DNA of 64,000 bases from Strigamia acuminata (taxonomy: Eukaryota > Arthropoda > Chilopoda > Geophilomorpha > Linotaeniidae): the NCBI GenBank assembly GCA_949358305.1, contig OX442324.1:3602001-3666000 (forward strand). The letters are read 5' to 3'. A program made the translations under genes and the position numbers. This document shows positions 1 through 64,000 of the stretch, piece after piece; the first letter of the stretch is position 1; each line of letters starts with the position of its first letter. Below the pieces are notes generated by a model. The model did not search any database, had not been told where the DNA came from, and was given only the letters and a program-made list of their open reading frames with translations.

Positions 1-290
1 AAACCTGCTATTTATGCTGCGGTTTTCAGTTTTATTTACAAAAGTTCGTTATAAATTATGATTTTATTAAAAAAAAATTATCTAGCGCTTGTTTTGAAAT
101 TTGACCGAATAGTAACTTCCCTGCTATACTTCACGAGGCAAATACTCATGACAAATTTTCTGGTTTATATAAATACCAAAAATGTTGATACCAACACAGC
201 TTTTTTTTTCTTTTTTTTTTTTTTTAAATAAAACCATCATTTAATTTAAACTTGTAAAATTTTTACATTTAAAAACACCCTCAAACTAAT
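1..290. other. AT-rich stretch downstream of the mucin-like gene
   Basis: No coding potential seen. The stretch is AT-rich with a long T-run near 200-225, and probably includes the 3' UTR and polyadenylation region of the minus-strand gene that ends at 291. Confidence 0.5.
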
Positions 291-1005
291 TTATACTTTA
301 AATAAAAAAAAAAAATAATTTACAAGTTTGTCGATTTTGGTCTGTGGTGACAAATATATATTTTGAATGAAGATTGGTGATTGAATTACAGGTTGATGTG
401 TTGGACCACGTGTAGTAGGGGAAGTGGTGGTCATACTGGAAGTGGTGGTCATATTGGAAGTGGTGGTCATATTGGAAGTGGTGGTCATATTGGAAGTGGT
501 GGTCATATTGGAAGTGGTGGTCATATTGGAAGTGCTAGTGTGCACAGAGGTACTGATGCTGGTGTCCGTAATGGACATGGTGGTGTCTGTAATGGTCATG
601 GTGGTTTTCATAGACCCCGTGGTGTTGTCCTTGGGTGACATGGTGGTGGGGACGGGGGTAGTCATGATTTGGCTAGATGTTGATCCATTTGACGGCCTCG
701 GTACCACTAAGGGTATGGGTAGGTATATGTGGGGTGGTAAAGGTATGTCTCGTTTAAGTGGTAGTGGTAAATCTGTAGTCGGTTTGAAATTTTTCTGATG
801 GTTTACTCGAAGGTTGAATGATTTTTTGTTGCTGGGATTTCTGCGACGAAATGAAACTAGAAGGGGAAGACAAAAAAGAAAAGGCTCGTGTTTATATTTC
901 CAATTTTGATCACTTAATTTTCTTTTTTATTGTATTACCTGTTTGTATGTTTTCCAACTTCACTGAAACTAATACCAGCAATACTAACAAATATTTTCCT
1001 TTCAT
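291..1005 (-). CDS. Secreted Thr/Ser-rich mucin-like protein, 210 aa, two exons
   Basis: Exons on the minus strand: 1005-939 and 856-291. The total of 633 nt is a multiple of three. Exon 1 encodes a classic signal peptide (MKGKYLLVLLVLVSV) and ends at a phase-1 GT donor. Exon 2 follows a strong pyrimidine tract and AG. The mature chain begins with a basic segment, passes through a Pro/Leu-rich stretch, and then becomes Thr/Ser/Met-rich. Five copies of TSNMTT and one TSSMTT are encoded by an 18-bp tandem repeat and carry NxT glycosylation sequons. I see no cysteine in the mature part. This composition is typical of secreted, heavily O-glycosylated mucin-like proteins. The family is not recognised. 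It is the last member of a minus-strand run of signal-peptide genes, 269 bp beyond the aminotransferase-like gene. The gene is probable; the function is inferred from composition only. Confidence 0.7.
424..540 (-). repeat. 18-bp in-frame minisatellite in the mucin-like gene
   Basis: About six copies of an 18-bp unit (GGTCATATTGGAAGTGGT on the plus strand) lie head to tail. On the minus strand each encodes six residues, TSNMTT. The copies differ by only one or two bases, so the array looks young and probably varies in length between individuals. Confidence 0.9.
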
Positions 1006-1273
1006 ATCTTTGCTAGTAAATATGTTATTTTTATTATTATTTTTAGTATTTATTTACATGATCTGTATTATCAGATTTCAAAAACAAAAGTAATTGTTGT
1101 TGAAAATCCTGTTACTGTACCATTCGTAATTATTATGGGTTATTTAATTCTGGGAAATTACGTTCTGTAATTGCGATGGGGGCCAAAAAAATAAATAAAT
1201 AATAATAATAATAATAATAATTTTAAAAATTAAAAATTTATTATTCTAGCTCTAATAATTTTGGTTTTAATTT

Positions 1274-4200
1274 TTAAAATTTCCAATCTGAACTTTCAAA
1301 TCCTTGAAAACCTAAGTCTTCGCCAAAGATGTCATCTGCATAGCTCTTGAAGTTATTTTTTGAAAATTGAAAATTCGACGTGCTTGACGATTTCGAATTT
1401 TTCCAACTGGTGACAATTTCGCTCTGCTGGCCATCCGAATTTGCGTTTTCTGTCGACGAAAAGTGGTGTTGCGTTTTCGTGTGCGCAACTCCAACTTCAT
1501 CGGCCTTATTTGGACGTTTATCCGGCACGGGGTTACGTTTTGCATCCATTCTGATTGCACCCGAACGGACACCCGAAGCACTCGCTGCAGAATTGCCGTT
1601 TAGAGTGGCGTGTGCACCGGGTGGAAGTGGAAGCGAAACATTCATCGATTGAAGTACACTCTTAGCAATTTTGACAAAATCTTTGCAATCGGTCTCGTCA
1701 ATTGCTCCGATGTGGCCGATTCTAAACGTCGGCGGATCTGTCAAACTGACAGGCGAGATGAACACATCTGAAGAAGAAAATGACCCATTAAACGTCATTA
1801 CACGCTACAGTGGCGCTGCGATATGACCTTTAGCCTCGAGTTGTTGTTGGAATGTGCTGAAGTTGAATACGTGTTGAGGGAAATAAAAAGCAGTTAGAAT
1901 GGAGGCTGCTGCTGAAGAATTGAGCGCGATTAAAGGCACGAATCCCATGTTTACAAACTCGGTTTGAATTGCGTCATGGTTTGATTTATACCTGAAACAA
2001 GATTTCTTGGATACAAATTGCTTATTTACGGTACTTGCGGGCTTTATGACCCTTGGAAACCTTTTAATTCTTGTCTGAATTCCTTCTTTGATGAATTCAG
2101 CTATGGCTTGATGGGTTGCTGCAAATAATTGATTTGCTGCTGGAATTCTTGGCATTCCTTCGGCTTCAATAACCTCCAGTTCCTTATTGAGATCCATTGT
2201 ATGAGTAAGAAAGTTTTCTGTTTTTCAGTCAAGTTGGATCAATTAATTGTGGCGTCTACTCCGTTTAAAATAAAGCAACAAATTTGAGTAAAGTTGACAT
2301 GGAATTGTCTGAATTTACGAAAAAATCAGTTTAAATAGAAACTTTGAAGGCATTTGATGTTATGTCAACTTGACACAAATTTCCATTGGTTCGACTACCG
2401 TATTTTACCGATTAAGAGTCGCCCTCGAATAGTAGCCGCGGCTGAGACACCAAGAATACCGTATTTTTGCAAAAGTACGGTATTGTTTCCGTATTTAACT
2501 TCGTTTGTTACATTGAACAAATGTAACGAACGAAAAACCGAAATTGTAATTGCTGACAAAAATGGCAGTTTTGAATAAGAGCCGCGGCTCTTAATCGATA
2601 AAATACGGTATTTCAAATATGAATCTAGGTCAAATGCAATCCTGTTGTTAAAGGGGCAGTAACCAATGGGAATTTTTGCTGCTTTTGTTTGTAAACAATT
2701 GCAGTTTTGAATTACTTTCAGTCTTTTTCAGTGCATCTTTTTTAGCTATGACAAATGATACTCCCTGAAACGCCTGAATGCATCTACCAGGTGACACGAG
2801 TAAATAATGTATGTTGGTGTTGTTGTAAGGAGACTCAAGGCAACCATAAGAAGCAGTTGTGTCTGCTATCAGCACGGCTTTGGGTAAATATTTCACCACA
2901 AGATCGCTGATACTCTGGAGAGGATTTATTATGCCACTGCTTTCTTCGATATGCGCAACAGCAACAGTTGTGTAGTTATCGCTGATTTGTAAATGTTCTT
3001 CAATTTGTCGCAAATTCAGTTGCTCTCCAGCCTTCCAGGTGAGATCAAAACTGTTTAAATTACTTTCAACACTTGTTTTGAGTAGTGCATCACCAGTGAA
3101 TCCATTGCTTAACACCAGAACCTGAAATGTTGAAAAGATTTCATATATATTTTTGTAAATCCAGTGGAAATAGATGCAAAGGGATATCCTATAAAGATTT
3201 TTTCAATGCAGCATCTTTCGTATGAAGGGCTACCCAAAAATAACCCTTTTAGTACAAGCTTCCACTGCTAGGTGAGTCTTGGTGCCTAGAACAGTTGTTC
3301 TGAGAGTGCATTAGGAAACAAATTCCACTTGCTCACATTGTTCATCTAAACCAGTCATTACAAAATCGCCAAATCGCTTTGACTTAAGGTGGAAACACAG
3401 GGGAGTGGGTAAAATTTAAAAGCTTGCTTTTACTTGAAAAAGCGGCTATAAACTTGCCCGCTTGAGCAAACACAAGCTTTCGTTTTTATTCAAATCTTTG
3501 TTTTAAAGCGAGCTTGTACTCACCCGCTCCGATCAAACTGAGTTTGTCATGTGACTTTGACAGCCATTCAGAATCGTGAGGAAATTCTTGGAGGAGATTT
3601 TGGCGGGAATTTTTGGCAGCCAGCTAGCTTGAGTTTGTCAGTTAAGCTGGTAAGCCAAAAGCGGGTCAAGTGAGCTTGTAAATGACTTCCCTCTTTAAAC
3701 TCGTACTATCAAGCTTTGGAATTTTACCCGCTCTCTTAAGTCTCCGAAAAAATTCACTGAAGTTGAATGCAGCGTCTCTCAACAACTCCAGATGAAAGAC
3801 TGATGTAGATAGGTTCCTAGAAGACTCACCTAGCAGGGGAAGCTTGTATTAAAAGGGGTCTGCCCACCTGAAGAGAATTCCGGTTATTTTTGGGTACCCC
3901 CTCGTATAAGCTTATATACGAAAATTCATGGTCTTTACTCCCATCTCCAAATTTCTGGTTGAAAAAATTGTCCAAACCTTTCCACTCTTGGGTGTTGCTG
4001 TTCTCAGAGTAGATTCAACTGCAAAGGCATCCGATCCTTGAATTGGTATCGTAGTGTAATCATCTTGGGACAATCCTTAATCCAAAATATGATATTTTAA
4101 GCTGAATCAATTTCCAAGGACTAAAGCAAACCTCCAATCAAAAGAAGATCTCTGCGGATGTCCTGAATAATGCTCTTCGCAAACTGCTCGTAGTTACCGA

Positions 4201-4396
4201 TGTCACAGGCAAAAGCTTCCTTAACACTTGCAGAGGTCATACCGTTTTCAGGAGTAAATATTTTCATTTTACGCCCTTAAATTTGAGACAAACTTGAATT
4301 CAAAGACAAGCACAATTTGTTATATAAAAAAAACACACACACACCTTGCAGGAAATGACCATTGACTAGAATGACGACGCAAAAGAATAACTTCAT
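1274..4396 (-). CDS. Secreted PhnW-like class-V aminotransferase homologue lacking the PLP lysine, 504 aa, seven exons
   Basis: Exons: 4396-4345, 4275-4132, 4075-3978, 3121-2716, 2217-2061, 1991-1828, 1767-1274 (1515 nt, in frame). Exon 1 encodes a signal peptide (MKLFFCVVILVNGHFLQ). The rest aligns by eye with 2-aminoethylphosphonate:pyruvate transaminase: FTPENGMTSASVKEA at the start, QGSDAFAVES, HIEESSGIINP, DTTASYG with the PLP-pyridine Asp, and FRIGHIG with the substrate-binding Arg. The family's Schiff-base Lys (in S-A-N-K-C-I-Q-G) is Arg here (SPGRCIQA, codon 2785-2783). The family's P-T-H-T segment reads PAANQ. A low-complexity Ser/Lys-rich tail of roughly 100 residues follows the normal end. 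Transaminase activity is therefore unlikely, and a binding or structural role in the secretory pathway is inferred. An AATAAA lies at 1242-1237. The fold assignment is secure; the function is not. Confidence 0.85.
2396..2610. mobile_element. MITE, about 215 bp, in intron 4 of the PhnW-like gene
   Basis: The two ends are inverted copies: TACCGTATTTTACCGATTAA on the left and the complement of TACCGTATTTTATCGATTAA on the right. The repeat continues inward to a GAGCCGCGGCTC core-like segment. TA at both edges is compatible with a TA target duplication of a Tc1/mariner-like element. No transposase is present. A further copy of the ACCGTATTTT motif lies inside. Confidence 0.75.
3219..3907. mobile_element. 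Non-autonomous DNA transposon (about 690 bp) in intron 3 of the PhnW-like gene
   Basis: Long terminal inverted repeats of about 90-100 bp: the left end reads CGTATGAAGGGCTACCCAAA and the right end, on the minus strand, ATACGAGGGGGTACCCAAAA. Both are followed by AAATAACC and, further in, by AAGCTTCC...CTGCTAGGTGAGTCTT. No coding capacity is seen. It holds a second inverted pair internally. Confidence 0.75.
3382..3741. mobile_element. Nested inverted-repeat element inside the 3219-3907 transposon
   Basis: The motif GAGTGGGTAAAATT...AAGCTTG near 3395-3425 is repeated in inverse orientation near 3711-3735 (CAAGCTTTGGAATTTTACCC). CTTAAG or a similar sequence lies outside both ends. This looks like a later insertion, or the inner part of a compound element. 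Boundaries are approximate. Confidence 0.5.
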
Positions 4397-4591
4397 TCTG
4401 CTTAAAATGTGAGTTGAATATTCGATCAAACCATGTACCATCACATAGCAAATTAATGTTTTCACGACTCTTTGTTGTGAGCGGTTGATGAAGCAATTAA
4501 AACAAACAAACAGTTTAATTAAATTGTGCAATTGAAACGTCAAAATGAGCTTTTATTACATTCGTACACACAAGTAAGTGTTTGATAAATA

Positions 4592-5318
4592 TTACTGAAA
4601 ATGTGATACAGGAATGTATATAGTTCCATATGACTGAGCTCCAACAGTTCCTCTCAGCTTTGATATTTCCAGTTCCAAAACTGAGATTTGCACTTGAAAA
4701 TCTTCGACTAATACATGCTGCTGGTCGTATGCCACCATTATTTTGTCCATCAGTGTTTTCAAATTATTGATTCCACTGATCAGTTTATTTTCTAACTTCA
4801 CCTGTTCTGGTACAAAGCCTTCCAATTCCTTCAGCCTGTCGTCGAAACTGCTTAGCTCTGCAGCTTGACCTTCTTCTGAGTGCAAATGAGTCAACTGGGT
4901 TTGCAGGCTTTTGATTTGATCTTGGATCTGCAAATGAGTGAACTGGGTCAACTGGGTTTGCAGGCTTTTGATTTGATCTTGGATCTGCGAAGCGGACAGC
5001 GTGCGTTCCCTAACGCTTACTGGCGATTCAGTATCTACGCTTGTTTGAATATTTGTATTTTTCTCTTGTTTATTGTGGTGCCGCTTTTTTAAGTAGTTAT
5101 TAAACGATTTAGCCTGGTGACGTCTCTTTTCCGCAATGTAATTGTAATTCGGATAGTGACTGATGTACTATGGAATTGAATTCATCTTTGTAAACTTGTA
5201 ATCAAAGGGAGGTTAGACATTTTGTTTTCTTACTACGTGATTGTCTGTCTGACAAAATCAGTTGGAATTGAATGATAGTTAAAACTGTCAGTAGGATAAT
5301 TGAAGCGCTGTGTTTCAT
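4592..5318 (-). CDS. Secreted coiled-coil protein with internal 19-residue duplication, 175 aa, two exons
   Basis: Exon 1 (5318-5234) starts MKHSASIILLTVLTIIQFQL, a signal peptide, and ends at a phase-1 GTAAGA donor. Exon 2 (5034-4592) gives a total of 528 nt in frame. The acceptor at 5035 is chosen because it restores the phase-1 frame. The open frame runs further upstream, so this boundary is the weakest point of the model. The mature protein is Gln/Leu/Ile/Glu-rich with heptad spacing (IQDQIKSLQTQLT occurs twice), predicting an alpha-helical coiled coil over most of its length. No cysteines are seen. AATAAA lies at 4557-4552, 35 nt after the stop. It starts 196 bp upstream of the PhnW-like gene on the same strand. 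The family is unknown. Confidence 0.65.
4891..4990 (-). repeat. 57-bp in-frame duplication in the coiled-coil gene
   Basis: The segment starting TCAACTGGGTTTGCAGGCTT at 4891 recurs at 4948, a 57-bp period, nearly identical for about 40 bp. The period equals 19 codons and so keeps the reading frame. Confidence 0.9.
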
Positions 5319-5895
5319 GATTAAAGTTTGATTCCGTTCGCCATCTACCAATTTTGTTCCAGTCAATTATCTTGTATCTGATGATGCTTGTATGCCATCT
5401 CAAGTTACATCCGCAATTGAAATTCTGTAGCTCTGTTTTGACGTTGTTAAGAAGAAATAAATGTGCAAATAAATTGGGTGTGCACACTGCGCATACAAGA
5501 TTGACACAAATCAATCGATATAGAGAATTGATTTGATTGATATGCAGTAACTCCTATTTTTGCGATCTGTGGAACGACTACAGAAAACCACCCGGTTGCC
5601 ATTTTCTTTTGTCGGCTGATCTCTCCTGATCTTGGATTAAATTTTGACACAGCACATGCGAGAAATTGTGATCATCCTCAAATAAAAATTTTATTACTAC
5701 AATTTTCTCAGAATTACAATTGATTACTACAGGTGCATTCAAATTGACTAAATGAATAAATGAATAAAAATAAGTGAAATTATTGAATGCTCCTGAATAA
5801 AAAATTAAAAAATTCTTATTGCTAAAAATAAAAAAATATGGACTAACTTAAGTGAAAACATTAACTTGAACGCATCTAATCTTATTATTTACACG

Positions 5896-6449
5896 TTAGG
5901 ATTTATTACTAGTTTTCCATTGCTGGAGAAGTTCATTGGCATGTACCAGATGTATGTTTAGTTCTCTCAAATAGTGTTTGGCTGATATTTGGTCTTCTTG
6001 TATCATCTGGGCAATTTGTTTGACCCATTCGAAATCCCACTGCCACATTCGGTGTTGCCATACCCCCAAGTGCGCTTCAAACTCCAGCTCGTTGATTCGC
6101 TCATCCACCGTCAGCGAATTCTTGTCGATTTTCCTCCTCTCAGCGATCAATTCGCCTAACATTTGTTGCAATTTTGCACGGTCTTTAGGCAGAAAGGAGT
6201 TGTCCGACGCCGGTTTTAATGGCCCGAGCCGAATTCCTCCTGGACGAAGCGGATGACCGCTGTGTTGGCTCCCTTCGTTAATATTTTGTCCGAAGTATCC
6301 TCCTAGGCTTGCTACAGTACATTTTGAAAGCGAATTGTTGCAATGAATAATAAATATGCCGTAAAAATGAAATTGTTCTTACTTTCCAATTGAATACTGC
6401 CAATAAGAATTAAGAAAAAAAAGTGAAAAGGAAAAGCCGGTCCGGTCAT
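5896..6449 (-). CDS. Secreted Trp-rich helical protein, 160 aa, two exons
   Basis: Exon 1 (6449-6383) encodes MTGPAFPFHFFFLILIGSIQ, a signal peptide, and ends phase 1 at GTAAGA. Exon 2 (6311-5896) follows TGTAG; the total is 483 nt in frame. The mature chain has a Gly/Pro/His-rich N-terminal part (GGYFGQN, HPLRPGG) and then a long predicted helix rich in Glu, Gln, Leu and Ile. The tryptophan cluster WQHRMWQWDFEWV sits near residue 110. No cysteine is seen. TATA-like TTAAATAA lies about 50 bp upstream of the ATG. I do not recognise the family. Neighbours on both sides share the signal-exon/phase-1-intron plan, which supports both the model and a common secretory context. Confidence 0.7.
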
Positions 6450-6761
6450 AGGTGCAGTTTGAATGCTCAAACTTAATAATAAAATGTAAATAACATCCTG
6501 GTTATTTAAGCGTGTAAATGAAGATTTTTAATTTCAACATTTTATATTTAAATACAATAGATTGGTTTCGTTTATTGGCAATTAAACTATTGTGAAAACA
6601 ACACGTGATTTGTTCAAACTATGTGCCAAAACATGGCACAACAGACTCAAATATACCAGAAATAAATTGTGATAAATCAAATGTGTTTAGGTGTTTAGGT
6701 GAAATTTTTGCTTTTAATTTTAATGCTGCCAACTATAAGTAGTACATTGTTAGTGATTGAA

Positions 6762-7787
6762 TCAATAATTGAGGTTGAAATCATATTTTAGATGAATATC
6801 GTCATAATTTTCCCAATATCTTTTTGATTTTTCATCTTTTGATTTTTCATCAGCTGGATGTAAGTGACGTTGCTGCAGCTTGACATCAGCACCTTTTGTG
6901 TGATTGGCGTTTATTTGTACCTCCAATTGCTCGATGTGTTTCTGCAGTTCATTTCCTTCTTTCGTCAGCTCTACCAGTTGTTTTTGCACTTGCTGAATTT
7001 GGCTGTCGAATTTCGACTGCGATTTTGCTTGTATGTTCTCTGGGTGACTTTCTATGGAATTTATTGTTTTCTGCTCTTGGTTATTCAGTCTTGCAACAGC
7101 TCTCTCCACAAACCTGTCTGGATTTAGATCGAGTAGGGTCAGCCTTGCTGGAGAAACTATGGCAACATTGTCGTCTTTCAAGTTTTCTCGTGCTTGTTCT
7201 TGTTGTTCTGCTGCTGCTTCTTGATCTGTTATTTGTTCTTGCTGTCCTGTTGCCGTTTCTTTTTTTAAAACTGGCCAGAATCGCGCAATAAGTTTTTGCA
7301 GTAGTTGTTCAGGAGGAAGTGGGGTTGATGAATCTTCTTTGGTCGATGGTGGTTTGCTTGTTGATGATGGATGGGAGTTTAGCCATGTTGAAAGCAAATT
7401 GAATGAACGCATCTGTAAAAATAAACATTCAGTGTGAATATGTGAAAGTTTTACACATGAATCAAGATTTTCGACCGTCAGCACGTGTCCTTTAGTAGAA
7501 TTTGCATTTATATTGCTATAAAAATCAGAGGACAAGTTGTGGTGGTCGAATAGATTTATTTACTTGATCTTCCAGTGTCTTGTGTGTCGCCAATAAATTG
7601 TCAAAGCGATTGACATTGTTTTCTTGGAAGAAAGAAAATTAATTAATTAATTAATTTTTTTTTTTGAAAAAATTAATTTTTGTAACATAATATATTAATA
7701 AAATTGGGTCTTACCTGAAGGGTCCTGCGAAATTAAGCCAAAATATACTAAGGCACCGACCAACAGAGCTAAAATAAGTTTGCACAT
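6762..7787 (-). CDS. Secreted coiled-coil protein, 260 aa, three exons
   Basis: Exons 7787-7715, 7622-7564 and 7412-6762 (783 nt, in frame). Exon 1 encodes a signal peptide (MCKLILALLVGALVYFGLIS) and ends phase 1. The second intron is phase 0. The mature protein has a Ser/Thr/Pro-rich linker (about residues 58-80), a Gln/Glu/Ala-rich stretch, and then a long coiled-coil region (around IQQVQKQLVELTKEGNELQ) with Leu/Val/Ile heptads. It ends in a Lys/Asp/Tyr-rich tail (YDDIHLKYDFNLNY). There is no cysteine after the signal peptide. The unrecognised family and overall build recall structural secreted proteins such as adhesives, silks or coats, but that is inference. It lies 168 bp downstream of the His-rich gene on the same strand. 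Confidence 0.75.
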
Positions 7788-7954
7788 TATTTACACAAGA
7801 ATTTCTTTTTTAATTTGTTTGAAAACAAACATTTGGTACATCCGGGTGACTTAATTACACAGTAAATAAACCAAGTGCGTTTTATTACATTATTCTTTGC
7901 ACCTATTGAAACGTAAAACTAAAAGATGAATATTTACAAATTAAAAAATAGAAA

Positions 7955-8398
7955 TTAAATATGTCTTCCATGTTTTCCGCTACTCCGGTGTTTACTCTCG
8001 CTGTGGAAAATCTCGTATGTCTTTTCGGATTGTGAGTGTGAATTCTTCGAAGGATTGTGATAATGTTCGTCTTTGATAATTTTATAATGTTGAAATTTAT
8101 CCACGTTGTTTGGGTCGTTTGGTTGTTGCTTGTTGCGTTTGTGCTGGTCACTAGATTCGCTCCAGATCTTCACGTGTCCATTATTGTCCGTGTCGCGAAC
8201 ACTGTACTCTGCATGTTTGGAAAATGGCGGGAAGTCTTTAAATTCTGCAGTTTGAAGTATTAAAAAAAAAAAAATAAATAAGAATGTTTGTTTTCGTGTT
8301 TTTTGAATGTGTATTGGGTTCTTACCGTAAGAGTGGGTGCTGATACAAACATTTGTAATAGTTAGGATAAGCAGTGCATTACAAAGTGCTTTTTTCAT
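7955..8398 (-). CDS. Small secreted His-rich charged protein, 120 aa, two exons
   Basis: Exon 1 (8398-8326) encodes a signal peptide (MKKALCNALLILTITNVCIS) and ends phase 1 at GTAAGA. Exon 2 (8244-7955) follows CTGCAG. The total of 363 nt is in frame. The mature chain of about 97 residues has roughly 11 histidines, many Lys, Asp, Glu, Ser and Asn, no cysteine, and little hydrophobicity, so it is probably disordered or metal- or polyanion-binding. AATAAA at 7886-7881 lies about 70 nt after the stop. It is the most upstream member of the minus-strand cluster that I can see. The family is not recognised. Confidence 0.7.
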   Translation of the reverse strand: MKKALCNALLILTITNVCISTHSYGKNPIHIQKTRKQTFLFIFFFLILQTAEFKDFPPFSKHAEYSVRDTDNNGHVKIWSESSDQHKRNKQQPNDPNNVDKFQHYKIIKDEHYHNPSKNSHSQSEKTYEIFHSESKHRSSGKHGRHI

Positions 8399-8449
8399 GT
8401 CTGCATTGATTGATTGGATTGGAATTAATGGTCGTTTCATGAGTTGCAT

Positions 8450-9320
8450 ATGTGGATGGTTTCAGATTATTTAAATGTATGTAGCAACTATTAAATGTAA
8501 AATTAATTAAGTAGCACGAAGTCCAAAACAAGATCTAGTAATAAAGGTTTATGGACGCTTCTTGTAGACATTTTGTAGACTTCATGTCACAACTTGACAA
8601 CCATTGCAAGATATTTTAATGACATTTTGGAAAACCTAACCTAGATTATTTTTTTTTCCTTTTCTTACAAAATGTGAAATACACAATTTTTTTTAGTTCC
8701 TAATAAATATTTTGAGGTTTGCTTTTGTAAATACATCATAGGGAATATGTTCTCCAAGAGTTTAAAGATTATTTTATATTTTTAAAAGAAAACATTAGAT
8801 TTATTTATATTATAAGAGTTTTTTTTCAAAGACCAACACTTTAGCTATTACAGCTTTTTTGAATGGTTTTGTGCATTCAGACTGTGCTTTGTTTTCGGGT
8901 TACTTTTTGCAGCAAAAAATTAATTTAATATTTGTAATTATTTGTAGGACGTGGTTGTAATAGTTTGCTGGACAGCGGTCACTGATCACCACGAGGGCAC
9001 GGGCCCATGGCATCTCCTTGCGCACCAAACGGTACCCAATTACTGACCATCTCTATTTATTTATTGTGTCGGACGTTTGGGGACGTAATGCTTTAGTTCC
9101 GAAACTTTGGAAATATTGTATTGTGTTTCTGAACACTCGAGACACGATAAAGACTAGCCGAGGTGTTACTCCTTAGTTGTTTTCGCTCATGGATTTCTAT
9201 AAATGCTACCCGCCTGATTTCGCCCCGTTTACTTTTTCTATGGAAATTGCAGTTCTTGTCGTTGCCACCAGATGGTGCAACTAATAAATAACTGACTAAG
9301 TCGAGAACACAGATTAGTTT
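8450..9320. other. Intergenic stretch between the secreted cluster and the satellite
   Basis: No gene supported. The first part is AT-rich. From about 9000 to 9320 the base composition rises and the text resembles a degraded LTR or other repeat fragment (TGTCGGACGTTTGGGGACG near 9067), but no matching partner or target duplication was found. Confidence 0.4.
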
Positions 9321-9321
9321 T

Positions 9322-10390
9322 CGCAACCGTAACAAATAGGCATATGCATGTGATATTTAATCGATTTTTTAGCCCATTTCCGATCGATTAAGCTCATTTC
9401 CGGCACTTTTTCAATTTTGGACCGATTTTGGCAATTTCTCCATAGGTTAGCCTTTGGGTTTTTGTCAAAATTGGCAAAAATTGAAAAACTGCTGGAAATG
9501 AGCCCAATCGACCTGAAATGAGCTAAAAAATCGTCTAAATATCACATTCCTATGCCTATCTGTTGCGCTTGCAGAGATATGGTCGAAAAACGGAATTTTC
9601 CAAGTGAAATAGTTGTCTGAAAACTTAGTTTTTCGCAGATGTGTGCCAAAACGTGGCAAAATGTGTGCAAAACCGTGGTAAAATGTGTGCAAAAACTTGG
9701 CAGAATGTGTGCAAAAACGTGGTAAAATATGTGCAAAAACATGGTAAAATGTGTGCAAAAATTTGGCAAAATGTGTGCAAAAACGTGGTAAAATATGTGC
9801 AAAAACTTGGCAAAATGTGTGCCAAAAGTGGCAAAATGTGTGCAAAACGTGGCAAAATGTGTGCAAAAACGTGGCAAAATGTGTGCAAAAACGTGGCAAA
9901 ATGTATGCAAAAACATAGTAAAATGTGTGCAAAATGTGGTAAAATGTGTGGAAAAACGTGATAAAATGTATGCAAAAACGTTGCAAAATGTGTGCAAAAA
10001 CGTGGCAAAATGTGGCAAAAACGTGGCAAAATGTGGCAAAAACGTGGCAAAATGTGTGCAAAAACATATTAAAATGTGTGCAAAACGTGGTAAAATGTGT
10101 GGAAAAACGTGATAAAATGTATGCAAAAACGTTGCAAAATGTGTGCAAAAAAGGTAAAATGTGTGCAAAAACTTGGCAGTGTGTGTGCAAAACTTGCCAA
10201 ATGCTGATTAGACGTAAAATGAGCTGAAAAATCGATTCCCGTGTGCGCAATTTGCATATCTGGCACTGTTGCAGAGATATAAGCAAAAAACTGACTTTTA
10301 GAAGAGAAAAAGTGTTAGATCTCTGCAACGGTGCCAGATATGCAAATTGCACACACGGGAATCGACTTTTTAGCTCATTTTACACGTATT
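9322..10390. repeat. First satellite block: palindromic spacer plus 21-22-bp unit array
   Basis: From 9322 to about 9640 lies a copy of the palindromic spacer seen repeatedly after 12.9 kb. About 9640-10200 is an array of a 21-22-bp unit (GTGTGCAAAAACGTGGTAAA plus AT) with many one-base variants. The block closes at 10207-10387 with a related but diverged palindrome, with arms of about 80 bp around 10290-10310. Open frames here are artefacts of the repeat. Confidence 0.9.
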
Positions 10391-10654
10391 CACCACGTTT
10401 TTGGCACTTTTTAAAATTTGCAAAAAAAGACAAGGCAAATGTATGGAGAAATGGAGAAGGAAAAGTTATCAACTTTTACACCTTTGGATGCAGATTATGA
10501 AGCTTTAGGAATACACTTAAAACAATTCAAATGTGGAAAAATAGACAGAAATTAAAATAAGTTGAATAAGCTTAGAAAATGGTCAAATATCTCAATATTT
10601 TCGTATCCAGCTTATTGGAGGGCGCAATTTTTTTTTACCGGTTCTGGTTCTCTA

Positions 10655-10770
10655 CAGTTTATAGTGGTTAGAATATCTACCACAGTAGAGCTTAGTAAAA
10701 TTCCTTTCAAAATGTGACTGAGACCACTTTTTTGTGGATACAAAGTCTCTAGTTCGAATCCAGAGCAATT
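10655..10770 (+). repeat. tRNA-like (SINE-like) sequence, copy 1
   Basis: TAGTGGTTAGAAT near 10662 resembles a pol III A box, and AGTTCGAATCC at 10751 a B box inside a CTCT/AGAG T-arm-like stem. The boxes are too far apart for a functional tRNA, so a tRNA-derived SINE or tRNA pseudogene is more likely. Confidence 0.55.
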
Positions 10771-10854
10771 CAGATGACGAAAAAATAATTTTTAATTATT
10801 TTTATCTCTTAATTTTCAATCAATTATGTCAGTACGCAATGTGTAAGTAAGAGA

Positions 10855-10945
10855 ATTAAGCAGCAGATGAGTAAGGCGAGTGGTGGCTTTGAGGTATGAT
10901 GGCTGGTATTTGAAGAACATGTGTCTGTGTTCAAATCCAGGAAAA
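10855..10945 (+). repeat. tRNA-like (SINE-like) sequence, copy 2
   Basis: The B-box-like GTTCAAATCCAG near 10930 is preceded by GAGTGGTGGCTTTGAGG. The text aligns with copy 3 around its MITE insertion, showing that they belong to one family. Confidence 0.5.
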
Positions 10946-11042
10946 GGTGGATTTAAGTAAAAAAAATTCTACTTATTTTATTCAGTTCTAATTTGTGTTA
11001 TTCTTTTCTAGTAATTTTCTCTCTTAACTCTATAAGAAGGCA

Positions 11043-11580
11043 ATTAAACACAAGAATGACACCAAGAAGCAGTACCGTCTTCCCTCGAATATAACGTCAT
11101 GACGTTGTGTTCGAATACAACGACACCTGACGTTGTATTCGAATACAACGTCATGACGTTGTATTCAAGTTTTTTCTTGCAACTTCTGAAAAATCAGAAA
11201 GTATCATGTAATTTGGCAAAATAAATTTGATTGAAAATTTCAATTACAAAATTTGTATCCAATTCGTTTTAATACCGTACGTATCAAATTCGTTTTTCCG
11301 GCATCGCACCTGTAAAAAGCGCACCCCGCAACACTTCCCGGCATCGCACCCGTCAATGCACTCGAACATAACGTCATGACGTTGTATTCGAAGTGACGTT
11401 GTATTCGAACTGACGTTATATTCGAGAAAAGGCATAAACTTTCGAAAACGGCAATTTTCGAAAAAACTTGAATACAACGTCATGACGTTATATTCGAGGG
11501 AAGACGGTAGCTTCGAGGTTAGATGTCTTGTATTTTGAGACTTAACGGCGATCATGTGTCCGGGTTCGAATCCGGACAAA
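11043..11580 (+). repeat. tRNA-like (SINE-like) sequence, copy 3, split by a MITE
   Basis: The right part (11510-11580) reads GCTTCGAGGTTAGATGTC and later GTGTCCGGGTTCGAATCCGG, a good B box and T stem. The left part lies before 11073. Removing the MITE at 11073-11509 brings the text into line with copy 2. An A-rich tail follows at 11590-11640. Confidence 0.55.
11073..11509. mobile_element. MITE, 437 bp, TACCGTCTTCCCTCG termini
   Basis: The terminal inverted repeats are identical for about 36 bp (TACCGTCTTCCCTCGAATAT, then AACGTCATGACGTT). TA at both ends suggests a TA target site. Inside, the motif TTCGAATACAACGTCATGAC recurs at least five times in both orientations. No transposase is present. 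Confidence 0.85.
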
Positions 11581-11639
11581 TCTAGAGGATTTTCAAAAAA
11601 AAAATTAAAAATAAAAAAATTAAAAAATTAAAAATAATT

Positions 11640-11712
11640 TTCATCACAGATTTGAACCCACTAGACCAGAGTCAAAAGCTACCGCCACAACACGTGAAGC
11701 AGATACCGCACA
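11640..11712 (-). repeat. tRNA-like (SINE-like) sequence, copy 4
   Basis: On the minus strand, GGGTTCAAATCTG (complement of 11646-11660) is a B-box-like motif, preceded by GCGGTAGCTTTTGACTCTGG. The A box is weak. Confidence 0.4.
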
Positions 11713-11799
11713 GCTACAATAGCTGTTATGCTGTATTGTTCTTAAAACTTATACTTATAGATTAAATGCGAATAAACATGTAAAAAAAAAAATAAAATA

Positions 11800-11960
11800 C
11801 TTGACCAGAAGAACCTCAAAAAAACTAAAAGACTTGACCAGAAGAACCTCAAAAAAACTAAAAGACTAGACTAGAAAAACCTCAAAAAACTAAAAGACTA
11901 GACTAGAAAAACCTCAAAAAACCTCAAAAAAACTAAAAGACTAGAGAAACCTAAGAAACA
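11800..11960. repeat. About 35-bp minisatellite
   Basis: Four to five head-to-tail copies of a unit containing GAAGAACCTCAAAAAAACTA and AAAGACTTGACCA; the later copies are more diverged and shorter. Confidence 0.8.
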
Positions 11961-12109
11961 AAACTGAAAATCCCAAAAAATGAAGAAAAAATCCCAAAAT
12001 TCCCAAAATTCCCACCGGTGCTTTTTAGCAGAGGCGGTTAGTTTGAGCCTTATAAAGTTGAGATTTGCATTTTTAAACCTGAAAAAATAAATTTTAAAAA
12101 GCAAAACAA

Positions 12110-12178
12110 GTGATGGATTTGAACCCGTTCCCAAATTACCCTAACCACATACTCTAACCACACGGCTACGTAGAATAG
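12110..12178 (-). repeat. tRNA-like (SINE-like) sequence, copy 5
   Basis: On the minus strand, GCCGTGTGGTTAGAGTATG (A-box region) is followed by GAACGGGTTCAAATCCATC (B box). Spacing is near that of a tRNA gene, but arm pairing is not convincing, so it is probably a tRNA-derived repeat. Confidence 0.5.
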
Positions 12179-12264
12179 CAATGATCGAGCAAGGTTAAAT
12201 CCCTTATAAACTTTAATTGTCCTTTTTTTTACTGAAAATATTAATAATAAAAGATAAAGCTACC

Positions 12265-12342
12265 TAGTCGCGGATTCGAACCCTTTCACTCAGCTCAGTA
12301 ATCGGACACCCTAACCACACTACACGACCATCGGCATTCATT
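12265..12342 (-). repeat. tRNA-like (SINE-like) sequence, copy 6
   Basis: On the minus strand, GGTCGTGTAGTGTGGTTAGG (A-box region) and AAAGGGTTCGAATCCGCG (B box and T stem). A second copy lies at about 15680-15755 in the duplicated block after the N gap. Confidence 0.55.
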
Positions 12343-12429
12343 TCTAACCATTATATCGCTTTTAAAAAACATTTAACAAAAATTATTATACTGTTTATAA
12401 GCAAAGCGATAATTCAAAACATCAAAATG

Positions 12430-15374
12430 CATTTTCATTTTCTTTTTCTTTTCTTATTCTTTCTTTTTTTTTCCAGTGTCTCGTTTTTCTTCCAAATTTT
12501 TGCCAAATTTTTGCACACATTTTACCATGTTTTTGCACACATTTTACAATGTTTTTGCACACATTTTACCATGTTTTTGCACACATTTTACCATGTTTTT
12601 GCACACATTTTACCAGGTTTTTGCAGGTTTTTGTGTGGAAAAACGAGGCAAAATGTGTGCAAAAACGTGGTAAAATGTGTGCAAAAACTTGGCAGTGTGT
12701 GTGCAAAACTTGCCAAATGTGTGGAAAAACTTGGTAAAATGTGTGGAAAAACGTGGTAAAATATGTGCAAAAACTTGGCAAAATGTGTGCCAAAAGTGGC
12801 AAAATGTGTGCAAAACCGTGGTAAAATGTGTGCAAAAACGTGGTAAAATATGTGCAAAAACATGGTAAAATGTGTGCAAAAACTTGGCAAAATGTGTGCC
12901 AAAAGTGGCAAAATGTGTGCCAAAACGTGGTAAAATGTGTGCAAAAACATGATAAAATGTGTGCAAAAATTTGGTCGAAAAACCAAGTTTTCTGACAACT
13001 TTTTTTCTTGAAAAATTTTGTTTTTCGACCACATCTCTGCAACCGTAACAAATAGGCATATGCATGTGATATTTAATCGATTTTTTAGCCCATTTCCGAT
13101 CGATTAAGCTCATTTCCGGCACTTTTTCAATTTTGGACCGATTTTGGCAATTTCTCCATAGGTTAGCCTTTGGGTTTTTGTCAAAATTGGCAAAAATTGA
13201 AAAACTGCTGGAAATGAGCCCAATCGACCTGAAATGAGCTAAAAAATCGTCTAAATATCACATTCCTATGCCTATCTGTTGCGCTTGCAGAGATATGGTC
13301 GAAAAACGGAATTTTCCAAGTGAAATAGTTGTCTGAAAACTTAGTTTTTCGCAGATGTGTGCCAAAACGTGGCAAAATGTGTGCAAAACCGTGGTAAAAT
13401 GTGTGCAAAAACTTGGCAGAATGTGTGCAAAAACGTGGTAAAATATGTGCAAAAACTTGGCAAAATGTGTGCCAAAAGTGGCAAAATGTGTGCAAAACCG
13501 TGGTAAAATGTGTGCAAAAACGTGGTAAAATATGTGCAAAAACATGGTAAAATGTGTGCAAAAACTTGGCAAAATGTGTGCCAAAAGTGGCAAAATGTGT
13601 GCCAAAACGTGGTAAAATGTGTGCAAAAACATGATAAAATGTGTGCAAAAATTTGGTCGAAAAACCAAGTTTTCTGACAACTTTTTTTCTTGAAAAATTT
13701 TGTTTTTCGACCACATCTCTGCAACCGTAACAAATAGGCATATGCATGTGATATTTAATCGATTTTTTAGCCCATTTCCGATCGATTAAGCTCATTTCCG
13801 GCACTTTTTCAATTTTGGACCGATTTTGGCAATTTCTCCATAGGTTAGCCTTTGGGTTTTTGTCAAAATTGGCAAAAATTGAAAAACTGCTGGAAATGAG
13901 CCCAATCGACCTGAAATGAGCTAAAAAATCGTCTAAATATCACATTCCTATGCCTATCTGTTGCGCTTGCAGAGATATGGTCGAAAAACGGAATTTTCCA
14001 AGTGAAATAGTTGTCTGAAAACTTAGTTTTTCGCAGATGTGTGCCAAAACGTGGCAAAATGTGTGCAAAACCGTGGTAAAATGTGTGCAAAAACTTGGCA
14101 GAATGTGTGCAAAAACGTGGTAAAATATGTGCAAAAACGTGGTAAAATATGTGCAAAAACATGGTAAAATGTGTGCAAAAACTTGGCAAAATGTGTGCCA
14201 AAAGTGGCAAAATGTGTGCCAAAACGTGGTAAAATGTGTGCAAAAACATGATAAAATGTGTGCAAAAATTTGGTCGAAAAACCAAGTTTTCTGACAACTT
14301 TTTTTCTTGAAAAATTTTGTTTTTCGACCACATCTCTGCAACCGTAACAAATAGGCATATGCATGTGATATTTAATCGATTTTTTAGCCCATTTCCGATC
14401 GATTAAGCTCATTTCCGGCACTTTTTCAATTTTGGACCGATTTTGGCAATTTCTCCATAGGTTAGCCTTTGGGTTTTTGTCAAAATTGGCAAAAATTGAA
14501 AAACTGCTGGAAATGAGCCCAATCGACCTGAAATGAGCTAAAAAATCGTCTAAATATCACATTCCTATGCCTATCTGTTGCGCTTGCAGAGATATGGTCG
14601 AAAAACGGAATTTTCCAAGTGAAATAGTTGTCTGAAAACTTAGTTTTTCGCAGATGTGTGCCAAAACGTGGCAAAATGTGTGCAAAACCGTGGTAAAATG
14701 TGTGCAAAAACTTGGCAGAATGTGTGCAAAAACGTGGTAAAATATGTGCAAAAACTTGGCAAAATGTGTGCCAAAAGTGGCAAAATGTGTGCAAAACCGT
14801 GGTAAAATGTGTGCAAAAACGTGGTAAAATATGTGCAAAAACATGGTAAAATGTGTGCAAAAACTTGGCAAAATGTGTGCCAAAAGTGGCAAAATGTGTG
14901 CCAAAACGTGGTAAAATGTGTGCAAAAACATGATAAAATGTGTGCAAAAATTTGGTCGAAAAGCCAAGTTTTCTGACAACTTTTTCTCCTGAAAAATTTC
15001 GTTTTTCGACCACATCTCTGCAACCGTAACAAATAGGCATATGCATGTGATATTTAATCGATTTTTTAGCCCATTTCCGATCGATTAAGCTCATTTCCGG
15101 CACTTTTTCAATTTTGGACCGATTTTGGCAATTTCTCCATAGGTTAGCCTTTGGGTTTTTGTCAAAATTGGCAAAAATTGAAAAACTGCTGGAAATGAGC
15201 CCAATCGACCTGAAATGAGCTAAAAAATCGTCTAAATATCACATTCCTATGCCTATCTGTTACGCTTGCAGAGATATGGTCGAAAAACGCAATTTTTCAA
15301 GTGAAATAGTTGTCTGAAAACTTAGTTTTTCGCAGATGTGTGCCAAAACGTGGCAAAATATGTGCAAAAACATG
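12430..15374. repeat. Higher-order satellite, left part
   Basis: Imperfect-palindrome spacers of about 380 bp (near 12972-13354, 13655-14036, 14271-14653 and 14954-15336) alternate with arrays of a 21-22-bp unit. The landmark AACAAATAGG recurs at 13047, 13729, 14346 and 15028, giving periods of 682, 617 and 682 bp. The differences are multiples of the small unit. In the first array the unit switches orientation near 12630. Copies are almost identical, which implies recent homogenisation. Confidence 0.95.
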
Positions 15375-15574
15375 NNNNNNNNNNNNNNNNNNNNNNNNNN
15401 NNNNNNNNNNNNNNNNNNNNNNNNNNNNNNNNNNNNNNNNNNNNNNNNNNNNNNNNNNNNNNNNNNNNNNNNNNNNNNNNNNNNNNNNNNNNNNNNNNNN
15501 NNNNNNNNNNNNNNNNNNNNNNNNNNNNNNNNNNNNNNNNNNNNNNNNNNNNNNNNNNNNNNNNNNNNNNNNNN
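15375..15574. other. Assembly gap, 200 N
   Basis: Exactly 200 N, inside a satellite array. The round size suggests a placeholder, so the true length is unknown. Confidence 0.98.
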
Positions 15575-16080
15575 CACGGCTACGTAGAATAGCAATGATC
15601 GAGCAAGGTTAAATCCCTTATAAACTTTAATTGTCCTTTTTTTTACTGAAAATATTAATAATAAAAGATAAAGCTACCTAGTCGCGGATTCGAACCCTTT
15701 CACTCAGCTCAGTAATCGGACACCCTAACCACACTACACGACCATCGGCATTCATTTCTAACCATTATATCGCTTTTAAAAAACATTTAACAAAAATTAT
15801 TATACTGTTTATAAGCAAAGCGATAATTCAAAACATCAAAATGCATTTTCATTTTCTTTTTCTTTTCTTATTCTTTCTTTTTTTTTCCAGTGTCTCGTTT
15901 TCCTTCCAAATTTTTGCCAAATTTTTGCACACATTTTACCATGTTTTTGCACACATTTTACAATGTTTTTGCACACATTTTACCATGTTTTTGCACACAT
16001 TTTACCATGTTTTTGCACACATTTTACCATGTTTTTGCACACATTTTACCAGGTTTTTGCAGGTTTTTGTGTGGAAAAAC
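15575..16080. repeat. Second copy of the 12162-12650 block
   Basis: From CACGGCTACGTAGAATAGCA onward the sequence matches 12162 onward almost base for base, through tRNA-like copy 6 and the inverted 22-bp array. It begins exactly at the gap edge, so it is either a real segmental duplication or an unresolved assembly join. Confidence 0.9.
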
Positions 16081-18260
16081 GTGGCAAAATGTGTGCAAAA
16101 ACGTGGTAAAATGTGTGCAAAAACTTGGCAGTGTGTGTGCAAAACTTGCCAAATGTGTGGAAAAACTTGGTAAAATGTGTGCAAAAACATGGTAAAATGT
16201 GTGCAAAAACATGGTAAAATGTGTGCAAAAACGTGGTAAAATGTGTGCAAAAACATGATAAAATGTGTGCAAAAATTTGGTCGAAAAACCAAGTTTTCTG
16301 ACAACTTTTTTTCTTGAAAAATTTTGTTTTTCGACCACATCTCTGCAACCGTAACAAATAGGCATATGCATGTGATATTTAATCGATTTTTTAGCCCATT
16401 TCCGATCGATTAAGCTCATTTCCGGCACTTTTTCAATTTTGGACCGATTTTGGCAATTTCTCCATAGGTTAGCCTTTGGGTTTTTGTCAAAATTGGCAAA
16501 AATTGAAAAACTGCTGGAAATGAGCCCAATCGACCTGAAATGAGCTAAAAAATCGTCTAAATATCACATTCCTATGCCTATCTGTTGCGCTTGCAGAGAT
16601 ATGGTCGAAAAACGGAATTTTCCAAGTGAAATAGTTGTCTGAAAACTTAGTTTTTCGCAGATGTGTGCCAAAACGTGGCAAAATGTGTGCAAAACCGTGG
16701 TAAAATGTGTGCAAAAACTTGGCAGAATGTGTGCAAAAACGTGGTAAAATATGTGCAAAAACTTGGCAAAATGTGTGCCAAAAGTGGTAAAATGTGTGCA
16801 AAAACGTGGTAAAATATGTGCAAAAACATGGTAAAATGTGTGCAAAAACTTGGCAAAATGTGTGCCAAAAGTGGCAAAATGTGTGCCAAAACGTGGTAAA
16901 ATGTGTGCAAAAACATGATAAAATGTGTGCAAAAATTTGGTCGAAAAACCAAGTTTTCTGACAACTTTTTTTCTTGAAAAATTTTGTTTTTCGACCACAT
17001 CTCTGCAACCGTAACAAATAGGCATATGCATGTGATATTTAATCGATTTTTTAGCCCATTTCCGATCGATTAAGCTCATTTCCGGCACTTTTTCAATTTT
17101 GGACCGATTTTGGCAATTTCTCCATAGGTTAGCCTTTGGGTTTTTGTCAAAATTGGCAAAAATTGAAAAACTGCTGGAAATGAGCCCAATCGACCTGAAA
17201 TGAGCTAAAAAATCGTCTAAATATCACATTCCTATGCCTATCTGTTGCGCTTGCAGAGATATGGTCGAAAAACGGAATTTTCCAAGTGAAATAGTTGTCT
17301 GAAAACTTAGTTTTTCGCAGATGTGTGCCAAAACGTGGCAAAATGTGTGCAAAACCGTGGTAAAATGTGTGCAAAAACTTGGCAGAATGTGTGCAAAAAC
17401 GTGGTAAAATATGTGCAAAAACTTGGCAAAATGTGTGCCAAAAGTGGCAAAATGTGTGCAAAACCGTGGTAAAATGTGTGCAAAAACGTGGTAAAATATG
17501 TGCAAAAACATGGTAAAATGTGTGCAAAAACTTGGCAAAATGTGTGCCAAAAGTGGCAAAATGTGTGCCAAAACGTGGTAAAATGTGTGCAAAAACATGA
17601 TAAAATGTGTGCAAAAATTTGGTCGAAAAACCAAGTTTTCTGACAACTTTTTTTCTTGAAAAATTTTGTTTTTCGACCACATCTCTGCAACCGTAACAAA
17701 TAGGCATATGCATGTGATATTTAATCGATTTTTTAGCCCATTTCCGATCGATTAAGCTCATTTCCGGCACTTTTTCAATTTTGGACCGATTTTGGCAATT
17801 TCTCCATAGGTTAGCCTTTGGGTTTTTGTCAAAATTGGCAAAAATTGAAAAACTGCTGGAAATGAGCCCAATCGACCTGAAATGAGCTAAAAAATCGTCT
17901 AAATATCACATTCCTATGCCTATCTGTTGCGCTTGCAGAGATATGGTCGAAAAACGGAATTTTCCAAGTGAAATAGTTGTCTGAAAACTTAGTTTTTCGC
18001 AGATGTGTGCCAAAACGTGGCAAAATGTGTGCAAAACCGTGGTAAAATGTGTGCAAAAACTTGGTAAAATGTGTGGAAAAACGTGGTAAAATATGTGCAA
18101 AAACTTGGCAAAATGTGTGCCAAAAGTGGCAAAATGTGTGCAAAACCGTGGTAAAATGTGTGCAAAAACGTGGTAAAATATGTGCAAAAACATGGTAAAA
18201 TGTGTGCAAAAACGTGGTAAAATATGTGCCAAAACATGGCAAAATATCTGGAAAAACTTG
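15905..18260. repeat. Higher-order satellite, right part
   Basis: Same structure as the left part. The landmark AACAAATAGG recurs at 16353, 17013 and 17695 (periods 660 and 682 bp). The array unit switches orientation near 16070. The block fades out at about 18240-18260. Long open frames on the minus strand here are repeat artefacts. Confidence 0.95.
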
Positions 18261-18401
18261 GCTGAAATGAAATGGAGTCAGAATTAGTTTCATCTCAAGC
18301 GGGCTTGTATAAAACAAACCTTTCGACATTGAATATTGCCTCGTTTTATTTATTTCAGGAGTGAAAAAGGTGTCAATCTAAACCATCCACTAGTTGATAA
18401 G

Positions 18402-18883
18402 TTAGATCCAAGTTGTTGGCGCAGGTTTCCCAGTTTGTATTTGTGGTGGAGATGGGCGACGCCGACGATTCGATGTTGCTGTGATGACGATGTTCGGTAC
18501 TACGATCTTCATTTCAGCATCGGATGCGGGTGGTACGTCGTTGCCTACGTTGGACTGAGCTAGTCTTGATGTGAGAAAAACAAATTGTTAAGTGTAATGG
18601 AGAATGGGATTTAGAGATTTAGAATTGAGTTATTATATCTACCCCTGGTCGAGGCCGCCGTTGCTGGTCGAGATACATTTGGAGAGCACCAACTGAGCTA
18701 GGGAGTCGCGTTCGAGGATTGTGTCGCCCATCGTCACAGGCGAGTACAGTGCTAAAGACAATACAAACTTGAACAAATTGTTTCACCTATAACTGAACTC
18801 CTACTGCTTCCCTGCAATCCGATGGCTGGAAGTACATATACTTCTTTACTCGTTAGCCAGTACGTTTTTACTCGGGCTTTATC
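18402..18883 (-). CDS. Three phase-compatible orphan exons, C-terminal 122 aa of an unknown protein
   Basis: Exons 18883-18787, 18751-18643 and 18564-18402, with AG/GT borders and phases 1 and 2 that join into 369 nt ending in TAA. The chain begins DKARVKTYWLTSKEVYVL, continues with an acidic/Leu segment (MGDTILERDSLAQLVLSK), and ends in a Val/Ile and Pro/Arg-rich tail. K-x-K-T-Y-W-L recalls the end of receptor guanylate cyclase domains, but the match is short. No upstream cyclase exons are seen before the E74 3' UTR region. It could be the 3' end of a gene whose 5' part was lost, or a pseudogene fragment. The splicing logic is persuasive; the identity is not. Confidence 0.4.
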
Positions 18884-18899
18884 CTGAAAGCTAACCTTC

Positions 18900-20287
18900 T
18901 CAAAACGTGGCTTGTATTTGGCAATGCATCCAAAAGTTGCTTCTATTTACATTTGGCGAAATCCATCCAGAAACGGTTTATACTCGGCAAAATTCATCGT
19001 GATATTTAAACTTATTTAAATTTTGTATTTTAAGTTTAAAATATAAACAAGTTTAAATGACTTTACGTATGAATGCGCTTAGTTAAATGCATAAAAACGT
19101 AGGATGTTTCCTATTTTTTTGTTCCAACTGGTTTACATGTTTTTGATGTGTGCTGTTTTACGACAGGTTTATGATCCAAAATATTCCAAAAGTGTATATA
19201 TTTATTCTTTCTTTGATGAGATAAACTTTACATTATAAAACTTTACATTTCCTACACCTATACAAATGAAAAAAAAACAAAAAAAAAAAACAAAGGAATG
19301 ATATTTTTCTTTGGGGATATTATTCAATTTCTTTTTTGCTTAGCATTAGTATGCTGCAGAAATCTAACATTTCATGCACACATCAGAACAGTGCAAAATA
19401 CAATAAATAACTAAGTTCAGACGTGTTTTTAAAACGCAATTAATTGTCCTCTGATCCGTGAGGAATGTAAACATTTTTTTTTGCTTTGTAATGAGAAACA
19501 AATATAATCTGCTGATGTGTGCACAATATTTTTCCTTAAAAATATACATACAAACAATTTCTTTCTAAATGTAAGGCCCCTTTACCTTTATGAAAGTGTT
19601 AATTTAGTGTACATTTTGTGCAAATTACAACACCTGTACAAATATTAAGATAGATTTTATAATAACTGAACACAAAAATATAAATTTTCTCACTTAATTT
19701 CATCATGTCCTGAGCAATATGTACACAGCTGAATAAAACATGTCACTAAACCTAAATCAAAGTTTGAACTACGAATAAGTAATTTCAAGGATGAATTCGG
19801 GAAACCACAAATACAAATATGAATGATGCACAAAAACTGTATATTTTTTTTTAAATAAACACCCAACAAATATTGATTCAATTAATATTTTCGAACAAAC
19901 AAAATTACAGTTAGCGTTCAATGAAAAAAAATATTAAAATTCAAAACATTATTAAATGTCTCGACTTTTAATTAATCTCGCTGTTTATGTGGGGACATTA
20001 TTATCTATTATAATACATTCTTGAGATGACCAAAAGTATAATTCGAAACAAAAAGTAATAATAATAATAATTTAAATTTTATCATAAATCAGCTGCCAAA
20101 CTAAAAAAGAAAAAAAGAAACAAACAAAAAAAGACCTTTTTCCAATTTTTAAACTTTTAACAAACTCAAGAGAGAAAAAAATCACCCAAAAATAATTTCA
20201 CACGATTTGTTGAAGATAACTTAATCTTTAGTCCTATTCTTTTCCAGGCTAGCATTTCGTATCTTCAATCAATAACGCACAGATTTA
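18900..20287 (-). other. AT-rich region, probable 3' UTR of the E74-like gene
   Basis: No coding sequence supported. The stretch directly follows the stop codon of the minus-strand ETS gene, is AT-rich with long A/T runs, and contains several AATAAA-type signals on the minus strand. The part nearest 18.9 kb may instead belong to the orphan-exon gene. Confidence 0.5.
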
Positions 20288-23200
20288 TCACGCTCCTGAG
20301 CAATCAATCTCTATAATGTCTTTTGGTACGTCCACAAACTGGTAAACCAACCGTTGACCGTCCACTTTAGCAAGAATACCCCTTTGATAATAATACCTAA
20401 ATATAAAAAAATAAAAAAAAGTGTAAATAACAACTGAAAACACTCTTCAATTTCAAACAATCATACCTTAGTGCTCTTCCCATTGTCTCGTAATTCATAT
20501 CTGGTTTGTTTTTATGAAGCCCCCACAATTTGGAAACCGCTTTCGAGTCGACCAATTTGAAAATGCCTTTTTCTCTGTGCGTCCATTTGATGTATCGAGG
20601 ACAGTAATCCTTGTCTTGCAGAAGTTTGAGCAGAAATTCCCACAAATAAGTTGTTGATCCTAAAACACAAACAAACGGAAATTAATTTCAATTCTGCAAT
20701 CATTCAAAAACCGCCGTCGATCAATTAATCGTGCATTTTGAAAACAAAACGACAAAACGTCGCCCATTCAAACTGCATAATTAAAGATCCTAAAAACGGC
20801 ATTTAATTTACCTTCTCTGCTCTTTCTTTTAACTGACGGTGCTGGACCACCATCTAAAGATCTCGGTTTACGACCTATAAAATATTGAAATAAATAAATA
20901 AATAAACGAAAACTTCTCAATCTCTCTCTCTCTTGTGAATTATTGTTTACCTTTCTTCTTCATCCGCGGCTGATAAACAAGATCATCAGCAAAAAATGAG
21001 GCCTCGACGTCGCTGCTGCTGCTACTGGGACTGCTACTGGGCGCGGCAGTTATAACGGACGTAGGAATGGCCACGGGTGTAGACTGCATTTGCTGATGAT
21101 GACTATGATGGTGTTGGTGGTGGTGGTGGTGGGTCGTGAGCGACAAGGGCATGGACATGCTGGAAGAAGTCGTATTTCCGTGATGATGGTGGTAGGAGTT
21201 ACTTCTGTCCAAGTATGGATGGTGATGCGATACCGGACGATAAGGTACATGAGGATAAATGTGTTCACCAACTGCAAATAAAGAAAAGAAATATATTTTT
21301 AAAAAATGTAGATAAAAATGTCAAATTTGAAAAGAAAAAATAGAAAAATAGAAATGATTAACATTCTTCATTGATATTTTCATTTTTTAATTCATCCCTC
21401 AGTTAGGTCAAAACCTTGGATTAGGTTGTTGACAGGAAGCCATTAAATGGCCAGTGAGATGATCGTTTTCCATCCTCCTCCAACCGGTTTCCCAGCTATT
21501 TTCAGGGACACCTACTTCCCGACCGTGCTATCTCAACCATGCAGAACATTTTTTTTCCACTCTCCTTTTTTCTTTCCTTATATTATTATTAGGCAAGACC
21601 TCGTGACCAATAAAAATATACAAAATTTCCCAAACAAAAGCAAGAAAAAGGGGGAAGAAGATAAAAATGATTAATTTCAAATTAATTTTTTATTGCATCC
21701 AATTTCTGCATTTGATAGGGAAAAATGTGTTTCTTTTAAAAACAAATAAGGAAACTGCCAACTGATTTTCACTTTGTGCCGTGTATCGCATTTTCAGCCA
21801 GTAGATACCAGGAATTGAGAACAAAGACACTGGCAAGTGGAATCCCGCCCCTCACCATGCCTGGCCTGGTGGAACAAATGTCAGGAGCCAACGACCAGGA
21901 AATCGCGGAGCCACTGCTGACCTTGAACGGTGCGAGCTCAAACACTCAACCAGATGCTATGAAAAACTGGGCGAGGGAAAGGAAATCTCATTTGCTACTC
22001 ATTTTCATATTTATAGAAAAATCTCTTTTCACCTCTTCTTTTCACACACACCACACACACTAAAATAACTAAATAAATAAATAAATAAATAAAAACTCAA
22101 AATTAGTGAGTATAAATTGTGAAATTTAAATTATTCATTCCAATTTTTTTCTTAATGGTAAAAATATGATCCCCATTTACCATAGATGGGTGTGCTGAGT
22201 TAGTTCTCACTTATCTGAACTACTTTCCGAGTTAAAAGCGAAAGTTATCTCGGAAAAGTGGGTTAGGAGGCCATCAGAAATACTTTCCCTTCTTTTTCTT
22301 TTTTAAATTTTTTTAAATTCTTTTAATTTTTTTTTTGTGTGTAGAAAATGAGATCAAGCGATGCGTGCCATAACGATGACATGCAACTTGTGCTAAAACA
22401 GTATTTTTCAACAATTTTTACTTGATTGAAATCTGAATAATAATTTCAATAGATGATTTTTCGAGGCCAAAAAAAAGAGGAAGTAATGTACCCCCGCCTA
22501 ATCAAATTGAGTGGCAACTCTTTGGAAGTGAAACAAGGAAGGAAGCGGAGAAAGCGTAGCTCAGTCACATAGTGCGAATAAATATAATGATTTTCGGCTC
22601 GGAGGAGGGGGAGACATGAGCCAGACTAACAACAAGCTGCACATTGTGTACGTCTGGCAGAGTGGGAGGGGGTGGGAAAAGGAAAGAAAAGTGAAAAGCC
22701 ATTCAAACGCCTTCGGAGAAGGGGGAAGTGGGGAAAGGAAACCACCAGCTGGAAGCACAGACAGCCAAAGGGAGAGAAAGACTCAAAACACCCCATCGAA
22801 TTGTGTCAAGCGAGCACCCCCAACTTACTCTTATGTACCCCTCAAGAACGAGTGGAGCAAATTCACCAGCTGTACTCACATAACTCATCTCGCAAACCAC
22901 TTGCACCCAATCGTCAAGTTTGATTAATCTCAAATCGACGCAGTTGCGACAATCGTTTGCGACAATCGTTTGCGACAATCGCTTGCGTTGCGTTGCGTTG
23001 CGTTTCGTCCAAAAGGTGTCAAAACGAGAACAAAGGACCAACACACTGACCCATATTCGTCCCGCTCCTTTTCTGACCTCGTTTCCGAGTGAAAGTGTGT
23101 TCAATCATCGTTTTATTCTTTTATTTTCATCGCCTAAACCGCAATGGCATTAAAAAGTCCAAACAGCGGTGTTTAAACATTCATGCGCTCACCCGATTGA

Positions 23201-26200
23201 CTCAACCGTCATTAAATGATAACGATGCTTTCCAAGTGTTCATTCAACAACATTAGTGCCGATTGTGTAAATTATTTGCGCAAAATAATCAACATTTTCC
23301 TCCCCTTATTTTTCCATTTATTACCTAAAAAGCTCCACTCACTTTCACATAATTCATTCCGCGCTCCCAATCCACTTTCTCGTCCATTACATAAATATTA
23401 TTGAAAATGAGAGTATATAAAATAAAAATAAAAAATAAAAAATAAAAAAAAAGGAAAAAAAATAAATTTCAATGCGCGAGGGGGTGAAGTGAGAGTGTGC
23501 GCGCGCACAAACATAACCGAGACCTTGAACAGCACCCTCGTCATTGGTTGGTTATGCACGGCCGTTGGCCCTCGTGGCCTAGCAGTGAAGCTACTGTCAA
23601 GGCTGAGTGAGTGCGCAGGGTGAATAACTCGGCACCACGTGTGACCTATTTACACGGAGAGCGTTGCGTCTCGACTCGATTCGAGTGAAAAGACGAAAAG
23701 ATTTGAGGGGGTCGTCGCAGCTGCCGTGTTCTACTAACCTTGAAAACACCCAAAGAAATCTTAGCACAAAAGGCGTCGCACATCTGCAAATGGGTGCCAC
23801 TTTTGTCAAGTGAAAGCAAAGCTTCCCCCGAAAACACCCAACCAAACTGTTACTTTCATTTTCACTTGAGAAAAAAACTCGACGAAAAGCGTGCTAAATT
23901 GTCGATTTCCACTTTTCCAATGGCGGCACCATGCAGGCGCGTTGTTTGTTTCACCCAAATCTCATTTCCTTTTTTCCAAGCAACTAAAACTGACATTTCC
24001 CCCTGCCCATTTTAGGTCTCCCGCCGTTTTCTATTTAACCCACTGACCCCTAACCTTGAATTTACACAAAAGAAGTGACAGTTAATCAATCTACCACTCC
24101 TTTGAACCCGAAACGAGACAAAACAAAAGTAGAAATAAAATAATCAAAAGAAAAACAAAAAACAAAAACACTTACTAGAGCCAGGCCTATGGTATTGGGT
24201 TTGCGAATGTGCTGAAGGAGGTACAGGCATCTGTGTGTAATTATAAGGGGTAAGGAAAGATGGTGACGTCATGTGATTGGGACTGGTTGTGTTTGGGCTG
24301 TCGGGTGTCCGGGATGGTTTCAAACCAGCTAAGCAAATTAAATAATAAAAATCGAAATCAAACAAAATGTCTAAATAAAAAAAAATAAAAAAGCGAATAA
24401 ACTCCTACCTAAGGCTGAATGAAGCCTCGATTTGGTTTCGTCATTACTGGTGTGTCCACTACTGCTATCCACATCACTTACACCACTATCTGCTGGACTG
24501 GGTGGCAGAGAACCTAGAAAAAAAAATTTATTACATAAAATTGATAAACAAAAAAAAAATTTAAACAAAATTAAAAAAAAAAATGAATAAAAAATTATTT
24601 TTATTTCATTTACATTAAATTTCCTAAAAATAAAAAACTTTCACTTTTTATTTTTATTCCGTTTAATTAAAATCCATAAAAATAAATAATTCATGTTACT
24701 CAGAATTCATAAAAATAAAAAAAAACATGAGAATTTATTTTTATTTTTATTTTATTCTAGGATCTAGATGTTATATAATCGTCACACATCATTCATCGAC
24801 TCACCTGTGGAACTTTGGGTGCTCGTAGGGAAGGCCATTGTGTGAGCTAACAACAGAGGCGATTGCTGGCTCAAAATCCCTTGCAAAAGCGTCTTGTTCT
24901 CGGTTACCCTCGCATTTTCCATCTCAAGAAGCGTGGGAGCTGCCAAAGTCCGCTCCAGAGTCGCTTGTTGCTTGTCGCATGCATCTGCCACTACACAAAA
25001 TAAAATCAAACAAAACCATAAATAAATACATCGAAAATTTCCGTTTCATCTCAATTAAATAAAGAAATTTCATCACTTTTATATTTCAGAAAGAAAAAAA
25101 AATTCAGGAAAAATTTCTTTAAAAAAAAAAAAATTAAATAAATAAATAATAAATAAATAATAATAATGGCGTCCTGCCCTCGACCAGTCGAATGATTGGC
25201 CTTGGGGAAAGAGCACTCGGCCATTCACCCGCCATTTCCTGCACTCAGGCGAGAGAGACAAGGCCAGAACGCAGTGTATGTCTATGGAATGCGGGCCATC
25301 ACGTCACGAGGTAATAGGAGTTAAAATAATTCCTCGATAAATAAACACATTTTTATTTCCAGAAACACAAACATAAATATTATAAAACATCCTTTTATTT
25401 TTTCAGGGTTAAAAAATTGAAAAATAAAAATAGAGCTTGGAATATGTCCCAATCGCGTGTTATTTTTAAGTCGGAAATTGGTGGACAAAAGCCAAAGAGA
25501 ATTCAAAACTCTGTGTGTTTATTTGCTTTGTACTCCTTGCCCCCTTCTCCCAACATGCCTTTCCTCACTATGTACACAGACCCTGACCTCGTTTAAGAAT
25601 GTTCAACCGAATATAAAGCAAAAGTTAACAATTTCACCGATAATTTATCCCATTACAAAACCAATTGTAAACAAATTCAACGATTCCCCCCCCCCCCCCA
25701 CCTTTTAAAATTTAAAAATTTTTCCAAAACAAAAAATAATAAAAATTCAATTTTTTTCTTTCAAGCTGTTGAAATTTCCTCGCGTGCTTAGGGCTAGCAA
25801 CCTCTTGTCCTTGACTCACCATTTTGGCAAACAGACTGGCCAGTTTCCTGTTGCCAACCCCTCCCTTCGTACTCATACTCCGAAGCAAATTACTCTCTTC
25901 ACTACAGGAAGAAGCGAAACGTTTTCCATGCAAAAATAGGCCTATTCATTACCAACCACTTGATACATTTAAATTATAAAAAAAATTAAAAAATAAAAAA
26001 TAAAAAATTTTTAAATATACATATAAAATCCAAAATGGCGATCGCCCTAGTATTTAACACAACAAACACCGACTATTCTCATCCACCGGAAGTCGAACCA
26101 AAACCCTAAAATACCAATTTCCCCTCATCCCCCACAATTTAACGAGGAAACGCTCAAGTGAAACCCCAACGAAACCGGAAGTTGGGCTTAAAACAATGAA

Positions 26201-29200
26201 GAGAAGGAAAGAAAAAAAAACATGTCACCCACTTTTAAAGCCGTATTACATCACGGATATCAAACCACCATCTGTTGCCCCCCTCCCGGGTTTATACACT
26301 TCCTTTGCACCCCCCTAAACACTCATTATCCAAGAACTTGAAAAACCAGTAAACATTAATAGCAAAATCGTCTCTATAGTAACAGTAGCTCATGTATGGC
26401 CAGTTGGCGTGTTTTTTTCCCTTCCTTCTTCTTTCCTCTCCTCTTCTGTCCCTTTTCTTTATCATTACGCAATTGGTGTTAACTTCCGGAAGTGGATTCC
26501 AATCGAACGAAGTGGCTGAGCCAACTCGATTTACGATCTCCAGGAAGAGAGTCGAGAGAAGAAACAGTCGTAACGTTTTTTGGAACCGTTTCAAATGTTT
26601 TCACTTCCCAATTTGTAGCCACTTCCTTTTGCATAACCAAATAGGCCCCATTTAGGCTTAAGTCTAATTTACACAATTTTTTTTTCTTTTTATCCCCCAC
26701 CCAAAAAAAAATAATAAAAAAAATAAAAATACAAATAAAAAATACATAAATATATATATATTCGAGTCAGGTATTTTCGAATCTCCCACCCTCCCAATCT
26801 TCTTATTACCTTGATGCCCTTTTTTTTCCTCTCCCCCTGGCTCAAGGTTAATGGGGACGAATTAAATTGTGACTTGTTTTCAAAACAACTTGTGCAATTC
26901 CAAAATAAATAATTGACAAAAATAAGAGCACACTGAACTAAATACAAACAAACAATTCGAAGAAAACCAAACTAAAAACACTAATTTCTTTTTCTGAATT
27001 TGCCAAAACAAAAACCCCAAATGCACTTAATCAGCCAGCAAATCCCCATCTAAAACGCGCAGTTTAGCTCCGAAGATTTGAGATAAAACATGGCGAGTTG
27101 TGAAGAAAATGAGGCCAAACTTCCAGTGTCCCACTTTTTCATCAATACCAGGGTGTGGGAAGGAAACCGAGTAAGTAGAGGGGGGAAGTTGTGTTCATAG
27201 AGCATCACAAACACTAAGGAAAGGGGGAAAGGGAGGCTGCAATAGGTAAGGAAGGAGATTTCCTCCTTAGAAGCAATGCAAGGAGGGAGGTACAACTTGA
27301 CCTGCTTTTTCCTCCTTGCAAATGGGGGTAAGGGACAAAGTGTATTCTTTGATGATGCAAAGCATTGTGTGCATTTCCAAGTGAAGGGGGAGGGAGAAGA
27401 CCATCAAGGGGGTAAAATAAAAATAAAACAGGTAAGTAGGCCAAGAGGAATGGTGTGTGTGTGTTGTGTGCGTTGGAATAATCAAAGTAGGAAACAAAGG
27501 GGGAAGGAGGGGGGAAAGAGAGAGATATTGGATATGGTGAACAACAAGTGACCTTAATTTCCAGTTGTTCACTTTATTTATTTCACTTCAACATCCGACC
27601 TAGAAAATATGAAATCCACCCCACAGGAAGAGGCAAAGTCAAGTGGAAAACACTTCCTTTGCCCCAATTTCCACAACTCTTTATTTCCTTTATTTCGTGC
27701 TTTTCTCACCCGGTGACCCAGGGCCATGTTCTTAAGGATGGGCACACACTTTCCCCTCTTGTTCATGGCTCACCCACTGACCTCCTTCGCACCATAAAAA
27801 ACAAGGGGCCAATGAGGACAAAACCTAAATATAGCCAACTTTGCTTCTTTCTTCTTCCTTTCCTCAGATCGCTCCCAATTTCAATTAATAACGAAAGAAA
27901 GAAAGAAAGAAAGAAAGAAAGAAAAATCGCACAACACTTTAAAAACATCGACGCAATTAAATGTTTGTTTCAAAATAAACTAGACTTGGTGGGGCCATTC
28001 CACTGTTCATTCACCCTCCCAAAATAACTCGAGTCTTCGCACGGTTAACTGCGCCGCTCTCGATCCCAACTCATATTTCCCAATCATACTTCGCATTAAA
28101 AATAACATGGTTTCGACATTGATACATACAAAAGCCCTCATATTTCATCGACCCCCTTTCGCCAACAACTTCCAAACACATTTTCCCATCTTCTCTCCCC
28201 TTCTATTTGCTTGCCCTACATGATTATATCACATAAAAACTTTTTTCTTCTTCTTCTTCTTCTTCGTCGTCTTCTTCTTCCCCCTTCCCATAAGGAAAAA
28301 ACAGCACAACAAGTTGAGCTCACCCTCTTTCTTCTAATTACCCCAACTCTTCACACACCACCTGGCCAGTGGGTCCCAGGAAAAAATAAGGAGGACATTT
28401 TCAAACCGACTCCCCTCGTCCATTGTTTTATATTCCTCCTCTCCTCGTAGCCTACTTTTATCCCTTCCTTCTTAGATGGCCAAGGAAATGACGCTAGAAT
28501 GCATGCAACCACCTGTTGTGGGAGGGTAAGGACTAGAAAGTATGCAGGGTGGATTAGATTAATTCAATCTTCTAAGTAACCAGGTTAAAATGGCGCTCAT
28601 GTGGGCCAGTGTTACAGAGAAAGGAGATCAGCAGAGCGGATACGGCAGATTTTCAGCTTGCCGACATCAAACTCGTGAAAATTGCTCAATAATATGACAG
28701 GTACAGTCATTAACGGTCGACTCCACCCCACGCCAGATAAATAGATATTCCCTTCCCATCCCATCCATGCTAACCGACTGGGACGAATTAATTAATTTCC
28801 CCAGTTTTCCTTTCTCTTCTGGGAACAAAGAAAACAAATTTCGCTCTGCGGAAAGGAAAAGAAAGGAAATGTTTTGACCGCACCGTTACACGTGTTTCAA
28901 ATATTCATTTCAGCAACAGGAAAACCATCGTGTGCGTAATGTAATCAAACATCATTCTACGCCACACACTTTTTCCCAAACAATTTGCAAATAAATAAAA
29001 AGAGTGAAAAAATAAAGAAATCTGACAAGAAAAATGAGCTGGGGAGAAAATGCTTGAAAAAATTACGAATATTATACTGAAAAAATCCCCAACTCTTCTT
29101 CCCCCTCTTATCAATCCCCTCCTCCACTCTCAAGACGCAGTTTCCCCTCTCCCCCTCATCCAATGTCTGCAAAACAGCTGTTGCAACCTGTTCAAATTCT

Positions 29201-32200
29201 TCAAGTCCCAACATCAACAAATCATGCAAGTTCCCACACTTTTAACTGTTTTTTTCCTCCTCCTTTTTCTCTCTTTCCCTCTTTTTAAAAAAAAATTTTT
29301 TTTTTAAATTAATTTAAACCCTTTTCCCCTTTTTTCGTCCCCCAAAATATTCCTCAATCAAATGCGCGAAAAATCGTCTCCAAGTTGTGTCGGTGTGAAG
29401 AAAAACCGCTCATTTTCACACCACCAACCCTTTCATTTATATTTCCGAAAAGCCCTCATTTCGTGTTGTGCGAAACGCCAACCTTGGATCAAAGCGTTCG
29501 TGTGCATGACGTCAACCGACCTTGGCGCCAGTCGTTGACTTGGGGCAGCCGGAAAAGGGCGAGGAACGCTGCCGCAGCAACGCGCCAACGCCAACTGGCG
29601 TCTCAACTGACCACCTCACAACCTTGAATGAAGCCACATCACTTTTTTCCAACGAATGTCACCATCTTCCTTTCAACAACAAATATTCAACAAAACCTCA
29701 CCCATAAAAAAAAATAAAAGAAAATAAAATAAAATAAAAATCTCTAAAAAAAATAAAAAAATAAAAAAATAAAATCCAGCACCGCCGCACAACGCCACAC
29801 AATTTCTAGACACAAAATATCGATCCCCACCTTACAAACCCATGCGCAGATCAATGAATGCAACGGGGGACACTGAACCCACCGCCAACACCAAACAACA
29901 CCCACCACCACACAACAACAACAAATAAAAAAAAAATAAACAAATTACAAAACACAAATTTCCAAAAAATCACCATCAGCAAGCATTAACCCCCACCCTT
30001 CCTTACTGCATCTCTTGACCTCATTTCCACTTGTTTTTCCATGACATCACTGCGCATGTCCCACTACACCTTGATCCCACACAACCTTTACCCCCAAGAG
30101 CCCCTAGCATGAATTCCTCCCCCTTTTTTCCCTTGTGAAGCAAACCGAACTTCCCCAACACGAAAACAGGGTCACTCGGTCCATGCATCACCCACTTGCC
30201 GGGATAAACAGAGGGGGGGAAAACACCCTCACCCCTTTGCACTACTTCAGGTAAAACCGCGCCCGCCCCCGCCCCCGCACCCGCGCCCGCGCCCGCACGC
30301 TGGGTCTTGACGAAAATCGGATCGATAAGTGCGCCTGACTCACCGCCCCTGGCCGTGACCGTGAGCCAAGCGCGCTCATTATCCACTTCTCGTGCCAGAA
30401 AATTCCGACGAACGCAATTTCCATGTCCGAGAGAAAATAAAAGAGAGGAAAAACGTTGCTAAACTTACGATATCGTTTGATGAGACTTTTCTTGTAGGCG
30501 GGTCTGCTACCTGCGCCACTTTCACCGCCTCCTCCTCCTTCTACATGTAATTTACTTTCTCGGTCCATTGTCATTTTTCCCAAGCTTCGTCAACTGTATC
30601 AACAACACTGTCCACGAATGCGATTGATGACGGGAGGGGAAAAAACGCTCTTTTTCTCCACCACTTCCAATTTCCAAGTGTCAATCGAAATGCGCGAATA
30701 TTTTTTTTTTCAAATCGAAAAAAAAATAATTAAATTAAATAATAATGTCCAAGTTGTGGAAATTAGGAAATAACCGCGGAGATGGAAACGAGCCGAAACT
30801 CGTCCATGAGTGGAAAAATATAAATTCACAAATGAAGAAAAATCCAATTGATTGGTGCGTAAAAGCGCCGAGTCCGGTTGTGTTAATTTCACCAACGACG
30901 CAAAGATCACGTGAAGAATGAAGATTTTTCTTTCAGTGAGAGAAAACGCAACTGCGCTGCTTGGCTTCAGCCTGGCACTGGGTCAGCGAGCTCACACAGC
31001 TCGAAACGCAAGCAGTTTAGGGCGAATCCATTGGCGGGGGAAAGCGGAGGGAGGCGCCAGGAAGTGCAAAGGGAAGGTAGTGGATTGGCGGGAATTTCGC
31101 TCGCTTCTTTATGCTCTTCAATGCTTGTTAAAAGGCTTTATTCACCCATAGATCGACTTGTTTTTGCTTTTTTTTTCCCTCTGGATTTGTCACAATTCAT
31201 TTCATCTATTTAAATTTTTTTTTTAAAATATATTTATTTATTTGCAAAAAAAAAATAATAATAATACCAACATATATATATATTTTTTTTATTGTTGTTT
31301 GTGTTTCCTTGAAAAGTTTTTTCACCTGAACGAGATGTGTCATTTCTGATCAATACCGAAAACATTTCACGGAATCCAATGTGAATGCATCTTAAATGCA
31401 TCACTGTTGTCATGGAAACGACCAAGCGTTATAATAACTACCAACTTATAAGGCACAAAACACTTATTCAAAAGTGTTGCTGTAGGTCAAGGGACCATTT
31501 AGACCGGAAGTGTGTCACTGGAAACAGAACACATCCACACAAGGAAAAAAAAAATCATACATCCCAAAAATATATATACATATCCTTAAGTTACCGCAGT
31601 AAAATGAATTTCTTTATTACCAACAAAAATGCGAAAAGAAAAACAAATAATCCAATTTTTAAAATTTCCTTTTCTATTTAAATAGATTTAAATGGAATTT
31701 TAAAAATTTTTAATTTATACATTTTTTTATTTTTTTATTTTTATGAAATTCGTATTAAAATTGTATTTTTCTCTCTCCCGTTTCACGTTTTCGCGTGAAA
31801 TGAATTTTTTCCTTTTGTTTCATAAATGAAGTGTTGATCATGTAAACAGTCGAAAATGGCTCAACTCATCATCGAATATTGAGGTCAAGTGAAAGTAAGG
31901 TCACACTGGGCGGCAAAAATGCCGTAGGGAGAAAGGCTGACCTGCTTTTCAAGACGAATCCATAAAAAAGGAAAAGAAAAGTGGGTTTGGGGTTGTAATA
32001 AAAGTTGGGTGATGTTTCCTCACGAATACCTCAAACAAATAAACACAGAAAAAAAGAAAAAAAAACATATCGTCAGTTGGTCAAGGTGAAATAAATGAGC
32101 GCATGCGTGATTTCAACCCTCCCATTTCCTCCCCAAACATTTCCTTATATGGCGTATTGGTAATTGATGCGTATTGTTGCATAAATGGGGCATTGGAATT

Positions 32201-32468
32201 AAATGGGGTGTTTTACTGCCGTGTCCTAAATAGAACCCCATTATTTGAATTATTGCAAAACGACACTTGGGTCATCGTAGTTGCAAGACATTCGCTAAAA
32301 ACCAAAAACACCTTTTTCAAAATGGACGTCTATTTATTTATTTATTTATTTTATTCTATTTCTATTTTATTTTTTTTAATTTTCAATTTCTCATTTCTCA
32401 AACGCCGACTTGGTGACATTCCGACTTTAATCGCGTTTAATGTAAACAAAAGCAAAAACACTTTGAAA

Positions 32469-32503
<35 letters not shown>

Positions 32504-35187
32504 AAATAATAATAAAAAATCGCCAATTTTTCTGACGAAATTATTGAGTAATAAACAAAAAAGGAAGTTAATAAGGAAATAAGCAAAAATTTCTTTCATA
32601 ACAAGTCTTAAATTTCATTTATACACACATTAGAACGTTACTATTACATCTGAGTTTAAAAAAAAAAAAACTAAAATAAAATAAATCCAAAATGGCTGGC
32701 CCCACAACCACTCTCCATACCGAACAATTGAAACCCATTAACTTTCTTTAAAAAAATCCTTAGATGAACCGCACGTGCAGCCACGCCTCTATAGAGTATG
32801 TTACAAGATCCTTTTAGTGCACGTGATTCAAATGCAAAAATTAAAAGAAAACCATGCGACAATGACAACGATTTTTTTACGCACGGAAAACGCTCTTGTG
32901 CACACACGTCATTCATGTGTCAATTGATAAAAACAAAAAATTTGGCGAAAAAATAAATAAATAAAGTGGAATAATGATGACGTCATTTCCAAATCGCTTT
33001 TTATCATATCCGCCTCGAGTAATCTGAGTGAACTTTCTCGCTTCCTAAAAGGACTTTGTATCAACACGTGACCTCACTTCCTAATCAACCACCTCAACCT
33101 AAAATTACGACATAAACATAAAAAAAAAATTCCCCCAATTCTTTTTTTTTTTTTTTTTTTTTTAATAAAAAAAAAATTAAAAATTTTTTCTCATTCAAAG
33201 ATTCTTCGAATGAACCAAAATGGATCACTTTCCCAAACAAATTGCGCAAAATTTTGTTGTCATGATGGGAAAACATGAACAGTTTCCCAGAATTGTATTT
33301 ATTTCCATTTATCATTGGAGATACCAAAGAGCACAAAGAGAGTCACCTTTTGGTCCAGCGTCCGACGCTATAATTTCAATTATTAAAAAATGGTGAAATT
33401 AAATTGATTTCACTTGTAATTCAATTTTTAAATAAAAATTACAGATTCAAGCGCCTGAAATTTAATGCATTCGACATGTTTTCCGTGTAAATAAATCTCT
33501 CATTTTATATGTTATGTCTGAATTCTAACAAAGTTGTACTCGTATTGGATTTTGCGTGGAGTTTGGACCTATTTCCGGTTTTCGATTTTTAAAAATAGCA
33601 ATCCGAGACTGAAAATAAAAATATGAAAACGAGACAAATCGACCCAGTATTATTATTATTTTTTAAAATTTTAAAATTGTATTTTTAAGCCGTCTGTAAT
33701 TCCACTTCCGGTTCTAGCAAACAATATATGATGCATACACTTTCCTAACTTTATATTCCCATTACGGTTTATCTCCTTAACTTTGCATTAAAAGTGATTT
33801 TTAAAGCTTCGGTTAATTAACTTCCGGTTTAACTACTCCATTTTGTTAATTTCTTTAAATGACCAAAGAATTATTCACATTTTCTAATTGCGCTTCAAAT
33901 TCCCACTTAGAAACATCATTTCTCTTATGTTCGAAGGTTTCACATTTACTTCCGGTTTTAAGCGGCCTTAATCCAAGGCCATTTGACAACAAACAGCAAA
34001 TCCCGAAATAGAAAAAGCACATCTCGATAGAACAAGCAAATCAATTAAGAAAAACAAAGGCGGATACTGCGATTGATGAACAACAAAAACAAAAGGGAAA
34101 AAAAATTAGCTCAACCGAAAACAAATTTAAAAAAATAATGACGTCGACCAGGAAAATCAAAAACAACAAACAATAAAACGTCTCTTTTTTAATAAAACGT
34201 TAAAATCACCAAAAAATAAACTTTAAAAAAAAAAAATTCAATTTAATTTTTTTTAGGTGAGAAAAATATGATAAAAAAGTTCATCCAGGACTTAAATAAT
34301 CTCAATGGAGCATCTCGTGTGCAAAAATTGGTAGCAATCGTGTGATAAGAGAAGGGAGCTTATCACAAGGTGAAAAAATGTTTATCATTCTGTCGATTAA
34401 TTTTTGTTCCAATTTTTGTGATTCATTGATTTTATAGGAAATCTCGTTTTTTTTCGAAATCTTTTTTTTGTTCAATTCTTAAGGATATCCTTTGAGTGTG
34501 TGAAATTCAGGTGAAAACACCGCCACCTACAACGCTGCAATTGCAACGGGGGAAGTTAGAAAATTGACACGTTTCGCATCGAATCTTATCAGTTCTTTTT
34601 TTTTTTTTAAAAAAAATCAGGTATTGTTTGTTTGATAAACAGTGCTGTTTGGTTTGGTTTGGGAAAGAACATTTTGTTTGAGGATGATAGCGAGAAGTTT
34701 GTGGATAACAAACAGGAAATGTCTCCATGATCATGATGTGGTGCAATAAATTATTAGAAAGCAAAAATGGAAATTATAAAATCGGAAAATAACAAAATGA
34801 GGGGTTGGGGTTATTGATGTTACCTAGATTTAAAATTAAAACGGTTTTTTTTTTTTTTTACCTCGCTCTTCAAATTAAGGCAACGAGGGGGTGTGGTAAA
34901 TGAAAATATTTGTCAATTTCAATAACAACAATAATAATAATACTCAAAAGTTAAAAATAAAAATGATAACTAAAATGAATAATTGGGAATTTGAAATTTA
35001 GAAATAATAACAATTCCAAAAAAAAAACTGCACAGGAATAATATAAAAAGAAAAAAAAAATTACAAAACCACTATGACAAAGCAAACAAATTGATTACCT
35101 CAAATGACTCACTGAATACATGGAAAAATTCCTCAAAAATGAATATACAAAATTTAAATAAATGAATAAAAATTCCAACATTTCTCC

Positions 35188-35218
<31 letters not shown>

Positions 35219-38200
35219 TAATAATTTACGACAAGTTATAATTACCTAAACTTGAATCCACCACCCCAATTCCTATTTTTATCCAACCTCCTTTCCATTC
35301 TTAACATTATCAGGTCAAACAATCAATATTTCCTTTCCAACACATCAATGGCGTAACCAAATCAAACCGGAAGTACCACTTATCATCCCCTACCCCTAAC
35401 ATCCAAAATTTAATGATTTTTTTTTAATTATTGCAAAAAAAAAATAAAATTAAATAAAAAAAATTGCATTCATGCAAAAAAAAATATATCCGTAAGCCTA
35501 AAAATATGTTTTTTCACATTTTTATATTTGCATCTGGTAATCACTTCCTTTACACGACGATGCGAGCAAATAACAAAAGCTGATTACATTTCTGGCCTGA
35601 AAGATCATATTTTTATTACTTAACTTGATGATTTGAAAAATATTTACAACCTTGCATTTTATTGTTACAGGTATTATAATTACTCTTTTAAGCGGAACTG
35701 GAATAAACAAAGGGAGAGCGGAAAAGTGAACTTGACTGCAAATCCTTTAGATCGAAAATCACCACGAGGGGGATACCGAGACGAGCCTTGCGTCATAGGC
35801 ACCGGAAAAGTAGAGCAGGTGTTGCTAAGCAACGAGCGCTGCGTGCGTCAGTGCAGTTCAAGGCCGAGAACGTTGCAGGGTGAGTGAACGGCGTGAGCGT
35901 GTTCCTCGCTTTTCATTGGTAAAACAATTGTGGATATCGCTATGGATATTTTTATCCGACAAAAATTGATCAGCCCCTGTATAAATATCCTACCTGCCCT
36001 TAGCAACAATGCCGATACGGAAATTTCACGAAGAACATTAACTGTTTGTTTCTGCATAAACAATCGATTTTTTTCCTTCCTTTATTCTCCACGTTTTAAT
36101 GCATAAATATATCGATGTTAATCGATTTTTTTTTTGAAAAAATAAATTATCGATAATTTTTTTTTTTTACTTGAAATTTTTCAAAATTTCATTCGTTTCA
36201 ACAAAATTTTCTTTTTAAAAAAATCGATATTTTAGAATAAAAAAAAAATATCGAATCGATATAATTGATGGGTTTTCTTCGTATTGGTTTGCATTTTTTG
36301 GCACCTGTCACTTGCTGATGCGCAAGTTTGGACGCTTTTTCGCATTCCAAACCAAAATAACGAGGAACTGTAACGGGAAAAGCTGTTACAGCGTTGAGGA
36401 AAAAATCAGACAAAGAGAATAAAATCGAATAAACACTTTTAACCTTCAACTTGAACCAACTTGACATGGCTGAGTGTTGCAAAACCGAGGGAAAAGGAGG
36501 AAAACGGAGGCAAAAAACGCCATTACTGCATCTTTTTTTCTTATTCCACTTGCATTTATTTGTTTATTTTTATTTTTATTTTTTAAATTTATTGTTTTCT
36601 TTTTTGCAATAAATTCTTCCACAGGTGTTAAAATATTTTTTAATTAGATCACGAGGAATTTTCCAGGACGAGGAATTTTCCAGGACATTGAATTTTAGAA
36701 TTTGACCTTGGCAATGGGAATAGAGGTCGATTTCAAAAGCAGTCATCAAAGGGGTTCATAACACGCTGCCCCTGGAATATTCTCGGGTGGTCTTTCCTCC
36801 TCACTTTCACCCAAATAATAACACAAATTAACGACTTGCTGCCCAGCCTTCAGGCACAAAAGCCTTGACCTCAATCTACCATATTTAAGTGTCAGTCGCC
36901 ATATTTGCACCGCACAGAAAGGGAAAATAAATTAACAAATTTAAACAAAAAAAAATATTTTTTTTTAACCCAACTATTTTTTTTTTCTTACATTTTTTTT
37001 GGGAACATCTTTTTTTGTGTATAATTTAGACTTAAGTCTTGAGAAATGGGGCTTGGCAGGCAGATGTAGGCCATGTTTTTTCCCCAATTTTTTTTCCTCA
37101 TTACACCCCCTTTTCGTTCTTAGATTTTATACAAAGTGAGGTCATTTTTCAGTGCAGTCAAGTGGAATTATGAAATTATGAAATTTTTATTTTTTTTACT
37201 TCAACGTTTATTAAATAATTTTTCCAGACATTCAAAATAAAAATTAAATCATCAAAAATTTTAATAGAAATCAGAATCAAACATCACATTAACAGGTGTT
37301 CGCGCATTTCCATATCAAACTGACCACATGCGTATAAAACAACACCAACCACCACTTACTGCACCTTTTAATAATCTCCTCATGGTACCCCATATCATGT
37401 TTCAGGATATGCGGGGCATCAAATTAAAAACAAACTGAAATTTAACTCAAAACTCATCCCTCGGACAACCTATTTATTATTTTTTCTTTTTTTTTCTTTC
37501 AAATTTCCGTATTGTTTTCAATTTTATATTATACATATATATATACATATACACACATATAATGTATATATCTATCTATACATCTACACCGCGTTGAGAA
37601 CAATCACAAATAAAACTTCACAATTAATCGAGCAGTATTCAATTTCAATAAAACACTAAAATATCATAAATCCTCCTTTGATTAATTTTTATGTTATTTC
37701 CCGAAAACACAAAAGAAAACAACAAAAAATAAAATAACATTCAGTTATTATCATCTCAAATAAAAGAGGAAAAAGTTGAGTAAAATAATTGTCTGAAAAA
37801 TACCCTTTGCGCATGCGCTTAAGGAAGACGGAGAGCGAAGACCCCGTAAGTCCAAGGCCAGATGACGTCTCCTTTCATGCCAGCATATGGGCGGGAGGGA
37901 GGTGAAAGTAAAAAATGTGTTGTAAACCAATTTCTACTTTCGAATAAATTAATAATGCACAATCCTTCCTGCGAATGTCAACTCTGTTTTGTTCCCTCTC
38001 CTTACGACTGACACAAGTTCAATTTTTATGAAAAATTCATTTTTTTTTTTCATCATTTAAAAAAAAAAAAAAAAAATCATTTTATAATTTAATTTATTAA
38101 TTAGAAAAATTCACGTGTTCGAAACAAGTTCATTTCCGTTCCAGAGTGAATTAAATCAAGATAAATGGAATTTGCATTGGGAAAAAATGCGAAGATGAAT

Positions 38201-41200
38201 TTTCGTGTGCGGGGAGGGGGCCAACGCCCACCTGTCTCATTATCAAACCCGTCGTCCTTCCACAAGTGGCTCACTTTTTCTCAGTGACTCGAGGTGGCGC
38301 TGCGGCCACTTGCAAGTCCCTGAACCTTGCTGGCGCGTGATGTGAGGCAACAAACTTGATCAAGGCCATTCGAGTGAGAAACAAAGAGAAAAGAAAATGC
38401 AATGGGAGGATGGAGATCACCTTGAGATTAAGTTCAAGGCAGATCAAATAAGTAAATTGAAATATTAAAAGAAACAAATAACACACCTGTGTTTCTCACT
38501 CCGTAATCAGTTAGGTTATATGTAATTTGATAAGCATTTCATTTCGATTTTTTATTTTCATTTTTTTTTACCCTTCGTATTCCGGTATGCATTAATTGCA
38601 ATTTTTCTGATGCGGATTTTTTTTTTATTCTATTGATCGTTCCTAAAGTCCATTGCCCATTTAGTAATCCATACATTAGTTTAGTGCACTCTCTTAACAG
38701 TGCATCGACTCATAAATCAATAATTGGAGGTAAAAAAAAATAACTATATTTAAAAAAAAAATAATTATTTTTATATTTTTTATATATTTTCATATATTTT
38801 CTAAAAATCAAAAAACAAAAAAATCTAAATTATTTTAGTATTTTATTTTAGAATTTTTTTTTGGAGGTATTTCTTTGGAATTTTCCTTTTCCTTTCTTTT
38901 TTATTTAGTAATAGAAAATGAAAGCTGAGCTTGTAAAGACTTGATAATGACACAGCGTCCCGCTAACCGAGTGACTTTCTCCGTCCTACTGACCGCTTTT
39001 CGCATCACCAACACACAAAAAAACTAATGGGGCTCACACATGGGGCGTCAGAAATAGCAGACCGACATTAATTTGCTCAGTCGGATGCATCAAATCGGAC
39101 GGATTCGTTCCACTTGTTGCTCAACCTTTTTCTTTTCTTTTCTTTTTTTATTATCTTTCATCGAATTAACAAATTAAAATATAACAAATAAATAAATACA
39201 TATTTTTACGCATCATTTATAATAACGTTGTCTAGAAAGGTAAAAGTCCCTTCTCGGGTTTAATATCCGTCAGGATTGACCAATGCCTTTTTGGCGCAAC
39301 ACAACGACCCTTAGGATACGTGATTCCAGCGCTATCTCGAAAACCGGACTTTGTACGGAAAAAATTCCAATTACAAACTTGTAGAAAACCCTCTAATTAG
39401 TCGAAAAATTAAATTATCCACTTTCAAAAATAAAAAATAAAAAAATTTCGAGTCAAATCGACAAAAAAAAACTCAATTCTTCATTTTGCAGGTTTCGCAA
39501 GCGTCACAACTGAGCAATTGCATGCAAACAGCATTAATTAATGGCTGCATATTTCAATTTCCTCCGTTGGTTTGCACTGTTTGTACTGTTTGCACTTTCC
39601 AAGAGTCCACTGACCCGAAACTCGTTCAATATGCCATTTGCGAGCAGAGGAAATGACGATTTCCACTTGACTCCATCCATTTCCCATGGCACCTGCTGCT
39701 TAAAAAAGGGCGGGGAAGGAAGAGAGTCAAATGCAGGAGCAGGTGCCACCAACCAGCGGAAATGATTTGGGCAAATTAAAATTTTCATTCTTTGTTCGCA
39801 TGCAGTAATAAACGCACGTTTAAAAAATAATAATAACACCAAACATAAGGGGGAAAAATAAAAGAAAATAAAACTCCCCCGTGAGTTTTCCGCTGAATAT
39901 TTGTCTTCCAATTCTCGTCTGGTTGCCATAGAAACGGCGCATGACGTCAATTTCAAACTTGCAAAAAAAAATCGTTAAAAGATGTTAAAAATAAAATGAA
40001 ATAAAGCAAAATAAAAATAAATAAATAAATAAAAACCAGGAAACCGAGCCCGACAAACAAATAAAAAACAACTGATAACCGATTATACAATCGATTAAAA
40101 AACAAATAACTAATCGATTATTTAATCTCGTTTTTTTTCCCCCTTCAAATTACCAACGAATTAATTCGAAAACGTCGAAAAATCAAACAAAAAAATGCTC
40201 GAAATGAATGAACCAATCGAAATAAAAAAGAAAAAAAAAATACTCCGCCTTAAACTTCCCTGCAGCACTTAACTTTCAAATCATCTTGACCTAAATCGCA
40301 ACAGTTTCGATCTCCCTAGCCAAGCGAAACTGCTCGAAACGCGTCGAAATCGTTTAATTCCGATAAGACAAGTCAATTGATGTAATCACCGCTCAATAAT
40401 TGACGAACCGGAAATCAAGTCATTGCAAATGAGTGCAAATTATTGCGTGAAAACTCATCAAACTTGCTAATTGCCACATTAATATGACAAGGTCAATCGA
40501 GTATCGATTCACGTAACACTTCGATAACCTCGAGTGTGTTAAATTGCAATTCACTCTCAATGGAAACACGGTTCCATCAAACAAGAGACGCCCCAGTCCG
40601 TTGCCAAGCAACTAACACAGAAGCAACGTGTCCTATTTTTAGCGCCACGTGCCTCGATTCTCTCGTTCCACGAGCCACGTGACGTCATTCAGAGCGGTAG
40701 TGACGTCCTAGAGCAACCAGGAAACGTACCAAAGGCCTCGGGGGTGAAATTTATTTGGCAGTGCGAGACAAATCGATCGAATATCGCACTTTTTCTTCTG
40801 CGCCCAAATTCGCATTTCGAAAACGCCACGTGACTGCAATACGGTGTTGCTCGTTGGCCACGAGTAAATATTTGTTTGCCCCGCAAAAACACGGAAGAAA
40901 AGAGAAAAATAAATAAATAAAATAAATCCTATTACAAATGAAATGCTATTGTTTGTTCATGTTCCTTCAAGTTTCTTGTTTAGATTTTTTACTTTTCTGA
41001 ATTGCACATTTTTTAAAAAAAAGAAAATTAAATAAAAATTAAGTAATTAAATGAATTAAGCAAAAATAAAATAAATAAATAAAAAATAATAAAAAAAAAA
41101 CTGCTTGAAAAATTGTTCCTTTATTCTTAGAACACTAGAAATATTCATACGACCGGAAATAGACGCAAGCATCGCTTCCGGTCCAATGGCCTGTATAGTG

Positions 41201-41316
41201 GCGAGCAGGTTTAGTTTGGTTCAAGGTCAAGGACAACAGCTCTTAAAAAAAACTCCACCTTCAACGTTCCTTAAAATAAAATTTAAAAAAAAAATACATA
41301 TACATCTATATATACA

Positions 41317-41347
<31 letters not shown>

Positions 41348-44300
41348 ATTTTTTTTTCATTCTTTTTACACCGCATAAAATGTGATTTACAGTTAAGCCT
41401 ATTAAAGATAATCAAATAATTGCAAAATGTCGACAATAAACAGACCTATTTTCATTTTTATTTATCTATTATTCTTGATAATTGCAGACCTACATTATCT
41501 TAATCTTCTGTCACATGTTATTTTTTTTTTAAATAACTTTTATTTTAATTCACATTCTATTTTTTTTTTTTTAAAGTTGCATTTTCCAACTTTTATTTTA
41601 TTTTCTCAATTTTTTGTTCTCCCCTCGAAATAGTCTTTATTTACCCAAACCTGCCTCACAGGGCGTTGAGGATTCCTAAATCCAAGGAGGTAATACATAT
41701 ATAAGGACGCCCCCTGCGGTTTTATTGGCACGGGGATCTCATTTTCCTCCCCCGCAAATCACCCCCACTTGTGCAATTCAATTCCAAATTCATTCATTTG
41801 ATCATTGGTGAGGAAGGAAATAAAAGAAAAATCCAGGAGATAAAAATAAATTCAAAAAAAAAATAAATAAAAACAAAAATAAAAAAAATAAAAACAAAAA
41901 AAACTCGACCGCGACCGACCGGTGACAAAATAACCAAAAACCAAATCCAGAGAAAAAAAAATAAATATAAAAAAATAAAAAATAAAAAAATAAAAAAAAT
42001 AACCCGCATAATAAAACCGTCTATAAACAAAACCAAGTCTGTAACCAAAGGGTTATCAGCCGGAAGTTGACGGCTGAATCTGAGGTCAATGAAGACATTT
42101 CCACGTGGTTGACCCTTGATACAAGCTCACAAAGTTATCTCCTCTTTTTTATTTTTATTTTTTCCATTTAAAAATAGCAAACGAAAAAAAAATCAGATAA
42201 CAGCACTTTAATGCATAAAAAAAATACCAAAGCTAAGCCTAACTATTCCCAAAAAAAAAAAAAAAAAAAATCTTAACAAAAAAAAAAAAAAAAAAAAAAA
42301 CTTGTAACTAATTTAATAATGATTAAAATATAGTCCTCCCAAGCGAGCCCCAAACTTCACAACATTTATTCCTAGAATCCTGCTTGACAACACCGTTGAG
42401 TGTTGCATAAAAACTCTATTTAGGGCCTCTACTAAGTTTATTTACCCAGCCCGAAAAATCAGTTGCATGTCACTGAATTTCTGTCTTTGGCAATGCAAAT
42501 GAAAATGTCTCAATGTGACTTGAATGACAAGAACCTGTTGCATCAACAACCCGCCTCTTGGATCACTGGCCAAGAATTTGTCTGCAGATGCACCAACTGT
42601 AAAAACAGAAAGAAAGAAAGAAAAAAAAATTCGAAGAGGGATTTGAACTCGAAAAGATTCTGGCCCAGTGCCCAAGGACAGATTCAGATACGAAACAACA
42701 TCCTCCATTTCAACAGGAAAGAAAAGTGCATGCCTTTATTAGCGCCGTTTCGTTTCCAAGTGCGCAGCGCCATCTGTCAACAAATCTGCAAACCAATTTC
42801 GCCCCATTTAAAATAAAAATAAACAAATAGATTTATTAGAAATTCCTAGTATCAAGAAAATTTAGTTCGAATTATTCATTCTTTTCGTCCTGTTTGTGAT
42901 TTTTTTTTTAAAAAATCTTATTTATTATGATAACTTGTAAATATCGAGTTACGTGAACTTCCCGAGCGCCGTTACCCACCGTTAATAGTTTGTAGTTAAG
43001 GAAACGGATTCATATCATTTCTATCGTTCTAAAGCACCTTCTAAAAACTTGAAATTGAATCATTTTTTGTACAGATGGAAGAAAGCCGAGTGGAAAACTA
43101 CAGTGTAATAACGGTTGCCATCTGGTAGCGGAATTTCAAACTATACGTTTCAACTTTTCCTCACCAGTTGGCGCTCGCGTCAATTTTATGTTTCAGACAT
43201 TTCTCACCAGTTGGCGCTTCAATAACAACAACAACGGCCAGAATTTTACCGCTGCCAACGAATTCTTTCGAGATCTGTTCTTCGTGGAAATTTTTATCTA
43301 GAGATAATTCCCAGGAATGTCATAATAAAATGCAACTTATTTCCTTTGCAATCAGAGCATCAGCTACATTCTGATAACAAAATACACATACCACACTTCT
43401 GGCTACATTATTACTCATAAATAACGAGTGCTTCGTTTTATAGCCCATTTTCCAAGAACCAAATGAATAATCAACAAACTCGCAGATGTCATTTTCGCCC
43501 AGTTATCAGAAAAATTCCAGAAACCAATTTATTTAGCACGATAATTAAAATGACTAAAATGCTTTCAAAAAACATGACCATTAAATAAAGTGGATGTATA
43601 CGTCATCACACGACACACACCAAAATGTCAATTTAAATTTATTTAATATTTTGGACGCAATTTTGACAAAAATTGGCCGTTTTATTTTAAAGTTGGTCCC
43701 AAAACGACTTATTATTCGAGAAATAACTCACATTTGATAAACAGCGAGTCCCCTACATACGAACATTCGAGTTATGAACTTTCAGAAATACAAACTTCAA
43801 ATTTTATGGCAAGATTTATAAGTTAGTTTGCATTTGAATTCAAAAACTACAACTTTTTGTTTTACTTCAATTTTAAAACAAAAATGACATCATTTCCTGT
43901 CCTACTTATTAAATTAAACTATATTAATTATTTATTTATAATTGTATATAACATATTTATTATAATTATTATAATAAATCAAAATTTAAACTTAAAATAC
44001 ACTAAAACTAAAATTGTATTTTTATTTTTTGACAATTTGACTTACGAACGTGTTCTCAGATCGGGGACTTACTGTAATGTGAATTCTACTAGTTATTTCA
44101 GGCAAAAATAACAATGGTATCAGCACGTGAATCAAGGGATCGTGTGTTTTTCTGAGCCCTTAATCACTTTCGAATCCGATTGTGATAAATGACAGGAATA
44201 GAAATCAGGGGACATTGAAATGATGAGCAATTTCTTTACCTTGAGTCGTACTGGTTGGGTTGAGTGGGTGTACGCCGTTGGTGATTGGTGGATTTTCCCC

Positions 44301-45447
44301 ATTTGTAACGCTTTTCTTACGTCTCCTTCGACGAGGAGCACCTGCCAATTTGTCGTCGTGCAACGCAGCTGATAAACTGGGTGTTATAAACGTGCTTTCC
44401 TCCACTTTCTCGTCGAAATCGGAAAAGATGGCTTCCAGTTCAAATCCTGGATCAGCCAAATCTGGAAGACCATCCGATTCTTCGGGTACTAAGCCGTTCA
44501 GGTCGGTTTGTGTCAATTCTGTCAATTCCACATATTCTTGCTGTTGAGATTCGACCACTACATTGGGGGCATTGTCCTGAAAAAATAAAAAGAAAATGAA
44601 TAAAATAAAATACACAGAAAATAAAATAAAATACTAAATACAAAATACAAAATGTGGAAAATTAAATGAAAAATTTCCCTCCGTTGTCTAATAAATAATT
44701 CATGAAAAAAAATTAATTATTTTTGTACGTTATTATCATATTACATTAATATGGAAAATTAATACAGATCTCAAGCTACAGTGACTACTTCTGCGACCTC
44801 GTGGCCAAAACCTGAACTAAATTGAAGAAAAAATTCATTCGTTGAAACCACTACTTTTTCATCGGCTATTTTTATTGAAAGAAAAACACTTTGTAACTAA
44901 AAAATTGTTTTTTTCAAGAACAAATTACCAAAACAGTCGATATTTGTATATATACATATATTTATATATTTATACATATAAATATCAACCCAGAAACCAT
45001 TAAAGCGCTTTAGTGCCATGTTAGGGTTGTATCAGTTTAATACTTCGCTACTTATTTCGCCAGTTATAAAACAAACAAACCAATAAACGATTAAAACTAA
45101 ACCTTAAACTATCTTAAAATTCTACACTAAATACCTTTCACCGCCTTATAAATTAAGAAAACCTAGCTACGAAAACCAAACTTATTATTTTCATCAAGCG
45201 AAGCCCAACAGCGTGAGAAAACAAACACGCTGCGCGCTGGCGCCCTCTAGTGTGAAAATATCGAAACTCTACCCAAACAGAGCGCGGTAAAATCCAAAAT
45301 AAAATACAAATAAACATAAAATTTTAAACTTAAAAAAAAAAACCCAATTTTTTTTAACACTCAAAAAAAATATACCAAACAGGAAAAGTCCACCATCTTG
45401 CCATCCGTGTGCGGACACCACAAAATATCATCATCGATGAAAGGCAT
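20288..45447 (-). CDS. Eip74EF: E74/ELF-type ETS transcription factor, long isoform, 512 aa, nine coding exons
   Basis: Coding exons: 45447-45376, 44576-44240, 24990-24805, 24513-24409, 24328-24176, 21271-20951, 20874-20812, 20659-20467, 20396-20288 (1539 nt, in frame, all phases agree). The N-terminus is [20 protein letters not shown]. Then come acidic, activation-like stretches, a basic RRRRRKK nuclear-localisation-like motif, Ser/Pro-rich segments, and a His-rich exon. The ETS domain lies at about residues 418-501 (from [15 protein letters not shown] to [10 protein letters not shown]), with the recognition-helix arginines in GRALRYYYQR. The chain stops about ten residues later. An ETS domain at the very C-terminus with this N-terminus fits insect E74 better than vertebrate ELF1/2/4. 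It binds GGA-core DNA in the nucleus; in insects E74 is an ecdysone early gene. The first listed exon also carries 44 nt of 5' UTR (45491-45448), so upstream UTR exons exist. Confidence 0.95.
21272..24175 (-). other. E74 intron with scattered GC-richer segments
   Basis: No minus-strand exon is supported. It contains a short tandem GTTGCGTTGCGTTGCG-like run near 22980-23010 and GC-richer segments at 22.5-23.05 and 23.45-23.95 kb that could be regulatory. A plus-strand coding-like stretch near 21.8 kb is described separately. Confidence 0.5.
21799..21984 (+). pseudogene. Coding-like stretch nested in an E74 intron, opposite strand
   Basis: After TTTTCAG at 21798 the plus strand reads in frame as [18 protein letters not shown] and on through [14 protein letters not shown] to NWARERK, about 62 residues with balanced, protein-like codon use and a GC content above its surroundings. 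No good donor, start or partner exon was found. It could be an exon remnant of a retrocopy or mobile element, or a chance open frame. The family is not recognised. Confidence 0.3.
24991..30468 (-). other. E74 intron, distal part of the long intron
   Basis: AT-rich with simple repeats: a C-run near 25687-25699, GAAA repeats at 27893-27925 and CTT repeats at 28245-28280. A GC-richer segment lies at 29.4-29.6 kb. No exon is supported. Confidence 0.5.
30258..30300 (-). promoter_or_regulatory. Potential G-quadruplex in the transcribed strand product of E74
   Basis: The plus strand is a run of CCCGC/CCCCCGC blocks. The minus (sense) strand therefore has six closely spaced runs of three to five G, enough for a quadruplex, about 170 nt inside the intron after the alternative first exon. 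Confidence 0.6.
30469..30574 (-). CDS. Eip74EF: Alternative first coding exon of the E74-like gene (predicted 411-aa isoform)
   Basis: ATG at 30574 opens [20 protein letters not shown] and runs to KKSLIKRY, then a strong GTAAGT donor in phase 1. Phase 1 is what the exon at 24990 requires; joining gives ...[12 protein letters not shown] and an in-frame product of 1236 nt. The reading is mostly polar with Gly and Lys/Arg, unlike the acidic N-terminus of the long form. A GC-richer, promoter-like stretch lies upstream. Insect E74 is known to use separate promoters for E74A and E74B; this exon would be the equivalent short-form start. It is inferred from splice logic, without transcript evidence. 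Confidence 0.7.
30600..31100 (-). promoter_or_regulatory. Probable promoter region of the short E74 isoform
   Basis: This island is clearly richer in G, C and CpG than the surrounding intron. On the minus strand it holds a CCAAT box (31034-31030) beside CCCCCGCC (31040-31033), about 450 bp upstream of the alternative ATG. The start site itself is not visible. Confidence 0.45.
43742..44073. mobile_element. Tigger/pogo-like MITE in the E74 intron
   Basis: The left end CAGCGAGTCCCCTACATACG and right end (minus strand) CAGTAAGTCCCCGATCTGAG are imperfect inverted repeats, continued by ...GAACATTCGAGTTATGAAC and GAACACGTTCGTAAGTC. The sequence style matches TA-inserting pogo-type relics. No transposase is present. 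Confidence 0.6.
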
Positions 45448-45491
45448 CGAGCTGTCCAAGGCGACAATCAAGTGATGCAACAACCTCGTCC

Positions 45492-45601
45492 CTATAAAAA
45501 TAAACAAAAACAAACAAAAATAAATAAACAAAAATAAAATAAAATAAAACAAACAAAAAAAAAAAAAATAAAAATCATTAAAAAGAAATTCGGTCGCAAA
45601 A

Positions 45602-45641
<40 letters not shown>

Positions 45642-48600
45642 GTAAAAGCGAAATAAGAGTGTAAGTATAGCTTTTTCCTTGCTTCCTTTCCTTCCTTCCT
45701 TCATTCACATCTTTATTTTTGTCGTGACGAAAAGGGCAATGACCTGAAATGAGCAGCGTCTCTGCGTTTCCAACGCACATACATTCCCCTAGCCAGTGGA
45801 AATAAGCACCTGTGTTTCCTGTTCTTCCTACAAGACACTCCCGAGTCAACAAGGAGTAAAAGTGGTTCCCCCTTCCTTCCTTCATCGAGAACGATGAATA
45901 ACAAGCACCATTCATCAATTGTCATATCCAAACACAGCGCATGAATAACGGGGAAAAATCGTGGGAAATGTTGGGAAAACAAGAGAAAATTGGAAAAAGC
46001 ATACAAAACCAATCAATTACAAACTGACTACTCTCAAATTATATCATCACTCAATACCCGACACGAATTAATTACACGAATTAAGCCTAATATATCATAA
46101 GAAGTGAAATAGAAATGAATTAGACGAGGGGGATGACCTTGCGAGGATGGCCCAGTCACAGGGTCATGCTAGGCCAATGAAAACACCTTCGAGTGACGTC
46201 ATTCGAGTCAACATTCGCTCGAATGCTTCAACTCTGCTGCATTAATGAAACGGGCTCGCCATTAGTCGTTTTCTAAGTACACGAAAAATGTCTGATGGAC
46301 TGTTTTATCTGAGTAATCGAAGCTGAAAAGATGCGGAAGAAGAAAAGAGGTTGATCGAAGGGACGAAGGGAAAAGGAGAAGTGGATAGGGAGAATTTTTC
46401 CATTAAGTACAAACGACGCTTTGTAGCACCCGACTCTAGGTGAATAAAACGACCAAGCCCTGCAAGTTGCCTGGCCTGGCCCGACCAACAAAAAAAAGCC
46501 TTCCCCGTCGGTCATTCACCTCGTAGTGGAAAGTTTGCATAGCAAACGTTTGTAACTGACGTGCGGCTGTTGTTGCGTCATTTTTAGCGCCATGTTGGGA
46601 GAAATTCCTTTCGTTTCGTTTTCTTTAAATTTTTTTCTTCTTCTTGGGGGGAATGCTTGTTATTTTGTCACATATTTATGTGCGAATGTTTCGAATTGTT
46701 GAGATTTAAAAAAAAAAAAATTAAAATGACAATGGCAAAATAATGGATTTTTCAACACTATTTCTAGAATTATTCCAACCTCCCAAAAAATGACCAAAAA
46801 AGTTTTAAAAAAATAAAAAATAAAAAAAATAAAATTTTTTTTTTTTGATATTTGATGCAATTAACAGGAAATAAAAAAAATAATAGGAAATTCCGAATAC
46901 CAAAAAAAAATATTTATGGTTTTTAAAAAAAAATATGATGCAAGAAACACCGTTGACTTCCTGGTCAAAAAAAGTCGTTTAACCTACTGGACCATTCAGT
47001 GAATTGGCATCTATCATTTTTTTTCTTTTTTTCAAACAATCCCCGCCGCCATTGTGGCGTATCAGGAAGTAAAACACCCACTTTCGGCTCGATAAGGGAT
47101 AGTTCACTCATCCCCCACAACCAGTCACGTGTTCATAGAGGAATAAATGAATCGTTTACATTCATGTGTGGTCAAATTAACATGTGAAAGAGAGGTGTAT
47201 TTTTACCTCCGCTTTAGCCTAACAGCTGCTTATGGAGTTTGACGCCTAATCGCTTAAGTTAACAGCAATTCGGTGATCCTTTAATCTAGTGTTTGCTAAA
47301 ATGCCGGAACCATGTCCGTCAAATCACATCACTATACACGAATAAATTAAAATGACAAAAAATAATTATTTTTTTTTTTTTAATTTTTTTTGTTTTTTTC
47401 TTGGATTTTTTGGGAAAGTTTTATTTTTAAACTAAGAAAACAACATAAAACAATCCATTTTACCCAAATGAAAAAAAATATTCAAAAAATATAGCTTTCT
47501 TTAAGATGTCAACAAACTAATAAAAGTTTTTTTTTTTTTTAATTTTTTTTTTTTAAATATGGCCGTCATTATGGTGAAATGACGAATTTTAGTCTGTTCT
47601 AGGAAAAACGTTTCGAAAAAAGTGCTGAGTACTATATATATATTTTTTTTAACTGTTGTTTTTATTTTTTTTAAACTAATAGTGTCTGCTTAAGGAGTCA
47701 TTGAACTTAATAGAAGCATGAAAGAGTAAAAGTATGCCAAGTGTGCCGCTGTTCCAGTGAAATTTTACAAAACTATTATTAAAACTTTTTTTAAAAAAAT
47801 TAAAAAAAAATGTTTAGTGGGATTTGGAATTTTCTTAAATTTTAATTTGTAAAATGATAATTTCGTATATATAGTTGGTTTTTCGATTTTCTACGAATTA
47901 ATCGCAACACACGTCAATAGATGACACTCGAAATCACGATTATACTCCAGAACAACAGATCCATGACGTCAGGTTCAATTCAACCCTGAGAATATCGTAT
48001 TCGTATTTCAAATACTTTAAAATTCTTAGGCCAAATTAATGAATTAATTAATTTCATGCTAATTAAGGTGGATACACAAGTTCAGCAAAAAATTTCTACC
48101 AAAATACGAAATTGCAATCAAAAAATGAGTCGTGCTCTGTCAGGCAAAATGGATGCTTACAATAGAACCAGGGATTAACACTATTACAGAGGAGTATAAA
48201 GTAGTAAAGTAATTATTATTTTAATTCAAAATATAAAATTTTTATGTTTAATATTTAAAAAAAACTTTCAGGAAAGCAAGCATGAATGAATTGAATACCC
48301 AACGGATAAGATATGCCAAGTTCTAACAGAAAAACAACCATCTCTTTGAAATATTTTGAAAATTTCGTGTACGACATGACATAATTAAATTGAAGGTAAA
48401 TTGAAAACATCAGCTTATCTGCTGTGTAAGTTTCTACGTGATCTAAACTTTATTATCTTATAAACATGCAAGGGTTTATAAGCTAACAAACTGCTTAGAA
48501 TATTAAAATATCCCATTTTTATGTAAAAGTATTGAATTTTTACATAAACATGAAATCCGACTTGAAAAATGTAAATTAAAAAAAAATGTATAGAAAAATG

Positions 48601-51600
48601 TTTGTCAAATTCCTCACATTGTCGATTTTGTGCAACTTGTACGTTAAAATTCTACTTAAAATTTCTGTTCGAACTCAACAAAAGTGCCAACACTTTGAAG
48701 TCGAAAAGAGTATTTAATGGCAGATAAATTTGTAGAATCAGTAATCGCGCCAGCTGAATGCGTTTTACAGACCAGTGGTTTTGTCATTCCATTTTTTTTA
48801 TTTTATTCTTTTAAAAAAAGGGGGAGTCGATGATCCGCCTCTAACTTTTATCAAAATGGATGAGTTTGAGCAAATCCACAGGTCGTTTCAAGCCATCAGC
48901 CATCCTCAACTCCCCCAACTTCTAAAGATGTGCTTTTAATTCGAAATCATTGATTTATAGCGTTCTAATTCAAACCAGTTCACAAAATCTTTTTTTTTAA
49001 AAATTAATTTAAATGCAAACTTTGCATTTTCTTTAATTCATCTAAAGATATGTGAACTGACATTTTTCCTCGTCACATTTTCCCCAAAAACCGGGCATAA
49101 AAATTAAAAATTCAAATATAAAACATAAATAAAACGGCTCACGTTTGAGTTGAGCACGTTCGATTCGGTAACAGGGAGAAAGTTGTGCTTTTCCATCGTC
49201 AGCCAATGCCCTTTACTATACTATATACAGTACTTTCGCGCTTTGCGTCCTCATGGTGTAGAAAGGTCAACGAACGACCAGGTGTGGATGACCAACAAGC
49301 AAAATATACACACAAAAAAAAATAATGAGGTCGACTCGCAACCGTTTCCTTCCATTTTTACCATTCATTCATTTGCAATTCATTTCACAGTTTCACTTAA
49401 CGAAGAAAAATATTTTTCAAATATTTTCAATATTATTATTATTATTTATTTATTTATTTTACCTCAGTTGGACGTGAAACACAAGAGCACGGTGCAGGTT
49501 TTAGAGCTCGAGTGGGCAGAGTCAACATGCGTGGATTTTTATTTCTCAAAAGGACCACCTGACGAACAACTTAACTACTCTCAAGTTGACATTTAAAGAG
49601 AAAGCAGCGCTTCAAAATCTTTAAACTTAGCCGAAGGTTTAATGATATGCCCTCCAGTGTTAGCACTAATGGAGCCTAAAAATAGCCAGGTTAAAAATTC
49701 ACCAATAAAAATCGAAGCAAAAGTGAAGGACAAAGTGATAAACACAAACACATGACGCGCGGGTCAACTTGTAACGGAAAACTTTGAAACCCAGATTTGA
49801 TTTTTTCCCCTTTTAATATTATTATCAGTTCCCAAACTTTGACGGGGTTTGGTCTGATCTGGCTGCCGCCCCAACTCGTCTGTTTGCCGCATGACGACAC
49901 AAGCTCCGGCGGTCTAACAAAACTATTTAAAATTATTACGAAGAATTTTCTCATTTTTCTAAGTAGAAAATGTTCATATTCACATCCAAAAATATATAAA
50001 AAGAAAAAAGAAAAAGCGTTTGTTCGTTTTCTAAAGGGAACTCGAAGGTAAATGTGGGGGTAAATATGCTGTGTGTGGAGAGGGGGGGTTAACTTAGGTG
50101 GGGGTTTGACCTCACAACTTCATCTTAGTTTCTTGGGGTGAACGACCGACGTGACCCAAGAAACGTTGGGCACCATTTTTCTATTGGGATTTCTCAAAAT
50201 TTATCATTCTCACGTCGTTCGAATGCTTTTTTCTTGTATTTTAAACAATAAAAAAATATTTCTTTGTGTAAAACAATTCCTTTTTTCAAGGTCGAAAGCG
50301 GTTTTTTTGAAATCGAACCCACCAAAAAGCAGAAAAATGTCACTTTTGAATGACGCTGGTGGAAAGACGTGTTTGACCTATTGAACTTGACTTTGGGTGA
50401 ACAAAAAAATCAGAAAGAGAAAAAAAACTGTGAGAAAAGCCAAATACACCTCAAGAATAACAAACAACCACAGCAGAATATTCTTTTCCACCACTCCACA
50501 CAACTTAACACCATTAAAAGGACATTTAGTGGCTAAACCCACTTATTTTTTTTGTCGACATTTTTTTTTTAGGTCAAATCAAATCAAATTGGAGTTTACA
50601 CGTGGGGTGTGCAAAAATCAAGTTAGGTCATTGCTATCTCAACTGAACTACTTGTCTATTTACCCTTACAATTACACCACGAAGAGAGAGGAGGAGAAAA
50701 AAATGTATTAATCTCTTTCCCATGGGTTTAATTTGAAAATAAATGACCCCAAAAAAGGTTCTTTTAGCCTTACCTTCACAGTTGGTGCTAGTGAAGTTGA
50801 ATGAAGAGTGGACAGAAGTCAAGTGAAAGGGGTTCCACCACCCCACACGTCCCCATGTGCGTGGGGGGCATCTCGATTGCGTTTAACTCCGCCCCCCAGT
50901 GTTCTAGGCCCCACCTTTCAACCCCTACCCCCAATCAAAACGTTTAAAGTGTTTTATTTCTCTGCACGCAGTCTGAATCTGGTGGCGGCAGCGAGTCGAC
51001 TGTTTGCCGCGTGAGTGCGCAAACACCGTCAAATCGCATCGCACATTCGATTTCAAACTTATTTTGATTATATATATTTGACCACAAGGTGATATGGAAT
51101 TAAAGGTGGCGAGAAATTAACGTGAGAAAAAAAATTAAAGAAACAAAATCTTTTTTTTGCTTTTATTCTTTTCGGTTTCTATCCTTTCGGGTCGTTGACC
51201 CTGTCAGTGAACTTCTCTGCAATGTTTTCACCCATATTGTAAAAAGGTTTTTACAATTGCATTTATTTTTTTTTATTTTTTTTTTTTAATTTTTAATTTT
51301 GTTTTTGGGAATGTTGGGATTAATGTGGTATAGGCAAATGTTAATCAAAGTGTTTTAATATTTATAGGTGAGAGTTTGAGGAAACGGATTTTTATTCAGA
51401 GTAGGAAGAAAAAATTGGTGTAAGATCAGTGGCCTTTTAACCTCGTTTAATACAGAGAAAGTTAAAAGTTTGAATATAGAAAGTAATCCTTCATTCAACT
51501 GACTAGGCCATCAACCTGTGAGTGAACTGAGTGAGTTCACACTATGGAAATTCCAGAATACACACCATTATTAAACAAAAAAAAAAGAAGAAAATTCTTG

Positions 51601-54600
51601 TTTTTCGTTTTATTCGGTGTGTGATATATATTTTTCGAAATTTCGGGGTTTCGCGAGGCGCAAAATCGAAATTTTAAATTCTGTACAGAGAATTTTTTCG
51701 AAATATATTTCGAAAAAACGAAAAAAAAAATTAGATGGAATATAAGAAAAAGCTTTAAAATATTTTTCCTCGTCATTTGAAGACGGGGTCAACATACTTT
51801 GAAGCTGTTTTTCTGCTTGCAACTTTCACTTGATGCGCGACTGACAATAAACTCAACAAGTTGATGAGAAGGTGAAGAGGGATGAGAATAGAGGGGTCTT
51901 GGTGTAATTACCGACAAGGAAAATAGCAGAGAGGGGGTGTTGTGACAACTAGGCTTAAAATAGCCACCACTCATTCCCAGGATTCCATCAAACAAATTTT
52001 ATAACAAAACACTTTTGTTTTTCACTTTTTTTTATTTTTTTTTTATTTAATATACATATATATATTTTTTTTTAAAGTTTGTAAATAGGTGGAGGATAAT
52101 GTGAAGATAATTCCAAGTTAACGCACGAATACCTTAGAAATTGTAGATTTAAAAAAAAATATGTTTTTCGGTAAAGATTCTGCGGTTTTTGTTGATCAAT
52201 TTCAATAAAAAAAAATATATTTTTCTTTTTGGTTTATATCGAATGTCGATAACCAACAGAATTCTTGCGGTTCACCAAACAAACTCGTTCCACCTTAAAA
52301 GCTACTTATATAGAGAAATATGGAAAATAATAACAAAAATAAATTTTTTTTTTTTTTTGTGTGAAATTTGGATTTTTTTTCATGAATATATTTGAAAAAA
52401 AAATTCTTCAGGAGCCGTTTTTTTTTTTCCATTTCTTTGATCATTCTTTTGCAAAATATAAATACGAAGGACAAGAAAAACTGTTTTTAGAAAGTGGGAC
52501 AAGCATCTCGAAAAAATTCTCGAGTTGTTATAGCAGGTGGTAAAGTTAGTCGTGACCTTCCTCTCGAAATTTATTTACCGTAATCGACTTAAAAATACAA
52601 ATTGTCACCCGATTTATCTTGATTTATACCTGATTTAAATTTAAATTTAAATCCACATCCCTCAAAAACAAAAATCCAAACTTCCAAATGTTTATTTTTA
52701 TTTTTCCTCCCCTTATAAAAAAAGTAAAAACTTTAATCAGCAGAGGGGCTTCCAATTACGTCACGCTGATGCAATATGTAATTTCTACTTCCGTATTTCC
52801 CTCGCAGAACAAAAACTATACCAAAATTTCATCACATCGTATATATTCATTTTTAAAAAAAAAAAAAATTTTTTTTCAGTTTGTCAACTTGAAAATAATT
52901 TTTAAAAAAAACTCCAGGGTGTTGGAAGAATAATTTGAAAATACAACAATAGCGATTTAATAATAAAAAAAAAATAAAATAAAGGAATTTAACAATGAAT
53001 TATTACTTTTACATTTCTTTCTTTCTTTTGCAGAGCCTCAAGTGTTGTTATTTTTTCCACACCACACACCAAGCGGAATCACCTGACCTCATATGTCCCA
53101 ACTGACCTCATCCACTTTAAACACCTCCAGAAATCCCTTTTACCCTTAAACTTCACTCCTTTTTCTTTCCAGATCAACAACAACAACAGAAATTCAATAA
53201 GCGAAATACAAAACAAAAAACAAAACCAAAACCAAAACCAAAACAATAAAAACAAAAAGAATTAAGAAATGTAACATTAAAAAACAAATGAGAAATTCAA
53301 TTTGTCATTTGTTTTTAACGTCGCAAAAAACCAAACTTTCAAACAAAACCACAAACAAATTTGGTTAAAATCAAATTGAACAAAATTTCTTTGCGTTTCG
53401 TTTCGAGTTTCCCTCCAGAAAAAAAAGAAAAAGAAAAAAAAACCATAAAAATTTGAATTTATTTTTTTCAATATTATAATTTATTTTTTTCGTATAAATA
53501 CAATTAAAACACGTAGAGAAATTTCTTAGAAAGAGGTTGACCCGTTCATTATACCGAGGTCGTGTCTGCACCATCCCCTGATGCGGGTCCCCCAGCGACT
53601 CCTTTCACACCCCTTCCAGAGTTCATTCACCTGACGGTCGGCGCTACAGGTAGACCGCGAATTACCTGTACGCATGCGCACAATGCCGGAACAAAAGCTC
53701 ACTTTCGGCCTTAAAAGTTCGGCCAAGCGTCTCTTTACACGTAACTTACAATAAAACGACTCTTTTATAGATACATAATTAAACAGACAATAAAAGAAGA
53801 AGAAATTTAAATTAAATTTAATCTAATGAATTCTCGAAAATATTTCAATCTCGAGATAATAATTCCTCAAGTGTGATAATGCTTTTTTGCCCTTAATACA
53901 ATTAGAATTCAGTTTCCATGGTGATAAAATTACGTCACACATTGTGACCCCACGAAACATGAAAACACGTCACCTTGGCAGGTGAATCGGCCACCATGAT
54001 GTTACAACGAGGTGCAAGAGAACATTGACCCCGTAGACGAAGCTCAATCTCATTTCAGAGTCACTCAGATGGGGATTAGTTAGAATCAATCAGTTAATTC
54101 ACTATTTAATCAATTATCAAACTTCATATCCTCATTTCGTCCATTATTTTATACATTTTTCGTCAATTTTTTTAATTTCTATTAAATATTTATTCCAATT
54201 TTGAATATTTTTTTTATTTTGAATTTATTTATTTTGGCATTTTTAAAAAAGAAATGCCCAAATAAAATAAACAAAAAATTGGAAACTCAAAAACAAAAGT
54301 AAATCAAAACAACGAGGAAATTTCCATAGAATTTGCAAGAAATTCAAGAAATTTCCAACCAATATAATTCTAACCTTTAAAAGAGTTTATATATATTTAT
54401 TGCTTTATGAGCTTTTCTTTTACTCTCGGGTCATTGAACCCCACAAGACGGACCGACTCTACTTTCTCAGTTTCTTACTCCAAACTAATCCACCATTGTC
54501 AACAAATTACCAAAGGCCCAACCCAAACGACAACAAAACATCCCAAACCCATCCACGCAAATAAAGCAGAAAAACGACCCAAACTTCCCTTTTCAACTCA

Positions 54601-56886
54601 CCTAAAAAGCGAAAAGCCATCTTTTTTAAAAACAAACACGAGCAATGTGTGTGTGTTTAAAAAACATGGTGTGTCGAAACGACCATAAAAAGTAATATAG
54701 TATCGAAAAAGACAAAAATCGAGTAAAAGCGCGCTCAAAAGAAGCAATAGACCAAGGTCATTGACACTGCATGTCATTGGACTCACCACCATGCGGCCTG
54801 ATGCTCGACGACCACCGGCACACGATGCGATGGGATGCGATGCAATTTATCCACTTGCAACTTGTTTGTCAAGACACGGGTGCAACATCAAAACATTTCG
54901 AACGGGGCAAGGTTTGATGAAATTCGATGGGTACGTCTTCACCTGCAACTCACCGGCCTAAGCCGAGCTGTGATCGGCCTTGTGCAGCCTTTGCTAGCCT
55001 CTGCCTCTGCTAATGTAAGCAGCCAACTCACAACTGACTGACGTTTTTGCCTCGTGTTAGCTCTAAGCAGGTGGAGCCACCTATGGTGACGTCACACTTA
55101 CGCTCATTCAATGAATTTATCCACTTCTTTTTAATCGCTAATTATTATTCTTTGCTTTTTTTCTGTTTTTAAAATATTTTTTCGAGGAAAATATTTTTTT
55201 TAAAATTTTTTTTTAAAAAAAAGATTTTTATTGGTTAATTTTTGTTTTTAGGTTTATTATTCAGTTTTATTAGTTACAGGTAATTGTTTGATGTTCTTAT
55301 TGAGATTTGGACTCGAAGATGCAAAGGAAATGACTTAGTGTGAATATTTTGTACTTTTAAAGTGATTGCTGCTGTCATCTCAGCACTGGTTTCATCTGGA
55401 TATTCACAGTTTGTTTTTTTTTTGTTAAATTTTTGAAAATCTTTTTTTTTATTTTTATTTTTTTTGTTCAAGTTAAAAATACTGAACACTCAAATCAACT
55501 GAAAGTTATGAACTGGTGACAGATTTATTTGTCAAATACAATCAAATAAATAATAAAACGCCACGCTATGATTTAATATGATTAAATTAATTATTTTATT
55601 TAGAAAAAGCTAGAAAATGTTTTTCAGCTTTTCCCACATCTGCTGTCCTAGACGAAAAATGAGTTTTCAACCAAGCAACTCAACTTTGTGTAGCACGTAA
55701 TTCTATATTTTTATTATTTATATTACTGTGTAAATTTATCGAATGTTGCTTGTAATATTTTTCTTTTATTCGTTTTTAATAATGGCTCATCTTTAAACAA
55801 ATACCGGTCAAATTTGTAAGCGAAAAATGATCGCATTCAATTCAATGTTTAGTGTTGTCTTTCCAGACGAGTTATGACTTCGTTAAAATTCAAGTATTTG
55901 TTATGAAAATACGGAACACAAAACTATTGTCCACAAAGGAAAAAAATAAAATAAATAATAATGAACATTATATATATATATATAAGATATATTTTTTTTT
56001 TGTTTTTGTAAAAATTTGATTTTAAATTGTGTCATTTTACTCGAAATATTTTTCATTGAGTGCGAGGGTTTCTGAAAGATGTCATTTTTTAAAACAGAGC
56101 CAAATACAAGTCATATCTACGTTGGAAATATCGATTTTCTTACTCATTCATCAGCTAGAATTTATAAAAAAGAAAAAAAATTATAAACACCATCTAGTGA
56201 ATGAAATTGAAATGAAACCTCGAACTCGAGTCCGGGACCGAGAGTACCACACCGACGTCATCCACCATCCACTTTAACAAATGGATGCTCGCGATTGGTA
56301 CATTACATCAGATTCACTTCAAACTGTGCGCATTAATACACTACAATGATCAGCTGAGGCAGAGAAACGTAAACTCTACGAAAAATAACTCAACCATCAG
56401 CCTAAAATCCATCAAATAAAAAGATTTCAAACATCATTCCCCGACCAAACCCTTAAAAAATAAAAACTAGCGATAAAAATCGCGCAGAGAGTAAAACAAA
56501 ACACACGCACTCATTCTCGCGGCGGCAAAACACGTAGGTTAGTCGCCTCGTGTTGTCAGTCGTCCCTTTTTTGTTACACTTATTAACGGATGAGAATCAT
56601 GTTTTTTTTTTGTTTTCTTTTAATTAATCATTCTTAACCAGAGCTGCTTGTGAAAACGTATGCAAAGCTGTTGTATCGCATGAAAACGCACAGGTTAGTG
56701 AATGTTAGAAATCCCGCCCGTTCAACAGGGCGGAGAACGAAGTGGATGCACAAAATTTAGCTCATCCAATTCGAAATTGCACGACCACAACACAACAACA
56801 CTTCCATAGATCACAAAACCTAACACGCACGTTCGATCGTCATTATTCAACATTTTCATTATTAATTTTATTGTTTTAATTTACCC

Positions 56887-56918
<32 letters not shown>

Positions 56919-57395
56919 AAATCAAAATCTTTAACCTAGAAATGTAAAATGACCCCATAAAAAATGTTGATGTTTTCAGGAAAATCTAGTTTGTTGAGTA
57001 AAAAAAAAAACAAATTTAAATAAATTAAATCCAAAAAAAAAAAAAAAAGATAGGAAATCTCATCCCAGAAAGTAGTTCAGCTCATTAAATCGTTAATCCA
57101 CAATGCCATAAAGCAGAAAACTGACTCCCTTTTACCCTACCTATCACAAGCGAGAGAAACCAGCAAGTCTCGACTAGTTACAACTCACCAGTTCGTGCAC
57201 CAAACGCATTGATCACACTCGCTAAATAATTTCCCAGATCGATAATTTGTAATCTGGAAAGGTAGCACACCATTTTAATACATTTCTAAATTACGTAATT
57301 GTTTTTTTTTTCTTTTTTTAATTTTTTTATGGTCACGTTTTATCTTCGTGTGATACGATAAATACATAATTTCGTACAATTTTTACTTTCAACAG
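45492..57395. other. Intergenic region between the E74 and cyclin genes
   Basis: About 12 kb, AT-rich, with no coding gene I can support. It should hold 5' UTR exon(s) and the distal promoter of E74 (minus) and the first non-coding exon of the cyclin gene (plus). GC/CpG-richer candidates are at 53.55-53.7, 54.76-55.1 and 56.45-56.76 kb. The last lies closest to the cyclin and contains CCCGCC-type boxes. Confidence 0.5.
45604..45641. repeat. (CA)n microsatellite
   Basis: About 19 uninterrupted CA units just upstream (on the minus strand) of the first listed E74 exon. Confidence 0.95.
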
Positions 57396-57424
57396 GTTGC
57401 CGAAATAATTACCATCGTATTGAC

Positions 57425-59541
57425 ATGAAGATAATCAAAAGAAGTAATCTCAGCAAACTCTTCCTCATGTTGGAACATGCCTTGGATAAGGAACAAGATT
57501 CGTGGATTCCAAATTCTTATTCATCAGTATTTAATGTGGTTTGTATTTCGCTTGAAATGTCGCATTCTATTTCTATTTATTATACACGTTTAAGATTCTT
57601 AAGAAAAGAAAATTAATATGGCATTGAAGATGTTTGCCAACTGACATTTGAAAGTGTGTCACGGTTTGGATTTAACTTGCCTTCATGGATCTTTTTTTTT
57701 TAAATTTATTTTTAAAAAAAAAGAAAATAATAAAAAAGAAAAAAGATTCATCAGACTTTCAAGTGGGACATCGACCACTACCAAACCAAGTTTGCAAATC
57801 TTGGCCCAAATACCATCAAATCACAAGTTACCCACAGATTTTGGGCAGAAAAGTGGACTTTTGACCTCGTGTTGTTTTATTTTTTAAAAAATATTTATTA
57901 TAAACGGATTTTTTTTCTAATTTTCACTCAAATGTTTGTCTTAAATATTTTGGAACCTTTGGATCAATCGCTGTATAACCTTGGCTGACTTTGGAGTCAT
58001 GTTATATATTTTTTCGTGTAAATTTTTATGGATTGTAATACTAAACATGTATATAAAACCGTGGTTAAATGTACCAAGTTAGAATTAGAAACGAAATTGC
58101 ATGAAATCCGTATAAACAATGGTTAGAGGAGGATTTAATTAACAAGAAAAATTCCCAAAATGGAGAGTTTGAATGGCCAAACAGGTAATCCTTGAGAAGT
58201 AAATAAAAAACTAAAGTTCTTTTCACATGCAAATAGGATTTTTTCCAAACTTTCCCACACGCTAAACCCTAAATTTGTGTATTTAGTGTGCAATTATCAA
58301 ATTAATAATCATATAAAAAATTACTGACTTTGCTTTTTTCCTAATTATTCTTCATCTTATTACAGGAGGATAAAGTTGATGCAAACATTCGAGATGAAAC
58401 CATCCGATGGCTGTTTCTCTTGAATGACCATCTTCAACTGACTCCGGAGACTGCCGTTCTAAGTGCCAATATTCTGGACAGTTTTTTGTGTGTTGTAAAG
58501 GTGATTATTCCCATTCTAGAATTTAAAAAAAAAATCAATTGATTGATTTAAAAAAATAAAATAAAATAAAAAGGCTCGCCCAAAATATCTACAATGCATT
58601 GGAGTCGCCTGTCTCTTCTTAGCAGCCAAACTACTCGAAGAAGACGAGGTAATTTTTAAAATCTAAGCATTCAACCCCCCATTTTTAATCCGATTTGTTT
58701 TGAATAAATTGCAGGTGACACCATCAGTTGAATATCTGGTCGAGGTTACAGCATGCACTTTTTCGGTGGCCGACATTCTACGCATGGAGAAAATCATTCT
58801 CAACAAGCTCGAATGGAACGTCAGACGAGCAACAGCATTAGACTTCATTTACATCGTAAATAAAAATAAAAGTTTTTTGTTTTTTTTTGCATCGATGTCG
58901 AGCAAAAATCTCTCAATTTTCAATTAAATCGATTGAAAATTGAAAAATAATTTGCTCAGACGTTGATGTATAAAAACGCAAAATGTTTTGGCATTCTAAT
59001 AAATATCGACTATTTGATCAGCTGCACGCCATCATCGTCTGTGAAGAACCAAATTTGCTTTCGAAATTCCGACACATGACGGCGGGAAGGCAGTTGTCCG
59101 TACTCGTGCGGAAGATACTTATGTGTCAGGAGAGTTCGGACGTGATTGCCTTTTCCCCCTCGACTCAAGCACTTGCTTTGATCAGTCTGGAGTTGGGTCT
59201 GTGTACGACCGATTGGTTTGCCATCACCATCATGTTGCAGAAACTAGTACAAGTAAAATTTCGTTTTAAAAAAAAAATTAAAACTAAATTTAACCAACTA
59301 AAATCGATAATGGGGTTTTGTTTCGGCGTTGCAGGTGGACAACCGAGAGTTAATTCAGTGCCGAGAAGCCATGACCGCAGCTATGTTGAAGCGAGTGTCG
59401 CATATCGGCAGAGCAGCGACGAGTAAACGCAAAATGGAAGAACTGAACGAAGAGGACGACATATACGGCAGCATCAAGTGTCTTTATGGCGACGAACAGG
59501 CCTGTGTTCAAGATGCAGCTCAGGAAACTGTTGCCGTGTAG
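57425..59541 (+). CDS. CCNI: Cyclin I-like protein (cyclin G/I family), 300 aa, six coding exons
   Basis: Exons 57425-57538, 58366-58500, 58574-58648, 58715-58855, 59022-59252, 59335-59541 (903 nt, in frame). The cyclin box spans about residues 40-150: RDETIRWLFLLNDHLQLTPE, LDSFLCVVKARPKYLQCIGV, CLFLAAKLLEEDE, ILRMEKIILNKLEWNV. The second fold follows (LHAIIVCEEP, LALISLELGL, IQCREAM). These blocks match vertebrate cyclin I more closely than cyclin G as I recall them. The acidic tail of about 50 residues (MEELNEEDDIYGS) has no recognised motif. The 5' UTR is spliced (acceptor at 57395/57396). The exon-1 donor could alternatively be the GTATTT at 57527, also phase 0. AATAAA lies at 60177-60182. 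Cyclin I/G proteins are atypical cyclins of the nucleus and cytoplasm linked to CDK5 or stress control. Confidence 0.93.
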
Positions 59542-60360
59542 GGTTTTGAAACATGTTAGCACATATGTGTTTTAAGAAAGTTTTTGTTTTTCTTTTATTT
59601 TTAAATCAAAATTTCTAAACTATTTTGTCACTGTGTAAATTTGTTGTGAAATACCTTTCAACAGTGCCATCGGAAGAAAAGAGAAGAGTTATTACGGTTC
59701 TAGAATGAATACGAACGTATTTGTATTTTTAAATATTTTTCAGAAAAATTTTCTAGTCTGTAAACAATGTAAGAAATGTTGCACAGCAAAAAAAAAAAAG
59801 AAAGAAAAAAAAACCGCCCTCTCCCCCTCAAAAAAAAATCCCTAAAAGTCTAGGAATCTCAGCTCAATCTGAGTAATTTATTTTTCTAATTTTAAAACGA
59901 TTATTATTTTTTCTTTGCTATGTGTTGTATAGATAGTATTTTAGTGGTTGGAAAAATATTACAAAATTTAAAAGTACAAATAGTCATAATGCAAATTTCT
60001 TGTAAATTTTGTGTTGCTACACACAAGAATGGGCAGTGGTCAGTAAAAAGAAAAAATTTAATTAATAATCAGTAAGGTATCCCTAATTGAATCAAGTTTA
60101 AAAATATAAATGAGAACAAGAGCAATCTAGTCGCCGGAAACGCATGAAATGTGAATTCTCGACAGTGCTAAGTGTAAATAAAATCTGAAGGAAAAAAAAT
60201 GTATTGTTGCCTCGATTATTTAATTCAAACTGAAATTTCCCATTTTTTTTAAGCCCAAAAAGTCTTAATTTTTAGATTAAAAGTACGAAACACTCGTACA
60301 AGATGGCGCTATCAGTTAAACTAAGCCTATTTTTCCTGAACGTTCCACGCGTTCTCACGT
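59542..60360 (+). other. Cyclin 3' UTR and short intergenic spacer
   Basis: AT-rich, with no coding sequence. The polyadenylation signal AATAAA at 60177-60182 probably ends the cyclin transcript about 260 bp before the CFAP298 start codon. Confidence 0.7.
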
Positions 60361-60371
60361 TCTCCACGCCT

Positions 60372-60385
60372 GTTTCCATGGGAAC
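60372..60385 (+). promoter_or_regulatory. X-box (RFX-type) motif upstream of CFAP298
   Basis: GTTTCCATGGGAAC is a near-palindromic fit to the RFX X-box consensus (RYYNYY, two-base spacer, RRNRAC). It lies 54 bp upstream of the ATG of a ciliary gene, where such sites are expected. Confidence 0.65.
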
Positions 60386-60438
60386 AACAAGCAACTTCAG
60401 TACAAACCCTCTTGTTCGCGTGTGGGGAAGGAGTGAAG

Positions 60439-62673
60439 ATGGTCCAGCTTCACATTAAAAACGGAATTGCCAGCCAGTTTCTATTCGAAACAACTGTTCG
60501 GGCAGACGTTAAGGACATCCTCAGGGATGTCGTCGCTATTTACAATGGTCGACTCAAAATCGAACGTGTTTGTGCGGAAATTGAGAACATGGCCGATCAT
60601 GGAACATTTCTCCCGCACAATATGCAAGGCCTAACTGACGAACAGATTGATGAATTGCATTTGGTGGACGAATGGAGCGCGAAATGTGTCCCGAGTGGCG
60701 GGTCCGTGGAAAACAACGATCCCATTGGAAGACGAAACGGAAAAGGTGAAGAAAAAAAAAAGACGAAAGAAATTAATTGAATTATTTACTGTGTTTGTTT
60801 CCAGCACCGAATGACAAAATGAGAAAACTTCTTAAGAAAACCGTGTCTGAAGTCAAAGCTGTAATTTCGAAGGTAAAAAAGGTTTTAAAAAAATTTCAAA
60901 TTATTTTTCAATTTATTTTTGTTTTGACATCATTTAGAAAATTATCGATGCTGGAATGACCCTAACCCAAGCAATTGTTCAAAGCCAACTTTCACTTTTA
61001 CGTGGAGCACTGACTATTGTTTATCCAATGGGTCTACCAACTCACGACCCCATTCGAATGGAATTGGAAAACCGAGAAGATTTGACAGGGACACAGGTAA
61101 ACTAAATCGTGACGGTTAAACTGCATATTAAAGTCATTTAAACTGCAAATCGCAACACGCTTTTTGGCATTTTTCTCACTGAAACTATTCGTTAGTGCAA
61201 TCTATGAGGAATTTTAAATCTAAATGACTTTTCGGATGCAAACAGTGTAGTTTAGACTTATTTCTAGAACTTTTCACTTTATTGTAGGCATCGCTCGAGG
61301 TTTTGGACGAATGTGCAACCGAAATGTGGCTGGCTGGAAAGGAATTGGCTACCGACAAAAAGTTGGAATTTTACGTTGGGAAAAACGAAAAAAGCAAACT
61401 GATCGTGAAGCTGCAGAAGGTAAGTGGAAGTCGAGCAAGCATCGCAGCTGTTAGCTCCATCTTGTGCCACTTGTTAAAGGTTTTCTACCATAAAACAGGG
61501 TAATTCGAAAAGTGATTTACTATACTCTTTCCACACTCAAGGTTGACCCTGGAAGCTGGGCTCCCATTGGCCTACTTAGAAATGCAATGCTATATAGTTA
61601 CATTGCAGTTCTAAGTAGGCCAATGGGAGCCCAGCTTCCAGGGTCAACCTTGAGTGTGGAAAGAGTATAGCTACTAAATTACATTTGCACATTTAGTGAG
61701 TAAGGGAGTCGGAAATTGAGGTTTAATCTTCCTGCACAAATGATGAAATTACATCTAAATTCACGCACCAAACGGCCTCAACTGAATTTTTCTGCTTTAA
61801 TATTTCATCACAAACATGTGCAAACTCGTCCTGTAAAAGCACACAAGACAGAAACCATCACTTGAAACCTTTTTTTCCTCTTCAAATTTTAAGTAGTGCA
61901 AATAACAGCAAATTCTACATGTTACAGAAGGGAAAAGGAGCTCCACAACGCGAACCCGTCTTTACTGATCAGGAGAAAAAGGACATGATGATGCACGCCT
62001 TTCGAAAGCAGGAACAGCTAAAGGTATGTTTACATTCTTACGCGCACATTACTGCAAGCAAATGCATATCCCACTGTATGTAAACACACCAGAAGTGCAC
62101 AAATTTGATTTGTCCACTTTGTGGTAAAAAAATGGATGCTGGTGGGAAGTCAGGCGCAGAGAAGCTAGCTGGAAAACCACTTACCGCTCGTGCCATCTTC
62201 CACTAGCTTTGGTCACTTTATGTATCAAGACCAATAAAGGTGCACGGTTTTGGATCAAGTCGAGATAATTTGATTTGATTACTTTTAATTGCATATTTCT
62301 ATGCAATAACCACTTGAATGTATTTGTATTTACATTTTTGACGCTTAGCGTGGTCATGACCCATGAATGCCGGGGCTTCAGATTGCATGTAAATGGACAG
62401 AGGTCGGCTCGGGCTTCTAACAGAAATGTTAATACAGGGGAGGCAAGTCACCTGGTCAGTTTGCGCTCACAGCACCTTGGTTGGGACATGCAAAGCGAAA
62501 CAGTGAAAGAAATCAAAGTGAAGTTGTACAATAATTTTTTTTTTTTTTTTTTATATCTGAAGAAGTTAGCAGAAGACGATGATGACGCTCACATGAATGC
62601 TGAATGGGCTGACAATCTTGCTTTGAAAAAGGCATTTCATGGAGTTGCGAATGTTAGTTGGCATCCAAAATAA
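60439..62673 (+). CDS. CFAP298: CFAP298 (C21orf59/Kurly), cilia and flagella associated protein, 290 aa, six exons
   Basis: Exons 60439-60745, 60805-60872, 60938-61096, 61288-61419, 61928-62023, 62563-62673 (873 nt, in frame). The 290-aa length equals the human protein as I recall it. Diagnostic blocks are visible along the whole chain: MVQLHIKNGIASQFLFET at the start, YNGRLKIERVCAEIE, HNMQGLTDEQIDEL, DEWSAKCVPSGG, IGRRNGKAPNDKM, LTIVYPMGLPTHDPIRME, FYVGKNEKSKLIVK, and an end of DDDDAHMNAEWADN...HGV. The protein is needed in the cytoplasm for assembly of outer dynein arms and for planar polarity of motile cilia in vertebrates. A retained, intact copy implies motile cilia or flagella (at least sperm). 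It sits head-to-tail behind the cyclin gene. Confidence 0.97.
61521..61669. repeat. 149-bp hairpin in CFAP298 intron 4
   Basis: Two 69-bp arms (61521-61589 and 61601-61669) are perfect inverted copies apart from one mismatch, around an 11-base loop (CTATATAGTTA). Ends read TATACTCTTTCC...GGAAAGAGTATA. It could be a very young foldback MITE or the source of a hairpin RNA. Confidence 0.9.
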
Positions 62674-63732
62674 TGTTGTTGTATTGTTTTTAGATGCATT
62701 CTGAGGAAATGCCATAGATTGATGCAATTAGCGGTCAAAATTTTCAGTCTTTTGTAGATCAAACTGACAATAAATTTATTCTTGTTTTTTTTTTCCCTAA
62801 CTTTTCATAATTTTTGTAAGTTCAAAGATGGTGGATTACAAAATACAATTTCCAAAATAATAATAGTACGTGAGTTTTGAAATAAAAAGTTACAAATTTT
62901 TATATTGTTTCACCTTAAAATTACAAACCAAAAAAATTTCATTCATTTAGACATGAGAGCTAAAAATGTTATCAAAATAAGTAAACCTAAATAAATAATA
63001 AACCAATTTTTCAATTCTTTTTTTTTTTAATCTTGAAAAATAAAATTTAGTCTTTGGTCACCTTATGTACTTTTTTTTTTAAAAAAAAGAAAGACTAGAA
63101 ACCATGTTATGGAAGAAGGGAAAACTGTTCCAAGGATCAAAAAAAGCCTCAATGTCAATTTATAAATAAAATTAAAAAAAATAATATTATTCCCTGGACT
63201 TTTTAAATCAATATTATTGCTTCAATTCATGTGGGGTTTACAAAAAGTCATGTATTCACTGAAACTTTGTTCACAAAGCCCAAAACGAAAAGGATTTTCA
63301 TTTTTTTTCGATCACTTATCAAATCGTGTGATTGTCGTGTGATCAGAAGAAAAAGTGAGCAATAAAAAGGAACTAAGAATCAAACTAATACAATGGAATT
63401 CATCAATTCAATCAATAATGACAAAAAAAATAAATTTTTGTTTGTTGGTTTTTTTTTTTTCCTTTTCTTTTGTACTAAAATACAGAACAAAAATAAATTG
63501 TTGAATTTGTAACTTTCGTGCATTTACTCCCTGACTAAAAGGAAAAAACGTATCGTCCAAACAAACTGAAAGAAGATAATTTAAATAAAGGCGCATTCGA
63601 CAAACTATACATTAACATGAACGTCCATTTTAAAACACCCAGGAATAAATAATTTACTTCTGGTTTAATCAGGTAACGCCGTTTCAATTTTAGTTATTTC
63701 ACTTACCTTATCTTATAGTTATATACAAAACG
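62674..63732. other. CFAP298 3' UTR and gene-poor AT-rich DNA
   Basis: AATAAA occurs at about 62770, soon after the stop. The rest is AT-rich with T/A runs. I see no gene. Confidence 0.6.
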
Positions 63733-63942
63733 ATGCCGATGTTGAAAATGCATCACAATTTCTTCGGTTGTCAAAATATTAGGGTTGATAATCGCGATAA
63801 TGGCTACACTAAAGTTGAATCGAGGCAGCACTATAAACAGCTCGAAGTGCGCATTGCCCATGCGCAAAACATTACACGTGACTTAAAAAAGTTTAAACAA
63901 AAGGATCTAGCAATAAAAATTTGGATATCGAATGCACCTTGA
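63733..63942 (+). CDS. Small open frame, 69 aa, hypothetical
   Basis: ATG to TGA without interruption, in DNA a little less AT-rich than its surroundings. The product starts MPMLKMHHNFFGCQNIRV and is rich in Asn, Lys, Gln and His. It has no signal peptide, no membrane segment and no motif I know. It may be an exon of a gene continuing past the window, or chance. Confidence 0.2.
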   Translation: MPMLKMHHNFFGCQNIRVDNRDNGYTKVESRQHYKQLEVRIAHAQNITRDLKKFKQKDLAIKIWISNAP

Positions 63943-64000
63943 GAAAGCATTAAAGCAATCTTCAAACATATATGACAAAAATTAAAAATACAAACATAAA

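Follow-up and report, generated by a model that had tools for sequence, protein, structure and literature searches.

A putative secreted pseudoenzyme of the PhnW aminotransferase type in the centipede Strigamia acuminata

How does an aminotransferase homolog come to carry a signal-peptide-like first exon and an arginine at the position of its catalytic lysine, and what might such a protein still do? The question is raised by a gene on the minus strand (1274–4396) of the window, by which we mean the whole stretch of DNA analyzed here, 64,000 nucleotides from the geophilomorph centipede Strigamia acuminata (contig OX442324.1, positions 3,602,001 to 3,666,000). Its spliced translation comprises seven exons and 504 codons without a stop, with GT-AG borders at all six introns and an AATAAA ∼30 bases 3′ of the stop codon, which bears out the intact frame described in the initial annotation. 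The first exon (4345–4396) encodes the leader MKLFFCVVILVNGHFLQ and ends in a phase-1 donor, and the second (4132–4275), which contains Met21, begins the PhnW (2-aminoethylphosphonate transaminase) core with GRKMKIFTPEN. Exons 3 (3978–4075), 4 (2716–3121), 5 (2061–2217), and 6 (1828–1991) continue the spliced model, and exon 7 (1274–1767) includes a low-complexity tail. The presence of this tail had been recognized previously, but its length had been put at about 100 residues; it comprises 120, starting at residue 385. Five sequons occur in the protein, four of them within residues 21–384, a count that is uninformative given the 0–4 found in homologs.

Residues 22–384 are PhnW-type according to both profile and PDB matches, as had been proposed for the length of the protein. 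In an NCBIfam profile search, TIGR03301 matches residues 24–378 (E 4.7e-72), followed by NF010006 (E 4.2e-70) and TIGR02326 (E 2.1e-65); the Pfam match is Aminotran_5, and the closest solved structures are the PhnW entries 7e7g, 9kk8, 9kka, and 1m32 (E 3e-42 to 5e-35). The protein nevertheless scores below all three equivalog cut-offs (243.3 vs 360.8, 236.7 vs 296, and 221.2 vs 400.8 bits). A protein search with the full sequence, in which 8000 candidates were scored, gave 28 matches, the closest among those listed being 35% identical; the few rows with names among them are bacterial or lack an organism. A search with residues 140–240 as the query returned 124 candidates and no match, and is weakly informative since it also missed the known homologs.

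The catalytic lysine of this protein is lost. Its place is taken by R211 (codon AGA, 2785–2783, in exon 4), which aligns to lysine in all 27 homologs examined (P0001–P0027). The alignment has no gaps near the site, with C212, S208, and G218 aligned, and this rules out that another lysine occupies the Schiff-base position, so that the replacement reported in the initial annotation is confirmed and the alignment check proposed there comes out in its favor. Among the structures, 9kk8 has lysine at the equivalent position and 9kka has methionine, which we read as an engineered mutant of the catalytic residue. Hand-counted in the alignment, the corresponding chain positions of 1m32 are K193, D167, and R339, in each case one lower than the Lys194, Asp168, and Arg340 of that enzyme. 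D185 (exon 4) and R356 (in FRIG, exon 7) are the equivalents of Asp168 and Arg340, the pyridine Asp and the substrate Arg, and both are retained, along with many glycines and core residues.

The changes extend well beyond the lysine. GSGT is replaced by GSDA in exon 3, NGAYG by NGFTG and SSxNKC by SPGRC in exon 4, RFTPPTH by RIPAANQ in exon 5, and YPGK by SPVS in exon 7; the PAANQ segment singled out earlier thus stands where the homologs have TPPTH and 1m32 has TSPTH. At 58 positions that are near-invariant in 27 of the 28 matches (P0001–P0027, with P0028 omitted), the window protein keeps 35 and is changed at 23, so that the alterations listed in the initial annotation were correct and the extent of the loss was understated. 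Counted by hand, 18 of these 23 changes fall in the TPGP, GSGT, NGAYGxR, ETT, DAMSS, NKC, RFTPPTH, and YPGK elements, which (with RFTPP for RFTPPTH) we take to line the PLP and substrate site in class V aminotransferases. In a leave-one-out control, 25 of the 27 homologs keep 54–58 of 58–61 near-invariant positions; for the fusion proteins P0026 and P0027, the figures are 58 and 57 of 75. Selection is not measurable from this pattern of loss alone, because near-invariant columns are inherently rich in active-site residues.

Retention of D185 and R356 could be taken to mean that the protein is active after all, as a PLP-independent or altered enzyme that makes use of the kept Asp and Arg. We regard this as very unlikely given the replacement of GSGT by GSDA, of NGAYG by NGFTG, and of PPTH by AANQ: GSGT and PPTH are presumably the motifs that bind the PLP phosphate, and the three together are assumed to provide phosphate binding and ring stacking.

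Whether the animal retains a functional counterpart bears directly on the origin of this gene. A whole-genome search with the window protein located one other PhnW gene (C4:13824953–13826618), and searches with either copy found these two loci alone at E ≤ 10 among the best candidates scored. The second gene, here the C4 copy, encodes in eight exons a protein of 400 residues whose residue 222 is lysine, so that the intact paralog whose presence was to be checked does exist. Its protein exceeds the three PhnW equivalog cut-offs (447.6 vs 296, 423.8 vs 400.8, and 417 vs 360.8) and keeps 56 of the 58 near-invariant positions; losses confined to one copy number 23 in the window copy and two in the C4 copy. 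The 27 homologs are on average 45.6% identical to the C4 copy and 30.8% identical to the window copy, and none of the 27 is nearer to the latter.

Five internal introns occupy the identical alignment column in the same phase in both genes (phases 1, 0, 1, 2, and 1), a coincidence with a probability of 4.5e-13 under random placement; one more intron occurs in the C4 gene alone. Because these five introns are shared, we conclude that the window gene arose by duplication of the PhnW gene, and the case for paralogy rests on them. In a maximum-likelihood tree of 24 of the 27 homologs and the two centipede copies, the copies are not sisters (5% of 200 bootstraps), and the window copy sits on a very long branch; in an AU test with 13 of the 27 homologs and the two copies, their sister grouping is not rejected (p 0.265).

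Foreign PhnW transcripts are described from bdelloid rotifers in the portion of the literature covered (PMC3499245). A recent bacterial transfer of the C4 copy was considered here, and none of the 26 stretches that matched the pattern in one scan of genome contigs was a relative, a result that speaks only against a close bacterial relative. As a separate observation, PhnX-like phosphonatase pieces occur on C5 (model positions 8–251), each below the cut-off (best 121.6 vs 220 bits), and in 13 of 14 control genomes, too, the PhnX family gives matches that fall short of its cut-off. A pathway for the breakdown of AEP in the centipede is only suggested by these sequences. A seemingly intact PhnW gene is recorded here from a centipede, alongside a tentative PhnX-like one.

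The fast divergence of the window copy (30.8% mean identity to the 27 homologs against 45.6% for its paralog) would also be expected of a pseudogene early in decay, or of a sequence or assembly artifact. Either is scarcely probable, given seven clean, stop-free exons, the 35 of 58 near-invariant positions kept (D185 and R356 among them), and an assembly built on 98-fold HiFi reads, according to the part of its description consulted (PMC10556566). When the window coding sequence was left to drift neutrally in simulation to 33% identity, none of 200 runs remained free of stops (mean 11.4 stops), and the frame must therefore have been maintained through most of the divergence. The absence of the catalytic residue in a frame kept open beyond drift supports the view, already advanced in the initial annotation, that the product is a probable pseudoenzyme rather than the relic of a decayed gene.

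The two copies also differ in their first exons. In residues 1–20, the window leader is hydrophobic (moment 0.22; mean of 0.54 across the best 18 residues), with three K/R, no D/E, and allowed (−3,−1) cleavage sites after residues 13 and 18; judged by this composition, it looks signal-peptide-like. The C4 leader (MLLKIATRISKCAIKSAQQSQFSISA, residues 1–29) has a moment of 0.62, four K/R, no D/E, and 13 S/T/A, and by its composition looks mitochondrial-like, amphipathic as in presequences. The signal-peptide resemblance proposed at the outset, and the in-frame junction by a phase-1 intron, are thus consistent with the hydropathy, the (−3,−1) sites, and the phase of the donor. In both genes, a separate leader exon and a phase-1 intron precede the enzyme part, the intron lying five residues (window copy) or seven residues (C4 copy) upstream of the conserved I/L-F-T-P. 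As their positions with respect to the core thus differ by two residues, homology of the two leader introns is likely rather than certain. Introns in phase 1 are often found close to signal cleavage sites, as reported in the section of PMC1626468 consulted, and on that account the leader architecture is in itself ordinary.

A leaderless form is possible for either gene, since Met21 of the window copy and the internal Met30 of the C4 copy (AAAMDKKLFTP) occupy nearly the same place, the former two residues farther on. This proximity, and a start context at Met21 (A at −3) as good as that of Met1, would suit a scenario in which the leader exon is skipped, or simply not used, and the pseudoenzyme stays inside the cell, where it might, for instance, regulate the intact PhnW as its partner. 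The pairing of SPTLC1 with SPTLC2 provides a precedent for a pseudoenzyme that partners an active enzyme. We consider the scenario improbable, however: exon 1 is well hydrophobic and has a GT donor in the right phase, retention of intron 1 would bring an in-frame stop, the intact copy has a mitochondrial-looking leader, and the neighboring genes share the architecture of a signal exon followed by a phase-1 intron.

These neighbors form, with the window gene, a run of nine predicted-secreted genes over ∼14 kb, all on the minus strand, which extends from 8398 in the window back to 4.4 kb of stretch L002. All nine show a signal-like exon with a phase-1 intron, recognized by eye and by scan (in the L002 5314 gene, the intron by eye only). 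Within the window, they encode a Thr-rich repeat orphan (291–1005), coiled-coil-like orphans (4592–5318 and 6762–7787), a further orphan (5896–6449), and a His-rich orphan (7955–8398). When 304 contiguous kb were scanned automatically for a signal exon followed by a phase-1 intron, 10 candidates resulted, seven of which lie within 11.6 kb at this locus, all seven on the minus strand; the filters of the scan missed the PhnW-like gene of the window and the L002 5314 gene. The products of the cluster look coiled-coil-, His-rich-, Thr-rich-, or Pro/Gln-rich and are almost free of cysteine. No mutual similarity was found among them at E 0.01, and a Pfam search with nine stretches (eight from cluster genes and one unplaced L002 ORF at 9.5–10 kb) gave no family above its cut-off.

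Judged by eye from their ORFs, the genes outside the cluster are EOGT-like, PHYH-like, Kelch, RhoA, and LSM3 genes on one side, and a CFAP298-like gene and a cyclin on the other. A Kelch-like exon ∼27 kb from the window gene is 78% identical over 100% of its length to T1JAU2 of Strigamia maritima, a match that counts against a nematode or rotifer origin of the window, which had been considered and was dropped. We also compared the leader and promoter DNA of the window gene with those of its neighbors and found no significant likeness (best 8 of 300 shuffles, in 8 comparisons), which leaves the idea that the signal exon was copied from a neighbor unsupported. The same applies to derivation of the tail from a neighbor (best blastp E 0.16).

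Taken together, we think it likely that the window gene encodes a secreted PLP-fold pseudoenzyme, duplicated from the animal's own PhnW and recruited into an exocrine secretion as a catalytically dead structural or binding component. The PhnW gene would have been duplicated, and the duplicate would have landed in or near a secretory cluster, where a signal-peptide exon, captured or not, came to precede it. A mitochondrial-like leader would have given way to a signal-peptide-like one in the duplicate, and the PLP pocket, once free of catalysis, may have decayed while core residues of the fold stayed. A shift of the stop would have added the 120-residue low-complexity, disordered tail. An exocrine gland would then release the product as a structural or ligand-binding part of its secretion. 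We hold only tentatively to a more specific version, in which a mitochondrial presequence exon was swapped for a signal-peptide exon of the cluster by way of a common phase-1 intron, turning PhnW into a fold-only structural or ligand-binding component of glue or venom; in this version, the tail may also be a disordered exon of the host gene that was absorbed by the window gene.

Which gland is concerned can be approached from the company the gene keeps. The same duplicate might supply a component of forcipular-gland venom instead of a glue or structural secretion, and Strigamia maritima is described as having two venom peptide families exclusive to it (PMC6878950, in the part consulted). The words transaminase, phosphonate, and pyridoxal are absent from the main texts of that study and of PMC7864903. 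In Lithobius, the glue-like telopodal secretion is known to include disordered and orphan proteins, and the sternal glands of geophilomorphs are named as a comparable gland type in the text consulted (PMC11170834). Because the neighbors are Cys-poor and coiled-coil-like or disordered, we weakly favor the ventral (sternal) defensive glue of geophilomorphs, and we consider venom a rather unlikely destination.

The gene may offer a traceable case of a mitochondrial-type metabolic enzyme turned, perhaps, into a secreted non-enzyme, and with it a cluster of predicted-secreted orphan proteins has come to light. Because the intact parent, complete with leader and introns, shares the genome, the order in which the leader changed, the active site was lost, and recruitment took place is testable in related centipedes. 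No secreted, inactive, or lysine-less animal PhnW was found among the literature matches listed, and the combination of PhnW as the starting enzyme with the secretory pathway as the destination appears to be absent from them.

In relation to known systems, the window protein shares with PhnW (1m32, 7e7g, 9kk8; TIGR03301, TIGR02326, NF010006) homology over residues 22–384, the pyridine Asp, and the FRIG Arg, but differs in that the Schiff-base Lys and the pocket motifs are gone, the three equivalog cut-offs are missed, and a signal-peptide-like leader and a 120-residue tail are present. Its gene shares with the C4 paralog the five internal introns and a leader exon that ends in a phase-1 intron, whereas the paralog has the lysine, 56 of the 58 near-invariant residues, a mitochondrial-like leader, an extra intron, and no tail. 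SPTLC1 and antizyme inhibitor are PLP-fold pseudoenzymes that act as intracellular partners or regulators. Like them, the window protein would combine the fold of a PLP enzyme with the lack of normal catalysis, but, unlike them, it has a secretory-type leader and predicted-secreted neighbors. Relocalization of duplicates to a new subcellular compartment is a known route, as set out in the sections of PMC2790464 and PMC2397506 consulted, and the window gene resembles the duplicates described there in that duplication was apparently followed by a new address; it differs from them in the apparent switch from mitochondrion to secretory pathway at the leader exon, coupled with loss of the active site.

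Four exon-sized pieces resembling the phosphonatase PhnX lie on the plus strand of contig C5 of the same genome (G000:C5:8436211-8437678), and together they cover positions 8-251 of the 251 positions of TIGR01422. The top piece matches this model at E 3e-33 with 121.6 bits, which is below the cut-off of 220, and matches below the cut-off also occur in 13 of 14 control genomes, which speaks against certainty in the assignment. This PhnX-like locus and the intact PhnW paralogue on contig C4 may hint at 2-aminoethylphosphonate breakdown in a centipede.

Beyond the window, the cluster of predicted-secreted genes continues in the contiguous DNA (L002) with additional minus-strand members, orphans with signal-like exons at 4432-5314, 6344-6768, and 8703-9032, whose compositions are Pro/Gln/acidic-rich, coiled-coil-like, and Ala/Pro-rich. 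At the far end of the window (within about 57.3-63 kb) are plus-strand exons of ordinary genes, named by eye from ORFs as cyclin-like (58667-58927) and CFAP298-like (60340-60780).

Between window positions 9639 and 18269, a 22-base tandem repeat, ATGTGTGCAAAAACGTGGTAAA, forms several arrays, which also have longer higher-order units. Inverted repeats occur in two introns of the PhnW-type gene: nested pairs in intron 3 (3221-3906; 37 bases at 95% and 25 bases at 88%, arms 540-636 bases apart) resemble a transposon-derived element, and the 27-base pair in intron 4 (2396-2610; 93% complementary, spacing 161 bases) resembles a small MITE.
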